Of a DNA stretch of 64,000 bases, positions 1-64,000 are shown in pieces. Below the pieces are notes generated by a model. The model worked only from the letters and a program-made list of their open reading frames with translations, was not told the DNA's origin and did no database searches. Numbering within the stretch: position 1 is the stretch's first letter; every line of letters starts with the position of its first letter. The stretch spans positions 2,418,001 through 2,482,000 of the forward strand of contig NZ_CP117812.1 in NCBI RefSeq assembly GCF_028728065.1. Reading direction: 5' to 3'. The translations under genes and the position numbers were made by a program. Source of the stretch: Lentisphaera profundi (lineage in GTDB: Bacteria; Verrucomicrobiota; Lentisphaeria; Lentisphaerales; Lentisphaeraceae).

Positions 1-97
1 AAGAAAAGCACTTGCTGCGTAAGTCAAATCATCATCCCAAATTTATTTTTTAACCTCGCCAATATGAACGCATTCCTTACATCTTACAACGCAAACC

Positions 98-126
98 TTG
101 ACAAGGTGAATAATTTGTTTTTTACT
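98..126 (+). promoter_or_regulatory. Candidate sigma70-type promoter for the tandem coiled-coil genes
   Basis: A perfect TTGACA (98-103) is followed after 17 bases by TTTACT (121-126, 4 of 6 matches to TATAAT). It lies about 40 bases upstream of the first start codon at 168. The spacing is ideal but the -10 box is weak, and no transcript data back it. The rest of 1-97 shows no gene. Confidence 0.45.
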
Positions 127-167
127 TGTTAGCAACCATATAACTTAATGATCAAGGAGTGTCTAAT

Positions 168-893
168 ATGAGTCAAGATAATGATGAAAGTAAGGATTTA
201 GAATTAATCCAAGCTATCAAAAAAAGAATAGATAAGATTGAACAATTAAAAAAGAGCCAAACTTCGTTTAGGAATTTTGCTCTCGTTATTATTGTAGTAC
301 TCATCGCGCTATTATTTGCCCGACTCAATAGCATTGCCAATGAACTAAAAAACAATCAAGATGCCATTGTACAGGCAATAAAAAAAGACTCTGAAGCTCT
401 ACTACAGAGTCGGCTAGCTGATTTAAAAAAGAAAGCAAAAAGCGAACTACTTCCAAGTATTAGCGCCAGCATAAAAAAAGAATATGCTAAAAACTCCGAA
501 AAACTCGAAGGTCACATCAAGTCTCTTGAAACTGATCTCCGTAAAGTAACAGAAGACCGAATCCATAAGCTACTTACCAATGCTCTCGATACTGCATTTG
601 ATAATATCGGTGAAACTTACACAGATGTTCAAATCAAAGAGTTAGAGACTAATATTGAAACTCTTGCAATCGCCATCACAGAGAAAGTAATGGCCACCAC
701 TGCCGATAGTATCGTTGCACTAGAACCTGAGTTTGATGGTATTGCCGATCGCTTAAGTTCTATCAGCGTCGACGTTGTCAACATTGAAAAAATCGATCAT
801 GGTCTAGCTGAAAGAAAACTTGTAGCAGCCTTACTCGACCTTTTAAAATACCAAATCGTACCGGAAGACGCTGTTCAACCGGTCGCACAATAG
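168..893 (+). CDS. Membrane-anchored coiled-coil protein of unknown function (first of tandem pair)
   Basis: This 241-residue protein is not one I recognise. It has a short charged, helical N-terminus, one membrane segment at about residues 38-55 (ALVIIVVLIALLFA), and a long Lys/Glu-rich region with coiled-coil character and no enzymatic motif. The likely topology is an N-in single-pass anchor with a periplasmic rod. The ATG at 168 is chosen because AAGGAG (154-159) sits 8 bases upstream; the in-frame GTG at 159 overlaps that ribosome site and is unlikely. The next gene starts 11 bases after the stop and encodes a protein of the same size and layout, so the two are probably co-transcribed paralogues. 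A structural or envelope-tethering role is only a guess. Confidence 0.75.
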   Translation: MSQDNDESKDLELIQAIKKRIDKIEQLKKSQTSFRNFALVIIVVLIALLFARLNSIANELKNNQDAIVQAIKKDSEALLQSRLADLKKKAKSELLPSISASIKKEYAKNSEKLEGHIKSLETDLRKVTEDRIHKLLTNALDTAFDNIGETYTDVQIKELETNIETLAIAITEKVMATTADSIVALEPEFDGIADRLSSISVDVVNIEKIDHGLAERKLVAALLDLLKYQIVPEDAVQPVAQ

Positions 894-904
894 GAGGATA
901 AAGC

Positions 905-1627
905 ATGAGCAAAACCCAAACAGAACTCGAAGTAATTTCGGCAAAAATCCAAGCCCTTGAAAGTTCGACATCCAAATCTCAAAATATAACTAAAATTGTT
1001 TATTCAATTTTAATCGTCGTAGCAGCTATTTACGCCTTCTACATCCCATCACAGTTGAAGCATATTACTCAACCTGAAGTGATCTCGACAATGGCGATGG
1101 ATCTCGTTGAAGACAAAATTCCTGAAAACGAGGTGATCCTTAAAGGCGTAGAAGATTTAGCGAATCGCGAAATATCTAATGCTTTTAATCAATTGGACAA
1201 AAAAATCCCTGAATTGAAACAGGAAATCATTACGGCTGTAGACACAAATTTTGGCCTTGCAACCGAAAGTATAAATGAACTCATTAGCAATGATATAGCT
1301 AAAATGTTTCGCGATGTTAAAGATAAACTCGATGAAAATAAATCATTAACTCAAGATAAGGATAACTTAGATCGTCTTGCCTCCACTCTTAGTGAAGGAG
1401 TTCAACTTCAACTCAATGCGATCATTGATTCTCACTTAAAGATTGATGTTCTAGATAGCATGCTCGCAAAATTACAATACAAGAAAAACCTTACTCAAGA
1501 AGAGTACACACAGAAACAAGTCATTGCCTACGCTTGGGTTCTAGCAAGTGATGAAGAGTATCGTGAAGAACTCAAGGGTAAAACTCTTGATCTTTTAGAC
1601 AAAGCGAATACGCCAATCGCTGAATAA
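905..1627 (+). CDS. Membrane-anchored coiled-coil protein of unknown function (second of tandem pair)
   Basis: This 240-residue protein repeats the plan of its upstream neighbour: a helical N-terminus of about 27 residues, one membrane segment at about 30-48 (IVYSILIVVAAIYAFYIP), then a long charged helical domain. The C-terminal region contains a compact-looking stretch (AYAWVLASDEEYREEL). No family or catalytic motif is recognised. A ribosome site (GGAGG) overlaps the stop codon of the preceding gene, which indicates translation from the same mRNA. A clear terminator follows, so the pair forms a two-gene unit. The sequences have diverged while the architecture is kept, which fits an ancient duplication whose products might form a hetero-oligomer (inference). 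Confidence 0.75.
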   Translation: MSKTQTELEVISAKIQALESSTSKSQNITKIVYSILIVVAAIYAFYIPSQLKHITQPEVISTMAMDLVEDKIPENEVILKGVEDLANREISNAFNQLDKKIPELKQEIITAVDTNFGLATESINELISNDIAKMFRDVKDKLDENKSLTQDKDNLDRLASTLSEGVQLQLNAIIDSHLKIDVLDSMLAKLQYKKNLTQEEYTQKQVIAYAWVLASDEEYREELKGKTLDLLDKANTPIAE

Positions 1628-1650
1628 TAAAGTTTAAAAACTCTTTACTT

Positions 1651-1690
1651 AAAGGCCCATTGAATTTATAGATTCAATTGGCCTTTTTTT
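1651..1690 (+). terminator. Rho-independent terminator after the coiled-coil pair
   Basis: The stem AAGGCC...ATTGAAT pairs with ATTCAAT...GGCCTT around a short TTATAG loop and ends in a run of seven T. It closes the two-gene unit before the TetR operon. Confidence 0.85.
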
Positions 1691-1791
1691 AGTATACCTC
1701 AAATTCCTCAATCCTAGTTTTTAATAATAAACAACATTTTTCCCATCATTGCTTTTGTCTTTATCGTTTAAGATCATAAGTTCACAAAACC

Positions 1792-1807
1792 GACCGACCA
1801 GTCAGTC
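1792..1807. promoter_or_regulatory. Candidate TetR-family operator
   Basis: GACCGACC followed directly by AGTCAGTC forms an imperfect 16-base palindrome (6 of 8 positions match between half-sites). It ends just before the ribosome site of the TetR gene. TetR regulators commonly bind such palindromes in their own promoters, so this is a plausible autoregulatory and operon-controlling site. No convincing -10/-35 pair was seen next to it. Confidence 0.5.
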
Positions 1808-1822
1808 TTGGAGGGGATCAAA

Positions 1823-2452
1823 ATGAAGAAACGTGAATTAATACTAAATTCTGCTAGTAAAAAGTTTAAAGATAAAGGTTTTGCAAACACAACAATTTCT
1901 ACCATAGCTAAAGACGCAAACATTGGTAAAGGAACAATTTACGAATACTTCTCTTCAAAAGAAGACTTACTCATGCATTGTTGTATCGGCAATTGCCATG
2001 CAGTGGAAGCCCGCATAGATAGCTTGGTCAGTACCTTGGATGAAGCGAACAGTAATCCCGTCAAAATAATTTATACCACACTTCACACAGTCTTATCTGA
2101 ATTTTTTGCCAAAGGGGTAGAAGACAACCGTCTTTTTTATGAACTTTCTTTGTTAATCGCCACAAACCCAGAAGTAAAAACTATTGTCAGTAAAGAATTC
2201 CGAGTCAAATTAGCACATTGGCAAAGTCTTGCTTTAGCCGATTACCAAAGAGGCTTAGATGAAGGTTACTTCCGAAAAATAAACAAGCCAAATGACCTAG
2301 CCTGTTTTATTGTCGCCACGATCGATGGTCTGATTTGGCAAATGCAATGGGCTGATGAAGAAGAATTAAAAACGCGCCCAAAAAGAATGGCCTCTATGTA
2401 TCTTACTTTAATCATGAATGAACCCGACCGTCTCGAGGATTTAATAAAATGA
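1823..2452 (+). CDS. TetR/AcrR-family transcriptional regulator of the RND efflux operon
   Basis: The 209-residue product has the N-terminal TetR helix-turn-helix (about residues 8-50, including TTISTIAKDANIGKGTIYEY, where the GTIYEYF part is the family hallmark). An all-helical ligand-binding and dimerisation domain follows. The ATG at 1823 is chosen over the in-frame TTG at 1808 because GGAGGGG (1810-1816) lies 6 bases upstream of it. Its stop overlaps the start of the adaptor gene (ATGA), so it is the first gene of the pump operon, and a palindrome directly upstream suggests autoregulation. The ligand is unknown; family precedent suggests a toxic hydrophobic compound that derepresses the pump. 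Confidence 0.92.
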   Translation: MKKRELILNSASKKFKDKGFANTTISTIAKDANIGKGTIYEYFSSKEDLLMHCCIGNCHAVEARIDSLVSTLDEANSNPVKIIYTTLHTVLSEFFAKGVEDNRLFYELSLLIATNPEVKTIVSKEFRVKLAHWQSLALADYQRGLDEGYFRKINKPNDLACFIVATIDGLIWQMQWADEEELKTRPKRMASMYLTLIMNEPDRLEDLIK

Positions 2453-3513
2453 GAATTCCTTTACTTATCTGGCTTTTTTTAAGCTTCACTCTACTCAGCA
2501 ATACGCAAGTAAATCAATGGAAACCCCACAAACACCCCGCCAAATTACAACGCCTTATAACAGGCTTCACCGAGCCATGTAAATTCCTAGAACTCAAAGC
2601 GGAGTATCCCTCGCGCCTCATTAATTTTGAGCTCAATGAAGGCGATGTACTCAAAGGCCCGAATCAAAAAATCATTGTTGCCAAACAAGATACCACCTTA
2701 GTAGAACTTGAGCTCAAAGCAAGTAAAGCAGCGCTAGAGAGTCAAAAGCAGAATTCAAAAACTCAACACGCCCGTGCTGAACTTGAAAAACGTCATGTGA
2801 AATACCGCAAATTAGAGATGGATAGAATTAAGCGCTTAAGTGATGATGGAAAAATAGCTAAATCAAACTTTGATCGCTCCTTATATGAATACGACGAAGC
2901 TCAACTCAAACTCATTGAAGTCAATCAAAATATCGCTTTACAAAATCAAGTAATTACTGAAGCTGAAATCAAAATTGAAACCGTCAAAGAAAAACTTAAG
3001 CGTCATTATATCCTAGGCCCAAAGGGATGGGTTTTGAACTCTCAAAAAGTTGAAGCTGGCACTTGGCTCAATGCCAATGATGAAATTTGCCAATTAGTCG
3101 ATATTCGTCAACTGAGTATTAACTTTCGTCTAAGCCAAGAAGAATATGAGGTTTTGATAAAGGACCCCATTCAATTAAGCTTTAAAAAACAATTACTTAA
3201 AAGCAAAATTCATAGAAGTGATCTAAGCTATGATCCCGTAAGTCGTAAAAGACATGTAGAATTAAGAATAGATTCTAAGCAGCTCAATCATGCTACTGGT
3301 GGACTCGAAGTTAAATTAGAAATCTTAGTCGATTACCCTTCACCTGCAGTTCTTGTCCCTCATGATTTCATGCATAGTGGACTCGAACAATCCTGGCTCA
3401 TCAATAATAAAAATCAAAAGATCATTGTCCAACCTTTGCGCCGAGATAAAGATTTCTACATTATTAAAAAAAGCGAAATCCCCATCGATAGTATTCTTAT
3501 TAAGGCAAAATAA
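2449..3513 (+). CDS. RND efflux periplasmic adaptor (HlyD/AcrA-type membrane fusion protein)
   Basis: This 354-residue protein starts with a hydrophobic export signal (LLIWLFLSFTLLSN). It then shows the split lipoyl/barrel-sandwich halves (ending near YPSRLINFELNEGDVL and resuming at GPKGWVLNSQKVEAGTWL) around a central alpha-helical hairpin of about 110 residues rich in Lys, Glu and Gln, as in AcrA-type adaptors. Its role is to bridge the inner-membrane pump and the outer-membrane channel. It overlaps the regulator by 4 bases and the pump by 1 base (TAATG), so translation is coupled. Similarity to textbook adaptors is modest, and the first barrel-sandwich half looks short. Confidence 0.85.
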   Translation: MRIPLLIWLFLSFTLLSNTQVNQWKPHKHPAKLQRLITGFTEPCKFLELKAEYPSRLINFELNEGDVLKGPNQKIIVAKQDTTLVELELKASKAALESQKQNSKTQHARAELEKRHVKYRKLEMDRIKRLSDDGKIAKSNFDRSLYEYDEAQLKLIEVNQNIALQNQVITEAEIKIETVKEKLKRHYILGPKGWVLNSQKVEAGTWLNANDEICQLVDIRQLSINFRLSQEEYEVLIKDPIQLSFKKQLLKSKIHRSDLSYDPVSRKRHVELRIDSKQLNHATGGLEVKLEILVDYPSPAVLVPHDFMHSGLEQSWLINNKNQKIIVQPLRRDKDFYIIKKSEIPIDSILIKAK

Positions 3514-6500
3514 TGAAAAACTTCATTTCATTTTTTCTTAAACAAAGCGTATTACTCAATATCATCTTTGTGGGCATGATTATTTTTAGTGCCACTATTG
3601 CCATCCCTAATTTACCTGTTGAGCAATTCCCCAACTTCACTTTTGGAGAGGTTCAAATCTCCACTATGTATCCCGGCTCAACTCCTGATGAAGTGGAACG
3701 ACTCGTCACTGAAGAAATCGAAGATAGCCTCAGGGGAATGGAAGATCTTGATTATATTAAATCAACTTCACAGGCAGATCGCTCAAATATCACCGTTAAA
3801 TTTGTCGATGACACCGATTACGAGGCCCTATATAATGAGCTTCGCTTTCGGGTAATGGGAATACAGAATCGACTGCCTACACAAAATGGCGAGCCCCTAA
3901 CGCCTTTCTTTTCTGAAGCTGATGTCGATGAGTGGCTTCCTGTCATTCAAGTCAATCTTATCTCTAAAAAAGATCAACAAGCCTTACCTAAACGAACTTT
4001 AGTTCTCTTAGCAAAAGATCTTCGTCTTCGTTTAGAACAAATTGATAAAGTCAAAAAAGTTCTCTTGCTCGGCGATGACATGGATCAATACGTCGTTGCA
4101 CTGGATCCTCAAAAACTCGATACACACCGCGTCACTCTTCGCGATGTCGCCCAACAAATGCGCTTATCAGGTCAAGCACCTCCTTCTGGTAGCATTACCA
4201 CCAATTCAGGGGAAAACCTTATACGAATTGATCAGCGCTACCGTAACTCAGAAGATATTTATAGTGTAACGGTCAGACAAGATGGTGAAGGCAACCAAAT
4301 CACGGTAGGCGACCTAGTTCTAGATGAAGAGTCAGGTATACGCAAACTACAGGGCAATCTCATCAACAGTATAAATGCCGAAGATTCGACTGCCTGTAAA
4401 GTACTCAAACTACGTTCTGGAAATGCTTTTAAAATAAAAGATGATGTTAAGCAGGTAGTACAAAGTTTCCAGGAAGACTACAAGCAATACAACTTTGATG
4501 TGGTTTACACTCTAGATACTACCAACAAAATCAAAGACGGCTTAGGCGTCCTATCTGACAGCTTAGTACTCTCCATTATTTTTGTAATGTACCTATTATT
4601 TATATTTTTGGCTCAGCGCAGTGCCAAGCTCACTCTGATCGGTACCGTTCTAGCCCTCACTGCCACTGCAGTCAGTTACTCCTCTGACTCAAGATTATTG
4701 CAAGCTCTTGCTATTGGCATTCTCGCTTGTTTCGTCATGTATGTATGTCGTGCTGCAGTGCTCACGATATCTGGAATTATTTTCAGTTTCCTCGGCAGTC
4801 TTCTCATTTTTTATCTTACAGGACAATCCATCAATGAATTAACCTTACTAGGTTTTGTACTGGTTTCTGGTATAGTTGTAGATGATGCCATTGTTGTTAT
4901 TGAAAATATCCAACGCCATCGCGAAATGGGGAAAGATATTAAGAAAGCAGTAGTCGATGGAACTGCGGAAGTTTTTTGGCCAGTCCTCAGTGCAACCTTA
5001 ACGACTATGGCCGCCTTCCTTCCTCTATTATTAATGACCGGATCTGTAGGTGATTTCTTTTCACTTGTCCCCATAGCAGTTTGTACCGCTTTAGCTATTA
5101 GCATAATCGAATGCCTCATCCTACTTCCCGTGCATGTTATTGATTTAGAGAACCTCCTCGGGAAAGAAGAAGCTCCCGAAACTCATAAAGAAGAAAGTTT
5201 AGATGATTTTTTAACCCGTGATGGTATCATGGGGAAATTATCGCGCTTTTATCACCGCTGCCTAAGCTGGACACTCGATCACCCCCTCACAAGTATATTT
5301 GCGTCTGGCACACTTTTTTGCATTGCCATTTTTATCATGATTATGCCTGCATTCGGCTTCACTCCCATCCTAAAGTTGGTTTTCTTTCCAGACAATAGTT
5401 CGATCATGCAAGTTTATGTTCGCATGCCTGGCGGCACTCCTCTCGAAGACACCGATAAAGTGGTCCGCGCTATCAGTAACAAACTCCTTCAAAAAGGAGG
5501 GAAACGCATCCTCAATACAACGGCTCAATCTGGTATGTTAGTAGACCTAGATTACAAGCCTGTTATGAGCAATCAATATGGCTTCATCATGGCGGAATTA
5601 CCTCCTAAAGCCGATCGTGATTTTGATGATGCGGCATCATTTATTCGCGATACTCGCAAAGAACTAGAAGAGGAATTCGAAATCAATGGCATCGATTTAG
5701 AAGTTGTTGCCGCAAAAGATGGACCTCCGGTTGGTTTACCGATCAATGTAAGAGTCTCGGGTAATAATGATGCCACTATCATGAAAGTTGTAAAAGACAT
5801 CATGGCATTTTTAGATGACGAATCAACTAAAAGCCTTAAAGGAATCATTGACTTGAAGCACGATCGCCAATTGCGCTCAAATGTGCTCTCCTTCAAAATC
5901 GACCGACAAAAACTTGCGGGGCTCAAACTTTCTGAAGTCGAAGTTCAGCAATTTATTGCGGATAGCTTGGACGGTGCTTACATTGCCGATTTCCGTCGTT
6001 CAGATGAAGATATTCCTTTAAAACTCCGACTTGCCCAAAGCCAAATCCAAGACCCCATTGATTTAATGAATATCCCTTTTGTCAATCAAGCAGATGGCAA
6101 ACGCGTTTTATTTAGCGACCTTGGTCATTTCACTTCCGAAAGTGTCTCGTCTTCATTAATCCGCTGGGATTTTCAACGCATTGTCACCATTTCGGGCAAC
6201 TTAGATGAAGACACCAAAATCGGGGCTCTTAACGTCACGGCAAAAATCAATGACTGGTGGAAAGCCAATCGCAATAACTATCCAGGAACAATCATTTCAT
6301 TTGGCGGTGAATCAGAAAGTACAGGCAAAAGCTATCGCTCCTTAGCTTCCGCATTTTTACTAGCGGTCATTCTCATTTATGGTATTTTGGCGAGTCAATT
6401 CAGTAGCTACCTGCAACCTCTATTGATTATGTCCAATATTATTTTCAGTTTCACGGGAGTTATTATTGTCATGGCCTTACTCGGATTAGGCTCGGATATG

Positions 6501-6902
6501 CTTCCTGCTGGTACCATTCGCCCCGAACGTTCCTATTTTACTGTTAATGGTTTCATGGCTATGGTAGGACTCACAGGCTTAGTCATTAATGATGCCATTG
6601 TTCTTATTAATTTCATTAATCAACGCCTTCGAGATGGCCTCCCTTTAAAGGATGCCTTACTTACTGCTGGTCATCAACGTATGCGACCTATAATGATGAC
6701 TACCTTTACCACCATTGCGGGCTTACTCCCCATGGCCATTGGCATCCCCGATTTCAGTATAGCCTGGAGCCCCTTTGCTACTGCTTTTATTGCAGGCTTA
6801 ACAGTCAGTACTAGCATGACTCTTTTAGTCATCCCCGTACTCTTCGAGATCTTAGAAAGATTTCGCAACATTAAATTTTTTAACCGTTTTAAAAATAGCT
6901 AA
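3513..6902 (+). CDS. RND-family efflux transporter, inner-membrane permease
   Basis: At 1129 residues it is slightly longer than AcrB-type pumps. It shows the duplicated RND layout: one N-terminal membrane helix, a large periplasmic loop opening with NLPVEQFPNFTFGEVQIST, a helix bundle, then the same arrangement again. The proton-relay Asp pair is present in the TM4-like segment (SGIVVDDAIVVIENIQ), and the second half carries the counterpart GLVINDAIVLINFIN. The motif TTFTTIAGLLPMAIG near the C-terminus is typical. It exports hydrophobic or amphipathic compounds using the proton gradient, with the adaptor and channel encoded next to it. Insertions between the helices of the first bundle, around residues 370-420, look unusual. 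Substrate is not predictable. Confidence 0.95.
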   Translation: MKNFISFFLKQSVLLNIIFVGMIIFSATIAIPNLPVEQFPNFTFGEVQISTMYPGSTPDEVERLVTEEIEDSLRGMEDLDYIKSTSQADRSNITVKFVDDTDYEALYNELRFRVMGIQNRLPTQNGEPLTPFFSEADVDEWLPVIQVNLISKKDQQALPKRTLVLLAKDLRLRLEQIDKVKKVLLLGDDMDQYVVALDPQKLDTHRVTLRDVAQQMRLSGQAPPSGSITTNSGENLIRIDQRYRNSEDIYSVTVRQDGEGNQITVGDLVLDEESGIRKLQGNLINSINAEDSTACKVLKLRSGNAFKIKDDVKQVVQSFQEDYKQYNFDVVYTLDTTNKIKDGLGVLSDSLVLSIIFVMYLLFIFLAQRSAKLTLIGTVLALTATAVSYSSDSRLLQALAIGILACFVMYVCRAAVLTISGIIFSFLGSLLIFYLTGQSINELTLLGFVLVSGIVVDDAIVVIENIQRHREMGKDIKKAVVDGTAEVFWPVLSATLTTMAAFLPLLLMTGSVGDFFSLVPIAVCTALAISIIECLILLPVHVIDLENLLGKEEAPETHKEESLDDFLTRDGIMGKLSRFYHRCLSWTLDHPLTSIFASGTLFCIAIFIMIMPAFGFTPILKLVFFPDNSSIMQVYVRMPGGTPLEDTDKVVRAISNKLLQKGGKRILNTTAQSGMLVDLDYKPVMSNQYGFIMAELPPKADRDFDDAASFIRDTRKELEEEFEINGIDLEVVAAKDGPPVGLPINVRVSGNNDATIMKVVKDIMAFLDDESTKSLKGIIDLKHDRQLRSNVLSFKIDRQKLAGLKLSEVEVQQFIADSLDGAYIADFRRSDEDIPLKLRLAQSQIQDPIDLMNIPFVNQADGKRVLFSDLGHFTSESVSSSLIRWDFQRIVTISGNLDEDTKIGALNVTAKINDWWKANRNNYPGTIISFGGESESTGKSYRSLASAFLLAVILIYGILASQFSSYLQPLLIMSNIIFSFTGVIIVMALLGLGSDMLPAGTIRPERSYFTVNGFMAMVGLTGLVINDAIVLINFINQRLRDGLPLKDALLTAGHQRMRPIMMTTFTTIAGLLPMAIGIPDFSIAWSPFATAFIAGLTVSTSMTLLVIPVLFEILERFRNIKFFNRFKNS

Positions 6903-6910
6903 GAGGATTC

Positions 6911-8191
6911 ATGAAAAAATACTTCGTTCTTATCTCCCTTACACTACTCACACAAGTCTGTGCAGAGCAACTCTCCTTAGATAAGGTCTCAAATCTGGAC
7001 TTAAAACTCAGTGATGTTCGATCCTTAGTCATTAAGAATCTCAGTGAAATTCGCAATAGTGAAATCCGTATCCAACAAACTGAAGCAACCAAAGACCTAC
7101 GTGTTTCTCGCTTTAAAACACAAGGTGATATTAGCGCGGGTTATGAAAACCTCTTTGATTCTAGTGACGCTTATTCTTTTGGCTTTGACGAGGATGAAGA
7201 TGAACGTATGAATACCTCTTTGAAAATAAGTCAGTACCTCTATGGCTTTGGCAGAAAAAAGTGGGCTCTAGAAGAAGGCTTAGCAGAAGTTAATTTGAGT
7301 CGTGTACAAAATGCGATGATTATTCGCGACCTAAGTTTTAAAGCTCGACTCAATTACTGGAATTATATCTTTGAACAAGCAGGACTAGAAATCGCTAATG
7401 AACGACTCCAATTAAGCCAAGAAGAAGAACAAGATACCGAAAGCCTTTTTGAGGCCGGTACACTTAGCCGTGTCGATGTTCTCCAAACAAAAGTAACCAA
7501 GATGCAGTCGTTAAATACTTCTCGTTCACAAAAATCTCGACTCCACGAAAGCATGATTGAATTGGCGTCTTCCATTGGCTTAGTCAATGATACAATTAAA
7601 TCTTCAGATGCCTTAGATCCTCCTCAACACATGGAGAAACTGCTCGTTCAAGTAAAAACCTTACTTGATAAGAGCTTAGAAATTGCTCTTCTTGAAGCAG
7701 ATTCAAACGTTTCGCAAACAAAAATCGAACAAGTGAAATCCGAGTATGCACCAGAATTGTACGGTCTCGCAAGTGCTGGTGTCACTGGTCCTCATACTGA
7801 TGACTTAGAAGACGGATGGCTTGTGGGAGTTACTTTAAACTGGAAAATCCTCGATGGTAACCAACGTAACTCACGCCGACTCTATCAAGCCAAAAACATT
7901 TTAGCTAATCAGTTTTCGGTTAAAGCAGAAATTCGCGAGCGTACAAGAATATATCTTCAGCTAGAAACTCAGTGGGACAGCCTAGCAGAGCAAATTTTTA
8001 ATGAAAAACAAGCACTTGCTTTCGCAGAAGAAAATTATACAATTGCTCGCGAACAGTATCAAGCAGGTCTACTTACACTCTTGCAAGTGAGTGATGTCAA
8101 TTTACAATTAGTCGAATCTCGCTATCGCTTACTCTCGATCATCTATCAGATGCAAGTACTTCGCGAAAACCTCCTCTACTTAAAGCAGTAA
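6911..8191 (+). CDS. TolC-like outer membrane efflux protein
   Basis: The 426-residue product has a signal peptide (YFVLISLTLLTQVCA) and the repeated OEP (outer membrane efflux protein) domains, in two halves of about 190 residues. The helical repeats end in features such as LFEAGTLSRVDVLQTK and the matching QYQAGLLTLLQVSDVN, the conserved OEP signature in each half. It would form the trimeric outer-membrane duct of the pump encoded immediately upstream. It starts 8 bases after the pump stop with an AAGAGGA ribosome site. The family match is clear. The transported substrate is unknown. Confidence 0.92.
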   Translation: MKKYFVLISLTLLTQVCAEQLSLDKVSNLDLKLSDVRSLVIKNLSEIRNSEIRIQQTEATKDLRVSRFKTQGDISAGYENLFDSSDAYSFGFDEDEDERMNTSLKISQYLYGFGRKKWALEEGLAEVNLSRVQNAMIIRDLSFKARLNYWNYIFEQAGLEIANERLQLSQEEEQDTESLFEAGTLSRVDVLQTKVTKMQSLNTSRSQKSRLHESMIELASSIGLVNDTIKSSDALDPPQHMEKLLVQVKTLLDKSLEIALLEADSNVSQTKIEQVKSEYAPELYGLASAGVTGPHTDDLEDGWLVGVTLNWKILDGNQRNSRRLYQAKNILANQFSVKAEIRERTRIYLQLETQWDSLAEQIFNEKQALAFAEENYTIAREQYQAGLLTLLQVSDVNLQLVESRYRLLSIIYQMQVLRENLLYLKQ

Positions 8192-8572
8192 ATGAAGAAA
8201 CGATTCCTAATATTAACGGCCTTTATCTTCAGCTGCTCTCATAATGAACTAAGCTTTGATTATAAAAGTGTTGAAATCGATGAAATAATGGAAAGTATGG
8301 ATCAACCTTCATGGCTACTCAATCGTATGGTAAAATCAAAACACTATACAAAGTCCGATTGGAAAGAGCAGTTAGAAATTATCCAAAGAGAAAGCCATGT
8401 ACTCGTCAAGTTAAATCATCCTGATGAACTTTTTCAGAAACTTGCTATTCAAAGCTCTTTCGAGCTCGATCAATTCATCATAAATCTATCTAAGATGGAT
8501 ATGAATGAACAAGAAAAAAGTTGGATCGCTATCAAAAACAGCTGTCAAAAATGCCATGAAGTGTACGACTAA
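8192..8572 (+). CDS. Small lipoprotein with a C-terminal CxxCH haem-binding motif
   Basis: This 126-residue protein starts on the base after the TolC-like gene stop and is the last gene of the efflux operon. A lipoprotein signal ends at Cys15 (FIFSC). The mature part is helical and carries CQKCH at residues 118-122, a c-type haem attachment motif placed almost at the C-terminus as in cytochrome c'-type four-helix proteins. The remainder matches no family I can name with certainty. If haem is attached, it would be a periplasmic, membrane-tethered monohaem cytochrome or haem sensor. Its presence in a drug-efflux operon is unexpected. Confidence 0.75.
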   Translation: MKKRFLILTAFIFSCSHNELSFDYKSVEIDEIMESMDQPSWLLNRMVKSKHYTKSDWKEQLEIIQRESHVLVKLNHPDELFQKLAIQSSFELDQFIINLSKMDMNEQEKSWIAIKNSCQKCHEVYD

Positions 8573-8685
8573 GAGACATCAATTAACGAAATGTCAAGAT
8601 TCTTCCATCATAGTCATAATTTTTTTGTATTCTTACAAGACTCGTGTTAGTTTATTGAGTACTCTAACTACTAATGGACACATAA

Positions 8686-8808
8686 ATGACCAGTTTAATC
8701 ATTGCTTCACTTATACTTGCAGTCCTAGCTTCTTCATATAAAGCACCTAGAATGCAATTGAAGCCAATCCCCGTTCCTGTCAAAAAAAGACACCCGAACA
8801 AACGATAA
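8686..8808 (+). CDS. Candidate 40-residue single-pass membrane peptide
   Basis: A short reading frame encodes a hydrophobic N-terminal helix (TSLIIASLILAVLASSY) followed by a basic, proline-rich tail ending HPNKR. Its TAA stop overlaps the ATG of the next lipoprotein gene by one base (TAATG), the same coupling seen between confirmed genes in this window, which is the main reason to call it. The ribosome site is weak. The codons look like those of neighbouring genes. Function is unknown; it could instead be a leader whose translation drives the next gene. Confidence 0.5.
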   Translation: MTSLIIASLILAVLASSYKAPRMQLKPIPVPVKKRHPNKR

Positions 8809-9251
8809 TGAAGAACTTACTACCTAGTGTAGTTCTTTCTTTATTTTTATTTACCTCCTGTTACTCAAACAAAGCCCCTGATGAATATGAAAAACGAGAA
8901 ACTCTCGCGATTCATGAAACGATTGCCCGCTTTGATGGAATCCAATATGTCACCTGCCGCGGAAGAACTAGTGCTTGTCCACAAAAATGTGGTCACTCGG
9001 GTGAGTTTGCCAAATTCACCATTTTAGAATATACTAAATTTCATAAATACGGCCAATACGGCAATAAAAGAAAACAGTATCAGATTCAAATTTCTGACTT
9101 TAATAAAAGTCTTTTAATAAATGTACCCAAGCTTCCTAAAGGTTTACAGCAAGGCGACAAAGTCATCCTTAACTGGAATCATGACTACGTCACAAAAAAT
9201 CATAGTTCTTATCCTATTCATCCTTTGCTTAAAATAGAAAAGATACCCTAA
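8808..9251 (+). CDS. Cysteine-containing lipoprotein of unknown function
   Basis: This 147-residue protein has a lipoprotein signal peptide with lipobox LFTSC (lipidated Cys18). It has a cysteine cluster near residues 50-62 (CRGRTSACPQKCGHSG) that could bind a metal or form disulphides, then a beta-rich region with many aromatic and basic residues. I do not recognise the family. It is translationally coupled to the 40-residue membrane peptide upstream and followed by a strong terminator. The Cys/His spacing suggests a small metal-binding or redox lipoprotein, but this is speculative. Confidence 0.7.
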   Translation: MKNLLPSVVLSLFLFTSCYSNKAPDEYEKRETLAIHETIARFDGIQYVTCRGRTSACPQKCGHSGEFAKFTILEYTKFHKYGQYGNKRKQYQIQISDFNKSLLINVPKLPKGLQQGDKVILNWNHDYVTKNHSSYPIHPLLKIEKIP

Positions 9252-9323
9252 GCTAGCTCTCTCCCTATTCACCATTAGAGTACGCATCATATAGGCTTAT
9301 GAATTTTGTCTATCCTCTACAAT

Positions 9324-9359
9324 AAAAAAGGTCCACAGTATCAACTGTGGACCTTTTTT
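9324..9359. terminator. Bidirectional rho-independent terminator
   Basis: AAAAAAGGTCCACAG (9324-9338) pairs with CTGTGGACCTTTTTT around a TATCAA loop. It has T runs on both strands, so it can end the plus-strand lipoprotein gene and the converging minus-strand protease gene. A second small hairpin (AAACTC/GAGTTT, 9366-9379) lies next to the protease stop. Confidence 0.9.
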
Positions 9360-9380
9360 ATTTTTAAACTCTTTAGAGTT

Positions 9381-10772
9381 TTATTTTTTCAATAAGACAT
9401 AGCGTGAAACACCATTCACTTTTACCAAAAATAATGCTCGCTCTGGGTTCAATGATACCGCTTCGTTATACTCCTTTAGATTAGTCACTAAACGACGATT
9501 AACTTGGGCAACGACCATGCCTGCTCTAAGACCGGCATCTTCGGCTACTGACCCAGCCTTCACTTTCGTCACAATGACACCCTCTGGAAGGTTCGAACCA
9601 AACTGCTTAGTATTAGTATCATTCTGTTGCTCAATAGTAAGCCCAAACCTTTCAGTTTTTGCTAAAACTTTTTCTCTTGATCCAACAGTAATCCTTACAG
9701 ACTTCTGCTTATCTTCACGGATAATGACTAGAGCAATTTTATCACCAGGTTTTTCCATGGCGATTGCATTCCTAAAAGCCGCAAGATTTACGATCGCCTT
9801 TCCTTTTAACTTTACGATTACATCTCCAGAAAGTAGACCCGCTTTCTCCGCTGGAGAATCAGGACTAACTTGAGAAATTAGAATCCCCGCTTTTACATCA
9901 AAACTTTCTGCTAATTCTGCCGTAAGTTCTTGCATATAAATACCAATGAAACCACGCGTTACTGCACCGTTAGCAATAAGCTGTTCTGTGATTTTCTTAA
10001 CCATATTTATAGGGATAGCAAAGCCGATCCCCATATAACCACCACTACGACTAAATATCGCTGTATTGATACCAATAACTTTTGAATCCAAGTCAACTAA
10101 TGGTCCACCAGAGTTACCTGGGTTGATAGCAGCATCCGTTTGAATGAAGTTTTCATAATCTGTTATACCTACACTATTACGACCTTTGGCCGACACTATA
10201 CCAGCTGTAACCGTATGAGATAAACCGAAAGGATTACCAATCGCCATCACCCATTCACCGATTTCTAATTTATCTGAGTCACCTAATTCGATAACTGGTA
10301 AATCTTTCGCATCTACTTTCACAACTGCTACATCAGATTTAGGATCTTTACCGATCACTTTTGCTTCGAATTCACGGCCATCATTTAGCATAACTTTAAT
10401 ATGATCAGCTTCACCAATAACATGGTTATTGGTGAGTACGTAGCCATCTTTAGATATAATAAAACCAGAACCTTGCCCCACTTCTTCTCTTCGTTTTTGA
10501 GTAGGTTCATCACTTCGCTCACCCTGTTCAGGTGCCTGACCAAAAAAACGTCGCATAAAGTCTTCTCGCGAGTTATTTTGGCCACCTCTAGTTCTTTCCA
10601 CATCTTTCTCAACACGTATTTGCACGACTGCAGGGGATACGGTTTTGGCGACATGAGCAAAGGCCCGACTCGTTTGTTTGAGTTGTGATATTTCTTTTTT
10701 TATATCTTCATCAGCTATAGCAGCAGGACTTGCCAACAAGGCCATCGCTGTGAAACAAAGGATTCTTTTCAT
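9381..10772 (-). CDS. degP: DegP/HtrA-family (Do-like) periplasmic serine protease
   Basis: The 463-residue product has a signal peptide (FTAMALLASPAAIA) and a trypsin-like domain with all three catalytic elements: His in LTNNHVIG, Asp in DVAVVKVD and Ser in NPGNSGGPLVDL. Two PDZ domains follow at about residues 270-360 and 375-463, the first opening GFIGIYMQELT. This is the layout and length of DegP/DegQ. It degrades or chaperones misfolded envelope proteins. GGAG lies 7 bases before the ATG. It lies 98 bases downstream of two small heat-shock genes on the same strand and may share their stress control. The choice between DegP and DegQ cannot be settled from sequence. Confidence 0.93.
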   Translation of the reverse strand: MKRILCFTAMALLASPAAIADEDIKKEISQLKQTSRAFAHVAKTVSPAVVQIRVEKDVERTRGGQNNSREDFMRRFFGQAPEQGERSDEPTQKRREEVGQGSGFIISKDGYVLTNNHVIGEADHIKVMLNDGREFEAKVIGKDPKSDVAVVKVDAKDLPVIELGDSDKLEIGEWVMAIGNPFGLSHTVTAGIVSAKGRNSVGITDYENFIQTDAAINPGNSGGPLVDLDSKVIGINTAIFSRSGGYMGIGFAIPINMVKKITEQLIANGAVTRGFIGIYMQELTAELAESFDVKAGILISQVSPDSPAEKAGLLSGDVIVKLKGKAIVNLAAFRNAIAMEKPGDKIALVIIREDKQKSVRITVGSREKVLAKTERFGLTIEQQNDTNTKQFGSNLPEGVIVTKVKAGSVAEDAGLRAGMVVAQVNRRLVTNLKEYNEAVSLNPERALFLVKVNGVSRYVLLKK

Positions 10773-10870
10773 TACTTTTCTCCAATTTTAAAATTAAGGC
10801 AGAGCTGACTCAGTATATGACTGGTCTGCAAAACTAACCTTAAGATGTTCCAGTTTATTTATTTCCATAA

Positions 10871-11194
10871 TTAGGCGACTTCAATCTTAATTTTCGTAGG
10901 TGATTTTTTAGCGATTTTTGGTAAATCAATTTTTAAAACCCCTTGCTCAATTTTTGCTTTGATTTGCTCTAAATTTATTGTTTCTCCTAATTCATAACGA
11001 CATTCATAATACTTCTCACTACACTTAGCTGAAGACTCCGCATCTCCAATAAGCTGTTTTGCATTGATACTAAGTACATGATCTTCTATATCAATATTGA
11101 GATCAGATTCTTTAACTCCTGGTAGATCGAAATATAAGTTAAATAACTGGCCCGAGTCTACTATATCAACTAATGGCTGAATTTTTGTTTTCAT
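10871..11194 (-). CDS. Hsp20/alpha-crystallin-family small heat-shock protein (second gene)
   Basis: This 107-residue protein is essentially a bare alpha-crystallin domain. It has the beta-sandwich opening LFNLYFDLPGVKESDLNIDI and the conserved C-terminal GVLKIDLP, followed by a short KIKIEVA tail. It would hold unfolding proteins in an ATP-independent way. The start overlaps the upstream Hsp20 stop by one base, and an AAGGAG ribosome site lies inside that gene, so the two are translated together. The N-terminal arm is very short compared with the usual 140-160 residues, so oligomers may form with the longer partner (inference). Confidence 0.88.
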   Translation of the reverse strand: MKTKIQPLVDIVDSGQLFNLYFDLPGVKESDLNIDIEDHVLSINAKQLIGDAESSAKCSEKYYECRYELGETINLEQIKAKIEQGVLKIDLPKIAKKSPTKIKIEVA

Positions 11195-11619
11195 TATGCG
11201 GCTCCTTGTGCTTTAATAATTATTTTCTTTGGCTTTTGTGTAGCCTCTTTAACTAAGTTCACTGTCAATATCCCATTTACGTAACTTGCTTGAACTTTCT
11301 CTTCATCGACCTTGAATGGTAAAACTAAACTTCTTTCAAAATTCCCTTGTACCCGTTCTCGCCTTAAAATATTCCCTGATGTAATAGGGTTCTTACGCTC
11401 TGCGTTTAAACTTAAGGTATCATCCTTATAATTGAGCTCAATTTTTTCAGGATCTACTCCTGGCAATTCAAAGTTTAATATCAAGGCATCTTCAGTTTTA
11501 CAGCTGTGGACTTTTGGTGATAATTCACTCTGACCTGAGTCTTGTGTATGAGTAAAGTTGTTGAAAATTCGATCTAGTGATGCCCATGGGTCCATTAAAA
11601 CTTGTTTTCTTTTATACAT
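11194..11619 (-). CDS. Hsp20/alpha-crystallin-family small heat-shock protein (first gene)
   Basis: The protein is 141 residues from the ATG at 11619, chosen because TAAGGAGAA sits just upstream at 11624-11632; an in-frame start at 11673 has no ribosome site. The N-terminal arm includes DPWASLDRIFNNF, followed by the alpha-crystallin domain with LILNFELPGVDPEKIELNYK and the hallmark YVNGILTVNLVK. This is the normal length for IbpA-like proteins. It heads the Hsp20-Hsp20 pair. A TATAAT-like -10 lies upstream on the minus strand, but no good matching -35 and no complete heat-shock promoter was seen. Confidence 0.9.
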   Translation of the reverse strand: MYKRKQVLMDPWASLDRIFNNFTHTQDSGQSELSPKVHSCKTEDALILNFELPGVDPEKIELNYKDDTLSLNAERKNPITSGNILRRERVQGNFERSLVLPFKVDEEKVQASYVNGILTVNLVKEATQKPKKIIIKAQGAA

Positions 11620-11865
11620 TATGTTCTCCTTATATTTTATTGATTTAAGTGAATCCACCATAGGCAAAGCCATGCCAATTGAATTTATATTAATTATAAG
11701 AATATATCAATAAATGACTTATGACATGGGTGACCACATGCCTAGTGTTATTTCCGCTGCCAGGCTGTCACAAGCTTGTCACTGATTTAGTGCTTTTTTG
11801 ACACCTAATAGATTTATCACCATCAAAAATGGAACTACAGTACAAAAAATAATTAAGGATCATTT

Positions 11866-12441
11866 ATGAGTAGCGATATTTTTAAAATCATTTCCAAAAG
11901 AAGAACTGTTAAGCCCGCTAATTTTACTGAGCAAGAAATACCTGAAATCATTTTAAGAGAAATTTTAGAAAGTGCTAATTGGGCTCCGAATCATGGTCGT
12001 ACAGAACCGTGGAGACTCACGGTTTTTTCAGGAGCAGGACGTCAGACCTTTCATGATCTCATAGGAAAAATATATCATCAAAACCCTGATGTTTATCCTC
12101 CTGAAAAATTAAATAAATGGCAAGCTAATGCTTTCTTAGCCCCGGTAATCATTGCTGTTGGAATGAAACGCACCGATGGATGCAAGATTCCCTTAGTCGA
12201 AGAGCTTTGCGCGGTAGCAGCTGCTACACAGAATTTATTATTATGTGCAGAAGCACATGGCGTATGCTCTTACTGGGGTTCCTCTATCTCTCATTTGCCT
12301 GGCACGGCAAAAGAACTCGGTCTTGACGGAAAGGACGATTGTATTATTGGCTTTATTCATCTTGGTTACCCAAAAGAGGAAGTTCATGACGGTATGCGCA
12401 AGTCGGCTATAGATGATAAAATTACTTGGATAAGTGAATGA
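11866..12441 (+). CDS. Nitroreductase-family flavoprotein (YdjA-like)
   Basis: At 191 residues this is a single-domain nitroreductase of the compact YdjA type. It opens with the FMN-binding ISKRRTVKPANF motif, continues with ESANWAPNHGRTEPW, and has the characteristic CAVAAATQNLLLCAEAHG helix and a GFIHLGYPKEE end. It would use FMN and NAD(P)H to reduce nitro, quinone or enone compounds; the natural substrate is unknown. An AAGGA ribosome site precedes the ATG, and a TTGACA (11798-11803) lies upstream without a good -10. It overlaps the next gene by 4 bases, forming a two-gene redox operon. Confidence 0.9.
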   Translation: MSSDIFKIISKRRTVKPANFTEQEIPEIILREILESANWAPNHGRTEPWRLTVFSGAGRQTFHDLIGKIYHQNPDVYPPEKLNKWQANAFLAPVIIAVGMKRTDGCKIPLVEELCAVAAATQNLLLCAEAHGVCSYWGSSISHLPGTAKELGLDGKDDCIIGFIHLGYPKEEVHDGMRKSAIDDKITWISE

Positions 12442-13136
12442 AGGTCTTTATCACTGGTGTAAGCAGTGGTATTGGCCTAGCATTAGCTGAAGAATATATT
12501 GCCAAAGGCCATGAAGTCTTTGGCATCAGTCGTCGCCCCTGTCCCGTTAAATCCGTAACCTGGCAATCCTGTGATTTAGCAAAACTTGATAGTATAGAAA
12601 GTTCATTAACTAGTTTATTAGCCGCACCAAATAATATTGACTTAGCCATCCTCAACGCTGGTATTTTAGGGGGAATTCAAGATCTCAATGACGCCAATGT
12701 TTCTCAGCTCAAAGAAGTAATGGACATCAATTTATGGGCAAATAAAGTTATCATCGATTATTTGTGTAGCAATAAAACTACTGCACAGATCATAACGCTC
12801 TCTTCGGGAGCCGCTGTTAATGGTAATCGTGGATGGAGTGGCTATTCACTTTCCAAAGCTGCGCTCAATATGATGACCAGTCTTTATTCCAAGGAATTTT
12901 TAGAGACCCATTTTTGCGCCTTTGCTCCTGGCCTTGTTGACACCGCCATGCAAGATAAACTTTGCTCTATTGAAGAGATAGGGAATTTCAGCTCTCTCAG
13001 TCGTATTCAAAGTGCACGCGGCACTGAAGGCATGCCAAGTCCCGAGCACTTAGCTAAAAAATTGCCTAAGCTTTTTGAAGAACTCAAAAGCCGATACACG
13101 AGTGGAAGGTTTATTGATATAAGAAAGATGGCCTAA
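12438..13136 (+). CDS. Short-chain dehydrogenase/reductase
   Basis: This 232-residue classical SDR shows the Rossmann nucleotide motif TGVSSGIG near the N-terminus, the NAG structural motif (AILNAGILGG), the catalytic Ser in ITLSSGAA, and YSLSK (the YxxxK catalytic pair). It would oxidise or reduce a small alcohol or carbonyl with NAD(P)H. Its start overlaps the nitroreductase stop (ATGA). The stop lies 4 bases from the end of the convergent phosphoesterase gene with no terminator between them. Substrate is unknown; related proteins are often annotated as sepiapterin-reductase-like or general SDRs. Confidence 0.9.
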   Translation: MKVFITGVSSGIGLALAEEYIAKGHEVFGISRRPCPVKSVTWQSCDLAKLDSIESSLTSLLAAPNNIDLAILNAGILGGIQDLNDANVSQLKEVMDINLWANKVIIDYLCSNKTTAQIITLSSGAAVNGNRGWSGYSLSKAALNMMTSLYSKEFLETHFCAFAPGLVDTAMQDKLCSIEEIGNFSSLSRIQSARGTEGMPSPEHLAKKLPKLFEELKSRYTSGRFIDIRKMA

Positions 13137-13140
13137 AGCC

Positions 13141-15942
13141 TTACTTCGTTCTTAAAATCTTTACGGAACGAATAACCATAAGCTCACTTAATTCAAACTC
13201 AAGATCTATACTTTTGAGTTTATCTGAAGGTAGAGCAAGAGTAATATAATTAAGTCCCTTATAAGGACGTAAAATTCCCTGAAAAGTTAAGTTACCACGC
13301 GTCATCCCCTCTTCCTTATGGCGAACCTTTAAATAGAAAGTACTATCATCTTCCAAACCCACTGGTGACCAAAAAAGTATGCGTATATAATCTGCTTGTG
13401 TGGGCTTATCAAAACTGATTGAAAATGCTGTATCCGATTGAAACGATTTATTCAAATTAAGTAAATCCATACTAGATAATCGCTCACCATCAATACTGGC
13501 ATAAGCTGAGATATCTTGTCCCATGATATATGAATTATAAGCGTGTATTATAAATGAATTTTCTTCTCCAACACCCTGCCAAAGTTGTTTAGAATTTCTA
13601 CTCAAAGTCAAGACTTTACCAAAGTTTAATTCGTCTAAGTCAATGCTCTTTACCGGCATCAGATAAGGCAAGGAAATTTTTATTTCTGGTTTATTCTCTG
13701 CCTTAAAAACAGCTTGGCCCTCGCTAGCATTTACAGAGATGCTAACTGTATCATTTAATTTCTTACTCTGAATTTTTATTTTATTTGCAAAGATAGTGAA
13801 ATTAAATTTGTTATAAAGTTTATGTGCTGGAAAATCTTCACTAGTGTAAAAGTCATTACAGGACTGATACTTTTTTATAAGCTCTAAGACTTGATGTTCT
13901 TGAGTAACAATTTGACTCAAGTACACGGGATGAAGCTCAAAAGGGTAAAAAGCATAGCTACGTCCATCAATTTCAACTTGAAATATATCTTCATTTTTAC
14001 CTTGTTTGATTTCTAACTTTTGGGGAGTCTTCATACCTGCCAGTTGCAGATCAATTTTCTTCCCGACTTTCCCTTTTAAGAAGTCAAGCACTTCATTGTA
14101 AATTACTCCTAGCTCTGCTACCTGCCCTCTCAAGAGCTTCGCATTTACACCAAATAAGTCTTTACCCAACTCATCTAAATTTTTTATAGAATCTCCAGGG
14201 TTCCCCTGTAACAAACTAGAGACGAAGATTCTGCCATCTTTAGTCTCTGCAGACAAAGGTCTTCTAAGTAAATGACTGGACTGACCTGTGGACTGGCCCA
14301 AATTATCTATTTGAAGGTAATCATCCTTTTCAATTTTATTACCATCAATTAAGAGTCGTACACGCTCTTTTTTAAAGTCCTTAACATTTATAATCGCTAC
14401 AGCCTTTTGATCTTCGCCATAAGGAATTACCGATTCGACGGTTGTTGAACCATCTTTGAGTAAATAAAGTTTTATACTTTCACCTCGATAATCTTTCTGA
14501 AAATGTAAAAAATCTTTGTTCAGTAAAAATGCCGGACTGTAGATTCTAAATGGGCTTTTATCTTGATCGCTTACCAGATAAGTGTGTAAAAAATCATAAG
14601 ATCTAAATTTAGCATTTCCTAAATAATTCTGATGAATTTCCTCACTTCTAAAAATAACTTTGCGATATCTTGGAGAGTGCATCAACCAGCCCTCTTTCAT
14701 GGTATCAAAATCAGAAATTACATCCCAGCCATTTTTGCCGTGGACCTGTTGGTCGTGGGGGATTTCTCTCTTAACAAAATCCAAACTTTCAACTTTTTCA
14801 TTCTCAAGGCTAGGTTGAGTTGATACATTATATTGTTTACTCTCGACTTTTTTATCTGGCGCATTTTCTTGCGCCGCCATTTCAACGGGCCTTTTATCAT
14901 CTCCACCCATAAAAAAGATCACTAAAGAAATGATTATTAGAAATACTGATCCGCCACCCGCGATCAGTAAAATCACATTTATCTTTTTTGCACCTGTATC
15001 TTTTGGCTGAATTCGTCGTCTCGACCCTTCTTCTTCCAAATTTTTAGAAGACGCGACTCGTTGTGCACTACGTCGGGGATCCACATTATTAAAATTTACA
15101 TTTTTGCGTTTAGTTGAATTAAAAGTAACTTTTACTGGCTTACGTTTAAGCTCAGTGGTCATACCTTCCGTTGAAATACGCATATCTCGAAGTGTTTCAG
15201 TCTCTTCAATCTGGCCGGAATATAACTGAAGAAAGTAATTTCTCGCAGGAATCGAGGCTTTTAAAACTTCTTGCTTGTAGGCTTCCACATCAAAAGGCAC
15301 ATAACAAAATTCGACCGTTTGTTTGACGGCATCATAGATAACATAACTTGACGTTAGAGAACCATCTCGAGGATCACCTGTTGAACCTGCATTAACTAAG
15401 TAACGAAAGCCTTCTTGAATCTTGAATTTGCGTGGATCGCATTTCTTTACCTCTCCACGAGCGACATCACACTGAAAATAACCAGGTAAATGGGTATGCC
15501 CCACAAACATCAAGGGTGACTGAGTTGAACTAAAGGATTCCAAACTATCTTCTGTCTGATATATATAGCCAAATCGCCCTGGTACAGCTAATTCAGCATG
15601 GGCACATTCAAAGCCTGGGCCTTCCATTCGCAATGACATATTAGCAAATAAATCGACCGCTTGACTACTCATCTGCTCACGCGTCCACTCAATGATATAT
15701 TTAGCATGATCATTGAACAAATCAGAATCTAAACGATTCCCTATAACCGCATCGTGATTGCCTAAAATAAAGCCATCACAATTCTCATAGGTACTTTCTA
15801 AAACACGTACTGGTGAAGGGCCGTAACCCACTACATCACCGAGACATAAAATACTATCGACACCACGCTTGCGGATATCCTTCAAGGTAACACTCCACGA
15901 CTGCCAATTGGCGTGGATATCTGTTACAATAGCATAGCGCAT
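13141..15942 (-). CDS. Membrane-anchored calcineurin-like metallophosphoesterase with large C-terminal domain
   Basis: This is a 933-residue protein. Residues 1 to about 230 are a complete YfcE-like phosphoesterase with metal ligands in TDIHANW, LGDVVGYGPSP, GNHDAV and GHTHLPG. A basic linker with Lys/Arg-rich patches follows, then one membrane helix at about 320-345 (VILLIAGGGSVFLIIISLVI), then roughly 590 residues that I do not recognise, rich in beta-type and Lys/Ser/Asp sequence. The phosphoesterase should be cytoplasmic and the C-terminal part extracytoplasmic. Such enzymes are usually only 160-250 residues long and soluble. It starts 10 bases after pheA, so it is likely co-transcribed. 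Substrate is unknown. Confidence 0.85.
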   Translation of the reverse strand: MRYAIVTDIHANWQSWSVTLKDIRKRGVDSILCLGDVVGYGPSPVRVLESTYENCDGFILGNHDAVIGNRLDSDLFNDHAKYIIEWTREQMSSQAVDLFANMSLRMEGPGFECAHAELAVPGRFGYIYQTEDSLESFSSTQSPLMFVGHTHLPGYFQCDVARGEVKKCDPRKFKIQEGFRYLVNAGSTGDPRDGSLTSSYVIYDAVKQTVEFCYVPFDVEAYKQEVLKASIPARNYFLQLYSGQIEETETLRDMRISTEGMTTELKRKPVKVTFNSTKRKNVNFNNVDPRRSAQRVASSKNLEEEGSRRRIQPKDTGAKKINVILLIAGGGSVFLIIISLVIFFMGGDDKRPVEMAAQENAPDKKVESKQYNVSTQPSLENEKVESLDFVKREIPHDQQVHGKNGWDVISDFDTMKEGWLMHSPRYRKVIFRSEEIHQNYLGNAKFRSYDFLHTYLVSDQDKSPFRIYSPAFLLNKDFLHFQKDYRGESIKLYLLKDGSTTVESVIPYGEDQKAVAIINVKDFKKERVRLLIDGNKIEKDDYLQIDNLGQSTGQSSHLLRRPLSAETKDGRIFVSSLLQGNPGDSIKNLDELGKDLFGVNAKLLRGQVAELGVIYNEVLDFLKGKVGKKIDLQLAGMKTPQKLEIKQGKNEDIFQVEIDGRSYAFYPFELHPVYLSQIVTQEHQVLELIKKYQSCNDFYTSEDFPAHKLYNKFNFTIFANKIKIQSKKLNDTVSISVNASEGQAVFKAENKPEIKISLPYLMPVKSIDLDELNFGKVLTLSRNSKQLWQGVGEENSFIIHAYNSYIMGQDISAYASIDGERLSSMDLLNLNKSFQSDTAFSISFDKPTQADYIRILFWSPVGLEDDSTFYLKVRHKEEGMTRGNLTFQGILRPYKGLNYITLALPSDKLKSIDLEFELSELMVIRSVKILRTK

Positions 15943-15952
15943 TTCTTAAAAC

Positions 15953-17035
15953 CTAATCGTTACTTATACTTAAACCGCAGGGATAAGAGCCGAGGGTCTT
16001 TACATAAAGGCAATGTTTTTGAAGTTCTTCAATCAATTCTTGGACATGAGTATCATTGCGATGACCGTTAAAATCAACAAAAAATAAATACTCTCCCGGA
16101 CGAGTTTTTGCCGGACGAGACTCGATCATGCTCATGCTCACACCTTCTTTACCAAAGGCCGTCAAACACTCCATTAATGCTCCCACTTTGTCTTTCAATG
16201 CAAAAACAATTGAGGTTTTATCCTCACCAGTTGGTTTCGGATTTTGACGCGCAATCACCAAGAATCTTGTTACGTTTCGTGAATTATCTTCGATTGATCC
16301 ATCTAAAACCTTCAGGCCATTAGCATCTGCTGCGAGTGTACTTGCCACTGCGGCCGCATGATCATCCATGGCCGCTCGCTTCGCTGCTTCTGCAGTAGAT
16401 CTAACTTCTACTTGTGGTACTAAAGGAAAATTATTGTGCAGATATAAACGACACTGAGCCAGTGCCTGGGGGTGCGAATAAATGACTCGAATATGCTCTT
16501 TATCACATCGCGCCATCAAATTTTGATGTGCCGCTAATTGAACTTCTGCACAAATACTCACCTCTGATTGATTAAACATATCAAGAGTATAAGTAACCGC
16601 ACCTTCTGTAGAATTTTCTATTGGCACAACTCCGTAGTCGGCCTTGCCGCGGTCAACAGCTTCAAAAACTTCCGCAATACTATTTTTTGCTAGATAAGAT
16701 ACACTGCTACCAAACTTCGAAAGTGCCGCTTGATGAGAAAAGGTATTTTCAGGCCCCAGAAAAGCAATTTTTACTGGGGACTCCAGTGCAATAGCTCCGG
16801 ACATGATCTCGCGATAAATCGCTCTTAAGGTCTCATTTTTCAAGGGGCCATCATTAATACCCTCTAACTTCTCTAAGAGGGCTTTCTCTCTTTCCGGCAC
16901 ATAAATTTCACTTGCATTTGCATGCTTCCATTCTCCTACCTGACGCACATAACCATAGCGTTCATTAATCATCGCTACTATACTTCGGTCTAAACGATCA
17001 ATCTCGGATCGTAACTCACTCAAATTTTTATTCAT
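15953..17035 (-). CDS. pheA: Bifunctional chorismate mutase/prephenate dehydratase (P-protein)
   Basis: The 360-residue protein joins an AroQ chorismate mutase (about 1-85, starting LSELRSEIDRLDRSIVAMI), a prephenate dehydratase domain (AFLGPENTFSHQAALSKFG to the hallmark TRFLVIARQ) and a C-terminal ACT domain with the phenylalanine-site motifs GALMECL and ESRP. It converts chorismate through prephenate to phenylpyruvate and should be feedback-inhibited by phenylalanine. The ATG at 17035 is preferred; an in-frame GTG at 17053 would add six residues and neither has a good ribosome site. It is followed after 10 bases by the phosphoesterase gene. No Phe-rich leader peptide was found. Confidence 0.95.
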   Translation of the reverse strand: MNKNLSELRSEIDRLDRSIVAMINERYGYVRQVGEWKHANASEIYVPEREKALLEKLEGINDGPLKNETLRAIYREIMSGAIALESPVKIAFLGPENTFSHQAALSKFGSSVSYLAKNSIAEVFEAVDRGKADYGVVPIENSTEGAVTYTLDMFNQSEVSICAEVQLAAHQNLMARCDKEHIRVIYSHPQALAQCRLYLHNNFPLVPQVEVRSTAEAAKRAAMDDHAAAVASTLAADANGLKVLDGSIEDNSRNVTRFLVIARQNPKPTGEDKTSIVFALKDKVGALMECLTAFGKEGVSMSMIESRPAKTRPGEYLFFVDFNGHRNDTHVQELIEELQKHCLYVKTLGSYPCGLSISND

Positions 17036-17093
17036 AAAATCTTTTATATACACTCATTATAATTAACTTAATAAAGTTCAGAAACTTGAGCCT

Positions 17094-17117
17094 TCAAACC
17101 TAAAAGTTTGATTTTAG
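17094..17117. promoter_or_regulatory. Two interleaved 6-bp inverted repeats in the pheA/holA intergenic region
   Basis: TCAAAC, CTAAAA, GTTTGA and TTTTAG lie end to end, so segment 1 pairs with 3 and segment 2 with 4. The two hairpins are mutually exclusive, or could interlock. It sits about 59 bases upstream of pheA on the minus strand, between divergent genes. Function unknown; it may be chance in AT-rich DNA. Confidence 0.35.
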
Positions 17118-17221
17118 CCCCTCACAAGGAAAACTTAAGAGGTTTTTCCCCTATCCTAGATGAACTTTAATTCATTCATAGATATATTGCTTTCGACTCT
17201 CCCTAACCTTAAGGAACTCAA

Positions 17222-18319
17222 ATGACATGTAAACTCCATCTAGTTAGTGGAAATGATAACGCTAGAATCAAGCTGAAAGCGAAAGAACTGGTTGAAGAAC
17301 TGAGTGGCAACAACCATGACCCTTTTGCTCTCGAAGTCATTTCACAACAAGAAAATGAAGCTCCTAGCGAAACATTATCACGCTTCATCCTCTCCTATAT
17401 GTCACCTCCTTTTTTTGGAGAAAAAACTATTTGGCTAGATGATTTTCCTGCGTTCAAGCAAGAAAATGCCACCGCAAAATCCGATATCGCCATCGAGATT
17501 CGCAATTTAGTAGAGCAATTTGGTCCTCAAATCGCTGAAAATATCAATGTCGTTATTAGCGGAATTGAATGCGATAAACGCAAAGCACTGTACAAAACCA
17601 TTAAAAAAACTGGCGAAGTCCACCTCTTTGATAAGCCTGAAAAGAAAAATCGTAACTGGCAAAAAGAGATGACTGCAATTGTTACGCAACAGGCAGCAGA
17701 AATGCAAATGTCTATCCAAAGTCAAGCCATGGACTACTTAGTCACCTGCCTTGGCAATGATACACAAAGAGTCCAGCCCACACTCGAAACTTTATGGTGC
17801 TACTGCAACGGGCAGAACCCTATTGGATTACTCCACGTTCAAGCAGTTATCAGTGGCAACGAAGCTGCCGATGCCTGGATTTATTCCAATGCGCTTTCTA
17901 AGCGAAACCTAGAAACGGCACTGATCTCACTCAACGTTCTACTCAATCGAGAAAAAGATCCCGAAGCTCTCGTCACTCGATTGATCATGCAAGGTTCTTC
18001 TCTTTTTCATAACTTCATTCAAGCTAAACTTATCATGCAAATTTTACGCTTAAGAAATGCCAATGAACTGGAAGGTGCTCTAAGGAATCTACCTGAAGAA
18101 ATTTTCAAAGACTATAAATCCAAATACCCCATAGTCAGCTTCCATCCCTATCGGCTCAAGCTGATTATCGAGGACTCCCTCCGTTATTCCAACAAGGAAA
18201 CTCTAGAGGCAATTGATCTTTTCAACAATGCCACTCAAAAACTTTTCCAAAACAGCAGCTCTAAACGCCTCATCTTAGAGAGCCTAACACATAGGATAAT
18301 ATCGAAAGCCCTTAATTAA
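17222..18319 (+). CDS. holA: DNA polymerase III delta subunit
   Basis: The 365-residue protein matches HolA in length and layout: an N-terminal Rossmann-like region beginning LHLVSGNDNARIKLKAKEL, the conserved PFFGEKTIWLDDFPAF stretch (the clamp-interacting region), a central helical part, and a C-terminal collar domain with ISGNEAADAWIYSNALSKRN. Delta opens the beta sliding clamp within the clamp-loader complex. An AAGGA ribosome site precedes the ATG. Sequence divergence is high, as is normal for this family outside proteobacteria. The gene is divergent from pheA. Confidence 0.85.
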   Translation: MTCKLHLVSGNDNARIKLKAKELVEELSGNNHDPFALEVISQQENEAPSETLSRFILSYMSPPFFGEKTIWLDDFPAFKQENATAKSDIAIEIRNLVEQFGPQIAENINVVISGIECDKRKALYKTIKKTGEVHLFDKPEKKNRNWQKEMTAIVTQQAAEMQMSIQSQAMDYLVTCLGNDTQRVQPTLETLWCYCNGQNPIGLLHVQAVISGNEAADAWIYSNALSKRNLETALISLNVLLNREKDPEALVTRLIMQGSSLFHNFIQAKLIMQILRLRNANELEGALRNLPEEIFKDYKSKYPIVSFHPYRLKLIIEDSLRYSNKETLEAIDLFNNATQKLFQNSSSKRLILESLTHRIISKALN

Positions 18320-18343
18320 TTGAGTGGTATTGCTGCTATTTTT

Positions 18344-18384
18344 CTAAAATCATTCCTACAGAATAAATCAATTCTTGATTTTAG
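18344..18384. other. Bulged inverted repeat after holA
   Basis: CTAAAATCA (18344-18352) pairs with TGATTTTAG (18376-18384), with an inner AGAAT/ATTCT stem. No T run follows, so it is not a standard terminator. It lies between holA and the roadblock-protein gene and could be an mRNA structure or weak terminator. Confidence 0.35.
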
Positions 18385-18435
18385 CTCTCTATTCCTGTAG
18401 ACTAAATATTATATTAGATAATTTGGGAATGAATA

Positions 18436-18555
18436 ATGGGATTCAAAAATAAAACGCTACACGACAATGACCCGGTTCGTCATCGCGGTAAAACTACCAA
18501 AATGCCTGATGCTCCCCCTCTATTAGTTTTGGTCAATCCCGAGATGAACCTGTAA
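18436..18555 (+). other. Probable out-of-frame 5' end of the following roadblock-protein gene
   Basis: An ATG at 18436 opens a 39-codon frame (start MGFKNKTLHDNDPVRHRGK) that stops at 18553. Around the C5 run at 18514-18518, the frame of the downstream gene continues as readable protein (SISFGQSRDEPVTPPELP) into its annotated start at 18567, which has no ribosome site. One extra C in that run would join both parts into a single protein about 44 residues longer. The break could be a real frameshift, phase variation, programmed slippage or a sequencing error. Confidence 0.5.
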
Positions 18556-18566
18556 CTCCCCCAGAA

Positions 18567-21131
18567 TTGCCCCGCCATCATGAAGTTGAAATATCGGTCG
18601 ACGGCGACATTCTCTCAATCCCCACGCTCTCTATTATTGATGCCATACCCCAAGAATATCTACATCAGAATTGGCACAACCAACTTGAGACAGCAGAAGC
18701 TTCTATTAATTTTAATAAATCTGACGTACTGAATGTTTTACAACAAGGGGCATTCCGAATCACCGTCGGTCCTTTAGCCTGCCTCTTACCTATTACTCTC
18801 GTATCTAATGAAGGCTATAGCTCCCAAGAGGTCACAGAAATTGCTCTTGATGAACTTTTAGAGGTTATTCCTAGTGAATGGTTTACGAACCCACATCAAT
18901 CACGTGAACTTGAAAATGTTATCGCTTCGATGGATAACCCATTTGAACTCGCTGAACTAAATACACCCACCAGTGAGCCACAGGAAGATCCTATTCAAGA
19001 CTCCGCGCCAAATCACGAAACAAAAATAGAAAAGCGGCTATCTAAAGCCACTGTTCTTCCTCAAGTTTCAAAAAATAATGACCGCGACATGGCCATTACT
19101 CAAGAAATGGACTTACCAAATATACCAGATTTTATTAGCTCCTCCAATGTACCCTGCCCTGAAACGGCACAATTTTCAGTTAGTGATTTTTGGGACAAAG
19201 AAAATGACCCGCAAAGGAATACGGATCAAGCGAGATCAATCACTCCTCCTAGTATTGAAAGCACCGGCACTAAACGTACGCCGAGTTCAGTTTTCGATTC
19301 CCAAGAAAGTGAACCTGAGTCCTTAGCTATTGAAGTCGATGATAGTGAACTAGAAGCGAGTAAGGATACTGCTGAATCTGATACCCCGAGCACTAGTGAT
19401 ACTGACTTAAATAATAGGAAAACCGATTTTGATCTTTCTACATCACCCTCAGTGGAACTCTCTAAAATCATCTTAGAAGATCCGAAAGAAACTGTATGTA
19501 TGTATACAAGACCTCAAGGTGATATCGTCTTGTATGCTGAATGTCTTTCATTTAGCTCTAATTATATATTGTCCAAAATCGAAAGAAGCGACACTGCTGA
19601 ACTCCACACTGATAATTATCTAGAAATACCACAACAGGATATTTTAAATATCATCAAAACAGGCCAGTTCAAAGTCCCTCAATTACATCTCCACCGTTTT
19701 TTAAACCTCCCCAATGGCAGTGCAAAGGCAGGGGACTTACTCTTACCGCTAACAGAAATATTACCCTTCATCCCCAAGGAGTGGCTAAGTCTTGAACAAG
19801 ATCTTCTATTAGAAAATGTTCTTTTCGAAATGACCGATATATTTACTGAAAATCAACTAGAGGAGCTGAGTGAAACTCATGAAATAGCGCCTCAAATAAA
19901 ATCCTTAGATCTTGCTAATGAAAATGAAGAAGAAGTCATTCTAGAAACCAGCGTTTCCAAAGAAACTGTGGCCGAGGACTCAATTCACGAAAAAGAGACA
20001 CGCATTTACTCTGATGATGAAGGCAGTCTTATGGATAACCTTATTGGTGCCAACTCTTCAATAATGAGTTTCCTCCAAGGAGGCGAAGATGAGGAAACGG
20101 AAGAGGAAAAAACTCCACATATCGACACCACCATTTTAGAAGCAGACAAAAGTGGCATTAGTTCAGATCTTAAAACGCACAAAACTATTCACATTGGCCT
20201 AAGTAAGCAGCATGAAGTTAAAGAGGCCCCTCCTATACGTGAATCTTTAGCGGCGGATGAAACATCTCTCAATTTTTTAGAACTTGATGTCGAAGACAAT
20301 GAAGTAGACCACAAAGCAGTAAAAGGCATGCAAAACTCTCACTTTCGCCAGCCACCCAAAGCAAGAACTTCCGTGGCAAATGAATATGACATGGATTTAC
20401 ACAACCTCATTGAAGATCGTAATCATTCACTCAACCCTCATGCCATACCTCAAACATCTACACCTGAGCGGAAGGCCACAAAAAAATCGAATCAGCCTCA
20501 TATTAATGAATCGGCTTCCGTCGCCCCAAATGGCATAAAAATCAACCAATGTTCTTTGGATGAACTCTTACTCATTTGTGATAAGAACTTAGCTCAAAAA
20601 GTTCTCGATGGCCGTACGGAACCCTACCCCAGTCTTGAAAGCCTCAAGCATCAAGCTCAATTAAGTGATGATGAATACCATACTCTAACTGGCTTAAGCC
20701 CGAAAGAATACCATGTGCAAAAAGAACATTACCTCTTTTCAATCGCTGGAGAAACCAACGATTCTTCAGTCAATACCTTTATTAAGCAACTTAAAGACAA
20801 ATGTGAATTCGACTTCATTATGATATCTACTTTAGATGGCTTAAATATCAGTGACTGTGGCACGACTAATAGTATTGACAAAGAAGAGCTCGCTGCCTAT
20901 ATCCCCAAGCTCATTTCCGCCAAAAAAGAATTTTTAGAAAACACTAATATCCCACAAGCACAAGACTTCTCTTTCTACTTGGGAGATAACTGCCTATCGG
21001 TCAGTATTACGGGGAATATCTACTTTACATGTATCCATTCATCACCTTGGCCTAATACCAATCAGCTTAAATTTCTTCATAGCCTACGTGAATTGGTCGC
21101 TTGGTACTTCTCTTATCGCTTAGTTTTATAG
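18567..21131 (+). CDS. Large acidic protein with duplicated N-terminal module, HhH-like segment and C-terminal roadblock/LC7-like domain
   Basis: From the TTG used here the product is 854 residues, but the true start is probably upstream in another frame (see 18436). Two related modules occur at about 1-125 and 310-435; each has the pattern DVLNVLQQGAFRITV or DILNIIKTGQFKVP, then a Leu/Pro strand and a VIPSEWF or FIPKEWL end. Long acidic, low-complexity linkers separate them. A ComEA-like hairpin segment (KINQCSLDELLLICDKN) lies near 658, and residues from about 724 look like a roadblock/LC7 fold (FIMISTLDGLNISDCGT). Roadblock proteins act with small GTPases or in cell-polarity and motility systems. 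No GTPase lies nearby. Likely cytoplasmic. Confidence 0.7.
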   Translation: MPRHHEVEISVDGDILSIPTLSIIDAIPQEYLHQNWHNQLETAEASINFNKSDVLNVLQQGAFRITVGPLACLLPITLVSNEGYSSQEVTEIALDELLEVIPSEWFTNPHQSRELENVIASMDNPFELAELNTPTSEPQEDPIQDSAPNHETKIEKRLSKATVLPQVSKNNDRDMAITQEMDLPNIPDFISSSNVPCPETAQFSVSDFWDKENDPQRNTDQARSITPPSIESTGTKRTPSSVFDSQESEPESLAIEVDDSELEASKDTAESDTPSTSDTDLNNRKTDFDLSTSPSVELSKIILEDPKETVCMYTRPQGDIVLYAECLSFSSNYILSKIERSDTAELHTDNYLEIPQQDILNIIKTGQFKVPQLHLHRFLNLPNGSAKAGDLLLPLTEILPFIPKEWLSLEQDLLLENVLFEMTDIFTENQLEELSETHEIAPQIKSLDLANENEEEVILETSVSKETVAEDSIHEKETRIYSDDEGSLMDNLIGANSSIMSFLQGGEDEETEEEKTPHIDTTILEADKSGISSDLKTHKTIHIGLSKQHEVKEAPPIRESLAADETSLNFLELDVEDNEVDHKAVKGMQNSHFRQPPKARTSVANEYDMDLHNLIEDRNHSLNPHAIPQTSTPERKATKKSNQPHINESASVAPNGIKINQCSLDELLLICDKNLAQKVLDGRTEPYPSLESLKHQAQLSDDEYHTLTGLSPKEYHVQKEHYLFSIAGETNDSSVNTFIKQLKDKCEFDFIMISTLDGLNISDCGTTNSIDKEELAAYIPKLISAKKEFLENTNIPQAQDFSFYLGDNCLSVSITGNIYFTCIHSSPWPNTNQLKFLHSLRELVAWYFSYRLVL

Positions 21132-22451
21132 CGCCGCAGAATTTTTTATATCTAAATAACAGTTCACTAAACTCGCATGTAATTGACTGGGGGCAACATC
21201 CAAAGTAATAACTTGATTCCCCTGCATTGACTCAAGTGCCTTCTTTCTACCTCGAAGAAATTGATTTAGGGAGCTGTACTTCAAGGCATCTTTGAAACTT
21301 TCAATCTCAAGCTGCTCTTGCTCAGCAAACACTTCTTCTTTCAAGGCGACAAAAACAACTAAGTGCGACTTACGCAAGACTTTTAAGGATTCCAACATTT
21401 CTGGGTCTTGCTGATCTCGCATATTAGTCAATACAATAATCATCGCGCGCTTTTTCAGCACCTTTTTCAATTCCTGAACCGCTTCAGCTGAATCACCTTC
21501 AAGGGTACTCGGATGTAAATCGTAGAGTCCTGTCAAAAAACGGTTGACATTATTGACTGATTTCTTAACGGGTAAAAAACGGCGCTGCTCTTTTGTTCCA
21601 TAAGTCATCATTCCTACTGCATCTCCTTGTCTGGATGCTACATAGGTCAAAAGTAACATCGCATTGAGAGTATGATCAAAATGAGAAAGATGGCCATCCA
21701 TAGATCGCATTCGGCGACCGCAATCCACCATAAAGAAAATTTGCTGATCTTGCTCAGCCTGATACTGCCGTGAAATAACTTTTTGCATGCGGGCAGTCGC
21801 TTTCCAGTCAATACTACCCAAGCGATCACCTCTGCGAAATTCACGCAGTTGTAAAAAATCAGTTCCTGATCCACGTTGACGTTTTTTCATTATCCCTAAT
21901 TGGGCCAAGCGTTGCTCTGCGGCTAGGACTCCATAGCGAATCACTTCAGCATAATTGGGATAAACTCGCACTTCACTACTTTTACCCACTTTAAAATAAC
22001 GATGCCAAAAACTTAACAAGGAATTCAAACGCAATTCACACTGAGCAAATTCAAAATCACCACGTTGCTGGGGGGTAATCGTATAATCTAGCTCAATAAA
22101 CTGCCCCGGATCAAGCTTAACTTTAAAAGGAAAGTCTTTAACTTCATGCTCCGTCGGATAATGGTCGATTAATTCAAAATCAAATCGTTTATCAGAGCGA
22201 TTGCGCAAAGTTAACTTCACCTTACTAGCGACGCCTAAAGGTAAAGTATTGGATACTATCCGTTCCAATTCTATCAAAGGCTGACTCCATAAACTCATGA
22301 AATCAAATAAGAAGATAACCGTAAGCATCCCACAGGCACTGAGCATTAACCATTTAAGCTCCGGAAAGAATAATTGGCAAACGCTAAATGAAAAAGCGAC
22401 AGATAAGACAAAGAGTAATCTAAATGCCGGTCTGAAGCTCTTTAATTTCAC
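21126..22451 (-). CDS. DUF58 domain protein of the MoxR operon
   Basis: This 441-residue protein has two N-terminal membrane helices (about residues 8-50), a beta-rich region, and the DUF58 domain with its signature GDRLGSIDWKATARM, followed by a von Willebrand A-like fold (FFMVDCGRRM). It starts on a GTG that overlaps the MoxR stop by 4 bases, so it is the last gene of the six-gene operon. In such operons the DUF58 protein is thought to work with the MoxR ATPase in assembly or activation of membrane or surface complexes; the exact role is not known. Its end overlaps the convergent roadblock-protein gene by 6 bases. Confidence 0.9.
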   Translation of the reverse strand: MKLKSFRPAFRLLFVLSVAFSFSVCQLFFPELKWLMLSACGMLTVIFLFDFMSLWSQPLIELERIVSNTLPLGVASKVKLTLRNRSDKRFDFELIDHYPTEHEVKDFPFKVKLDPGQFIELDYTITPQQRGDFEFAQCELRLNSLLSFWHRYFKVGKSSEVRVYPNYAEVIRYGVLAAEQRLAQLGIMKKRQRGSGTDFLQLREFRRGDRLGSIDWKATARMQKVISRQYQAEQDQQIFFMVDCGRRMRSMDGHLSHFDHTLNAMLLLTYVASRQGDAVGMMTYGTKEQRRFLPVKKSVNNVNRFLTGLYDLHPSTLEGDSAEAVQELKKVLKKRAMIIVLTNMRDQQDPEMLESLKVLRKSHLVVFVALKEEVFAEQEQLEIESFKDALKYSSLNQFLRGRKKALESMQGNQVITLDVAPSQLHASLVNCYLDIKNSAAL

Positions 22452-23527
22452 AAACGGGGCGCCTCTACTTTTTCAAGCATATCTTGTAATACTTGATCAT
22501 GGCTAAAACCTTCGATTTCCATCTCTGGTGATAAGGTTATACGGTGACGTAAAACCGGAAGCGCCATTTCTTTTATATCTGACGGCATAACAAAATCTCG
22601 CCCCGCAACTAAAGCCATGGCTCGAGCAATACGAATCAATGCCAAAGCACCACGTGTACCCGCTCCTACCGAAATACCTGACCAATTACGTGTTTGACGT
22701 ACAATGGCTACCGCGTACTCAAGCACTTGTTCATCCACAGTCACTTCAGACGTTTTTTTACGCAATAATTCGGCATCTTCATTAGTAATCACTTTCTCAA
22801 CTAAACTAACGTCTAGTTTTTCACGACTCAAACCTTGAGTCACTAATCTTACTAACTTAAGTTCATCACTTTCTTCAGGATAATCCACACTGACTTTTAT
22901 CAAGAAACGGTCGAGTTGAGCTTCCGGCAAGGGATAGGTACCTTCTTGTTCTAAAGGATTCTGAGTAGCTAAAACCATGAATGGTGGCTTCACACTGTGA
23001 GATTCCCCCTCGATAGTAACTTGACTCTCTTGCATAACTTCTAAAAGTGCTGATTGCGTTTTGGCTGGCGCTCTATTGATCTCATCTGCCAAGAGCAGAT
23101 TACAAAAGACAGGACCTTTACGAATCACAAATTCTTGCTCTTTCATATTAAACATCGCATGACCCATAACATCTGCAGGCATTAAATCAGGCGTAAATTG
23201 AACTCGAGCAAAATCACCCGCAAAAGTTTGCGCAATCGCTTTGACCAAAAGAGTTTTACCCAAGCCTGGCACACCCTCAATCAAAACGTGACCCGCCGCA
23301 AGAAATGCGGCTAGTACTTGGTCGACAATTTTATCTTGTCCAATAACAACTTTCCTGATCTGATCTCTAATTCTAAGGATTTGGTTCATTTCCAATGACA
23401 AAGAATCACTTTCACTTGCCTCAGTAGTACTTTCTTCCTGTGCCTCTTCAGTTAACAAGGCTAAGTCTACATTTTCACTACTTTCATTTACTTGCTCTAT
23501 CTCTTCATTTGCTGTCTTATCTTCCAT
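22448..23527 (-). CDS. MoxR-type AAA+ ATPase
   Basis: This 359-residue AAA+ protein has an acidic N-terminal extension of about 45 residues, a Walker A motif in GVPGLGKTLLVKAIA, a Walker B/sensor region in LLADEINRAPAKTQSALLEV, and the MoxR hallmark EGTYPLPEAQLDRFL. MoxR proteins are chaperone-like ATPases that activate metal- or VWA-domain partners. It overlaps the DUF4350 gene by one base from this ATG; a GTG three bases upstream is an alternative. Its partner DUF58 follows with a 4-base overlap. Confidence 0.95.
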   Translation of the reverse strand: MEDKTANEEIEQVNESSENVDLALLTEEAQEESTTEASESDSLSLEMNQILRIRDQIRKVVIGQDKIVDQVLAAFLAAGHVLIEGVPGLGKTLLVKAIAQTFAGDFARVQFTPDLMPADVMGHAMFNMKEQEFVIRKGPVFCNLLLADEINRAPAKTQSALLEVMQESQVTIEGESHSVKPPFMVLATQNPLEQEGTYPLPEAQLDRFLIKVSVDYPEESDELKLVRLVTQGLSREKLDVSLVEKVITNEDAELLRKKTSEVTVDEQVLEYAVAIVRQTRNWSGISVGAGTRGALALIRIARAMALVAGRDFVMPSDIKEMALPVLRHRITLSPEMEIEGFSHDQVLQDMLEKVEAPRL

Positions 23528-24624
23528 CACAAAGAGTCCTTTATTTGTTTAAGAATCGTTACTGTTTTAAAAAATTGATCTGGTGTTTTACAATGCCCCG
23601 TCATAGACTGTAAAACATTATCATTTGTCACTGAGCTCAGTTCGGCTAGGTAATTATTCTGTTCCATGCCCGACAAACGATTGCTTTGCGGATGTCGCAT
23701 TTTCATCTGTTCTTGAATACTTAAGCGAAGCTCACCCACCAATAAACCACTCTGCTTGGCTCGCCATTGATATTCACCACTCACTTGAATATGCTCCATT
23801 ATTTTCCTGGAGTTAACACTGCGGTCAAGTAGTAGTGGACCAAACCTTTTTGAAACCATGAGCAACCACACCAAGATACAAATAATCAATAGTACCAAAC
23901 TCATTCTCGCCCTAGTTTTTATCCACGACCACACACCCATATACTCTGGACGAGTCGCTAAAACCAAATCCTTATCTCTATTGATCAAACTAAAGAAAAA
24001 ATCTGCATTATCTTTGTCGCGAATATTACGATTATCAAAGGCACGTAAAGAATTGAATAAGTGAATTTTTCCCTTTCCTAAAGTTTTATATCCGTAGACA
24101 AATTCATCCATATCCGTACGGAATTCCTCATCATAGGCGTCCAATTCAAAACTAAATGCAATCGGCATCTGAAGCTCCACTGAATTAATGGCTAAGTTCA
24201 CTTGCCCGCCATTTTCTCCTTCTACATTTTTAAAACCTATCAAACGATGATGCATGGGAGAAAAATTCACGTCAAAATCATTTTTACTGCGTACGCTCCC
24301 AGTAATTAAAACTCCGCCATTCTCTAACCAATTTTCTAGATCTTTAAAAATACTTATATCAGTAGGAATATACTCAAGAGGGATAAAAAGAATTTCATCT
24401 CTAGAAAGCTCACCCCAACTGGCTAAGTTTACGTCGGCTTCTGTATAAGACATGACATGTTCAGATAATCGTTGTAGAGCTAGGTAAGGTTTAAGTTTTG
24501 CCTCACCTTGGAAACCCACATATTTTTCATTTTCAACTTCTTCAGTATTGTTATAAAACCAATACACGCCATAAACGACAACAGCTACAAATAAGACGAC
24601 TAAGATCTTTAATAACTTACTCAT
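23527..24624 (-). CDS. DUF4350 domain membrane protein
   Basis: The 365-residue protein has one N-terminal membrane helix (ILVVLFVAVVVYGVYWFY) and an extracytoplasmic GATase-like region resembling DUF4350 (LENWLENGGVLITGS). A second helix lies at about 240-258 (SLVLLIICILVWLLMVS), followed by a cytoplasmic tail. Proteins of this kind are standard members of MoxR-DUF58-DUF4129 operons. The conserved gene order, with ATGA overlaps on both sides, is the strongest evidence that it belongs to this complex. No catalytic residues are visible and its function is unknown. Confidence 0.8.
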   Translation of the reverse strand: MSKLLKILVVLFVAVVVYGVYWFYNNTEEVENEKYVGFQGEAKLKPYLALQRLSEHVMSYTEADVNLASWGELSRDEILFIPLEYIPTDISIFKDLENWLENGGVLITGSVRSKNDFDVNFSPMHHRLIGFKNVEGENGGQVNLAINSVELQMPIAFSFELDAYDEEFRTDMDEFVYGYKTLGKGKIHLFNSLRAFDNRNIRDKDNADFFFSLINRDKDLVLATRPEYMGVWSWIKTRARMSLVLLIICILVWLLMVSKRFGPLLLDRSVNSRKIMEHIQVSGEYQWRAKQSGLLVGELRLSIQEQMKMRHPQSNRLSGMEQNNYLAELSSVTNDNVLQSMTGHCKTPDQFFKTVTILKQIKDSL

Positions 24625-26147
24625 CTTTTGACCTCGTTTACTTTTTCAAATAAACTTTTCCAACGCAGATTCAGCGCCTCACACAAGTGCTTCTCCGGGA
24701 GCTTGTGAGCATAAGCCGCTTTGAGCCAAATATGTGTCAATTCTTTAAAAAAAGTCTTGGTGTCTTTCTCTTCAAAAGATTCAACTCGACGTAAACAATC
24801 CATTTCGGTATCACTGGAACGCAACCTCAAACCTGCTTCTAAAAGCTGAAAAACACTCGCTCGATACAGTAGACTAATGGCGCCTCGAATATCTCCGTCC
24901 TGTAATAAATCTTTCACTGTTGCTGAAATATCATCTGGTAAAGATTCTTCGCTAAGCTCCATACCCATGAATTTTACCGCTTGCGTTTTTGGAACTATCC
25001 TGCTCTTAGATAACTTCCTTTCGTCAATAACGATAACAACAATTTTCCATATTAGCCAAATTAAAGCTCCTGCCATTAAACAAATAAATAAACCTTTAAA
25101 AAATCCTGCTAGAGAGACCCAATCAAAATTGCTTTCCTGCTCTGGCTTTTCATCGGGCTCACGATCAAACATCCAATCTAAAAAACCTGTATCCAAATCT
25201 TTGAATTCACGACTTTTAACTTTTTTGTATTCATTAAATTCATCCTCTGCCATGATTGTTTCTAATTCATGGCTCACTGGTTCAACTGCATTGCTTTGAG
25301 CCTGTGTATTACTTGGAAAAAGAAGACACAAACTCAATAATATTACCGAGAGCGTTTTCTTGCCCAATAAGCTCTTTTCTTGAATACGCTCAGCTAAACT
25401 GCGGAATTGAAGTTCTATGTCCCAACCCTCCAAAACCATGCGACGACAAATGTATAAAGTAAAACCGCCTGCCACATAAAACGGACGAATCAAAATCATC
25501 GATAAAGCCGTCACTATATAAACAAAAAAAGATAACCACTCAGGAATTTGCTCAAACCAATAAACGAAGCTATCGAGATCAAAAATTTTACTCGGGATAT
25601 CGCCTTTAACTTCAACGGGAATAAGGACATAACATACCGTCAACAAGCCTGCCGCAACAAGCTGCTCAATATTCATATACATCACACCATTCCAGGAACA
25701 ATTACTATTTGTACTAGATCCCGATAGGACCTGAACTCGTTTTTTACGGCTCTTGCCCTTCAATCCTTCAAGCTGCCATATTGGCATCAAAAATGAGCGC
25801 GAAAAAGTAAAACGCCACATGAAATGCAAACTAAAAAAACCTTTCTTTAACTCTTTCGGAAATGCTTTTAAACTCGTTTTTAAATCTGGTGCCTCACCAA
25901 AAATAAGACGACTCAGATCAAAAATAATAACTCGCTCAAATAAAGGAAGAAAAAACCAAAAGGTAAAGAAACCCCAAAATGGATAATTCCGAAACAATAA
26001 AAACAAAACTAGCGTGTAAGGAATAGTGAGCGCTAACCAAGGTTTATAAACGGCCTTCATATTTTTTTTAAGTAAGCTTCTTCCTAAGTCAAAAGCTTCC
26101 CAGTTATTCCTCGGACGAAGAGAAATCTGTAAATTATTCAGATCCAC
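24621..26147 (-). CDS. DUF4129 domain membrane protein
   Basis: This 508-residue protein has several membrane helices in its N-terminal half (including LALTIPYTLVLFLLF and FVYIVTALSMILI), then a helix near 365-385 (GLFICLMAGALIWLIWKIVV), then a C-terminal DUF4129 cytoplasmic domain of about 110 residues (GDIRGAISLLYRASVFQLLE). It overlaps the upstream SpoIIM-like gene by 14 bases and DUF4350 by 4, in the middle of the operon. DUF4129 domains also appear as tails of transglutaminase-like membrane proteins. The N-terminal half resembles the integral-membrane DUF4013-type proteins, but I cannot name its family firmly. Confidence 0.8.
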   Translation of the reverse strand: MDLNNLQISLRPRNNWEAFDLGRSLLKKNMKAVYKPWLALTIPYTLVLFLLFRNYPFWGFFTFWFFLPLFERVIIFDLSRLIFGEAPDLKTSLKAFPKELKKGFFSLHFMWRFTFSRSFLMPIWQLEGLKGKSRKKRVQVLSGSSTNSNCSWNGVMYMNIEQLVAAGLLTVCYVLIPVEVKGDIPSKIFDLDSFVYWFEQIPEWLSFFVYIVTALSMILIRPFYVAGGFTLYICRRMVLEGWDIELQFRSLAERIQEKSLLGKKTLSVILLSLCLLFPSNTQAQSNAVEPVSHELETIMAEDEFNEYKKVKSREFKDLDTGFLDWMFDREPDEKPEQESNFDWVSLAGFFKGLFICLMAGALIWLIWKIVVIVIDERKLSKSRIVPKTQAVKFMGMELSEESLPDDISATVKDLLQDGDIRGAISLLYRASVFQLLEAGLRLRSSDTEMDCLRRVESFEEKDTKTFFKELTHIWLKAAYAHKLPEKHLCEALNLRWKSLFEKVNEVKR

Positions 26148-27099
26148 GGCGACGCCCCATAAACAAAAAGTATAAAATCATTCCCAGCCATAAACAGGCC
26201 GCCACCCAGTACTTAACTTGTACAGGAATCAGCGGCGAAGATGACCAAAATGCTTCGATAAACGCCGCTAGAAAAGTCATAAATGCAGTCCCCCACAATA
26301 AAGTCATCGCGTCTGACGCACAATCTTTTAAGGATTGTAAACGACTTTTTACTCCTGGCATTATAAATGAAAAACCCAATTTCATTCCTGCTGCACCAGA
26401 AAAAACCGCGGCGGTCAATTCAGGCGCACTATGGCCACAGACAAATGGCCAAAATGTTTCGCCGTAACCAATGTGACTTATATGACCCGCAACTGCACCT
26501 ATGGCCACGCCATTATAAATCATGAAAAATATCGATCCCACTCCCGCGAATAAGCCTCCGGCAAAACATCGAAAATCAATCCCGACATTATTGAGTATGT
26601 AATAACCCCACATCATAAAATCTTGACTTGCTGGACGAATTTCTTCGAAATGTCCACTCGCTGGATCATAACTTTCTTCCATCTGTAAAAGCATATCGCT
26701 CGGCAATAACATATGAGCCAAATCAGGATAAACCTGAATCATAATCGCTATACTCACAAGAGGTAAATAGAATAAAATATGAGAAAAGAAAATAAGTTTC
26801 CACTCTTTGCGAACGATTCGCGGAAAATCTCTTTGAAAATAGCGAATGATTTTCATTTCTGCACCACCACGTCTACCATATAAACGTTGGTGACCTGTCG
26901 CTACTAACTCTTCAAGAAATTGGATGAGAATAGGACTATAGTTTCGCCCTCGTGCCACGGCTAATTGCTTACATAAGCGACGATACATAGCGGGAAAACA
27001 TTCTGATAATTCATCATCTCGTTTAATTTTCTTATTAAACAGATCTTCTAAATCTCTCCAAAAGTCGCGATGCTTATCTTCAAAAACACGTTGCTTCAT
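26134..27099 (-). CDS. SpoIIM/DUF95-like membrane protein
   Basis: The 321-residue protein has a cytoplasmic N-terminal part of about 115 residues, followed by at least five membrane helices with the stage II sporulation protein M signature (IFFMIYNGVAIGAVAGHISH and CGHSAPELTAAVFSGAAGM). This domain occurs in many non-sporulating bacteria next to RDD and MoxR genes, as here. It overlaps RDD by 4 bases and DUF4129 by 14. In Bacillus, SpoIIM helps assemble an engulfment complex; here a membrane assembly or trafficking role in the MoxR system is inferred. There is no sign of sporulation in this organism. Confidence 0.88.
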   Translation of the reverse strand: MKQRVFEDKHRDFWRDLEDLFNKKIKRDDELSECFPAMYRRLCKQLAVARGRNYSPILIQFLEELVATGHQRLYGRRGGAEMKIIRYFQRDFPRIVRKEWKLIFFSHILFYLPLVSIAIMIQVYPDLAHMLLPSDMLLQMEESYDPASGHFEEIRPASQDFMMWGYYILNNVGIDFRCFAGGLFAGVGSIFFMIYNGVAIGAVAGHISHIGYGETFWPFVCGHSAPELTAAVFSGAAGMKLGFSFIMPGVKSRLQSLKDCASDAMTLLWGTAFMTFLAAFIEAFWSSSPLIPVQVKYWVAACLWLGMILYFLFMGRRRGSE

Positions 27100-27809
27100 G
27101 AATCCTTCACTCCTTCACCACCCGCTAAACCCAATGAATATGCATATAGTTTTTTCACTGCTGCCGCACCAGTTTCTCCGTGCATCTCTTCTAAGATTTC
27201 AGCCAACTCCACTTGCCTTTGTTTACTCAACATATGATAACGTTCTCCAAAGGCAATAAAACTCTTCTGCTCTTCAGAATTTAGTGGTACAGGTGGAAGT
27301 AGAGGCATCACCTCAGGTAAAAAAACTTTAGATCGCTGGCTATCTGTATAGACCACAATTGTATCCGCGGCTAAATCACCCAAACGTCGATTTCGTGAAT
27401 CTGCGAACATCGCAATGAATTCTAGCCCCCACACACTCGCCATCAAGTCTGCTAAGCGAAGAAAATTTCGAATCATTGAGGCTTTCCAGCCCACTGGAGT
27501 TCCATTACCATGTAAAACACGGATTTTCATTATACGCTTGCCAGGAGTCATCCCCTTTTGAAGCACCTCAAAAAGCACGGGGTAAAACCACCATAAAATA
27601 AAGATCGAAACTAAGATCAGCCCCTGTGATGCATCACCTAAAAACCCCAATACAATAGCTAGAACTATAAAAATTATAACCCTGAAAATTAGATCTAATA
27701 AAAACGCCGTCATTCGCACTGGCAAGCTTGCCAAGCGCATACTCAAATTGACTCCTTCAGGTGTTTCAACCCAAAAAATCGTGTCTATTTTTTCTCCCAT
27801 AAAACCCAT
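27096..27809 (-). CDS. RDD-family membrane protein
   Basis: This is a 237-residue protein with the RDD domain in its first 160 residues: the first helix begins RMTAFLLDLIFRVIIF (the conserved Arg-x-x-Ala-x-x-x-Asp), followed by GMTPGKRIMKIRVLH and IRNFLRLADL. The C-terminal 70 residues are cytoplasmic. RDD proteins have been linked to ion or osmotic stress in some bacteria; here it heads the MoxR operon. Two in-frame ATGs (27809 and 27800) are possible and neither has a strong ribosome site. The divergent neighbour is the AarF-like kinase gene, and the 239 bases between them hold no obvious gene. Confidence 0.9.
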   Translation of the reverse strand: MGFMGEKIDTIFWVETPEGVNLSMRLASLPVRMTAFLLDLIFRVIIFIVLAIVLGFLGDASQGLILVSIFILWWFYPVLFEVLQKGMTPGKRIMKIRVLHGNGTPVGWKASMIRNFLRLADLMASVWGLEFIAMFADSRNRRLGDLAADTIVVYTDSQRSKVFLPEVMPLLPPVPLNSEEQKSFIAFGERYHMLSKQRQVELAEILEEMHGETGAAAVKKLYAYSLGLAGGEGVKDS

Positions 27810-28048
27810 TCTCTTTTGACTTAATTAAAGCTAAAGACCTTTTAAACTATTACAAAGCACTCACCCTATTTTTGAAGACTTATCAGGATGCAAAACTGAA
27901 AATGAATTCGATCCTTACCCAAAGGCGATGAGCACAGTAACAATTAGAGAAGCTGAACGCTCTCGACAAATTCAATAACAGATATACTAAGCAAAGACTT
28001 GCATACAGTTAAAGGCCACTCATATTTACTCATATTCAGGAGAAAGAA

Positions 28049-29713
28049 GTGAACTTACAATCAATACCAGAACTCACCCGCGACACCAAGCGTTTTCGTG
28101 AAGTCATTACCGTATTCATTAAATATGGATTAATTGACTGGATAGAAAATTATGAACCTGAGTTCATGAAAAATTTTAGGCAAAAAATCCATTCTCACCC
28201 CAGCCTAGAAAACATGAGCCATGCCTGCAGAGTGCGCTTAGCTTTTACCGAACTAGGCCCCACCTTCATTAAACTTGGACAAATACTTAGTACTAGAGAA
28301 GATCTCATCGGCGAACAACTGGCTTCTGAACTCACTTTACTCCAAGATTCAACCAAAGCAGACGGTGCTGAGCAAGTTCGCATTACTTTAGAAGATGAAC
28401 TAGGAGAAAAAGTCGAAGAACTCTATGCTGATTTTGATTTCGAAGCCTTTGCCTCAGCATCTGTAGGACAAGCTCATTTTGCTAAACTCTTTGACGGTAC
28501 TGATGTAGTTGTCAAAATCCAGCACCATGGTATTGAAGATAAAATTGTTAAAGACATAAGTGTTTTTTCCAAAATACTCCAACTAGCGGAAAAGTACGAT
28601 TCAGGCCTCGCCTCTTACCAACCCACAAAAATATTGGATGACTTCAAAAAAAGCCTCTTCAGAGAGATGAATTTTGAACGCGAGCTACAAAACATGGCTA
28701 AAATCGGCAAGAAATTTGTCGATGATCAAACCGTCCACATTCCACACACATTCAAAGCTCTTTCCTCACGAAAAGTCATTACTATGGAACGCCTCTACGG
28801 TAAAAGTGCTTCGGAAATAAAAAGCTTTCATCACCTCCCTATTAGACCTTCTGAGATCGCACAAAATGGTGCACGAGTTTTCTTAAATATGATTCTGCGA
28901 GATGGCGTCTATCATGCCGACCCCCATGCCGGAAATATTTGGATTCTAAATGATGGTCGTATTGGTCTTTTAGATTTCGGCCTCATTGGAATTATCGATG
29001 AAGAACACCGCGAAATGATTGAAGACCTTGGCTTTGCTGCACTCGATCAAGATGCACAATTAATAACTGACTACGTCTTAAGAATTGGTAAATCTCAAGA
29101 GAAATTAAAACGTGATGAACTCCAAGCCGATATAACCGAGTTCCTCTATGAATTTCAAATTGAAAACTTAGATGATATTGATTTTAGTGGTGCCTTAAAG
29201 GAAGTCTCTCGTATTATTAGAACTTATAAAATCATTTTACCTAGCAATATATCTTTGCTTATAAAAACTCTGATCATGCTCGAAGGCACTTCTCGCTCGC
29301 TCGATCGCAACTTTAACTTTATCCCTCTCATAAAAAGCTTCCAAATCCAAAGACTGAAAGCCAGGCACTCCCCTATTCGCACTTATAAAAAGCTACGAAA
29401 GAAATATAAAGAATGGGATAGACTCATTGAAATGATGCCTCGTGAACTCTTACACCTAGTCGAAAATATGAAATCGGGCTCTTTTGATGTGAAACTTGAG
29501 CATCGAAAACTCGACGCCGTCATTAATCGCTTAGTCTACGGCATTATTATCGCCGCTCTTTTCATTGGTTCCTCAGAACTCATTGGTCAACGAATTCCTC
29601 CTTTAGTAATGGATATCTCCATCCTCGGCTTTATTGGCTATGCGACTTCCTTTATTCTCACGATTAAATTGCTCTTATCAATCCGTAAATCTGGTGACCT
29701 TAACGGTAAATAA
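28049..29713 (+). CDS. AarF/UbiB (ABC1)-family atypical kinase
   Basis: The 554-residue protein starts on GTG with AGGAGA six bases upstream. It carries the ABC1 signature LGPTFIKLGQILSTREDL with the conserved KxGQ, the Ala-rich loop region ASASVGQAHFAKL, the Lys in VVVKIQ, and the catalytic/metal motifs YHADPHAGNIW and LLDFGLIG. Two C-terminal membrane helices (about 495-545) follow, as in UbiB. Such proteins support ubiquinone biosynthesis or other lipid-linked processes through an atypical ATPase/kinase activity. No ubiquinone genes lie nearby, so the target pathway is left open. lnt follows 55 bases downstream. Confidence 0.9.
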   Translation: MNLQSIPELTRDTKRFREVITVFIKYGLIDWIENYEPEFMKNFRQKIHSHPSLENMSHACRVRLAFTELGPTFIKLGQILSTREDLIGEQLASELTLLQDSTKADGAEQVRITLEDELGEKVEELYADFDFEAFASASVGQAHFAKLFDGTDVVVKIQHHGIEDKIVKDISVFSKILQLAEKYDSGLASYQPTKILDDFKKSLFREMNFERELQNMAKIGKKFVDDQTVHIPHTFKALSSRKVITMERLYGKSASEIKSFHHLPIRPSEIAQNGARVFLNMILRDGVYHADPHAGNIWILNDGRIGLLDFGLIGIIDEEHREMIEDLGFAALDQDAQLITDYVLRIGKSQEKLKRDELQADITEFLYEFQIENLDDIDFSGALKEVSRIIRTYKIILPSNISLLIKTLIMLEGTSRSLDRNFNFIPLIKSFQIQRLKARHSPIRTYKKLRKKYKEWDRLIEMMPRELLHLVENMKSGSFDVKLEHRKLDAVINRLVYGIIIAALFIGSSELIGQRIPPLVMDISILGFIGYATSFILTIKLLLSIRKSGDLNGK

Positions 29714-29718
29714 GCTTT

Positions 29719-29766
29719 GACTTATCGGTCAATCTGTCTAGATTGATCGCTCAATCTGGACTTATC
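29719..29766. repeat. Short direct and inverted repeats between aarF-like gene and lnt
   Basis: GACTTATC occurs at 29719-29726 and 29759-29766. TCAATCTG occurs at 29729-29736 and 29751-29758. TCAATC/GATTGA forms an inverted repeat at 29729-29746. All lie just before the lnt start codon. It may be a regulator site or mRNA structure. Confidence 0.5.
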
Positions 29767-29768
29767 TT

Positions 29769-31490
29769 ATGAGTAAGGAACCTATCATTATCAAAAACTC
29801 TCTTCACCCCTTTTTCAAAGGCTTAATCGCCTTTATCATGGGACTCTTGGTCAACCTTTGTTTTGAACCTTTTAATTGCCATTTTCTTGCCTGGTTTGCC
29901 ATCGTCCCTCTCTATTTACTAGGCTTAGGCCGTCACGACCGTGGCGTATTCTTTCTTGGAAGCTGCTGGGGACTTGGTTATTTCTTAGGCACTTTTTACT
30001 TTCTATATCCCATTTTTCTCTTATGCCCTTTCTTAGTCGCCTTGATCTGGACTCCCATCCCTGGCATTTGGCTCTATCTCATTTGTAAACTTAGGCATCT
30101 CCTCCTGTTTCCTGACCCTTTGACGGAAAGTGCTATTGCTCCACCTCATAAACGATTTCTCAATTTACGCTCAAGTTTCATCATGTGGATTGCCGCGGCA
30201 GGCTTATGGTCATGCCTGGAGTGGGTACGTACTTGGCTTTTCACTGGTCTACCTTGGAATAGTATTGAAGTTAGCCAGGTCTATCAATTACACTTCTTGA
30301 AAAATGCCTCGTTTATTGGTGTGAATGGCTTAGCTTTTTTAATTGCCCTTCTCAATATTAGCTTGGCAATTATCATCGAAATTTATCTTCTCAGGAAGAA
30401 ATCTATACAAATAAATGAACCCTACCTCATTCCAAAACTAAAAAACTACTTAGCGCTGCCTGTCATCTCACTCTTCATACTACTGAGTAGCACTATTATT
30501 GCGGATAAAATCAGCCCAAAGAATCAAACCGATTCGAGTATTCGAGTCGCCATGATTCAAGGGAACTTCAAGCCTTATTTCAAGCCATTAAGTTATGAGG
30601 AATATCAGTTTCATCTTCAGACTTATAAAGAGCTTACTGAAACAGCTATTTTACAAAAACCCGATTTGATTTTATGGCCCGAAACACCCATGCCTTCAAG
30701 CTACCAACGAGATCCCGCATTCCCTGAATTAATTCGCTACTTAAGTCAAGAATCTCAAGCAAATATATTGTTTGGCACAGGAATGGTCGACACTAGCCCT
30801 ACAGATCTAGATGTAAAAAAATATTATAACTCCGCTCTTATAAGTGAGCCTAGTGGTGAAATTATTGCTCGCTATGATAAAATCCACACCGTCCCCTATG
30901 GCGAATATTTACCTGGACGCTACCTCATGAGTTCAGCACTTCATGAACAATTAAATAAACTCAGGCAAATGGGCCCAAGCTTAAGCCCCGGTACTGAGTT
31001 CTCCGTTTTCCCTTTAAAGAAAAATAGTCGCATTGGAATTAACATCTGTTTTGATGATGTCTTTGCCGATATCTCTAGAGGATTTGCGAGTAATGGCGCC
31101 AACATACTCTGCACCATAACCAATGATTCATGGTTCGGAGAAACTGCCGGTGGTGCCCAACACTCCGCACACAGTATTTTTCGAGCAGTCGAAAACAAAC
31201 TCCCCTTCCTTCGCTGTGGCAATACCTGCGAAACAATGGTCATTTCTCCGGAGGGTAAAATTGAGCAAATATTACTCAACCCCGAAAATGGCTCCCGCTT
31301 TACGCGAGGAATTTTATTCACAGAGTTAAATTTTTGTGCCAAGCCAAGCCTCACTTTCTATAATAAATTTCCCTATTTCATCCCTACGCTATTAAGTATT
31401 ATTTCACTTAGCCTTATTTTTTTTCTCCTAAGTCAAATGCTCAAGCGTAAGCAAACTTTATTAAAAGCCACTCAAACTGATGATAACTAA
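29769..31490 (+). CDS. lnt: Apolipoprotein N-acyltransferase
   Basis: This 573-residue protein has an N-terminal block of membrane helices (starting LIAFIMGLLVNLCFEPFN, with a PFxx motif typical of Lnt), then a nitrilase-type domain with the catalytic triad: Glu in LILWPETPMPSSY, Lys in RYDKIHTVPYGEYLPG, and Cys in IGINICFDDVF. A final helix lies at about 535-560. It adds the third acyl chain to bacterial lipoproteins at the periplasmic face of the inner membrane. Length is a little above the usual 510 residues because of loops between helices. The many predicted lipoproteins in this window are its likely substrates. Confidence 0.93.
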   Translation: MSKEPIIIKNSLHPFFKGLIAFIMGLLVNLCFEPFNCHFLAWFAIVPLYLLGLGRHDRGVFFLGSCWGLGYFLGTFYFLYPIFLLCPFLVALIWTPIPGIWLYLICKLRHLLLFPDPLTESAIAPPHKRFLNLRSSFIMWIAAAGLWSCLEWVRTWLFTGLPWNSIEVSQVYQLHFLKNASFIGVNGLAFLIALLNISLAIIIEIYLLRKKSIQINEPYLIPKLKNYLALPVISLFILLSSTIIADKISPKNQTDSSIRVAMIQGNFKPYFKPLSYEEYQFHLQTYKELTETAILQKPDLILWPETPMPSSYQRDPAFPELIRYLSQESQANILFGTGMVDTSPTDLDVKKYYNSALISEPSGEIIARYDKIHTVPYGEYLPGRYLMSSALHEQLNKLRQMGPSLSPGTEFSVFPLKKNSRIGINICFDDVFADISRGFASNGANILCTITNDSWFGETAGGAQHSAHSIFRAVENKLPFLRCGNTCETMVISPEGKIEQILLNPENGSRFTRGILFTELNFCAKPSLTFYNKFPYFIPTLLSIISLSLIFFLLSQMLKRKQTLLKATQTDDN

Positions 31491-31603
31491 GGCTATTTTT
31501 ACTCTAGAATAAACAACTTTTTTATGTCAATATATTTTCTATAAGCCATTCATACACAATCATTATTGGCTAGTTGGTGAAATAATTAGAGATCAACTTT
31601 TTC

Positions 31604-31631
31604 TTGACAAATCTACTTATCCCACTACAAT
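31604..31631 (+). promoter_or_regulatory. Sigma70-type promoter for mnmG
   Basis: TTGACA (31604-31609) and TACAAT (31626-31631) are separated by 16 bases and lie about 25 bases before the mnmG start codon. Both boxes are close to consensus (6/6 and 5/6), and an AGGA ribosome site follows. Confidence 0.7.
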
Positions 31632-31656
31632 CCCCACAAATAGACAGGATATATAA

Positions 31657-33486
31657 ATGAAAAATTATGATGTTATCATTATTGGTGGCGGACATGCAGG
31701 CATAGAAGCCTCCCTCGCCTCCGCTAGAATGGGCGCTGAAACTTTGCTAATAACGCAAAACTTAGACCATATTGGACAAATGAGCTGTAACCCCGCTATT
31801 GGTGGTATTGCTAAAGGTCACGTAGTTCGTGAAATTGATGCGATGGGTGGCGAAATGGGCCAAAATACTGATGCTTCTGCACTTCAGTTCAAAATGCTCA
31901 ATTCCTCTAGAGGTCCCGCAGTTTGGTCACCACGTGCTCAGTGCGATAAAGTCCTTTATCAAAGACGGATGAAGCAACAACTCGAAAAAACTCCTAAACT
32001 TCATACTCATCAAGCTGAAGGCCTTTCTTTCGTCACCGAGAAAGGTAAAGTCATTGCCGTTCAAACTCAATTTGGCGACAAATTTGAAGCCAAAGCATTT
32101 GTTCTTTGCTGTGGCACTTTCATGCGTGGACTCATGCATTTTGGACCTCAACAACTACCTGGTGGCCGCACTGGCGACACTGCTGCTGATGCTATTTCTG
32201 ATTCATTGAAGAATGACTTAGGCCTCGAGCTCATGCGTTTAAAAACAGGGACTCCCCCTCGTGTCTTAGCCAAGACCATTGATTTCGATCAACTCGAACG
32301 CCAAGATGGTGAATCCGGTAAATTCTCGTATTGGACTCGCGATAAAGCCTACGAAACAATTGATCGTGGTGGCATACCACAAATGCCTTGCTACATCGGT
32401 CGCACCAGTGCCGAAACCAAAAGAGTTATTACTGAGAACCTTCACCTTTCCCCGATGTATAATGGCTCAATAGATGCCATCGGAACTCGTTATTGCCCCT
32501 CTATTGAAGACAAAATTCATCGTTTTGCTGACAAAGACTCTCATCAAATTTTCTTAGAACCCGAAGGTGTTTTTACCGAAGAATATTACCTCAATGGGAT
32601 TTCCACTTCACTACCGGTACACGTACAGAATCAAATTGTACACAGTATTCCTGGTCTCGAGAATGCCGAGATCGCACGTTACGCCTATGCTGTAGAATAT
32701 GATGTTGTCTCTCCTCATCAAACACTCAACTCCTTGGCTCTAAAACCATGGCCTAATCTCTTTGTTGCCGGTCAAATCAATGGTACCAGTGGTTATGAAG
32801 AAGCCGCTGGTCAAGGACTCATTGCAGGTGCCAATGCCGCCGGCTTAGTCGCAGGTAAGCCTCCTCTCGTTTTAGAACGCGATCAAGCTTATATTGGCGT
32901 AATGATCGATGATTTGGTAACCAAAGACATCTCTGAGCCTTATCGTCTTTTTACTTCTCGCGCCGAATATCGCCTCTTACTCAGACAAGATAATGCCGAT
33001 AGAAGACTATCAAAAATTGCTTATGACTACGGCCTTCTTCCTTATGAGAAATATAAAATCATAGAAGAAAAAGAAACTTTAATTAACAATGAAATCGAAC
33101 GTCTTAAAAACGAACGTAGTCATGGTAAAAGCTTATGGGAACATCTTAGTTCTCACAAAAATACTTATGACTCAGTTGTTGGCGAATCAGATTTTTCAGA
33201 GGAAATTAAAGAGCAAATTCAAATTGACGCACGCTATGAATGCTACATTCAAAGAGAAAAGCAACAAGTTGAACGTCAGAAGCGTTTAGCTAAAAACCCT
33301 ATACCTGAAGAAATTGACTATCTCAACATGACGGGGCTTAGCAATGAAGCTAGGAACAAATTGAGCCGTTATCGCCCAGTTGATCTAGGCCAAGCCGCTC
33401 GTATCGACGGAGTAACGCCTGCGGAAATTGGTCTCATTCAAGTTCATATCAAACGCTGGGAAGAAAGCCAAAAAATAAAAGCTTAA
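31657..33486 (+). CDS. mnmG: tRNA uridine 5-carboxymethylaminomethyl modification enzyme, FAD subunit (MnmG/GidA)
   Basis: This 609-residue protein has the usual MnmG length. It has the N-terminal FAD dinucleotide motif IIIGGGHAGIEASLASARMG, the signature SCNPAIGGIAKGHVVREIDA, the PRAQCDK and GGRTGD stretches, and the C-terminal GIDA-associated region ending with VDLGQAARIDGVTPAE. With MnmE it installs the cmnm5 group on U34 of several tRNAs using methylene-tetrahydrofolate and FAD. A good promoter precedes it and a strong terminator follows, so it is a single-gene unit. mnmE is not in the window. Confidence 0.97.
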   Translation: MKNYDVIIIGGGHAGIEASLASARMGAETLLITQNLDHIGQMSCNPAIGGIAKGHVVREIDAMGGEMGQNTDASALQFKMLNSSRGPAVWSPRAQCDKVLYQRRMKQQLEKTPKLHTHQAEGLSFVTEKGKVIAVQTQFGDKFEAKAFVLCCGTFMRGLMHFGPQQLPGGRTGDTAADAISDSLKNDLGLELMRLKTGTPPRVLAKTIDFDQLERQDGESGKFSYWTRDKAYETIDRGGIPQMPCYIGRTSAETKRVITENLHLSPMYNGSIDAIGTRYCPSIEDKIHRFADKDSHQIFLEPEGVFTEEYYLNGISTSLPVHVQNQIVHSIPGLENAEIARYAYAVEYDVVSPHQTLNSLALKPWPNLFVAGQINGTSGYEEAAGQGLIAGANAAGLVAGKPPLVLERDQAYIGVMIDDLVTKDISEPYRLFTSRAEYRLLLRQDNADRRLSKIAYDYGLLPYEKYKIIEEKETLINNEIERLKNERSHGKSLWEHLSSHKNTYDSVVGESDFSEEIKEQIQIDARYECYIQREKQQVERQKRLAKNPIPEEIDYLNMTGLSNEARNKLSRYRPVDLGQAARIDGVTPAEIGLIQVHIKRWEESQKIKA

Positions 33487-33496
33487 ACACAGTAAT

Positions 33497-33531
33497 AAAA
33501 AAAGCGAAGCAGATTGTGCTTCGCTTTTTTT
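33497..33531. terminator. Bidirectional terminator between mnmG and the aquaporin gene
   Basis: AAAAAAGCGAAGC pairs with GCTTCGCTTTTTT around AGATTGT. The T tract on the plus strand ends mnmG, and the A tract gives a T run on the minus strand for the converging aquaporin gene. Confidence 0.88.
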
Positions 33532-33560
33532 ATTGAAATACTAATCCAGTATTTAGAAAA

Positions 33561-34250
33561 CTAGGATTTATCCTTTTGTATAAATCCATAAACAAGTGCT
33601 CCTAGAACGGCTCCTACTATTGGTGCCAGCCAAAACACCCATAACTGTGATAGTGCCCAATCACCTACAAATATCGCTACACCTGTACTCCTGGCAGGAT
33701 TGACTGATGTATTACTCACGGGAATAGATATAAGGTGAATCAAGGTTAAGCCTAAGCCAATTGCGATCGGCGCAAATCCTTTTGGCGCGCGCTCATCGGT
33801 TGCACCTAGAATTATAATAAGAAACATCATCGTCATCACGATTTCACAAACTACAACAGAGATTAAATTATAGCCTCCAGGTGAATGCGCACCGAAACCA
33901 TTAGATGCGAAACCTGTCTTTAATTCAAATCCGGCTTTGCCACTCGCTATTAGATATAAGACTCCAGCTCCTAGGATACCCCCAAGAACTTGAGAGATAA
34001 TATAAGGGGCTAGCTCTTTCGAAGGAAAACGCCCACCAACACAAAGGCCGATTGATACTGCGGGATTTAAATGACAGCCAGAAATGTGGCCAATCGCAAA
34101 AGCCATGGTAAGTACTGTTAAACCGAAAGCTAGAGAAACTCCTACAAAGCCAATTCCTAGTTCAGGAAAACTAGCTGCCAAAACAGCACTTCCACATCCA
34201 CCTAGAACTAACCAAAATGTCCCAAATAATTCTGCTACATATTTATTCAC
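33561..34250 (-). CDS. aqpZ: Aquaporin Z-type water channel
   Basis: From the GTG at 34250 the protein is 229 residues, matching AqpZ. AGGAG lies 8 bases upstream; an in-frame TTG further out (34292) would add 14 unusual residues and is less likely. It has six membrane helices and both NPA boxes ([13 protein letters not shown] and [14 protein letters not shown]). The residues after the second NPA (ARS) and the narrow-filter pattern fit a water-selective channel and not a glycerol facilitator. It allows rapid water flow during osmotic change, which fits a marine lifestyle. Confidence 0.94.
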
Positions 34251-34346
34251 TTTATTCACTCCTATTTTAATTTCATTGAAGATAGGGGGCAAAGGGAAAT
34301 AAACTAAAAAAAGCTTATCAACTTAATGATTAATTAACGAAATGAA

Positions 34347-35162
34347 TTAGCTTTTGGTCGCTATATAAGTAACCACAAACGGCACTTTTTGAATCTGACT
34401 ATACATATCTCGCCATACCCCACTATCGTAAGGCATAAGCTTTAAAAGCTCTTCTTCGCTATGCCCTTCAAGCTGAATTGGCCGTAGTTCTAAAACTCGC
34501 TCAAGCCGTAAGCCTGATTCAATTATCCAATTAATATATGTGGATATAGGAAATTGGCGGGTGCGAATAAAGTTCTCTTCATCCTCTGTAAACCTCACTT
34601 CACGTGGAGGCTCAAAATAATTACTGACAAACATGCCTTCTTCAAAATCATCCAATTGAATCCATTCACCAGCAAAAATAGGATGACCTGTCGTTATATG
34701 AAGGCGACCTCCTGCTGACAACATCTCTGCACATTTTTCAATCACTTGTTTTTGATCTTTAGCAAAAGGCAATGCCCATGTACTATGGATAAAGTCCCAT
34801 TTCCCGAGCTCATTGGGATCAATACCATCTAAATCTAACTGTTTAAATTCTAGTTCTAATTGATTTTCTTTTGCAATCGCTTCACCATGATTCAGTTGCT
34901 CTTGTGATATATCTGTTACTAAACAATCTGCCCCTTGAGAGGCTAAATAAAGGGAGTTTTGTCCCGCGCCTGCACCCAACTCCAAACACTTCAAGCCACT
35001 AAGGTTTTTCGGTAAGGCTTTAACTTCACTATCCCCGGGAAGCAAGGGTCCATAATGAAAATCATTTATCGATATACGTGTAATTGATTGATATTCTTTA
35101 GATGTTTCTTCCCAATACTGGCGGCTTCCACCTAAGTCATTTTTTTCCACGTTTAGATACAC
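34347..35162 (-). CDS. Class I SAM-dependent methyltransferase
   Basis: The 271-residue protein has the Rossmann methyltransferase motif I, KCLELGAGAGQNSLYLASQG, an acidic post-I residue in CLVTDIS, and a motif IV-like region (WDFIHSTWALPF). The substrate is not indicated by sequence. It overlaps the kinase-homologue gene upstream by up to 26 bases; GTG codons at 35162 and 35150 are both possible starts. The overlap suggests the two are co-translated. It may act on a small molecule or on a partner protein. Confidence 0.85.
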   Translation of the reverse strand: MYLNVEKNDLGGSRQYWEETSKEYQSITRISINDFHYGPLLPGDSEVKALPKNLSGLKCLELGAGAGQNSLYLASQGADCLVTDISQEQLNHGEAIAKENQLELEFKQLDLDGIDPNELGKWDFIHSTWALPFAKDQKQVIEKCAEMLSAGGRLHITTGHPIFAGEWIQLDDFEEGMFVSNYFEPPREVRFTEDEENFIRTRQFPISTYINWIIESGLRLERVLELRPIQLEGHSEEELLKLMPYDSGVWRDMYSQIQKVPFVVTYIATKS

Positions 35163-37224
35163 TCTTTTTAATTTTATCTTCTAAGGATTCAACTTTCTTT
35201 TTATCAGTCTGATATAATACGCTGTGTTTATACTTTTGTTTTAACGCGGTAATTTGAGCCAATGCCGTACCCGTTTCATTGCGTTGCCAACTACGTTTAG
35301 CTGCTTCCAAATAGGCCTCGAAATCAAATTTAGCCATTTTTTGAGCTTCCTCTATCAAAAATACTTCAAGATCAGAAAGCTCGTCATTTTCCTTTAAGAC
35401 ACAGTTATGAAAATTCCTAAACCAAAATAATAAACTTAGTGCATCTTCTCGTGGATAATCTGAACTAAGTGCCAACAAAGATTCTAAGCTTTTTAGATTA
35501 AACGTCCCTAAACTAAAACTTTTAAATTCTCCATCCACTTCAGCCATAACGATGTCATTCTGGATGGAACTAACTTGAATATCTTTTTTATCTTTCTTAA
35601 TAAGCAAGCCTGATAAGGTCTCACCACTATCTCCTAAGGCACTTCGAGCTTCACTGGCCTTAACAATGATTTGCGCAAACTGAGCTGACCATAAAGGATC
35701 GTAGGCCTCACTATTTTTTAAAAAAGTCAATAATTCTACGCTTGTCTTCTTCCCTAAATAAAAACGGAGAATATCCCTTCTCAAACTATCTCTTTCACTC
35801 TGCACCGCTAGCTCACCTAAATCTTGACTCGGAAGATTCTGATCCTCTGACTCATTCAAGTTTTCATTTTGTTCTTGTGCTAGAGATGATTCCTCACTGA
35901 AAAAATCATTTTGGCGGCGCTCCCTAAGGATAATTTCCAAGACTGCCTCACGCCATTCCAAACACTCTTCCGCCTGCTGTGAGCTTGGATATTTAGCTAA
36001 AAAGTTTTCAATTTTTTTGAATAATGTAAAGGCTTCCACTGAACTGATACTTTGATCCATCGCTTTTGACAAAATCGAAAATTCGTTCAACCTCTTCGTA
36101 TCCCCTTTATCAACTTTGATAGTTTTATCTACGGATTTATCACTATTAAAAATGATTATCCCCAAAAGCAATAAAACCGTCACGATCGCTGTCATTACCT
36201 GTAACTTTAAACCTTTACGACGCTGACGACTTCTATTCTCTGTAAAACTAAAACGAGTTTTAAAAATCTTTGTTGAAAAATTAGATGTCGTTCCCATATC
36301 ATTCGCATAACGCCTAAGTAAACGTAAATCTTTTGCTAAATCGTCAAAACTCATGTAACGATCATCAGGGTGTTTTGCCATCATCTTACTAATGACAGTC
36401 ACTAAATCTTTTGGAACGGAAGGATTTAATTCTTTAAGCGATAAAGCATCTACTTCAAGATGTTTTTTATTGACGTCTTTCATCTTACCATCAAAAGGGA
36501 CCTGGCCTGCCAAAGCTTCATACGCTGTGACCCCTAAAGCATATATATCTGCACGAGTATCCACTTTTAAATTGAGGATCTGTTCAGGACTGGAATACTT
36601 ATAGTCTCCTTCAGAAAATCTCGATCGTGAACCTGCCAAGCCGATATCAGATATCTTGATCTGACCTTTTGAATCAATTAAAATATTTTCTGGTTTTACG
36701 GATAAGTGAGGTAAACCTTCAGTGGTCCACGCATAGTCAAGAGCATGGGCCATCTGAGAAAGTAATCGGATAATCATATTAACGGGCAACTTGCCTCTGT
36801 CATCTATCATCTGACGTAAGTTTTGACCAAAGACATATTCAACAACTAAATAATAGTAGCCACCCTCTTCGTTAACTGAATAAGCTTGAACAATATTGGG
36901 ATGATTTAACCTTGCTGCGACTCGCGCTTCTTTGAAAAACTCAAGTATATGTTCAGAATGCTCTGCCATATCGTTATCAAGAACTTTAAGTGCCACGTCT
37001 CTGACCAAGGTTTCTTGGTAGGCTTTATAAACTTCACCCATGCGTCCAGATCCAATGTGTTCTGCTACGCAAAACTCACCAATAATATAGCCCGTATCGA
37101 ATGGCTCCGGTACATTAAGTACTGTGCCACATGACCCACACTGCACTGCTTCTCCAGGCTTGGTATCCTCTACTGCAACTGCTTGTTCGCATGAAGTACA
37201 TTTAAAACGCAAAACGGCACCCAA
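35137..37224 (-). CDS. Zinc-ribbon serine/threonine protein kinase homologue, predicted pseudokinase
   Basis: The 695-residue protein begins with a CxxC-x16-CxxC zinc ribbon (Cys9, 12, 29, 32), then an Hanks-type kinase fold at about 47-315. The glycine loop (HIGSGRMGEVYKAY) and the ATP-binding Lys80 (VALKVL) are present. The catalytic loop reads HLSVKPEN in place of HRDLKPEN, so the catalytic Asp is Ser175, and the metal-binding DFG is DIG (Asp193 kept). One membrane helix lies at about 340-360, followed by about 330 extracytoplasmic residues rich in Glu/Ser and helices. It probably binds ATP but transfers phosphate poorly, if at all. The start (TTG) is uncertain, with no good ribosome site. 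Confidence 0.85.
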   Translation of the reverse strand: MGAVLRFKCTSCEQAVAVEDTKPGEAVQCGSCGTVLNVPEPFDTGYIIGEFCVAEHIGSGRMGEVYKAYQETLVRDVALKVLDNDMAEHSEHILEFFKEARVAARLNHPNIVQAYSVNEEGGYYYLVVEYVFGQNLRQMIDDRGKLPVNMIIRLLSQMAHALDYAWTTEGLPHLSVKPENILIDSKGQIKISDIGLAGSRSRFSEGDYKYSSPEQILNLKVDTRADIYALGVTAYEALAGQVPFDGKMKDVNKKHLEVDALSLKELNPSVPKDLVTVISKMMAKHPDDRYMSFDDLAKDLRLLRRYANDMGTTSNFSTKIFKTRFSFTENRSRQRRKGLKLQVMTAIVTVLLLLGIIIFNSDKSVDKTIKVDKGDTKRLNEFSILSKAMDQSISSVEAFTLFKKIENFLAKYPSSQQAEECLEWREAVLEIILRERRQNDFFSEESSLAQEQNENLNESEDQNLPSQDLGELAVQSERDSLRRDILRFYLGKKTSVELLTFLKNSEAYDPLWSAQFAQIIVKASEARSALGDSGETLSGLLIKKDKKDIQVSSIQNDIVMAEVDGEFKSFSLGTFNLKSLESLLALSSDYPREDALSLLFWFRNFHNCVLKENDELSDLEVFLIEEAQKMAKFDFEAYLEAAKRSWQRNETGTALAQITALKQKYKHSVLYQTDKKKVESLEDKIKKSVSKRGKK

Positions 37225-37332
37225 TTTTTATTCAAATAATAATTTATACTTGACTAGATTTTTAAAAGAAAGCAATGCGGTGCACTCGCTTTCAATAGCT
37301 ACAAAAGATCAAAAACTCTTAAAAGCTAAGAA

Positions 37333-38505
37333 TTATAAAGTTCGCTTTTGTTTTTCCTCTACACAGCCTTGAAAAACTTCTTCCATTCGACTAAAGTTTT
37401 TTTCATGAGTTAAGCCCTCAACACTCAGACGTGCTTTTTTACCCAAAACTTTTCTATGCTCACAATCCATTAAAGCATTCAGTGCTTCATAAAACTCATT
37501 TATTGAATCTGGTTTCTCTATGACGTAACCATTTACTCCAGATTCAATTAATTCGGAAGCACCATTAAATGAAGTACTTATAACTGGGAGTCCCGCTGCC
37601 ATTGCCTCAAGTACTACAAGGGAACAGGGGTCATACCATGTTGGCTGTAAATACACATCTGTCGCACTGTAGATAAGCTCAGGGTCATCAACTGATCCTA
37701 AAAATTTAAAGTGTTTTTCCAAAGATTTTTTTGCAATCATTTTTTTGTAGTTTTTCGTCTTACCATTGCCCGCAATCAGTACGATGAAATTATCGTGCTG
37801 TACTCGAAGTAGGTCAACCACATCAATAATTTCTTTCAGCCCTTTAAGCTTAAAATTGTGCGCTACCAGAGAAAAAACCACCACATCTTCTTTCAAAGAA
37901 AGCTTCGTTTTTGATTGTGACTTTTGCGAGGCTGAATGTGGATTAAACCGCTCCACATCGACGCCATTATAGACGAGCTCTAACTGCGTCTCATCTATCT
38001 TGTAAAATTCTTGCATATGCCTTTTCACCATCTGACTAATCGCAACATACTTAACCCGTTTGTCAGTGAAAATATTTCTTTCAATACGATTAGCTAATAA
38101 GTGTTTTGGACTTATTGCATTTGACAAACCTTTTAAGAATCTATGAAAACGATTGGTTAATAAGCGGTTTTGCCGATGACTTGCCTTAGAAACACCACCA
38201 TGAGGTTGATAAACATTTATCCCCGCACTGATCCCAGTTCCCATCACTACGTCAAAATTGCCCTGCTGAATTTTATGTTTCACCTGTGTCAAAAAACTCA
38301 ACCATTGTGACCAGCGCATCAGTTTGGCTAAAGCAGGCACATTTATAATATTGATCGACAAATTTACATTTTTTACGTTACTATCTTGCGTAAAGAAACT
38401 TACTTCATGACCACGCTTCACAAGAAATTCTGCAAAGTCCCTCATGTACACCTGTTGACCACCATAACGGGGGTTGAAGTGTTCTATCACAAAGGCTATT
38501 TTCAT
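37333..38505 (-). CDS. Glycosyltransferase family 4 (LPS-core type)
   Basis: The 390-residue GT-B protein opens IAFVIEHFNPRYGGQQVYMRD. The C-terminal nucleotide-sugar domain carries FVLIAGNGKTKNY-like and EAMAAGLPVISTSFNGASE motifs (the E-x7-E type donor site, with PTWYDPCSLVVLEAMA). This pattern is that of WaaG-like LPS core glucosyltransferases. It overlaps the following (upstream on the genome strand) WaaP-like kinase gene by 4 bases, so both likely modify the lipopolysaccharide core. The exact sugar and acceptor are not predictable. Confidence 0.9.
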   Translation of the reverse strand: MKIAFVIEHFNPRYGGQQVYMRDFAEFLVKRGHEVSFFTQDSNVKNVNLSINIINVPALAKLMRWSQWLSFLTQVKHKIQQGNFDVVMGTGISAGINVYQPHGGVSKASHRQNRLLTNRFHRFLKGLSNAISPKHLLANRIERNIFTDKRVKYVAISQMVKRHMQEFYKIDETQLELVYNGVDVERFNPHSASQKSQSKTKLSLKEDVVVFSLVAHNFKLKGLKEIIDVVDLLRVQHDNFIVLIAGNGKTKNYKKMIAKKSLEKHFKFLGSVDDPELIYSATDVYLQPTWYDPCSLVVLEAMAAGLPVISTSFNGASELIESGVNGYVIEKPDSINEFYEALNALMDCEHRKVLGKKARLSVEGLTHEKNFSRMEEVFQGCVEEKQKRTL

Positions 38506-39305
38506 ATAAAGTACTTTCCGACCTTCCTCTCCATGGCTTCTACTCGATTATCAATATCGGTCAACATTTTTTTATCTGACCGTGATAAAGTTTTTACGCC
38601 GCGGTAGGCTTTAAATAAACGAAGCTTATCAATACGCGAAGTCGATGGCGCTAGTGAAAAAAACAATTGTCCTATATCTTTAATCAGCCACCTTCTTCGG
38701 AATTTAGAACGTTTTTGAACCCGTTGTAAATCTATTAAAGAAAAGACATAATCCGAATCCCTTTGATCTACAAAGATATGGCAAAGATAAAAATCTCTAT
38801 GATTATATCCATGGGCATGAAAGTTTTTAGCAAAAGACCCTAACTGTTCCCAAAACTTCTTGTTCTCAAGAGTCGTCAAATTTGCATCTCTTAAAAAATA
38901 ATCTGACTGAATACCCGCCACTGCTTGAGACAAGTAAAAGGAAACTGCATGAGTTCCTATTCTACCCAAGCCATAGGCTAAAGGTATGGGTACAGAAATT
39001 CTATCTTTATCTAATGCCTGCGTATTTTCCCACTCGGTCAATGCCTCATAATGAGGTCCTGAACGCGAACTCGATGAGTGCTCTTTCCAATGGCGCTTCA
39101 AATAGATAAAGTCGTCTTCACACTTCACTGAAACAGTCAATCTACCAGGAACTTCTCGCATCACTGCTACGCCTTTGCAAAAGAAAAAATCTTTGAAGCT
39201 TAAAAGTCCACATCCAAGTAAAAGTTTTCTGTATTTCGGATGAATATCGAATTTAACGATTTCAAGTTTACCATTTTGAAACTTTACTGGGGGAACTAGC
39301 GCCAT
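38502..39305 (-). CDS. WaaP/InaA-like lipopolysaccharide kinase
   Basis: This is a 267-residue protein of the Kdo/WaaP kinase family, with the kinase-like catalytic loop HGYNHRDFYLCHIFV (His-Arg-Asp intact) and the metal-binding region FSLIDLQRVQ (Asp present), followed by the family ending RRRWLIKDIGQLFFS. WaaP phosphorylates a heptose in the LPS inner core. The neighbouring gene encodes a WaaG-like glycosyltransferase with a 4-base overlap, which supports a core-LPS role. Length matches the E. coli enzyme of about 265 residues. Confidence 0.88.
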   Translation of the reverse strand: MALVPPVKFQNGKLEIVKFDIHPKYRKLLLGCGLLSFKDFFFCKGVAVMREVPGRLTVSVKCEDDFIYLKRHWKEHSSSSRSGPHYEALTEWENTQALDKDRISVPIPLAYGLGRIGTHAVSFYLSQAVAGIQSDYFLRDANLTTLENKKFWEQLGSFAKNFHAHGYNHRDFYLCHIFVDQRDSDYVFSLIDLQRVQKRSKFRRRWLIKDIGQLFFSLAPSTSRIDKLRLFKAYRGVKTLSRSDKKMLTDIDNRVEAMERKVGKYFI

Positions 39306-39505
39306 ATGTGTCCTGTGATTTACGATCCACTAAAATAACCTTAAGCTTCATTCTTACAACAGCAATCTTCAAGAACTTTAAGGGCATATTATTGCATGCA
39401 AGGTTTGTCAGAGTGGCATAATATTTCCGCTTATTATAGAAGAAAAAAAAACTAAGGCTATAGTCGACGATCAACTGAAAAAAATAACACAAATAGGAAC
39501 ATCGT

Positions 39506-40954
39506 ATGTCTCAAGCAGATATCGGCCTAATCGGCCTTGCCGTTATGGGTCAAAATCTTGTCATGAATATGAATGACCATGGCTACACTGTTGCAGTTTA
39601 TAACCGCACAACCTCGAAAGTAGATGATTTTATGAACGGTCCTGCTAAAGGCAGTAACGTTATTGGCACTCATTCTGTTGAAGAATTCGTAGCTACACTC
39701 AAAACTCCACGCCGCGTTATGCTTATGGTTAAAGCTGGAGAAGTTGTAGATAAATTCATTAACACCATTGTTCCTCACCTCGATAAAGGTGACATCATCA
39801 TCGATGGCGGAAATTCACTTTATACTGATTCAAACCGTCGCGTGGAAGAACTTTCCGCTAAAGGTCTTCGCTATATCGGCGCTGGTGTTTCAGGTGGTGA
39901 AGAAGGTGCTCGTTTCGGTCCTTCAATCATGCCTGGTGGCGATCCTGAAGCATGGCCTGCAGTTAAAAATATCTTCCAAGACATCTCTGCCAAAGTTGAC
40001 GGTGGCGAAGCTTGTTGCGAATGGGTAGGCAAAGGCGGCGCTGGTCACTATGTCAAAATGGTTCATAACGGTATCGAATACGGCGACATGCAGCTCATCT
40101 GCGAAGCATACCAACTCCTCAAAAATGCTGGTTTTTCAAATGACGAAATGCACGAGATTTTCAAGAAATGGAATACCGGCGTTCTGGATTCATTCCTTAC
40201 AGAAATCACTACTGATATCCTCGGCTACAAACAAGAAGATGGCACTCACCTCGTAGATTACATCCTCGATACTGCTGGCCAAAAAGGTACTGGTAAATGG
40301 ACTGGCATTAATGCTTTAGATCTTGGTATGCCGCTTACGCTTATCGCTGAATCAGTTTTCGCTCGTTGCGTTTCTGCACTCAAGGATCAGCGTATTATCG
40401 CTTCTAAAGTTCTCCAAGGACCTGGCGTGAAATTTAATGGCGATAAAGAAGCTTTTGTCAACGATGTTGAACAAGCTCTCTACGCTTCAAAAATTATTTC
40501 TTATGCTCAAGGTTACATGCTTCTTCGCGAAGCTTCTGAGACTTACAAATGGGATCTTGACTTCGGCGCAATCGCACTCATGTGGCGTGGTGGCTGTATC
40601 ATTCGTTCCGTTTTTCTCGGTAACATCAAAGAGGCTTTTGAACAAGATCCCGATCTCGATAACCTCCTTCTCAATGATTTCTTTAAAGATGCCATCCACA
40701 TGGCTCAAGCTGGCTGGAGACGCACGGTTATCAAGAGTATTGAAATCGGTGTACCAACACCTTGTTTCTCTACCGCGCTTAGCTTCTACGATAGCTACCG
40801 CACTGAAGTCCTTCCTGCTAACCTACTCCAAGCTCAACGTGACTACTTCGGTGCTCATACATACGAACGCTTAGACAAGCCTCGTGGTGAGTTTTTCCAC
40901 ACAAATTGGACTGGTAAAGGCGGAGATATTTCTTCCACGACTTACGACGTGTAA
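39506..40954 (+). CDS. gnd: 6-phosphogluconate dehydrogenase, decarboxylating
   Basis: The 482-residue protein has the NADP-binding start IGLIGLAVMGQNLVMNM, the active-site region GGNSLYTDSNRR, the family signature GAGVSGGEEGARFGPSIMPG, and the catalytic Lys in KGGAGHYVKMVHNGIEYGDM. It ends GEFFHTNWTGKGGDISSTTY. It converts 6-phosphogluconate to ribulose 5-phosphate and NADPH in the oxidative pentose phosphate pathway. It stands alone with a strong terminator after it. Codon use appears stronger than neighbours, with many preferred codons, consistent with high expression. Confidence 0.97.
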   Translation: MSQADIGLIGLAVMGQNLVMNMNDHGYTVAVYNRTTSKVDDFMNGPAKGSNVIGTHSVEEFVATLKTPRRVMLMVKAGEVVDKFINTIVPHLDKGDIIIDGGNSLYTDSNRRVEELSAKGLRYIGAGVSGGEEGARFGPSIMPGGDPEAWPAVKNIFQDISAKVDGGEACCEWVGKGGAGHYVKMVHNGIEYGDMQLICEAYQLLKNAGFSNDEMHEIFKKWNTGVLDSFLTEITTDILGYKQEDGTHLVDYILDTAGQKGTGKWTGINALDLGMPLTLIAESVFARCVSALKDQRIIASKVLQGPGVKFNGDKEAFVNDVEQALYASKIISYAQGYMLLREASETYKWDLDFGAIALMWRGGCIIRSVFLGNIKEAFEQDPDLDNLLLNDFFKDAIHMAQAGWRRTVIKSIEIGVPTPCFSTALSFYDSYRTEVLPANLLQAQRDYFGAHTYERLDKPRGEFFHTNWTGKGGDISSTTYDV

Positions 40955-40989
40955 TAATATTTCCCACTTAGAGTTTTCTGAACTCTAAC

Positions 40990-41028
40990 AAAAAGAACCC
41001 CCAGAGATTCATCTCTGGGGGTTCTTTT
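40990..41028. terminator. Strong rho-independent terminator after gnd
   Basis: AAAAGAACCCCCAGAGA (40991-41007) pairs perfectly with TCTCTGGGGGTTCTTTT (41012-41028) around TTCA. It serves gnd and, on the other strand, the convergent SGNH hydrolase gene. Confidence 0.92.
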
Positions 41029-41049
41029 GTTTTCTAATACTTAGATTTC

Positions 41050-41934
41050 TTAATTCGTATTTAAGTTTTCGATTTCTTTTAAAAGTCCAGTGCACCGTGC
41101 TTCGGTTTCTACAATGGAATCTGTTTTAAACACTTTGTTGCGTGTATAACCTATATACTTCAGCCAGCCTCGTGAGCGTAATTGTCGCCGCTTCTCAATC
41201 ATCTGATACAAAGGATCTTTTTTCACATCATTCAAAGCTTCGCTCCTCAATAAAGCCGAACCTCGGCTGAGACCTTTCATTACTTCTTCTGCTATAAATA
41301 AATGGCCAGCTAAAGACGGATGGATTCCATCTTTAGAAAAGTAAAAATCTTTATTCTCTTTGCGAATTTCATTTAAAAATTCAGTCATTCTTGTGTTTAA
41401 ATCAATACACACGACGTCCTCTGGCAAAGCAATTTTCAAGAATTCAGAAAAGGCTTCTAAAGTCTGGTGATAATTCTCATAAGGATAGAGGTAGCTATAA
41501 TCTTCCGCACCTAGAGGACCTAATTTCTCAGGAATTGCATAAGCTTGAAAGCTAGGCGGTGTGATAACAACAAGCTCAGCATCCGTCGCTTGGCACTTTT
41601 CTATCAAGCTCACATAGCCACTTCGAAAGGCCTCGAGAATATCTTCATTAAGAGGATGATAAATACCGTCATTCATTCCATAACAGACAAAAATTAAATC
41701 AGGCTTAATTTCTGCCAAGGCTCTACTAAGACGTTCATGAATATTGGGACGCGGAAAGGGGTGGTCGTGTTCTGACAAGCCCGATACTGTTTCGCTATCA
41801 AGACCTAAACTATAAAAATCATAACGTTCCTGTGGAGATTGTTTTCGTAAAGCATATTCTACAAAACCCACATACTGTCCCGCTTGAGTGATGCTATCAC
41901 CCAAAAACAATACACGCTTATCTTCCACGTCCAT
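41050..41934 (-). CDS. SGNH/GDSL-family hydrolase
   Basis: The 294-residue protein has block I LFLGDSITQAG (nucleophile Ser), block III-like FVCYGMNDG (Gly/Asn oxyanion residues) and block V DGIHPSLAGH (Asp-His pair). No signal peptide is apparent, so the enzyme is probably cytoplasmic. It would be an esterase or lipase acting on acyl or acetyl groups, of the rhamnogalacturonan-acetylesterase or lysophospholipase type. The RNA methyltransferase gene lies 35 bases upstream on the same strand. The natural substrate is unknown. Confidence 0.88.
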   Translation of the reverse strand: MDVEDKRVLFLGDSITQAGQYVGFVEYALRKQSPQERYDFYSLGLDSETVSGLSEHDHPFPRPNIHERLSRALAEIKPDLIFVCYGMNDGIYHPLNEDILEAFRSGYVSLIEKCQATDAELVVITPPSFQAYAIPEKLGPLGAEDYSYLYPYENYHQTLEAFSEFLKIALPEDVVCIDLNTRMTEFLNEIRKENKDFYFSKDGIHPSLAGHLFIAEEVMKGLSRGSALLRSEALNDVKKDPLYQMIEKRRQLRSRGWLKYIGYTRNKVFKTDSIVETEARCTGLLKEIENLNTN

Positions 41935-41969
41935 TCCTGACTCATGCTCCCTTAAAGGCTAAACCTTTA

Positions 41970-43133
41970 TTAGGTCCATTTATTTCCTTTATACATTTCA
42001 AATTTGCATAAACGTCCATCCAAACCACCATTGCTTAATGGGAATTTTCGCGATGGTCGCAAACCAACTTTTAAAATTAATTTTCTTTCGCCAAAGAAAA
42101 CCCACGCACTACTTCCTGAACATTTCTGCTTAAGAAAGTCGCCAATTTCTCCAGTAAAACTTTCCATGTCTTCATCTTGCATAAGACGCATGCCATAGGG
42201 AGGATTGGTAATAACAGTACATGGCTCCAAATCATCGAGATCTTGAAAACGACTCTGCTTAATTTCGATTTTATCGCCACCAGGTAAGTGGGATAAATTG
42301 ATCTTACTTGCACGAACTGATTCTGCATCCATATCAGATCCACTGATCAAACCTTCTTTCAAAGTTCTAATCTTAGAATCCGCTAGCGTCTTGACTTCAT
42401 CCCAAATAGTTTGATCAAAATCAGGCATGTTTTCGAAACCAAAACGCTTCTTCAAATAACCTGAAGGAATTCTTGCCGCAGACATAAGCGCTTCCGCTAA
42501 AATCGTTCCCGAACCACACATCGGATCGTAAAGTGGGGTTTCTCCATCCCACTCAGCAACGCGAATAAACGCCGCCGCTAAACTTTCCATCAAGGGTGCT
42601 TCGACAGACTCTTGACGGTAACCTCTTTTGTGATGTGAGCCTCCAGAAAGGTCGAGTGATACTGTTGCTTTATTTTTATTGATAAAGAGGTTTAACCACA
42701 CATCAGGGTTCTTTGTGTCAATATCAGGACGTTCACCACGTTTTTCACGTAATCTATCACAAATTGAATCCTTCATTTTTTGAGCGGCAAATCTCGAGTG
42801 ATTAATCTTACTGTTCCCTACATTTGCAAAAATCGCAAATGTCTGACCAGGCTTGATGATTTCTTCCCATTTCATTGTTTTCACACGTTGGTAAAGCATG
42901 TCTTCTGTCTCTGCGTCAAAACGGTGTAAAGGTGCTAAAAACCTTGAAAAAAGGCGTGAGCGATACACAATTTTAAAGAGCGTCACCATATCAGCGTGAA
43001 ATAACACACCACGATAATCGAGTTGAATTTCTTGTGCGCCAAGTTCTTTAAGTTCATTCACACCAAGGGCTTTAGCTTCTTCTGAAATCTGTGCGTAAAA
43101 CAAACCTGTTTTATGATATCTAAATTCTGTCAT
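41970..43133 (-). CDS. THUMP-domain class I RNA methyltransferase (RlmL-type)
   Basis: The 387-residue protein combines an N-terminal THUMP domain with a Rossmann methyltransferase domain. The features are LYDPMCGSGTILAEALMSA (motif I region of the RlmL/Trm11-like group) and ITNPPYGMRL (the NPPY motif that targets a base amino group). It resembles the first half of E. coli RlmL or Bacillus YpsC, which make m2G in 23S rRNA. The length of about 380 suits the single-domain YpsC type. The exact target nucleotide is inferred, not shown. Confidence 0.9.
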   Translation of the reverse strand: MTEFRYHKTGLFYAQISEEAKALGVNELKELGAQEIQLDYRGVLFHADMVTLFKIVYRSRLFSRFLAPLHRFDAETEDMLYQRVKTMKWEEIIKPGQTFAIFANVGNSKINHSRFAAQKMKDSICDRLREKRGERPDIDTKNPDVWLNLFINKNKATVSLDLSGGSHHKRGYRQESVEAPLMESLAAAFIRVAEWDGETPLYDPMCGSGTILAEALMSAARIPSGYLKKRFGFENMPDFDQTIWDEVKTLADSKIRTLKEGLISGSDMDAESVRASKINLSHLPGGDKIEIKQSRFQDLDDLEPCTVITNPPYGMRLMQDEDMESFTGEIGDFLKQKCSGSSAWVFFGERKLILKVGLRPSRKFPLSNGGLDGRLCKFEMYKGNKWT

Positions 43134-43289
43134 CTTTGTAATTCCTAATTATTTTTGACAAAGTAACGCAAAAGTGCTTTTCTTCACAGTGCACTCATAC
43201 TTTTAGCACAAAATAAATCCCTAGCCTACAAAGACTTTTGACTTATTACCTTTGCGATTTATGATCTTAAAAACAATTAACGGATCCAC

Positions 43290-43823
43290 ATGCTAGAGTT
43301 TACTGCCATAGATTTCGAGACTGTCCCTAGCGAACATGGACCAATAGCTGCGGAAATCGGCCTTGTCGTCTTTAATGAAAAAGGCCAGATTTTACACTAC
43401 TTCGAAGCCTCTGCCCCCGTCAATAAACTCTATGCGAATTCCGCAAATTGCCGTGACTCAATTATTTCAACTTGGCCAGAAATCAAAAATCATCTACAGG
43501 GAAAAATCATCCTCGGCCACAATATCGGCTACGATTATGCTATTTTAAAAAAATGCTTTCCTGCTTTAGAAATCGATCGCACCGTCGATAGCTTATACAT
43601 CAGCCGACAAGTTTACAAAAAAATCTTTTCCGACTACAGCCTCACTTCACTCCTAGACTGCCTCGATTTAACCGCACAACTAGATAGCTTGCAAGTAAAT
43701 GATCATTTTACGCCTCACCGAGCCCTATATGATGCCATGGGCTGCGCCTTACTTATTTTAGAATTACTCACCAAGCCTCTCGGTCGCGACCTCATCATCC
43801 CACCGCAACAATCCCTATTTTAA
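43290..43823 (+). CDS. DnaQ-like DEDDh 3'-5' exonuclease
   Basis: The 177-residue protein has all the exonuclease motifs: Exo I FTAIDFETVP (Asp-Glu), Exo II ILGHNIGYDYAILKK (Asp), and Exo III HRALYDAMGCALL (His-x4-Asp). It is a single-domain member similar to polymerase III epsilon or RNase T and could trim DNA or RNA ends. It stands alone in the plus direction after a divergent methyltransferase gene. Size fits a free-standing nuclease and not a full DnaQ (about 240 residues), so its pathway is uncertain. Confidence 0.9.
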   Translation: MLEFTAIDFETVPSEHGPIAAEIGLVVFNEKGQILHYFEASAPVNKLYANSANCRDSIISTWPEIKNHLQGKIILGHNIGYDYAILKKCFPALEIDRTVDSLYISRQVYKKIFSDYSLTSLLDCLDLTAQLDSLQVNDHFTPHRALYDAMGCALLILELLTKPLGRDLIIPPQQSLF

Positions 43824-43965
43824 ATAGGGCCCCATTTCAATCAGACTGTTATTACTTTGAAGCGAATATTTATAGAAAAATACTTTTTAACTAAAGCTCC
43901 TGTAAACTTTAGCTCGGCTGGTGCTATTATAGAAGTAAATAACTTCAAAGTAAAAGATTCTGAAT

Positions 43966-44958
43966 ATGCACAAAACCATTCTCATTCTATGTTTAATTTT
44001 CCTCTCTAGCCTTCAAGCTCAATCCGCTTTTGAAAAATATGGTGAATTAGAACTCATTGGCACACAACTCTGTGACAATAAGCAGCGACCCATTCAGCTC
44101 AAAGGAATGAGCACACACGGCTTACAGTGGCATGGCTGGAATGAATTCTTAAGCCCCGAAAGTCTTGATGTTTTAGCTTATCAATGGAAAGCCGACATCC
44201 TGCGCCTCGCGATGTACTATGATGAAGGCGGCTATAAAACTAACCCTCAAAAATTCACCTCTATGGTCGATACTTTAGTCGAAGAATCTCATAAAAGAGG
44301 TTTATACACTATAATCGATTGGCACATCCTCAAACCTGGCGATCCCTGGGGGAAAATTGACGAAGCAAAGGTCTTTTTTGATTACATGTCTAAAAAACAC
44401 GCTTCTAAAGCTTCCGTTCTTTATGAAATCTGTAATGAGCCAAATGGTAAAGGTGTTGACTGGCTCAGAATTAAATCTTATGCGGAACAAATCATTCCTA
44501 TCATTCGTAAAAATGACCCTGACGGAATTATTTTAATTGGCACTCCTGCCTGGGCTTCCTTAGGTATCTCAGATGGAAAAGTTGCCCATGGCCTAATCAC
44601 TCAGCCCTTAAATAAAAAACTTGCTCATAATGTCATGTATAGCGTTCATTTTTACACAGCATCTCATGGTGATCTATACCGTAAAGAATTTAACTATTTT
44701 GTCGGCAAAATTCCTCTTTTCATAACTGAGTGGGGTAGTCAAGAGGCTTCTGGCGAAGGCAAGAATGATTGGGAAAGCACTGCTGCTTGGCATAAAATAC
44801 TCAAACAACATAAAATCAGTTGGTGCAACTGGAATTACTCCCCTGGCCACCGCTCAAGTGCTGTATGGAATCCCAACACTGGCCCACAAGGACCTTTTAC
44901 TCAAAAACAATTAAAAGAATCTGGAAGAAGAATTAGAGCACTAATTCAAGAAAAATAA
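43966..44958 (+). CDS. Secreted glycoside hydrolase family 5 enzyme (endoglucanase-type)
   Basis: The 330-residue protein has a signal peptide (ILILCLIFLSSLQAQS). The GH5 barrel opens QLKGMSTHGLQWHGWNEF and carries the acid/base Glu in VLYEICNEPNGK and the nucleophile Glu in PLFITEWGSQEASG. The YSVHFYTASH and SWCNWNYSPGH motifs are typical of bacterial endo-beta-1,4-glucanases of subfamily 2. It probably cleaves beta-glucans outside the inner membrane. There is no carbohydrate-binding module, no neighbouring transporter, and the ribosome site is weak. Confidence 0.92.
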   Translation: MHKTILILCLIFLSSLQAQSAFEKYGELELIGTQLCDNKQRPIQLKGMSTHGLQWHGWNEFLSPESLDVLAYQWKADILRLAMYYDEGGYKTNPQKFTSMVDTLVEESHKRGLYTIIDWHILKPGDPWGKIDEAKVFFDYMSKKHASKASVLYEICNEPNGKGVDWLRIKSYAEQIIPIIRKNDPDGIILIGTPAWASLGISDGKVAHGLITQPLNKKLAHNVMYSVHFYTASHGDLYRKEFNYFVGKIPLFITEWGSQEASGEGKNDWESTAAWHKILKQHKISWCNWNYSPGHRSSAVWNPNTGPQGPFTQKQLKESGRRIRALIQEK

Positions 44959-45056
44959 TTCTTTTTTCTTAGTTCTACATATAATCACCTAAGCTTTTTG
45001 AGTTTTCGATTGTTGTTCACGTCTTATAGTAGAGCAACACAAAACTAGATAATTAT

Positions 45057-45956
45057 ATGGCCCCTCTTCCAAACAACCCTTCCAAGCAGTTAGAAAAAGG
45101 CATGGAAATATTTGATAGTTCTCTTATATGGCTCATCATCGGCGCCATTGGAATTGTCATTGCCTCAGTCCTTTTTTCATACATTATTAATCGCACCCTC
45201 GTCAAACGATTAGCGAAACAGATGAAAATGGACCGCGGCATTGAATTTGCGATCCAAAAAGTTTCTCAATACATATTCGTCAGCATCGGTGTTTACACTG
45301 CCTTTGCCTTTGTAGGTCTCCCTGTAAGTGCTTTCGCAGGAGTCTTTGCGCTCCTATCTGTGGGTATTGGTTTTGGTTTACAAAATATCACCGGGAACTT
45401 CATAAGTGGTATCATTCTACTCATTGAAAGGCCCATTAAAGTCGGCGACCGTATTACCGTTGGCGAGGTCTGGGGTGATGTCTCACGCATTAATTTAAGA
45501 ACTACTATTATTCAAACATTTGATAATATGTCAATCATCGTCCCCAACTCAAAAATCTTAGACGACGAAATTATTAACTGGACTTTTGGAGACCCTCGTA
45601 TTCGTATAAAAATACCCGTCGGCGTCGCCTATGGATCAGACATTCGCTTAGTTGAAAAGGCTTTAATGGAAGCCGCTGAAAAACACAATCACCTACTCAA
45701 AAAACCAGCCCCACAAGTCTGGCTCAATGAATTCGGCGATTCTAGCCTTAACTTCCAACTTATTGTATGGCTTGAAAAAGCGGGCGAGCGTGATCATATC
45801 GTCAGCGATGTTAATAAAATCATTTATAAACTATTTTTGGACTACAATATTGAGATACCTTTCCCACAACGTGACCTCAATATAAAACATCCCGAACTTT
45901 TAAATTTTAATCAAAGCTCTAACACCATTAATAAAGAGCCAACAGGACCTATATGA
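45057..45956 (+). CDS. Small-conductance mechanosensitive channel (MscS family)
   Basis: The 299-residue protein has an N-terminal region of about 20 residues, membrane helices at about 25-45 (IWLIIGAIGIVIASVLF), 68-85 and a pore helix rich in Gly/Ala (FAGVFALLSVGIGFGLQN) followed by the MscS signature ITGNFISGIILLIERPIKVG. The beta domain contains IVPNSKILDDEIINW. It releases solutes on hypo-osmotic shock. It overlaps the yhbY-like gene by 4 bases. The start is not backed by a good ribosome site; an internal ATG at 45102 is possible. Confidence 0.92.
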   Translation: MAPLPNNPSKQLEKGMEIFDSSLIWLIIGAIGIVIASVLFSYIINRTLVKRLAKQMKMDRGIEFAIQKVSQYIFVSIGVYTAFAFVGLPVSAFAGVFALLSVGIGFGLQNITGNFISGIILLIERPIKVGDRITVGEVWGDVSRINLRTTIIQTFDNMSIIVPNSKILDDEIINWTFGDPRIRIKIPVGVAYGSDIRLVEKALMEAAEKHNHLLKKPAPQVWLNEFGDSSLNFQLIVWLEKAGERDHIVSDVNKIIYKLFLDYNIEIPFPQRDLNIKHPELLNFNQSSNTINKEPTGPI

Positions 45957-46255
45957 AAAAGCTAAGTGGAAGTGAAGCTAGAGCTTGCCGTGCTCAAGGC
46001 GCAAAACTTCAAGCAAGTGCAGTAATTGGCAAACGCGGCCTAACAGACGAGAATATTAAGATTATTGAACAAGCTTTTCTTAAGCAGAGTTTAGTAAAAG
46101 TAACAATAAGAAAAAAAGCTTTTGAAGAACCTAAAAAAGCCATTGCGGAAATAGCCGAAAAATTCGACGCTACTATTGTCCAACAACTTGGCAGTGCCCT
46201 CTTGTTGTATAAAGACTCTGAAAGCGTGGAAGACGCGGAAAGCTCTGAAGACTAG
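45953..46255 (+). CDS. yhbY: YhbY-family (CRM domain) RNA-binding protein
   Basis: The 100-residue protein matches the CRM-domain family: it opens LSGSEARACRAQGAKLQASA and contains VIGKRGLTDENIKIIEQAF (the GxxG-type loop region) and LLLYKDSES at the end. YhbY associates with pre-50S ribosomal particles and is thought to aid their assembly. It overlaps the mechanosensitive channel gene by 4 bases, and its stop overlaps a convergent gene by 4 bases. Confidence 0.92.
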   Translation: MKKLSGSEARACRAQGAKLQASAVIGKRGLTDENIKIIEQAFLKQSLVKVTIRKKAFEEPKKAIAEIAEKFDATIVQQLGSALLLYKDSESVEDAESSED

Positions 46256-46764
46256 TTAAACACGAGTTCAGCACTGGGAGAAATTGCGTCAGCTTTCATT
46301 CCCAGCGGTGCCATCGCATAAATCAACTGCGCCTTAGTCAGTTTTTCATTGACTTCGAACATAAGGCGTATTCCTGTCCCCTCCTTAACGGTCCTCGAAC
46401 CAGACAAGGCGGGTACAGGCTCTGATTTCCAACGTAAAGATAATTTACTTGGAACATGAAATTCCCAATTAATCTCGTTAAATGCCTCAGTGCTTGAGCT
46501 TATTAATTTACACTTATACGTTTTATTAGCGGCTTTCAAAACATAGTCATATTTACCTAGGCTTCGTCCTTCACTAAGGATAATATTGACAACGACAAAC
46601 TTATTGCCTTTCCCTGGCCTTAAAGTTAAAGATTCCCCAATGCGCTCCACCATAGTGAGAGATTTAGGCGTATCAATTTTTATAATGTAGCCTTCTCTCA
46701 ATACATTTTGTCCTTCTAGCGAAAGCACCGTAAATAAACTCAATAACAATAAATAAAACTTCAT
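46252..46764 (-). CDS. Exported protein of unknown function
   Basis: This 170-residue protein has a short signal peptide (LLLLSLFTVLSLEG) and a beta-rich mature domain with regular hydrophobic alternation (FVVVNIILSEGRS, LMFEVNEKLTKAQLIYAM). I do not recognise the family. It has no cysteine beyond one in the middle (KCKLI). Its start overlaps the stop of the upstream lipoprotein gene by 4 bases, so the two are one operon. The end overlaps the convergent yhbY-like gene by 4 bases. An envelope role is inferred from location only. Confidence 0.65.
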   Translation of the reverse strand: MKFYLLLLSLFTVLSLEGQNVLREGYIIKIDTPKSLTMVERIGESLTLRPGKGNKFVVVNIILSEGRSLGKYDYVLKAANKTYKCKLISSSTEAFNEINWEFHVPSKLSLRWKSEPVPALSGSRTVKEGTGIRLMFEVNEKLTKAQLIYAMAPLGMKADAISPSAELVFN

Positions 46765-47459
46765 TTTTCCACACTCAATATTTTTTTCTGAAAAGACTCT
46801 ACTTCAAATGCTAGCCCCGCAATTTTATCCAAGGCTTGCTCCTTAATCTCCCAATCTCTGACAATAGAGAAATACATTGTATAATCGCCTCCGTCAACAC
46901 CCGCATCCTTCCAGCGACTAATTCTTCTCTTTAAAACTTCTGTATATTTCTTATCATCAGAAGAAACGACTAACATTGCCGATCCTGCAATGGATAAATA
47001 AAGTTGATCAATTGTTTGAGATCGTTGGGCGACATCTTTAATATCGACTTGATCATTTAAACTTACGATAAACACTTCAAGCTGTCGACCATTTGTGAAC
47101 TCATAAAATAACTGATAAATCACACCTGGTACTTGCCTTCCCGGGAGCGTCGACATTAACCAACGTTTATACTTCACAAAAGGACGACGGGAGATCAAAG
47201 TCACTTCCCTGTCATCAGTAAAAACAAAATACCCCGCATCTAAGGCTGCCTCAGTTTCTTTTTCTGTAATCACTTGATTGAGAATAAAGATATCTACATC
47301 TTCTCGAGGCTTATTTATCATCGACTCGTCCAAATACCCCGTAAGAGCCACAAAACGAAATTCCGTTTTCTCTAATTCAATTTCTCCCGTGGAACAAGAA
47401 CTTAGCAGCACACTTAATAAACCTAAGCGCACTAAGATTTTAGCAAAATTATTTTTCAT
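46761..47459 (-). CDS. Lipoprotein of unknown function
   Basis: The 232-residue protein has a lipoprotein signal with lipobox LSSCS (Cys22). The mature part is mixed alpha/beta with no motif I can name; it contains a strand pattern TRRPF-like (VTLISRRPFVKYKRW) and a helical C-terminus. The genes for it and the downstream exported protein overlap by 4 bases, so the two products probably act together in the envelope. The opposite-strand carA gene begins about 120 bases away. No function is proposed. Confidence 0.7.
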   Translation of the reverse strand: MKNNFAKILVRLGLLSVLLSSCSTGEIELEKTEFRFVALTGYLDESMINKPREDVDIFILNQVITEKETEAALDAGYFVFTDDREVTLISRRPFVKYKRWLMSTLPGRQVPGVIYQLFYEFTNGRQLEVFIVSLNDQVDIKDVAQRSQTIDQLYLSIAGSAMLVVSSDDKKYTEVLKRRISRWKDAGVDGGDYTMYFSIVRDWEIKEQALDKIAGLAFEVESFQKKILSVEK

Positions 47460-47581
47460 CGAACCTACCCCTATAAGAAGATATATTTTTTACTCCTAAA
47501 GGAGCTTTAAAAGCAACTGGAAAAAACATGACTTGCGTTTAGATTCCCAACAATTAATAGAAAAATAAGGTGACATGTTCA

Positions 47582-48745
47582 ATGAGTCAAAGCTGGAATT
47601 GGAAAGTTCAAAGAGAAAAGCAAGCCTTTCTCGCACTTGAAGACGGAACTATCTTCAGAGGTTACTCCATTGGTGCGAATAAAAACTGCCTAGGAGAGAC
47701 TGTATTTAATACTGGCATGACTGGATATCAAGAAATCCTATCGGATCCTTCTTATGCAGGACAATTCATCTGTATGACTTATCCTGAGATGGGCAACTAC
47801 GGAACGAGCTCGGCTGATATGGAAGCACGTGGTACATTTTCTAATGGCTTAATTATCCATAATCCTAACCGTGATAGTAACTGGAGAAGCGATAACGAGC
47901 TCTCTCAGTTCCTGAAAAATAATGATATCCCCGCTATAGCAGGCATCGATACACGTGCTCTGACACTCAAACTTCGTACTGATGGCGCCATGAAATCTTA
48001 CATCTGTACTGATGGCACTCTAAGTGAGCAAGAAGCCATTGCATTAGCTAAAAACTGGGAAGGTCTAGAAGGACAAGATTATGCGGCCAAAGTAAGTTGC
48101 ACTGAAACTTTTGAATGGGATCCCGATGACTCAATCTCTTCTTCTTGGGGAACTGGCAATGAATTACCTGAGGCAAAATACCATGTCGTTGCTTACGATT
48201 TTGGCGTTAAGTGGAATATTTTACGCGGCCTAAGACGTAGTGGCTTTAAAGTCACCGTTGTTCCTGCACAGACTCCTGCTAGTGATGTCATTGCGATGAA
48301 CCCAGATGGTGTATTTTTCTCTAATGGCCCTGCTGACCCTAAAGCCGTAACTTATGCAGTAGATGCTGCTAAAGAACTCATTGGTAAATATCCCATCATG
48401 GGAATATGCCTTGGCCATCAAATTCTTGGCCTCGCTACTGGTGCAACTACCTACAAGCTTAAATTTGGTCATCATGGTTGCAACCATCCTGTGAAAAACC
48501 TTCTTAAGGATACTATCGAAATCAGCTCGCAAAACCATAACTTTGCAATTGACCCTGATTCTATCAACGAGGAGCTCTTAGAGGTTACGCACCTCAACTT
48601 GAACGATAATACGGTTGCAGGCATTCGCCATAAATCTGAACAAATGTTTGCGGTTCAATACCACCCTGAAGCCGCACCTGGTCCACACGACCCCTTCTAT
48701 CTATTTGAACAATTTTTCACTATGGTAGAAGAATCTAAAGCTTAA
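47582..48745 (+). CDS. carA: Carbamoyl-phosphate synthase small (glutaminase) subunit
   Basis: The 387-residue protein has the CarA N-terminal domain (FLALEDGTIFRGYSIG, NTGMTGYQEILSDPSYAGQ) and the class I glutamine amidotransferase domain with the catalytic Cys in GICLGHQILGLATGA and the His-Glu pair in AVQYHPEAAPGPHD. It supplies ammonia to the large subunit for carbamoyl phosphate, used in arginine and pyrimidine synthesis. The ATG at 47582 is chosen: AAGGTGA sits 9 bases upstream, and an earlier in-frame GTG (47570) overlaps that site. carB is not adjacent. A terminator follows. Confidence 0.96.
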   Translation: MSQSWNWKVQREKQAFLALEDGTIFRGYSIGANKNCLGETVFNTGMTGYQEILSDPSYAGQFICMTYPEMGNYGTSSADMEARGTFSNGLIIHNPNRDSNWRSDNELSQFLKNNDIPAIAGIDTRALTLKLRTDGAMKSYICTDGTLSEQEAIALAKNWEGLEGQDYAAKVSCTETFEWDPDDSISSSWGTGNELPEAKYHVVAYDFGVKWNILRGLRRSGFKVTVVPAQTPASDVIAMNPDGVFFSNGPADPKAVTYAVDAAKELIGKYPIMGICLGHQILGLATGATTYKLKFGHHGCNHPVKNLLKDTIEISSQNHNFAIDPDSINEELLEVTHLNLNDNTVAGIRHKSEQMFAVQYHPEAAPGPHDPFYLFEQFFTMVEESKA

Positions 48746-48765
48746 GCTGCTTAACAGATTCTATT

Positions 48766-48796
48766 GAGCTCTTCAGTTTTCTGAAGGGCTCTTTTT
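48766..48796 (+). terminator. Terminator after carA
   Basis: GAGCTCTTCAG pairs with CTGAAGGGCTC (one T:G wobble) around TTTT, followed by TTTTTT. Confidence 0.82.
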
Positions 48797-48844
48797 TCTT
48801 ATTAGGTACTAAATAAGAAGTTTTTTAGCCAAGACACCGCAAGA

Positions 48845-48874
48845 TTGTTGCATTTATGCGAAAAAGAATATAAA
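48845..48874 (+). promoter_or_regulatory. Candidate promoter for the ECF sigma/FecR operon
   Basis: TTGTTG (48845-48850) and TATAAA (48869-48874) are separated by 18 bases and end about 25 bases before the sigma factor start. The -35 is weak, and ECF factors often use their own promoter, so this assignment is tentative. GGTGA at 48891 is the ribosome site. Confidence 0.35.
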
Positions 48875-48899
48875 ACAGATATAAAATTGCGGTGATAAA

Positions 48900-49445
48900 A
48901 TGAATCAATACATTAATGATGTGCTCAATGGCAAGACTGAATCCTACCGACTTCTCGTTCGCCAACTTGCTCCATCCTTACGCTCATATTTGTCTGGACG
49001 CCTCAGTGACTTCCATTTAGTAGAGGATCTCTCTCAAGAAATTTTTATTACCGTTTACCAATCACTAGAGAAGTTTGACCCCAAATACGATTTCAGAAGC
49101 TGGTTTTTTACAATTGCCCGCAATAAGCTCAATTCTCATCTAAGAAAGGTTTACTCCAAAAAGAGTATGAAATTTGCTTTTGAGGAAGAAATCCAAAACT
49201 TAGTAGCCGAGGTCTGTGATGACGACCCACAACGCGAAGGTAAACTGGAGCATATCCAATCCTGCGTAGCTAAGCTCCCCGAAGATGCACTCGAACTCAT
49301 CAAATCGCGTTATTACACCAATGAGACTGTCATCAGTCTAGCTGAGCGCCTCAATAGCACTGAAAATGCCATCAGCTCAAAACTTTTTAGAATCAGAAAA
49401 AACCTCAAGGACTGCCTCAGCGCAGAACTCATCGGCCATGAATAA
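48900..49445 (+). CDS. ECF-type RNA polymerase sigma factor
   Basis: The 181-residue protein has sigma region 2 (about 22-85) with VEDLSQEIFITVYQSL and the -10 recognition stretch YDFRSWFFTIARNKLNSHLR, and region 4 (about 125-170) with AERLNSTENAISSKLFRIRK. There is no sigma 1.1 or region 3, as expected of the extracytoplasmic-function group. It resembles the Rhodopirellula/Verrucomicrobium-type sigma factors of PVC bacteria. It overlaps the downstream FecR-type anti-sigma gene by 8 bases. Its regulon is unknown; nearby candidates are the esterase and dehydrogenase genes. Confidence 0.92.
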   Translation: MNQYINDVLNGKTESYRLLVRQLAPSLRSYLSGRLSDFHLVEDLSQEIFITVYQSLEKFDPKYDFRSWFFTIARNKLNSHLRKVYSKKSMKFAFEEEIQNLVAEVCDDDPQREGKLEHIQSCVAKLPEDALELIKSRYYTNETVISLAERLNSTENAISSKLFRIRKNLKDCLSAELIGHE

Positions 49446-50778
49446 TCTGCAAAAACTCAATATCGAGAAATATCTAGATGGCGACCTATCCGAGCAAGAG
49501 CTCATTGCTTTTTTAGAAGAACTACGCGAAGACCGGGAACTCATTCATGAGCTCAACTTAGCCATGGAAATCAAGGGATTACTCTTCACTTCTCAGCGTC
49601 CCAAGTTTCACGCTCTCGAAGAAGAAGTCATGAATCACCTGGAAAGCGACACATCTTCTATGGAAGATCAGATTATGGAAAAACTTCCCGAACCCAAAGT
49701 TCATAAATTTCCCGTCTGGTTTAAGCGTGCCGTAGCAGCGCAAATCATTCTCATCCCGATTCTCTTTTTCATCCTCACCCCTGCAAAAATACAAGAGGCT
49801 CCACCAGTTCTCATCGGCCATGTGCATAAAGTTGGTTTCGATAGCTTTGTCCTTCGCGGTACAGAAAAAGTCAATATCCGTAAGGGTGACCCGCTCTATA
49901 GCAAAGATCAAATCTATGTCCAAAACGAAAGTTCCTTGGGCATGAAATACCTAGATGGCTCTACTCTAAAGTTTTCCAGTCAATCTTTTGTTCGTTTAAG
50001 TGAAACCGAAGGACAAAAACGAGTGGAGCTCTTCTCTGGTGTGCTCGATGCGGACATCGCAAAACAGCCCCCTGGTAAAGATATGATTATTACGACTGAG
50101 CACTCCGAATGCGAAGTCATTGGCACACAATTCACCCTATCCTCCTCAAATGTTTCATCATTACTCGATGTTACCGAAGGTGCCGTTCGCTACAATAAAA
50201 TAAAAAGTGATAAATCTGTCATGGTCGAAGCCGATCACTATGCATCAGCTAGCCAAGATGAATCTCTAGAACTCAACAAAAATACCAAGCCACTTTACAA
50301 GAGTCCACTTGTCACTTACTTCACACCAGGTAAAACAACATCTATTGAAGTCGAACTTCACGGCGCACGTTCACTTTATTTAGTAGTTAGTAATGGCGAT
50401 AATGGTATCAGCCACGATCACTCAGCATGGATTGACCCGAAAATCATTGGTCCAGCAGGAGAACTTAGCCTTACTGAACTTCCCATGAAAATAGCTAAGG
50501 CTGGTTATGCTGAGGTCGAAGTGAATGGTGGCATTTACGGTGGCCCATTGCGTGTCAATGGTGTAGATCACCCCATTGGCATTGCCGCTCACGCAACTTC
50601 CGTTATTGCTTGGGATATCCCCCCAGGTTATAACACTTTTGTAGCTGATGGCGTCATACTCGACAGTGCCAACCAACGCAATAACCCCAAGCATCACGAA
50701 TCCGTTCAATTCGAAGTCTACACCGCTATCCCCGAGAAAAAACTCAAGGGACTTCTGATTAGAAAACGTCGCTTCTAA
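49438..50778 (+). CDS. FecR-type anti-sigma regulator with C-terminal NPCBM-like carbohydrate-binding module
   Basis: From the ATG at 49438 the protein has 446 residues and overlaps the sigma gene by 8 bases. A helical cytoplasmic domain opens IEKYLDGDLSEQELIAFLEE; it resembles anti-sigma domains but lacks the zinc His-x3-Cys-x2-Cys. One membrane helix lies near 100-120 (AAQIILIPILFFILTPA), then a FecR domain (TEGAVRYNKI region), then an NPCBM-like C-terminal module from about 325 (GGPLRVNGVDHPIGIAAHAT). It may hold the sigma factor at the membrane and sense a sugar or surface ligand outside (inference). The same module occurs in the dehydrogenase at 53489. Confidence 0.85.
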   Translation: MNNLQKLNIEKYLDGDLSEQELIAFLEELREDRELIHELNLAMEIKGLLFTSQRPKFHALEEEVMNHLESDTSSMEDQIMEKLPEPKVHKFPVWFKRAVAAQIILIPILFFILTPAKIQEAPPVLIGHVHKVGFDSFVLRGTEKVNIRKGDPLYSKDQIYVQNESSLGMKYLDGSTLKFSSQSFVRLSETEGQKRVELFSGVLDADIAKQPPGKDMIITTEHSECEVIGTQFTLSSSNVSSLLDVTEGAVRYNKIKSDKSVMVEADHYASASQDESLELNKNTKPLYKSPLVTYFTPGKTTSIEVELHGARSLYLVVSNGDNGISHDHSAWIDPKIIGPAGELSLTELPMKIAKAGYAEVEVNGGIYGGPLRVNGVDHPIGIAAHATSVIAWDIPPGYNTFVADGVILDSANQRNNPKHHESVQFEVYTAIPEKKLKGLLIRKRRF

Positions 50779-50835
50779 TTCTGTTAATGAAGTTAAATCA
50801 ATATGGACTTAGATGAACTCTAAGTTAAAGTAAGG

Positions 50836-51486
50836 CTATGTTCCAGTTGCAGGTGTTTTGAGAACGAAAGCGAGTTTTATAAGCTCAAGCGGAGCTGAGA
50901 CCCTTCGAGTGTGAAGCTCATTACACCAAGCAAGGTAGTGATCTAAGTAATTAGTCGCAACTCCGTGGAATCGTTTAATCCAGTTTTTGAGTACACTGTG
51001 ATAAGCGTTAACATTTTGAATGTGATAAACACCCTTTTTCTTCTGACCTTGACTGAGATTTATCGCTATATGTTCAATCTTTTCTCGTTGAGAAAAGGCC
51101 GTAAATGACTTGGCTGAATCGCTTATGAAAATCACTTGATCATCAAGGTGTTGTTTAAAGTTATCCTGTAACCATTGGCATGAAAGCGGTCCCATTCCAG
51201 TTATGTAATCAGCCTTATGACCACTTCTGTCACAAGCAACTAAAACTGAAACAAGCTCTTTTGATAAACCTCTTTTCTTCGCTTTTCCACCTCGTTTTCG
51301 TGGTGGACGATTGAGGTGCTTTTCTCCTTTCTGTGATTTAAGAAAAAAGGTTTCATCGGCTTCAACGATTCCCGATAGGACTTGAGTTTCACTTTCCCGG
51401 TCGTTATGCACAGTTTTATTCTGTGAAGTAGTTTCTTCACTATCAAAAGGGGAATTTCCTAGCACCCTGAAGTAAAAGATGCGCAC
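50836..51486 (-). pseudogene. Truncated IS1595/ISXO2-type transposase remnant
   Basis: An open frame of 216 codons carries the C-terminal catalytic half of an ISXO2-like transposase: GIVEADETFFLKSQKGEKH (first Asp), HLNRPPRKRGGKAKKRGLSK, IFISDSAKSF (second Asp) and NAYHSVLKNWIKRFHGVA (Asn/Lys end). Full proteins of this family are about 300 residues with an N-terminal zinc ribbon; that part is absent, and the first 35 codons do not resemble it. The frame opens inside the terminator hairpin of the neighbouring esterase gene. No clear terminal inverted repeats were found, so mobility is unlikely. It lies between two genes that may belong together. Confidence 0.85.
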
Positions 51487-51502
51487 ATGGATGATGTGCG
51501 CA
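51480..51502 (-). terminator. Terminator of the sialate O-acetylesterase gene
   Basis: TGCGCACAT (51480-51488) and ATGTGCGCA (51494-51502) form a perfect 9-bp stem with a five-base loop. On the minus strand it is followed by TCTTTTACTT. It lies 10 bases past the esterase stop. Confidence 0.7.
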
Positions 51503-51512
51503 AGGACAATTA

Positions 51513-53075
51513 CTATTTCAGTTCAAAACTAAAAGGACTCGCTGGTAAGCCTTCTTTATTATAGAGGTTCATGCCTTGTGGGTTCATGTAATAGGCGTAG
51601 CGTACGCCCTTTGCCTGCTTGACGTTTTTATGAGAGAAAACCACCGTATTCCCAATAATCACGGCATCAGCTTTGTGCCACTTATTATCTGCGCCTTTAA
51701 TGGAGGCCCAACTGACGGATTTATCTGAATTTTGCACCGGTAAAGCAAGTCCTTTTTTGCTTGCGAGCATTAAACCACTGCCAACACTATCAAAACTTAC
51801 AATGGCCTTGTTACCATCTACTGTCATTTCCTTAAAGATGGGACCACTATAGATAAGATCCTTTTTACCATAATCTTTAGCTAGAGCCCAATAGGCTAAG
51901 CGTTTTCCCACATCTTGTTTATTGCGCGGATGAATGTCCTTAGCTTCACCAATGTCTACAGTTACCGCCATGCCAGTATTGTTAAGCTTAAGCGTATCGA
52001 GTTGTGCTTGTCTTAAGGGTGCCCAACCATCACCACCATTGGGGTCATTGGGATTTGAGTTTCCGAGATTAGCCAACTGAACATAATAGAAAGGAAGCTG
52101 CTCGTTCTCAAAAGCTTTTCTCCAACCTTTGATAAGCGCTAGCATTTTGTGCATATAAGAACTGCCTTCGCCGCCATTTGATTCACCCTGATACCAAATA
52201 GCGCCCTTGATAGAGAGGGGAACAATGGGGTTTATCATCGCATTATAAAGATAAGTAGGATCTTGGTGGCTATGACCTAGAGTGGGTTCTTGTGGGGTCA
52301 CTGCTAAGGCTGCATTTTCAGCTAAAGATTTATCCGCATTAGTGATCCATGCTTTCATCTCAGTTACATATTGCTTATAAGCTTTGTTGCCGCTAATCGT
52401 TTGTGGGTTCACACTATCAACTTTTAGGGCTAAAGCTTTGAGTTCTGGTACGCTATGAAAGCCAGTGGGATTAATCCATGGTTCAATGCGAGTGCCTCCC
52501 CAATTGATCGATAAAATGCCAATGGGTACTTTTTGATCTTGGTAGATTTCTCGCGCAAAAAAGTAGGCGACCGCAGAAAAGTGTTTGACGTTTTCGGGGG
52601 TGCAAATCTTCCAGTCACCATGGTTGTCGCTTTGCATTTTTTTACTGAATTTATGCTGTGCTTTGAAGTGACGAATTTCAGGAAAATGGGCGGCTTGACT
52701 TTCCTGTTGTGCATTGGTACAATTGGCGAGCGTCCACTCCATATTGGATTGCCCTGAACAAAGCCACACATCACCGGAAAGAACATTGTTGAGTTGTACA
52801 GAATTATCGCCCTTAAAACTAATATTGTGTGGTCCGCCCGCTTTGGGAGTTTTTAATCGAATCATCCATTTGCCATCTTTTCCCGCTATTGTGCTGGCGC
52901 CAGATCCCCAACTTGTAGAGATTTTGATTTTTTCGCCAGGCGATGCGGTTCCCCATATCGGCGCATTCGCATTGCGTTGAATAACCATCTTGTTATTGAA
53001 GATTTTCGGGAGTTTAATATCTGCCTGTAGACTACAAAAACTGACTACAAGAATGACATAAATTAACTTGTTCAT
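51513..53075 (-). CDS. Secreted sialate O-acetylesterase-like carbohydrate esterase (SGNH family)
   Basis: The 520-residue protein has a signal peptide (LIYVILVVSFCSLQA), an N-terminal beta domain and the SASA-type hydrolase core: the nucleophile Ser in DVWLCSGQSNMEWTL, the region PFYYVQLANLG, and the Asp/His end GEAKDIHPRNKQDVG. It would remove acetyl groups from sialic acid or other acetylated sugars or polysaccharides in the periplasm or outside. AGGAG precedes the ATG, and a terminator follows the stop. No sialic-acid operon is visible, so the acetylated substrate may be an algal polysaccharide (inference). Confidence 0.92.
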   Translation of the reverse strand: MNKLIYVILVVSFCSLQADIKLPKIFNNKMVIQRNANAPIWGTASPGEKIKISTSWGSGASTIAGKDGKWMIRLKTPKAGGPHNISFKGDNSVQLNNVLSGDVWLCSGQSNMEWTLANCTNAQQESQAAHFPEIRHFKAQHKFSKKMQSDNHGDWKICTPENVKHFSAVAYFFAREIYQDQKVPIGILSINWGGTRIEPWINPTGFHSVPELKALALKVDSVNPQTISGNKAYKQYVTEMKAWITNADKSLAENAALAVTPQEPTLGHSHQDPTYLYNAMINPIVPLSIKGAIWYQGESNGGEGSSYMHKMLALIKGWRKAFENEQLPFYYVQLANLGNSNPNDPNGGDGWAPLRQAQLDTLKLNNTGMAVTVDIGEAKDIHPRNKQDVGKRLAYWALAKDYGKKDLIYSGPIFKEMTVDGNKAIVSFDSVGSGLMLASKKGLALPVQNSDKSVSWASIKGADNKWHKADAVIIGNTVVFSHKNVKQAKGVRYAYYMNPQGMNLYNKEGLPASPFSFELK

Positions 53076-53260
53076 TTGTGCTCCTATATTTGTGAGGTTT
53101 TTACCATCGTTCTTATTAGCTTTTGTTAAATATCCTAATGCGACAAGCTATATACCTTATACGTCTATTGAGGACATTTTTTGACAGTACTTCACGTGAA
53201 TCTCTTCTTTTGATGGCGCTATACCTATTTAAATACAAGTAAATAAGCTGGGAGATATGG

Positions 53261-53350
53261 ATGGAAGATTATTGGGACCGATATAATTCCGATTATCAGA
53301 GTCAATTAAAGAAAATCAAACAAGATAAAGAGGCTTCAATAACTCATTAA
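53261..53350 (+). CDS. Possible 29-residue peptide in the esterase/dehydrogenase intergenic region
   Basis: In the 413-base gap 53076-53488 a short frame begins with ATG at 53261, six bases after GGGAG, and encodes a Tyr/Lys/Asp-rich peptide (MEDYWDRYNSDYQSQLKK...). It is polar, with no membrane segment. Short chance frames are common, and nothing else supports it. The rest of the gap holds a TTGACA (53181) without a matching -10 and no other gene. Confidence 0.3.
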   Translation: MEDYWDRYNSDYQSQLKKIKQDKEASITH

Positions 53351-53488
53351 GTATCAAAAACTAGTGAAAAAACCAGATGTTTCTTATTTATGATCAGCTA
53401 AGATTCTTATTTTTAAAAATTGTAGCACGCAAGATTGTATACTTATTGCGTATTCATTCAGTAGATAAATTAATTATTAGGAGCTCAA

Positions 53489-56400
53489 ATGCTAAAAAAA
53501 CTCATTGCCCTCACATGCCTCGCCGCGTGTTCCTTTGCCGCAGACAAGGCAAAAGTTATTCTCATTGCTGGTCAAGATAGCCACGGACCAGGTGATCACG
53601 AATTCCTCGCGGGCTGCACCATCTTAAAAAAGAAACTTGATGCCTCCATGGGCGATAAGATCGAAACTATTTTAGTTGAAAAAAATTGGCCCGCAGATGA
53701 AAGTATTTTTGAAGGCGCCGATGCGATAGTTATTTATTCGGATGGCCTCGGTCGTCACCCCATAAAAGACAAACAGGCCTTCATTGGCAAACTCATGGAC
53801 AAAGGTGTTGGCCTCGCGATGATGCATTTCGCTTGTGACGTCCCAAAGGGCGCACAAGGCGAGAACTTTAAAAAATGGATTGGTGGTCACTATGAAACAA
53901 AATGGTCCACCAACCCTCATTGGACTTGTGATTCCATCCTTCATAAAACTCATCCTATATCAAAAAGCGTAAAAAACTTTTCGGTCAATGACGAATGGTA
54001 CTTCAATATGCGCTGGGCGGACACTCCTTTCCATACGAATATTCTTCAAGGAATCCCCACTAAGGAAACTCGCGCAGATAGAAGGAGTTACCCACATATT
54101 GCCGCTGACGAAGGTCGCAAAGAAACTGTCATGTGGTCAGTAGAAAGAAAAGATGGTGGTCGTGGCTTTGGCTTCACTGGTGGTCACAATCATGCCAACT
54201 GGGCGAATGATGAATACCGTAAGCTTGTCCTCAATGCAATTGTTTGGCTTGCCAAAGTTGACGTACCTACTGATGGCGTGGCTTCCACGACACCAACTGA
54301 AGCTGAATTAACGCACCTCACCAAAATGGATCGTGGCGTTATTAAAGCCAAGAAGAAAAAGAAGCCGGTTCAAAAACAAACTCTAAGTAAAAAGCCCTCG
54401 ACTTTTTTATATGAAAGTAAGATCATCAAAAAGAATGAATCTGTCGATATCTCATTAGACCTCAAGGGTCGTAAAGAAATCGTTCTTTATAATGGCAATG
54501 GTGGGGATGACATTAATTTCGATCACGCCCTATGGGTAAACCCTCGCTTTGTAGGTCCCAAGGGTGAACTTCCACTCAATAAACTTAAATGGATCCAGGC
54601 TAAATCTGGTTGGAAAACGCCTCAACTAGGCAAAACTGTTGATGGAAAAACTTATTCCGAAAATGGAACCGTTATTTCCAATGTGATTGGCACACACGCC
54701 GTCAGTATGATTCAATATAAAGTCCCTAATGGTTATACCACTTTTAAGGCCACAGGACGTTTGAGCTCTGGCTCAAGATCTAAGGGCAGTGCGACTTTTG
54801 CGATACTTCCAAATTATGTTGCTCCCATTGACACAAATATCGGCGCCACCTTGGTTCCACTAGATTTATTTGAAACTCACGAACAATTAGAAGCCACAGT
54901 ATGGGCAACTTCGCCTATGTTCTATAATCCCACTAATATGGATATCGATGACAAGGGACGTATCTGGGTTGCCGAGGGTATTAATTACCGTAATTTCCGC
55001 AGACCTAAAATAAACATCAAACATCCTGAGGGCGATCGCATCATGGTTCTCGAAGATAGTAATGGTGATGGCAAAGCTGATAAAAGCCATGTCTTTGTCC
55101 AAGATAAAGAACTCCATGCACCCTTAGGTGTTGCGGTCATCGGTAATAAAATTATCATTTCACAACCGCCCTCTCTCATTATGTATACCGATGTTGATGG
55201 CAATGCCAAATTTGATCCCAAAATTGACAAAAAAGAAAATTTCCTCACGGGCTTCAGCGGACTCGATCACGACCATAGCTTACACTCTGTCACCTTTGGT
55301 CCCGATGGTGAATACTATTTCAACCAAGGCAATGCTGGTTACTCTGAAGTCACTGATAAAAATGGCTTCACCGTCCGTGCGGGTAGTTCATACTCTGGCG
55401 GCGCTCCATCAGTAACAAGTAATAAATCCGGTGAGATTAGTGATGACGGCCATGTCTATGTTGGTGGATTCTCTTGTCGAATTAAACCCGATGGTACAGG
55501 CTTAACCGTCATTGGTCATAATTACCGCAACAGTTACGAACAAACTGTGAGTTCCTTTGGCGATGTTTTCCAAAATGATAATGACGATCCCCCCGCTTGT
55601 CGTACAACTTGGCTTATGGAATACGGTAATGCTGGTTTTTCTTCAGCTGATGGTACGCGTAAATGGAAACTCGATAAACGCCCTGGACAAGATGTAGCTA
55701 CTGCTGAATGGCGTCAGGAAGATCCCGGTACAATCCCTGCAGGTGATGTCTATGGTGGTGGTGCTCCAACAGGAATCACCTACTATGAAAACGGCGCTCT
55801 AGGCAAAAAGTATGAAGGTCTTCTCCTGTCCTGTGAATCCGTTCACAGTGTAGTTTTTGGCTACATGCCCAAAGCTCAAAAGGCTGGTTTTGAACTCAAA
55901 CGCTTTAATTTCTTTAATTCTATAAAAGGAAATGCCACTGCAAAGTGGTTTCGCCCTTCAGATGTAACTGTTGGTTCTGATGGCGCTATCTATGTCTCTG
56001 ATTGGTATGATCCAGGCGTCGGCGGTCACGCCATGCGTGATGCTAGCGGCAGTGGTACCATCTACCGTATCGCTCCTAAAGGCTTCAAACCCGTCAATCC
56101 TAAAATTGATTGCTCAACAATCGCAGGTGCTATTGCGGCTCTCAAGAGCCCGAATATCAACGTACGTGCTCTGGGCTTCATTAAACTCAAAGAAGACGGT
56201 TCAAAATCCATCCCCGCACTTAAAGTGATGCTCTCCGACTCTAACAAATACTTTCGTGCTCGTGCGGTATGGCTCCTCGCACAAATTGCTGGTGCTGGGT
56301 TACAAGAAGTCGAAGCTTTATTAAAGAGCCCAGAGGAACAAATGCGCACAGTCGCTTATCGCGCCTTGCGTCGTCAAAATTATAAGTTTTGGGAACTCTC

Positions 56401-57409
56401 TGCGCAACTCGCAAAAGATTCTTCTCCTGCAGTTCGTCGTGAAGTGGCCCTCGCTATGCGCAACGAAAACTTTGCACAAAGTCATAAAATTCTTTTAACT
56501 ATTGCTCAGCAATTCGACGGTGTCGATCGCTGGTATTTAGAAGCCCTCGGTACTGGCTGTGCAAAAAAAGAAAAAGAGATGTATGATTACTTATACTCCA
56601 AGATGAAACCTGGAGATGCTCTTACTTGGTCACCTGCCTTTGCAAAAATTGCTTGGCGCCTCCATCAGCCAAACGCTCTTAGCGATTTCCGCAAACGTGC
56701 ACAAGCAGGCGAACTTAACTTTGATCAACGCAAAGAAAATTTGGTCGCTATAGCCTTTGTCGACACCAAAGAAGCGGCAGAGCTTATGCTCGATATTGCT
56801 AATAACGGCCCACAAGATACACAAGAACTCGCTACTTGGTGGATTCGCAACAAAGAAACTAGCACTTGGAAAGATTATAAACTCGCTGGCCACTTGACCG
56901 CATCAGTGAAAAAGAAAAAAGCTCTTGATCTCTCTAAGCATTTAAGTAAAAGCAATGGTAAACTTCCTGCCATCAGCAAAATCTTGAAGCTCAAAGGGAA
57001 TGCGAAAAATGGCCAAGTTCTGTTCAATAGTAAAGCCATTTGCTTTAGCTGTCACAAAGTAGGAAATAAAGGGATGGATGTCGGACCTAACCTCAGTGAT
57101 ATCGGCGGTAAATTTGGCAAAGACACATTGCTAGATGCTATGATTAACCCTTCTAATGCGATTTCATTCGGTTTTGAAACGGCCAATATAAAAACTAAAG
57201 ATGGCAAAGAATACAAAGGCTACTTTATCGACTCCGATTCCGATCCCTTAGTGATTCGTGATCTTGGTGGCAATCGCACAAATATTCCTAAAAAGAATAT
57301 TGCCAAAAAAGAAATGATGAAAGCATCTATCATGCCTTCAGTGAAAAACTTAAATCTCAATGCTCAAGAACTGGCAGACTTAACTGAATACCTTTCTACT
57401 TTGAAGTAA
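53489..57409 (+). CDS. Giant secreted ThuA/NPCBM/PSCyt-type dehydrogenase/HEAT/cytochrome c protein
   Basis: This 1306-residue protein starts with a signal peptide (LIALTCLAACSFA). Domains in order: a ThuA-like domain (about 20-265, KVILIAGQDSHGPGDHEF); an NPCBM-like module (about 340-445, FDHALWVNPRFVGPKGEL); a large beta-propeller of the PVC membrane-bound dehydrogenase type (about 455-880, MDIDDKGRIWVAEGINY and WYDPGVGGHAMRD); HEAT-like repeats (about 890-1130); and a cytochrome c domain with haem motif CFSCH at 1185 and DVGPNLSDIG. A periplasmic sugar or polyol oxidase is likely, passing electrons to its own haem. GGAG lies just before the ATG. Confidence 0.9.
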   Translation: MLKKLIALTCLAACSFAADKAKVILIAGQDSHGPGDHEFLAGCTILKKKLDASMGDKIETILVEKNWPADESIFEGADAIVIYSDGLGRHPIKDKQAFIGKLMDKGVGLAMMHFACDVPKGAQGENFKKWIGGHYETKWSTNPHWTCDSILHKTHPISKSVKNFSVNDEWYFNMRWADTPFHTNILQGIPTKETRADRRSYPHIAADEGRKETVMWSVERKDGGRGFGFTGGHNHANWANDEYRKLVLNAIVWLAKVDVPTDGVASTTPTEAELTHLTKMDRGVIKAKKKKKPVQKQTLSKKPSTFLYESKIIKKNESVDISLDLKGRKEIVLYNGNGGDDINFDHALWVNPRFVGPKGELPLNKLKWIQAKSGWKTPQLGKTVDGKTYSENGTVISNVIGTHAVSMIQYKVPNGYTTFKATGRLSSGSRSKGSATFAILPNYVAPIDTNIGATLVPLDLFETHEQLEATVWATSPMFYNPTNMDIDDKGRIWVAEGINYRNFRRPKINIKHPEGDRIMVLEDSNGDGKADKSHVFVQDKELHAPLGVAVIGNKIIISQPPSLIMYTDVDGNAKFDPKIDKKENFLTGFSGLDHDHSLHSVTFGPDGEYYFNQGNAGYSEVTDKNGFTVRAGSSYSGGAPSVTSNKSGEISDDGHVYVGGFSCRIKPDGTGLTVIGHNYRNSYEQTVSSFGDVFQNDNDDPPACRTTWLMEYGNAGFSSADGTRKWKLDKRPGQDVATAEWRQEDPGTIPAGDVYGGGAPTGITYYENGALGKKYEGLLLSCESVHSVVFGYMPKAQKAGFELKRFNFFNSIKGNATAKWFRPSDVTVGSDGAIYVSDWYDPGVGGHAMRDASGSGTIYRIAPKGFKPVNPKIDCSTIAGAIAALKSPNINVRALGFIKLKEDGSKSIPALKVMLSDSNKYFRARAVWLLAQIAGAGLQEVEALLKSPEEQMRTVAYRALRRQNYKFWELSAQLAKDSSPAVRREVALAMRNENFAQSHKILLTIAQQFDGVDRWYLEALGTGCAKKEKEMYDYLYSKMKPGDALTWSPAFAKIAWRLHQPNALSDFRKRAQAGELNFDQRKENLVAIAFVDTKEAAELMLDIANNGPQDTQELATWWIRNKETSTWKDYKLAGHLTASVKKKKALDLSKHLSKSNGKLPAISKILKLKGNAKNGQVLFNSKAICFSCHKVGNKGMDVGPNLSDIGGKFGKDTLLDAMINPSNAISFGFETANIKTKDGKEYKGYFIDSDSDPLVIRDLGGNRTNIPKKNIAKKEMMKASIMPSVKNLNLNAQELADLTEYLSTLK

Positions 57410-57430
57410 TACTTTTATCAACTGAATGAT

Positions 57431-57464
57431 AAAGCTCACTCAATTTCGAGTGAGCTTTTTTTTT
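57431..57464. terminator. Terminator after the dehydrogenase gene
   Basis: AAAGCTCACTC (57431-57441) pairs with GAGTGAGCTTT around AATTTC and is followed by a run of nine T. Confidence 0.88.
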
Positions 57465-57479
57465 GCGAACTCCGCAAAA
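57461..57479. repeat. Palindromic element, copy 1
   Basis: TTTTGCG-AACTC-CGCAAAA is a 19-base palindrome just past the stop of the aldose epimerase gene. The same element, differing at one base, occurs inside that gene at 58004-58022. Confidence 0.55.
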
Positions 57480-57480
57480 A

Positions 57481-58317
57481 TCACAAAGTTTTGAGGCTGA
57501 CCGACGTCTTCCAACTTTGATTTGGTGGCACTAAGAAAGGCTTTGCATTGAGTGCATTTTTTCCATTTGCAGGCTCAAAACAAATATACGGAACGTCGGC
57601 TGACTTACGCCAAATAGTGAAACGTGGAAAGTCATTCGTATCAAAAGTCATTTCCACTTTTGGATTCCCTAAATTCAAGATATTTTTGGACTCATTATGT
57701 CCGATGATATGTAAATCAGGCGCTCCATGAATACGATATTTCTGCTCGCCCATATCTTCAAAACACTCAGTTTTATCCATCGCTACTAAGGTATAATCCT
57801 GTAAGTTATCATAAACTTTTTCTGCCTTCGAAGAAAAAGTGATTTCACTGGGATTATCCACGGCAAAGTAAGGATGGATTCCCGGTGCCAATGGCAAACT
57901 TTCATTCGATAAATTTTTAAACTCATAAGTCATCACTAAATCATCTGATGTAAGTTGATAGTTAACGATGAATTCAAAATCAAAGGGGTAGCGCTCTTTC
58001 GTCTTTTGCGAACTTCGCAAAACTAGACTCAAGCTACTTTCATCTTGACTCAAAAGCTCAAAATCATTATCCCTAATAAAGCCATGCTGCTTCATCGGAT
58101 AAGTTTTTCCTTTCCAAACAAATGCATTATTTTCTAAAGGGCCGAAACTCGGAAAACAGAGCGGAATACCGCTGTGGGAGATATCGTCTTCTTCGTAAAA
58201 TAATATATTTTTTCCATCGACGTAGAAAGCTAAGATTTTTGCTCCGTAAGTATCACAAACTACACCAAAATTCTCGTCGCCCAAAATCAATTTTGTGGCT
58301 AGCACTTTTTCATTCAT
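57481..58317 (-). CDS. Aldose 1-epimerase-family protein (LacX/YeaD-like)
   Basis: The 278-residue protein has the galactose-mutarotase beta-sandwich features GIPLCFPSFGPLENN, MKQHGFIRDNDF (catalytic His type), APGIHPYFAVD (second His) and CFEPANGKNALN (catalytic Glu region). It interconverts alpha and beta forms of an aldose or hexose 6-phosphate. It starts 11 bases after priA on the same strand and is likely co-transcribed with it. An exact substrate cannot be assigned. A 19-base palindrome lies inside the gene at 58004-58022. Confidence 0.9.
   Translation of the reverse strand: MNEKVLATKLILGDENFGVVCDTYGAKILAFYVDGKNILFYEEDDISHSGIPLCFPSFGPLENNAFVWKGKTYPMKQHGFIRDNDFELLSQDESSLSLVLRSSQKTKERYPFDFEFIVNYQLTSDDLVMTYEFKNLSNESLPLAPGIHPYFAVDNPSEITFSSKAEKVYDNLQDYTLVAMDKTECFEDMGEQKYRIHGAPDLHIIGHNESKNILNLGNPKVEMTFDTNDFPRFTIWRKSADVPYICFEPANGKNALNAKPFLVPPNQSWKTSVSLKTL
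58004..58022. repeat. Palindromic element, copy 2 (inside the epimerase gene)
   Basis: TTTTGCG-AACTT-CGCAAAA differs by one base from the copy at 57461-57479. In the epimerase frame it encodes part of LRSSQKTK. Confidence 0.5.
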
Positions 58318-58328
58318 CTCTTTATCCC

Positions 58329-60536
58329 TTACATCAATGATTGCGGATCCACATCAATAATAATCTTGTACTCCGCAGAAGTTTTATAATTAAGCCGCAT
58401 CCAATTAAGGACCCGGACTAAACGACGTATATTATCTGAAAAAATAGTCAGTTGGAAACGATATTGACCACGGACTTTTTCAATCGGCGACGGCACCGCG
58501 GGCATTAAACGATCATCCTTTGAACATAGTGGACTCAAATGCCGACTAAAATCACTTGCGAGGCTCGCAACCGCGCCTTCTTCGGGACCACGAAAGTGTA
58601 TTAAAACCATTTTGCTAAAAGGAGGAAATTTCATCACTTCCCTACCCATTTTTTCATCTTCATAAAAGGCATCAAAATCGCCTTCTAAAGCACACTGTAA
58701 GGCAGGATGGGTGGGATTGTAAGTCTGAATGAGAACTCGCCCGGCATCATCGCCACGACCCGATCTACCTGAAACTTGAGCTAAGAGCTGAAAAGTCCGC
58801 TCTGCAGCTCGAAAGTCTGCCATGTTCAAACCCGCATCGGCAAAGACAACGCCTACCAAAGTCACACGAGGAAAATGTAAGCCTTTGGCAATCATCTGTG
58901 TTCCAATTAAAATATCGTACTTCCCTTGCTGAAAATCACCCAACATCGTTTTGTGAGAATCTTTGCGCGTCATCGTATCACTATCCATTCGCGCAATACG
59001 CGCCTCAGGGAATACGCCACGACAGAGGCGTTCAATTTTCTCTGTCCCAAGACCAGAGAAGGAAAGATCTTTGTGATTACAATCTGGGCATCTTCTCGGT
59101 GGTTCTTTAATATCGCCGCAAAGATGACAGATCAATACATCACTTTTACGATGATAAGTATGACTTGTACTGCAGTCACCACATTTTGATGTGTACTGGC
59201 ATTTTTCACAAGTTAAATGCGTTGAGTAACCACGGCGATTGAGAAATAGGATGGTCTGCATACGATCGTGCAACTGTTGCTTAACGGCTTCAATCAATTC
59301 ACGTGAGAAAATTTGATTTGTCCCTGTCGCAGCGGCCTCGGTACGCATATCTACTAACTTGATCTCTGGAGTAACTGCGGTACTTGGACGTTCAGTTAAC
59401 TTGGCAATTTTATACTTACCCAGATTCGCATTATTCATTGTCTCGAATGAAGGTGTTGCCGTCCCCAAAACTACTGGGCATTTATCCATGATTCCGCGCA
59501 TCACCGCTATGTCACGTGCATTATAACGCGGATGGCTATCTTGCTTATAAGAGGGCTCATGCTCTTCATCTACTACAATGATTCCGGGGTCGTGAAATGG
59601 CGCAAATAAAGCTGAACGAGCACCCACAACTATTTGAGTTTCGCCTCGAGATATCAACTTCCACTGATCGTAGCGTTCGCCTTCACTTAGACCACTATGT
59701 AAAACACTCACACTTTTGCCAAAGCGCGCACGAAAACGATGGACTGTTTGCGGTGTTAGTGAAATTTCTGGAACTAAAACAATCGCTTGTTTCCCTCTTT
59801 CCAAAGCCTTGGCAATGGCTTGTAGGTAAACCTCTGTCTTACCACTGCCCGTAATTCCGTATAGCAGTACTGTCGCTGGCTTGTCTTCATCCATTTCATC
59901 GACAATGAGTTTCAAAGCATCGCTCTGCTCATCCGTTAATTTTAAAGGCTGAGTGACAATGACTTCTTCGTCTCCAAAGGGATCGCGCTCCACATGGCGG
60001 ACTTCTTCTTCGATAACGCCCGCTTTTATCAAACTCTTGATCGGTGAGGCTGACACATTGGCTACCTTCATTAATAAGCCTTGTGGCGCTTCTTTTAAGC
60101 TTATAAGGGCTTTCACTACTGCCGCACGAGGAGGATATTTTTTTTCTAGTTCTGGCACTAAAGAAGCGGGATGTATATCCGCGGCAAAACTTAAAAGCTT
60201 TTGCGTTTTTTCTTTGACTTTATCTTTGCGTACGGGTGCGGGTAGCATATTCCGTACTGACTGAATCATTCCGGTGCAATAATAATCTGCAATCCATTGA
60301 CCCAACTTCATCATTTTTTCGGGAATTAAATGGCCTTCATTAATCGCAATCTCTTTGAGCCGATTTTCGGGAAAGTCACATTTATCAACTAAATCAACGA
60401 CATAGCCCGTTCGCTCTGTGCGTCCGAATGGGATTCGCACTCGGCAACCAAGCTTTAAATCCATACCTACAGGAATTTTATAGTCAAAGGTTTTATCCAA
60501 TGACATGTCGGGCAGAACTCTCGCAAATTTAGGCAT
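58329..60536 (-). CDS. priA: Primosomal replication-restart helicase PriA
   Basis: The 735-residue protein matches PriA throughout. It has an N-terminal DNA-binding region with RVRIPFGRTERTGYVVDLVD, Walker A in LLYGITGSGKTEVYL, the DEAH-type motif VVDEEHEPSYKQ, the zinc-binding cysteines (CEKCQY, CGDC, CHLC, CPDC) and helicase motifs VSGRSGRGDDAGRV. It reloads the replisome at stalled forks. It lies 72 bases downstream of an unknown gene and 11 bases upstream of the epimerase gene, all on the minus strand. Confidence 0.96.
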   Translation of the reverse strand: MPKFARVLPDMSLDKTFDYKIPVGMDLKLGCRVRIPFGRTERTGYVVDLVDKCDFPENRLKEIAINEGHLIPEKMMKLGQWIADYYCTGMIQSVRNMLPAPVRKDKVKEKTQKLLSFAADIHPASLVPELEKKYPPRAAVVKALISLKEAPQGLLMKVANVSASPIKSLIKAGVIEEEVRHVERDPFGDEEVIVTQPLKLTDEQSDALKLIVDEMDEDKPATVLLYGITGSGKTEVYLQAIAKALERGKQAIVLVPEISLTPQTVHRFRARFGKSVSVLHSGLSEGERYDQWKLISRGETQIVVGARSALFAPFHDPGIIVVDEEHEPSYKQDSHPRYNARDIAVMRGIMDKCPVVLGTATPSFETMNNANLGKYKIAKLTERPSTAVTPEIKLVDMRTEAAATGTNQIFSRELIEAVKQQLHDRMQTILFLNRRGYSTHLTCEKCQYTSKCGDCSTSHTYHRKSDVLICHLCGDIKEPPRRCPDCNHKDLSFSGLGTEKIERLCRGVFPEARIARMDSDTMTRKDSHKTMLGDFQQGKYDILIGTQMIAKGLHFPRVTLVGVVFADAGLNMADFRAAERTFQLLAQVSGRSGRGDDAGRVLIQTYNPTHPALQCALEGDFDAFYEDEKMGREVMKFPPFSKMVLIHFRGPEEGAVASLASDFSRHLSPLCSKDDRLMPAVPSPIEKVRGQYRFQLTIFSDNIRRLVRVLNWMRLNYKTSAEYKIIIDVDPQSLM

Positions 60537-60608
60537 AATTATCCCCGCTCATGGATTTTTCATTAAACATTGCGTTGGATAATTGCAGTCTTCTTAATAA
60601 AAAAGACC

Positions 60609-61052
60609 TTAGCCACCTAATTGACGGCGAAGTTCATTTTGAAAATCTTCCATCTCTTCTTCAGAGGGACGTGCTTCTGGATCATCGAGATCCATTCCTA
60701 ACTGACCATCATGACCTAAAGTCCATTCACCTTTTAAACCTGAAGCGAAACTCACTGATCCACTTAAAGCCACATCAGGGCGACTGATTTTTGAGACTTC
60801 AACATGAACCGTCGAAGGCGCTTCATCGACCATTGCAGCTTTTGCGGCTTCCGCAGCAGGATCTTCTTCGACAATTTCTGGTTCAGGCTCTAAAGAGTTC
60901 CAATCAATATCTAAATCTGCACTCATCAGACGAAGATCCATGAAAGTCATCTTCACCTTGTGCTCACCTAGTAATTCTTTATGGATTTCGTTCAGCGATT
61001 TCTCTGCACGAAGGCCCGCAATAATGATTTTTTCGATTTCTTCTTGAGTCAT
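60609..61052 (-). CDS. Conserved-looking acidic protein of unknown function
   Basis: This 147-residue protein is very acidic. A helical N-terminal part (MTQEEIEKIIIAGLRAEKSL, about residues 1-50) resembles a small three-helix unit. An Ala/Glu-rich linker follows, then a beta-type segment with VALSGSVSFASGLKGEW, and an acidic C-terminal helix. I recognise no family and no motif. It lies 72 bases upstream of priA on the same strand. Codon use is like its neighbours. A small adaptor or DNA-metabolism accessory protein is possible, but context alone suggests this. Confidence 0.6.
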   Translation of the reverse strand: MTQEEIEKIIIAGLRAEKSLNEIHKELLGEHKVKMTFMDLRLMSADLDIDWNSLEPEPEIVEEDPAAEAAKAAMVDEAPSTVHVEVSKISRPDVALSGSVSFASGLKGEWTLGHDGQLGMDLDDPEARPSEEEMEDFQNELRRQLGG

Positions 61053-61168
61053 CTCTTTTTCCTTTTATAAATTTTCACATAATTTAAGCATAGATGAATG
61101 ACTTTCAATCTTTGCAAGAGTTCACTTTCCCACTAAATTGTGCGATCATTTAACACGGAAAGATGAAT

Positions 61169-62293
61169 ATGAGCAAATGCATTTGGATTATCACTGGAGA
61201 AGCCTCGGGCGAAATTTATGGTGCCCGCATCTATTCAGAGCTCAAAAAGCAAAATCCCGACTTACATATCAAAGCCATGGGCTGCCGTGAACTCAAAGAT
61301 GCTGGTGCTGAAATCATTCAGGACTCAAGTGAAATGGCCGTCATGGGCTTTGTCGAAGTCATCAAGCGCTACCCCATGTTCAAACGCATTTTTAATCAGA
61401 TGGTACAACGCGCCGCCGACGAACGACCAGATGCGGTTGTCCTCATTGATTACCCTGGTTACAACTTACGTTTAGCAAAAAAACTTAATGCTTTGGGCAT
61501 AAAAACTATTTATTATATCAGCCCGCAAGTTTGGGCTTGGCATAAAAGTCGCATCCCTGTGATTAAGCAAGTCGTCGATAGACTCATCGTCATCTTCCCC
61601 TTCGAAGTAGACTTCTGGAAAAAGCATGATTTCCAGGCCGATTTTCTCGGTCATCCCCTCATTGAACTTCTTGGCGAAGAACAAATCCACGAAGAACGCG
61701 ATCCGAATAAATTCGTCCTGCTTCCTGGGAGCCGCAAAAGCGAGCTCAGTACTTTACTCAAGCCAATGATTGATTCTGCACTCCAGATCAGCATTAAATA
61801 TCCTGAACTGAAATTTGTCATCCCCGCAGCTCGAGAATATCTCATCCCCATGATTGAGGAAGCCGTAAAAGATGTGCCCGACCCATCCAAATTCATTATC
61901 GAAAATGGTCGCAGTGTTTACTGGATGCAAAAGGCCATTGCGGGCCTCGCATCGTCTGGTACGGTAACAATCCAAGCCGCGATCCTCGGCTTGCCACTAA
62001 TTTCGATTTACAAAGTCCATCCATTCACCTACTTTTTAGCCAAACGACTCGTCGACTTGGACTACTTCACGATGGTGAATATCATCGCAGAAAAAGAAAT
62101 TTATCGCGAATACCTGCAAAATGATGTGCACCCAGATATCCTTGTTCCACAAATTGAGCAAATCCTGCCCGGCGGCGAACGTCAGCAAGAAGTCATTTCC
62201 GACCTCGAAGAAATGGTGAAAAAGCTTGGCAAAGGCACCAATATATTTGCTGAAACCGCAAAACTCATTAGTGAGAGCGCTAATTTACCATGA
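61169..62293 (+). CDS. lpxB: Lipid-A-disaccharide synthase
   Basis: The 374-residue protein opens with WIITGEASGEIYGARI (the LpxB signature) and contains MAVMGFVEVIKRYPM, VLIDYPGYNLRLAKKL, YYISPQVWAWHKSR and LLPGSRKSELSTLLKPM. It joins UDP-diacylglucosamine and lipid X to give the lipid A disaccharide, in the cytoplasm at the inner membrane. The ATG at 61169 is preferred over 61163 because GGAAAG sits 6 bases before it. It overlaps the J-domain gene by 4 bases. Confidence 0.95.
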   Translation: MSKCIWIITGEASGEIYGARIYSELKKQNPDLHIKAMGCRELKDAGAEIIQDSSEMAVMGFVEVIKRYPMFKRIFNQMVQRAADERPDAVVLIDYPGYNLRLAKKLNALGIKTIYYISPQVWAWHKSRIPVIKQVVDRLIVIFPFEVDFWKKHDFQADFLGHPLIELLGEEQIHEERDPNKFVLLPGSRKSELSTLLKPMIDSALQISIKYPELKFVIPAAREYLIPMIEEAVKDVPDPSKFIIENGRSVYWMQKAIAGLASSGTVTIQAAILGLPLISIYKVHPFTYFLAKRLVDLDYFTMVNIIAEKEIYREYLQNDVHPDILVPQIEQILPGGERQQEVISDLEEMVKKLGKGTNIFAETAKLISESANLP

Positions 62294-63024
62294 CTTGGCT
62301 ACAAGAATTTTTTAGTCCTGAAATCGCCGCAATCTTTGATTCGAAAGGCATTACGACTCGCAAGCTTCAAATGCTTATCATTTGCGGAAAGCGCAAAAAG
62401 CATGAAGCAAAAAAAATAAGTCCCGCTGAACGGAGTCGCTCTTTAATCCAGGGGAGCTTCACCCTTTTAGCCTGTTTTGCCAAAGCCGATTTTTTTATTT
62501 CAAGGCGTGAAGCCACCCTCTTGCATCACCTTATAAAAGTTGAATTATCTATGACTCCTAGGACAGCTCAACAAGCTGTTCAAATTTTCAACCGTATTCA
62601 AAGTATCCATGATATTGAAAGCGAAGCGCGCGATCAAATCGAAAAACTCGCTGAGTACTGGGCCCACGATAAAGACGAAGTTCAACGCATCTTTAATATG
62701 TGCCTTGCGATGTCTCTCTGTCATGGGCACATTTGCTTCCTTGCTGATAAACTTCTTCTTAAAATCATTAAAGATTTTGATTTACACCCCGTGAATTACA
62801 TGCCTATTCGCGAAAAATTCTTACACCCTAATGCCGAAGCATATAATACACTACAGCTCGGCCCCATGGTTGATCAAGAGCAAATTAAACTTGCCTGGCG
62901 CCGTCAATGCACTCTCTATCATCCCGATAAAATGATGAGTGCCTCCGACGAAAAACGTAGCTGGGCCGAACAAAAACTCCATCAAGTAAATCAAGCTTAC
63001 CAAGAACTCAAGAAAAGTAAATAA
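62290..63024 (+). CDS. TerB-like/J-domain protein (DjlA-type, soluble)
   Basis: The 244-residue protein has an N-terminal helical region, a TerB-like helical domain at about 55-165 (LLACFAKADFFISRREATLL), and a C-terminal J-domain of about 60 residues with the HPD motif in LYHPDKMMSAS. This layout is that of DjlA, but the N-terminal membrane anchor is missing, so it should be soluble. It would stimulate a DnaK chaperone on particular clients. It overlaps lpxB by 4 bases. A link to lipid A assembly is suggested only by that overlap. Confidence 0.88.
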   Translation: MTWLQEFFSPEIAAIFDSKGITTRKLQMLIICGKRKKHEAKKISPAERSRSLIQGSFTLLACFAKADFFISRREATLLHHLIKVELSMTPRTAQQAVQIFNRIQSIHDIESEARDQIEKLAEYWAHDKDEVQRIFNMCLAMSLCHGHICFLADKLLLKIIKDFDLHPVNYMPIREKFLHPNAEAYNTLQLGPMVDQEQIKLAWRRQCTLYHPDKMMSASDEKRSWAEQKLHQVNQAYQELKKSK

Positions 63025-63134
63025 TTCAGAATTATTTTTAATTTGCTAATTTTGAGTGATTAAAGAGATACTTTTTTGCTTTCAAATAAATCAGCATATA
63101 CTTTTGATTGTATAACAAAATTATAGGCTTTCTC

Positions 63135-63773
63135 ATGATCACTTTATATGGTTTTAGTTTCTCCCCCTACGTTCGTAAAGTACGTCTCGTCCTTGCACAC
63201 AAAAATATCGAATACTCTCAGGTCATGGCTCCTCCAAGCCAAGATGCTGATTTCCTTCAAAAATCTCCTCTAGGGAAAATCCCCTATTTGACTGATGGCG
63301 ATTTCTCTATCAGTGATTCTAGCGTTATCGTTCAGTATCTCGAAAAGAAATATCCTCAAATGCCCGTCTTGCCACAGGAGCCTCATAGCTTCGCTAGAGC
63401 TCTTTGGTTAGATGAGTACTCGGATACTAAAGTAAATGAAATTATCACAGGTATTTTCTTTGAACGTTTCGGAGCCCCCAAATTCTTAGGCCGTGATCCC
63501 GATGAAGCGATCATAAAAAGTAAAGAAATGCAATTCCCCGTCATCTTTAATTACCTCGAGCAAGAACTCAAAGGCAAAAAATTCCTCGTCAATGAATGCC
63601 TAACGCTCGCTGATATCAGCCTCACCAGTAACTTTGCTAATTTCTTTGGCCTAGGCTACACCATTGATGACTCACAATGGCCCAACTTGGCACGCTATAC
63701 TGAGAAACTTATGAAGATAGATTTCATCAAAAAAATCGTAGATGATGAACAAGAAGAAATGGCTGATTTTTAA
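63135..63773 (+). CDS. Glutathione S-transferase-family protein
   Basis: From the ATG at 63135 the protein is 212 residues, the normal GST size. It has a thioredoxin-like N-terminal domain (MITLYGFSFSPYVRKVRLVL, with the catalytic Ser/Tyr region) including LGKIPYLTDGDFSISDSSVI (the cis-Pro and Glu/Ser glutathione-binding site), and an all-helical C-terminal domain. An upstream TTG (63108) would add nine residues with no support. It may conjugate or reduce electrophiles; the substrate is unknown. A strong terminator follows. Confidence 0.9.
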   Translation: MITLYGFSFSPYVRKVRLVLAHKNIEYSQVMAPPSQDADFLQKSPLGKIPYLTDGDFSISDSSVIVQYLEKKYPQMPVLPQEPHSFARALWLDEYSDTKVNEIITGIFFERFGAPKFLGRDPDEAIIKSKEMQFPVIFNYLEQELKGKKFLVNECLTLADISLTSNFANFFGLGYTIDDSQWPNLARYTEKLMKIDFIKKIVDDEQEEMADF

Positions 63774-63815
63774 GTAAAAATACCATTATTGATTAATGGC
63801 TTAGACCCATCAAAC

Positions 63816-63848
63816 AAAAAGGCGAAATCATTTGATTTCGCCTTTTTT
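63816..63848. terminator. Bidirectional terminator between the GST gene and lysS
   Basis: GGCGAAATC pairs with GATTTCGCC around ATTT, flanked by A and T runs on the two sides. Confidence 0.9.
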
Positions 63849-63866
63849 CAATTCTATTTTTTGAGC

Positions 63867-64000
<134 letters not shown>

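Follow-up and report, generated by a model that had tools for sequence, protein, structure and literature searches.

The closest described systems are pseudokinases from bacteria and eukaryotes. A 2025 review, which builds on a 42-family classification of bacterial kinases, describes seven families of bacterial pseudokinases in which either all three motifs are degraded or the ATP-binding or metal-binding motifs are changed (PMC12599244). The CP1 pseudokinases are described there as having a mixed motif pattern and no membrane helix, and as being tied to a COG3899 ATPase domain (PMC12599244). The eukaryotic pseudokinase STRAD-alpha is described as activating LKB1 through an active-like shape and not through phosphate transfer; the same source carries the caution that some pseudokinases, CASK and IRAK2, proved to be active (PMC2686265).

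The window analyzed here is a stretch of 64,000 nt of Lentisphaera profundi (NZ_CP117812.1, 2,418,001-2,482,000). Positions below count within the window, and all of its features described here are on the minus strand. One of its genes (35137..37224) had been presented in a preliminary description as a zinc-ribbon kinase homolog that lost the catalytic Asp, and as a possible scaffold or switch for its neighbors. We compared this gene and its product with orthologs, with active relatives, and with the described pseudokinases.

Loss of the catalytic Asp and shortening of the activation segment

The reading frame encodes 695 aa from a TTG start. Translation more probably begins at the TTG at 37212 (MRFKC...), which aligns with the starts of relatives (MRFQC or MKFRC). 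The protein has an N-terminal zinc ribbon with Cys9, Cys12, Cys29, and Cys32 (residues 5-39; 37108..37212; Pfam and alignment), a kinase domain (residues 46-306; 36307..37089; Pfam and structure model), one membrane helix (residues 341-359; 36148..36204), and a large outer part of about 335 aa (residues 360-695; 35140..36147), a layout that the preliminary description had already recognized. The LysW-like ribbon match in Pfam (E = 1.7e-5) is below the curated cut-off of the family, and the four ribbon Cys are invariant in 52/52 aligned relatives. The kinase domain matches Pfam Pkinase at 155 bits (cut-off 31.7), which places it within the kinase fold. The protein is outside the equivalog of PASTA-domain Stk1/PknB kinases (NF033483), with a score of 249 bits and a cut-off of 450. 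The helix was located with a simple hydropathy window and is preceded by a basic stretch, which suggests that the kinase domain is on the inner side of the membrane. The juxtamembrane stretch is Ser/Thr-rich, and a Pfam search of the outer part matched no family. The closest named match to the whole protein is from Lentisphaera marina (78% identity across its length), and a whole-protein scan of named genome contigs returned only L. marina and one weak match from Bacilli. Promoter-like and terminator-like sites were no more frequent than expected by chance. The 108-nt gap between the upstream glycosyltransferase (GT4) gene and the pseudokinase gene (37225-37332) has a better predicted fold than its shuffles (z = -2.5, with 4/200 as good), which may be chance.

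Alignment of the kinase domain confirmed the residues given in the preliminary description. The ATP-binding (VAIK) lysine, Lys80 (36985..36987), and the metal-binding Asp193 of the DIG motif (SDIG; 36646..36648) are kept. The catalytic loop is HLSVKPEN (residues 173-180; 36685..36708), and Ser175, encoded by TCC (36700..36702), occupies the position of the catalytic Asp of active kinases.

Our search found six genomes of the order, including that of L. profundi, from three genera; three of the six are Lentisphaera. Each has an ortholog with an open frame, and each ortholog lacks the HRD Asp. The residue at that position is S, S, A, N, N, and N, in the loops HLSVKPEN, HLSVKPEN, HLAVKPEN, HQNIKPEN, HENIKPEN, and HENIKPEN, respectively. 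A sequencing error or an oddity of a single strain is ruled out by the occurrence of the loss in all six. Lys80, Glu99, Lys177, Asn180, and Asp193 are retained in all of the orthologs, and the Lys, Glu, Asn, and DFG Asp do not vary across 52/52 aligned rows. We compared 73 distinct zinc-ribbon kinase rows in all, which were loci among the best-scoring of 59 relatives, 197 genomes of the class, and a phylum sample of 387. The 67 rows other than the orthologs (15 from the order itself, of which three are fragments, and 52 from outside the order) all have the catalytic Asp; 52 of these loops read HRDIKPDN and the remainder are variants that contain the D. The preliminary description had named an Asp in the orthologs as the result that would speak against a pseudokinase, and the comparison came out the other way.

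The activation segment is also altered. From the DIG Asp to the SPE Glu it has 22 residues in L. profundi (36583..36648; from alignment) and 21-22 in the six orthologs, versus 27-32 in 66 of the other rows; the one remaining row, a cut fragment, has a segment of 23. The GTPxY/GSPxY stretch of active kinases is absent from all six orthologs. The shortened segment is thus a second lesion and supports inactivity. We looked beside the Asp site for a compensating acidic residue and found none common to the six, with a Glu at the Arg position in two of them. Measured against active PknB-type kinases, the protein has the VAIK Lys, the alpha-C Glu, the loop Asn, and the DFG Asp, and lacks the HRD Asp and a full activation segment. 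The absence of the Asp from all six orthologs and the shortened activation segment support the view of the preliminary description, and we consider it very probable that the gene product is a pseudokinase.

Descent and conservation of the pseudokinase

The six orthologs form one clade (support 99/92) in a tree of 55 kinases from whose alignment the catalytic loop and activation segment were excluded, and branching inside this clade matches the three genera. Since they are one clade, a single loss of the Asp suffices. A tree of 75 rows, eight of them from pseudokinases (two being cut duplicates), agrees, with the caveat that long branches meet within the clade. Grouping the clade as sister to the active zinc-ribbon kinases that we call L061-type costs 3.04 log units (AU test, p = 0.40). 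A search of the class with a profile of the six rows gave 766-1196 bits for the six, which had themselves built the profile, and no more than 406 bits for the rest.

Synonymous sites of the pseudokinase gene are saturated among the three Lentisphaera genomes (pS 0.74-0.77), and for this reason no dN/dS ratio is given. The kinase domain is 90.2, 90.9, and 93.9% identical among these genomes. For the same three, the values are 66-77% for the outer rest of the protein, 63-74% for the neighboring WaaP-family kinase, 66-73% for GT4, 76-79% for the methyltransferase, and 93-96% for the kinase part of the active L061-type kinase. The dead kinase domain is conserved almost as well as the live one. At the level of sequence, selection maintains the kinase domain of the pseudokinase.

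Relationship to active receptor kinases

A structure model of residues 5-312, made with a 52-row alignment, had a pLDDT of 92.5 and a pTM of 0.88; its least confident regions were the shortened activation segment and the C terminus. The model of the full-length protein was poor (pLDDT 61) and only the kinase part was used. The nearest solved structure is M. tuberculosis PknB (Z 33.6, rmsd 1.7 over 257 residues), followed by other kinases. Leu73 of the pseudokinase aligns with Leu33, a dimer residue of PknB, and the dimer partner Asp76 is retained neither here nor in the active kin; we draw no claim on PknB dimer residues.

The second half of the outer part is homologous to the outer domain of active kinases found across the class. 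Comparison by hhalign with the outer parts of 56 active kinases of the class gave 96.2% (E = 2e-9, 185 columns), and a control with a reversed profile gave 0.2%. This 56-row profile has no member from the order, and four rows of the pseudokinase family had been left out of the initial 60. A profile comparison with 13 active-kinase rows gave 85% (E = 6e-6). With a homologous outer domain, the pseudokinase matches the active receptor kinases in its entire domain layout, and its sequence points to descent from zinc-ribbon receptor kinases, which are active in other members of the class.

The 56-row profile detects the four long pseudokinases, with E-values from 1e-5 to 4e-7. In a heuristic search, the 13-row outer profile found a match in one of the six genomes, a 5'-cut ORF of genome G003, and missed the pseudokinases themselves. 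Because of this match, the claim that the pseudokinase is the sole carrier of the class-wide outer domain within the order is weakened. In the pseudokinases of genomes G004 and G005, most of the outer domain is gone and only a membrane-near piece is left, and sensing through this domain therefore cannot be universal.

Other kinases of L. profundi

The L. profundi genome has 105 Pfam kinase matches, among which the pseudokinase ranks 15th at 157.8 bits. With residue columns taken from an automatic alignment, the catalytic Asp is kept in 92 of the 105 distinct cores and absent in 13. The VAIK Lys, DFG Asp, and loop Asn are all present in three of these 13, namely the pseudokinase, one core with the loop HHHLSPRN, and one weak match below the Pfam cut-off. 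Of these three, the pseudokinase alone still has the catalytic-loop Lys, as part of KPEN.

The kinome had other unusual members. In 57 of the 92 kinases that keep the Asp, the VAIK lysine is missing and the Gly-rich loop ends in a Lys (GxGGMK). Another 32 have the VAIK lysine and no such Lys, none has both, and three have neither, two of them apparently through a gap and a misalignment; these counts cover loci of this genome between L022 and L165. The alignment indicates a Wnk-like lysine shift in a large bacterial kinase expansion; the shift is described for eukaryotic Wnk kinases, at K55 in PKA numbering (PMC1821047). Several degenerate kinase-like proteins of the same genome (L166-L168, L170-L173, and L177) have lost the Asp or the whole loop, with loops of HFNLNPxN (L167, L168), HFSLTPRN (L177), or YGAFLxSD-like sequence (L170-L173). 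One long relative of the zinc-ribbon kinases, L077 (C2:2374629-2375585; 875-aa frame; loop HHHLSPRN), has lost both the catalytic Asp and the catalytic Lys.

Neighboring genes and a candidate partner

Downstream of the pseudokinase gene and overlapping it by 26 bp is a gene for a class I methyltransferase (34347..35162). Upstream are genes for a GT4 glycosyltransferase (37333..38505) and a Kdo/WaaP-family kinase (38502..39305). The order WaaP-family kinase, GT4, pseudokinase, methyltransferase, aquaporin is found in 3/3 Lentisphaera genomes, with the overlap between the methyltransferase and pseudokinase genes ranging from 14 to 26 bp. This set of neighbors is kept in none of the three genomes of the other two genera. 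A function based on these neighbors was rejected as a general explanation, as the gene order is not kept beyond Lentisphaera.

In G004 and G005, an active (HRD) zinc-ribbon kinase gene follows the pseudokinase gene on the same strand after approximately 160 bp; this adjacency is limited to one genus and two of the six genomes. The L061-type active kinase has an ortholog in all six genomes, and these form one clade (100/99). Its gene and that of the pseudokinase are approximately 23 kb apart on one contig in G003, and are on different contigs in the two-contig genome of L. profundi.

Two observations concern the surroundings of the L061-type kinase. This kinase (L061:1501-3497, L095, L096, and L097) is followed by a calcineurin-like metallophosphoesterase gene in 4/4 genomes examined, and the two may form a kinase-phosphatase pair. 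Directly upstream of the kinase in L. profundi is a gene for a 383-aa protein with no Pfam match above cut-off (L061:345-1496), in the slot that is held by the pseudokinase in G004 and G005.

Proposed function and alternatives

The best overall explanation, to which we give about an even chance, is that the protein is a membrane-anchored pseudokinase of the order and acts as a nucleotide-binding switch of a partner kinase. It is likely to bind nucleotide, judging from the residues it keeps, and an ATP-dependent switch is plausible because all of the nucleotide and metal residues are retained. The pseudokinase would bind Mg-ATP and take up a closed, active-like shape without phosphate transfer, and its outer domain would sense something in the envelope. 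The active-like shape would then switch the partner through a kinase-kinase contact like that of STRAD-alpha and LKB1. Among possible partners, we tentatively favor the active L061-type zinc-ribbon kinase. A further possibility, which we regard as rather doubtful, is that a single lineage-wide receptor kinase was split into a sensor pseudokinase and an active zinc-ribbon kinase. The outer domain and the nucleotide switch would have stayed with the pseudokinase, and catalysis with the active kinase, which ends at the membrane helix. The signal would pass by contact between kinase and pseudokinase, as in the STRAD/LKB1 pair or in HER3/EGFR, a kinase-pseudokinase contact pair.

Several other explanations seem to us improbable. 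The protein might still be an enzyme, by weak phosphotransfer without the Asp or by a different ATP-dependent transfer, for example an AMPylation like that of SelO. Every ATP and Mg residue is retained, and SelO and SidJ are described as kinase folds that lack the Asp and do other chemistry (PMC12599244). However, the GTPxY stretch of the activation segment is absent, no single residue has been fixed in place of the Asp (S, A, or N is found), and the fold is an ordinary PknB-like one; we consider such an enzyme unlikely. About equally unlikely is a scaffold that works without nucleotide, as a phosphorylation target or an adaptor, its ATP residues merely holding the fold. The pseudokinase domain of MviN is described as such a docking platform, for PknB and FhaA (PMC12599244), and the Ser/Thr-rich juxtamembrane stretch would be in keeping with this role. 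However, MviN lost its ATP residues and its pocket is filled, and without nucleotide there is little reason for the ATP residues to be conserved in all six orthologs.

A scaffold or switch for the neighboring methyltransferase and lipopolysaccharide-core enzymes, as the preliminary description had suggested, fares slightly worse still. In its favor, gene order and methyltransferase overlap are constant within Lentisphaera, and the overlap allows translational coupling. But the pseudokinase is present in the three genomes of the other genera, where other genes, in two cases an active zinc-ribbon kinase, are its neighbors, and evolution is faster in GT4 and WaaP than in the kinase domain; this suggestion was therefore not supported. 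Finally, a decaying gene without function would account for the missing catalytic residue, but the open frame in every genome and a kinase domain that is 90-94% identical despite saturated synonymous sites make decay extremely improbable.

A conserved family that has lost the catalytic Asp and part of the activation segment, and none of its ATP-binding and metal-binding residues, is well suited to the question of whether dead kinases with bound nucleotide serve bacteria as allosteric switches. The active sister kinases and the linked active kinase, the candidate partner, allow this to be tested directly.

Comparison with known systems

The pseudokinase is like M. tuberculosis PknB in its kinase fold, its one membrane helix, and the placement of an outer domain after the kinase. 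PknB differs in having the HRD Asp, a full activation loop, and PASTA outer domains, whereas the Lentisphaera protein has a zinc ribbon in front of its kinase domain and an outer part without a Pfam match. The zinc-ribbon receptor kinases of the class are closer, with the same ribbon, kinase, and helix, a homologous outer domain, and approximately 40% identity in the kinase, but those from outside the order (52/52) keep the Asp and a longer segment with GTPxY/GSPxY.

STRAD-alpha is alike in having Ser in place of the HRD Asp; unlike the Lentisphaera protein, which keeps these residues, it is described as having lost the VAIK Lys, the Asn, and the DFG, and as binding ATP without Mg (PMC2686265). 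The likeness is an analogy of mechanism only. The MviN pseudokinase domain (ActPs3 family) is also a bacterial pseudokinase in a membrane protein, but is described as deficient in ATP and Mg binding, with all three motifs lost (PMC12599244). The DYD and DLHK pseudokinases are bacterial and keep the motifs in part; in the published description, it is ATP or metal residues that are missing from them, and the HRD Asp persists in DLHK, the reverse of the pattern here. None of the matches listed in a non-exhaustive literature search dealt with this protein.

Set against the family descriptions in PMC12599244, the protein fits none of the seven fully. The ActPs1, ActPs2, ActPs3, and GLW families have three degraded motifs, and here only the HRD motif is lost. 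DLHK proteins have degraded ATP and metal motifs and no membrane helix, and the protein has the reverse pattern and one helix. DYD proteins have Arg in place of the ATP-binding Lys, lack the alpha-C Glu, and carry a DYD motif, and here Lys80, Glu99, and DIG are present. The protein also falls outside CP1, since it has a membrane helix and its outer part matches no Pfam family. What is new, in that it is not among the seven families as described in PMC12599244, is a zinc-ribbon membrane protein in which the loss is confined to the HRD Asp and a portion of the activation segment.

Follow-up and report, generated by a model that had tools for sequence, protein, structure and literature searches.

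The RsgI/sigma-I biomass sensors of Clostridium thermocellum combine a membrane anti-sigma factor bearing an extracytoplasmic carbohydrate-binding module with a cognate sigma factor and autoregulation; RsgI6 carries a GH10 module that shares 57% identity with Xyn10D, an enzyme itself linked to sigma-I6 regulation (PMC4711584). In the ECF52 proteins, such as SCO4117 of Streptomyces, sigma control involves a zinc finger, a transmembrane segment and a carbohydrate-binding module (smart00776), with activation through the module proposed, and autoregulation; these are single polypeptides found only in Actinobacteria, and no enzyme with the same module has been described for them (PMC5826349). The locus from the marine bacterium Lentisphaera profundi analysed here suggests a variant of this known kind of sugar sensor, with a permuted NPCBM module common to the regulator and an enzyme. 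We take smart00776 to be the SMART entry for NPCBM.

The window analysed is a stretch of 64,000 nt (assembly GCF_028728065.1, contig NZ_CP117812.1, positions 2,418,001-2,482,000 of the forward strand). An ECF sigma factor gene (48900..49445, + strand, 181 aa) lies immediately 5' of, and overlaps, the gene of a single-pass FecR-type anti-sigma factor (49438..50778, + strand, 446 aa), the arrangement of an ECF sigma/FecR pair. In profile searches, the sigma protein matches Sigma70_r2 (3.8e-16) and exceeds the cut-off of the sigma70-ECF model TIGR02937; its best subfamily model is TIGR02989, with a score just below the cut-off of that model. The FecR protein has one transmembrane segment at approximately residues 95-117 (hydropathy peak 98-116), a FecR domain at residues 158-251 (PF04773, 39.4 bits) and a permuted NPCBM at its C-terminus. 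The gene order recalls FecI/FecR cell-surface signalling, in which a TonB receptor normally supplies the signal; here, in contrast, a lectin-like module is part of FecR itself, and the scanned portion of the neighbouring genes contained no TonB receptor gene with a signalling domain. The sigma gene is 5' of the FecR gene in all ten FecR-permuted-NPCBM loci examined.

The pair resembles RsgI in its membrane anti-sigma factor, extracytoplasmic carbohydrate-binding-type module, cognate sigma factor and autoregulation, here predicted. It is not of the RsgI type, having FecR and an ECF factor in place of the RsgI N-domain and sigma-I, a periplasmic rather than a Gram-positive cell-surface location, and a permuted NPCBM where RsgI proteins carry CBM3, PA14, GH10 or CBM42. 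Nor is it the single protein of ECF52, as the sigma factor and the NPCBM-bearing FecR are encoded by separate genes. By analogy, the lectin-tipped anti-sigma factor would best be read as a Gram-negative counterpart of the RsgI and ECF52 sensors.

The enzyme is a secreted dehydrogenase (53489..57409, + strand, 1306 aa) in which Pfam and NCBIfam models delineate ThuA, a permuted NPCBM, a TIGR02604/DUF7133 propeller, HEAT and a TIGR02603 heme c domain with the heme motif CFSCH at residue 1185. With 410 bits for TIGR02604 (cut-off 122.2) and 121.5 bits for TIGR02603 (cut-off 68.15), it is a clear member of the PVC-type heme-binding CxxCH proteins, from which it differs in possessing ThuA and the inserted permuted NPCBM. 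The module common to sensor and enzyme offers a handle on the substrate of ThuA/TIGR02604 proteins, the function of which is largely unknown. The original prediction had the FecR and dehydrogenase genes 3 kb apart (2.7 kb as measured) and correctly placed an acetylesterase gene (SASA, PF03629; 51513..53075, - strand) between them, but overlooked an IS1595-type transposase ORF (DDE_Tnp_IS1595, 1.3e-12; 50836..51486, - strand) that lies between the FecR and esterase genes and outside the unit.

That FecR and the dehydrogenase share a module, as first proposed from three motif pairs (HDHSAW/FDHALW, IGPAGEL/VGPKGEL and GYNTF/GYTTF, all present), is borne out by BLASTP (FecR 286-405 against dehydrogenase 307-423, 33% identity, E 3e-17) and by NPCBM (PF08305, CBM51) scores of 67.1 bits for FecR and 58.5 bits for the dehydrogenase, both well above the cut-off of 23.9. 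The module had been located correctly, but its proposed extents (approximately 325-430 in FecR and 340-445 in the dehydrogenase) were too short, the bounds being residues 285-428 and 306-440, respectively. Neither protein matches the profile in its normal linear order; each does so in two stretches with the halves swapped. In FecR, the C-terminal half of the profile (84-136) comes first (50281..50445, + strand; C2:2468281-2468445) and the N-terminal half (3-83) second (50464..50724, + strand; C2:2468464-2468724); in the dehydrogenase, profile positions 87-136 (54404..54550, + strand; C2:2472404-2472550) precede positions 4-82 (54572..54808, + strand; C2:2472572-2472808). Rotation of either module in silico restores a single stretch covering 3-136, with 71.8 and 71.9 bits; on sequence evidence, both of these homologous modules are thus circularly permuted NPCBMs. 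They retain a conserved core comprising DH..W, H, G and an aromatic residue that follows AKxG and is Tyr in FecR and Trp in the dehydrogenase.

The modules resemble CBM51/NPCBM (GH95CBM51, PDB code 2VMG) in sequence profile, conserved core and best PDB sequence matches; however, all the solved relatives found have the canonical order. AF2 models of the FecR and dehydrogenase modules have pLDDT values of 88 and 87, and Foldseek searches of both against the PDB, in which the alignment follows sequence order, gave no significant sequential match. CBM51 entries were among the matches to the enzyme module at TM < 0.3, low sequential scores that would be explained by the permutation. In the literature searched, NPCBM and circular permutation occurred together only in one paper on another superfamily, with a single mention of NPCBM. 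As a putative variant of the fold, the permuted NPCBM would merit structure determination.

A bipartite ECF-type motif, CGCAAGAT-N12-GCGWA, is found within the window only 5' of the sigma and dehydrogenase genes. The two predicted promoters are exact matches on the + strand: CGCAAGAT-N12-GCG followed by AA at 48838..48860, directly 5' of the sigma gene (promoter 1), and by TA at 53428..53450, directly 5' of the dehydrogenase gene (promoter 2). A PWM for which two other genomes supplied all the training data gives both sites 20.4 bits; the next-best site of the window reaches 11.1 bits, and 20 random 64-kb sequences yielded at most 17.0. An extended -10 element (CGWA or CGACT) accompanies 16 of 16 intergenic exact sites and five of 31 coding sites (p 1.4e-8); promising sites at L069, L083 and L089 were discarded because they lie inside coding sequence. 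A sigma factor promoter had been anticipated upstream of both the esterase and the dehydrogenase. A predicted one was found for the latter, while the esterase ranks 31 among the genes of the window and has no motif upstream; its orthologues in two same-genus genomes (G001 and G002) are unlinked, so that it is probably a bystander and was excluded from the unit.

The paralogous locus (L009) has the sigma, FecR-permuted-NPCBM and ThuA/TIGR02604 dehydrogenase genes directly consecutive and in the same order, and of the 12 FecR genes in the genome only the two encoding permuted-NPCBM-tipped proteins have a ThuA-DUF7133 gene within 5 kb. ThuA or DUF7133 enzymes are linked to a FecR gene at four loci in three related genomes (G001, G004 and, with two loci, G005); in G002 the FecR and dehydrogenase genes are on separate contigs, and no dehydrogenase was observed adjoining the FecR gene in G003 and G008. 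The motif precedes sigma and dehydrogenase genes in three same-genus genomes, in G005 and, in a variant form, at the paralogous locus, promoter 2 being conserved upstream of the dehydrogenase orthologues in G001 and G002. Genes for 1015-aa NPCBM dehydrogenases have no convincing motif 5' of them, and the one in G000 lacks it. Predicted targets in relatives include sulfatases, ThuA, a GFO/IDH/MocA oxidoreductase, ApbE and a TRAP/galactonate-type operon. The motif-rich contig of G004 also encodes a second sigma/FecR pair, so the regulator of its motif genes is not certain. The promoter signals shared by the two genes point to a regulator that activates the dehydrogenase gene along with its own genes; the switch originally envisaged, inducing its own catabolic genes, is retained in this form, in agreement with the paralogue and relatives, with the esterase left out.

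The module homology and permutation, the sigma/FecR pair, the recurring gene set and the common motif are evident at the sequence level, and we think it likely that the locus is a substrate-induction switch, in which a lectin-tipped, autoregulated FecR anti-sigma factor induces a carbohydrate-oxidation regulon. We infer that the sigma factor binds the motif, that FecR inhibits it and that the module binds a sugar and relays a signal across the membrane. The sigma factor would be held by FecR until the module binds a carbohydrate in the periplasm, an event that either changes FecR or triggers its cleavage; the ligand is probably a sugar or oligosaccharide that is sulfated or of the galactose type. 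Since FecR would reside in the inner membrane, the sugars reaching its module would be oligosaccharides or monosaccharides of the periplasm and not intact polymer. Freed sigma factor would then read the promoter of the sigma/FecR operon, giving positive feedback, and would also turn on the ThuA-NPCBM-heme dehydrogenase gene along with a small number of genes elsewhere, sulfatase genes among them.

Sensor and enzyme may read the same glycan, as originally proposed, or the same circuit might employ different ligands, the sigma factor controlling the dehydrogenase while the FecR and enzyme modules, related by ancestry, bind different sugars, for instance a released product and an anchoring polymer. 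We regard different ligands as a substantial possibility, although well short of an even chance. The two modules are only about 26-29% identical across the whole alignment, and in the tree the FecR modules cluster together (89/97), separate from those of the neighbouring enzymes; judging from this tree, the two kinds diverged long ago, so their ligands may differ, and a common ligand does not follow from common fold and ancestry. The same tree lends no support to the idea that FecR recently acquired its module by copying from an enzyme. On the other hand, both retain the invariant core, in which the Tyr or Trp after AKxG appears comparable, as mapped by alignment only, with a Tyr/Trp platform reported in CBM51 modules that bind galactose (PMC9513282).

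It is unlikely that the FecR module is instead a protein-protein or envelope-sensing domain responding to envelope stress, heme or redox state. The heme c of the enzymes makes a redox signal conceivable and Foldseek retrieved CBM51 only at low TM, but of the ten remaining FecR proteins encoded in the genome nine have a LamG lectin-fold C-terminus, permuted NPCBMs are also present in GH27 alpha-galactosidases and the predicted targets are carbohydrate genes. Chance association of unrelated genes with a common domain through rearrangement would accord with the intervening transposase and with an esterase that is unlinked elsewhere; it is already disfavoured by the linkage recurring at L009 and in related genomes and by the promoter kept in orthologues, and we consider it very improbable.

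Our literature search found no account of the regulation of the numerous Lentisphaera sulfatases and PVC-type heme dehydrogenases, nor of FecR regulation in Lentisphaera. With a defined sigma/anti-sigma pair, a consensus for each of two promoter types and a short list of predicted targets, glycan sensing in this phylum is open to direct tests. Extending the substrate-induction reading, we tentatively propose, at slightly less than even chances, that lectin-tipped FecR/ECF pairs form a one-component glycan-sensor family in Lentisphaera and relatives, that permuted NPCBMs constitute a separate CBM subfamily, of unsolved structure, which serves both the sensor and the enzyme it induces, and that a one-base spacing shift plus a different -10 keeps paralogous sigma factors insulated from each other. 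The motif at the paralogous locus is CGCAAGAT-N14-CGACTW, with 14 bases before the CG compared with 13 in N12-GCGWA.

An ECF sigma gene (48900-49445) of the Lentisphaera profundi genome (G000; genus Lentisphaera, two contigs, 5.46 Mb) overlaps the start of the FecR gene (49438-50778). In the 446-residue FecR protein, an N-terminal part with a predicted cytoplasmic location precedes a single hydrophobic segment (residues ∼95-117), after which come the FecR domain and, C-terminally, an NPCBM. The product of the dehydrogenase gene (53489-57409) begins with a signal-peptide-like stretch and continues with ThuA, NPCBM, a TIGR02604/DUF7133 propeller, HEAT repeats and a TIGR02603 heme c domain. The gap between the two genes holds a SASA esterase and, between FecR and the esterase, an IS1595-type transposase ORF (50836-51486, minus strand) that suggests rearrangement here. 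Most FecR–NPCBM proteins end in a PEKKLKxLLIR tail with a basic/aromatic terminus (50731-50775 in the window), which is helical by prediction, is absent from the enzyme modules and is possibly a signalling or protease element.

The module on which the original prediction of a substrate-sensing switch was built is indeed common to FecR and the dehydrogenase (BLASTP identity of 33% over 120 residues, E = 3e-17), and both proteins score far over the Pfam NPCBM cut-off. In each, the match is split in two, with profile positions 84-136 first and 3-83 second; rotation at the hinge in silico restores a single match (3-136 with 71.8 bits and 4-136 with 71.9 bits). On sequence grounds, the two modules are homologous and circularly permuted. 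A search of the PDB with a profile of 24 native-order modules gave convincing scores only for CBM51-type chains (2VMG, 2VMH, 7JS4, 7JRM, 7JRL and 8PVS), in which the two halves are again swapped relative to the profile; thus, this sequence search turned up no permuted form among the solved structures. AF2 modelled the two modules with confidence (pLDDT values of 88 and 87); Foldseek, which aligns in sequence order, gave no good match, although the highest-ranked hits of the enzyme module include CBM51 entries. The permuted NPCBM also lies between the catalytic and C-terminal domains of GH27 α-galactosidases from rumen Lentisphaeria, Haloferula and other PVC genomes (six Pfam-checked loci, L104, L105, L106, L109, L112 and L114, and about 20 further loci). 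A ThuA–DUF7133 protein elsewhere in G000 (locus L003, C2:679300-682950) carries a normal-order NPCBM, so both forms have been joined to this enzyme type.

The regions upstream of the sigma and dehydrogenase genes carry a common predicted promoter motif, CGCAAGAT-N12-GCGWA, in G000 and in the same-genus genomes G001 and G002. It has exactly two matches in the window, at 48838 and 53428, both of which score 20.4 bits with a position weight matrix trained on G001 and G002 sites only, against 11.1 bits for the next window site and a maximum of 17.0 bits over 20 random sequences of 64 kb. Sigma control had been proposed for the esterase as well as the dehydrogenase; the site at 53428 is consistent with this for the dehydrogenase, whereas the region upstream of the esterase lacks a motif site (rank 31 among the genes of the window). 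Among distinct exact sites in the fetched loci of these three genomes, the extended −10 follows all 16 that are intergenic but five of the 31 within coding sequence (Fisher p = 1.4e-8), a comparison that includes the sigma and dehydrogenase sites that had helped to define it; leaving these out, together with the G001 site beside the dehydrogenase, gives 8/8 versus 5/31 (∼2e-5 by hand). A second type, CGCAAGAT-N14-CGACTW, precedes the sigma and dehydrogenase genes of the paralogous locus L009 and occurs at G004 locus a and G005 locus a (small changes).

The gene set recurs beyond the window locus. FecR occurs at 12 places in G000, DUF7133 at 26 and ThuA at 22, and only two FecR proteins carry the permuted NPCBM; both genes, in the window and in L009 (C1:70000-84000), lie less than 5 kb from a ThuA–DUF7133 fusion gene. 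L009 presents sigma, FecR and a 1211-residue ThuA/TIGR02604 protein in succession on one strand. In the relatives, an ECF sigma gene precedes every FecR–permuted-NPCBM gene examined, and ThuA/DUF7133-type enzymes often adjoin: a divergent 1015-residue and a downstream 1312-residue NPCBM dehydrogenase in G001, a 1005-residue NPCBM dehydrogenase followed by ThuA/DUF7133 at G005 locus a, and a ThuA–NPCBM gene overlapping the FecR end at locus b of both G004 and G005. No adjacent dehydrogenase of this type was found at G002, G003, G008 or G004 locus a. A 1015-residue TIGR02604-like protein with a permuted NPCBM (L010:5604-8651; G000 C2:1790603-1793650) is of a type linked to sigma/FecR in G001 and G005; in G000 it stands alone without the motif.

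Further intergenic sites mark other predicted targets: they precede S1 sulfatase genes in G000 (C2:124426, with a G002 homologue at equal distance, and C1:2481283), ThuA and ApbE proteins in G002 and, in G001, a GFO/IDH/MocA oxidoreductase and a PSCyt1/DUF1553–DUF1501 operon divergent from the dehydrogenase. The CGCAAGAT-N14-CGAC cluster of G004 (L165, L166 and L167) has six exact sites on contig C45 and three on C111, all nine with CGAC after the spacer and eight with CGACTT. These precede sigma–FecR, a sulfatase-containing gene cluster, a DUF1552/PSD4 operon, a DUF7133 protein and an operon encoding a TRAP transporter, an enolase-superfamily dehydratase, DGOK and a KDPG-type aldolase, the last two of which point to galactonate breakdown. 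A motif-bearing G004 contig holds a second sigma/FecR pair, and several pilin-like secreted ORFs (235-263 residues, prepilin-type N-termini) lie near motif copies (L166:9734-13508).

An ECF sigma gene precedes all 12 FecR genes of G000 (L206-L214, L089, L009 and the window). Besides the two proteins ending in a permuted NPCBM, nine of the other ten have a LamG lectin-fold domain at the C-terminal end, and lectin-tipped putative sensors appear to form a family across this genome. There are precedents for anti-sigma factors that end in a carbohydrate module: in Clostridium thermocellum, RsgI includes a module common to an enzyme (PMC4711584), and in ECF52 of Streptomyces the module is smart00776 (PMC5826349). 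Judged by its domain composition, the window locus would work like both but belongs to neither family, because its parts are FecR, an ECF sigma encoded separately and a module in permuted form.

Recent copying of the module from the neighbouring enzyme into FecR is disfavoured by a tree of 24 modules in which the FecR modules group (89/97) apart from the enzyme and GH27 modules, implying that the FecR fusion is old. A galactose-type ligand is plausible, we infer, because of the DGOK/aldolase genes, the galactose binding of CBM51 (PMC9513282) and the permuted NPCBM in GH27 α-galactosidases. Core residues are common to both modules, and the aromatic residue after AKxG (Tyr for FecR, Trp for the enzyme) may resemble the Tyr/Trp platform reported for CBM51 (PMC9513282).
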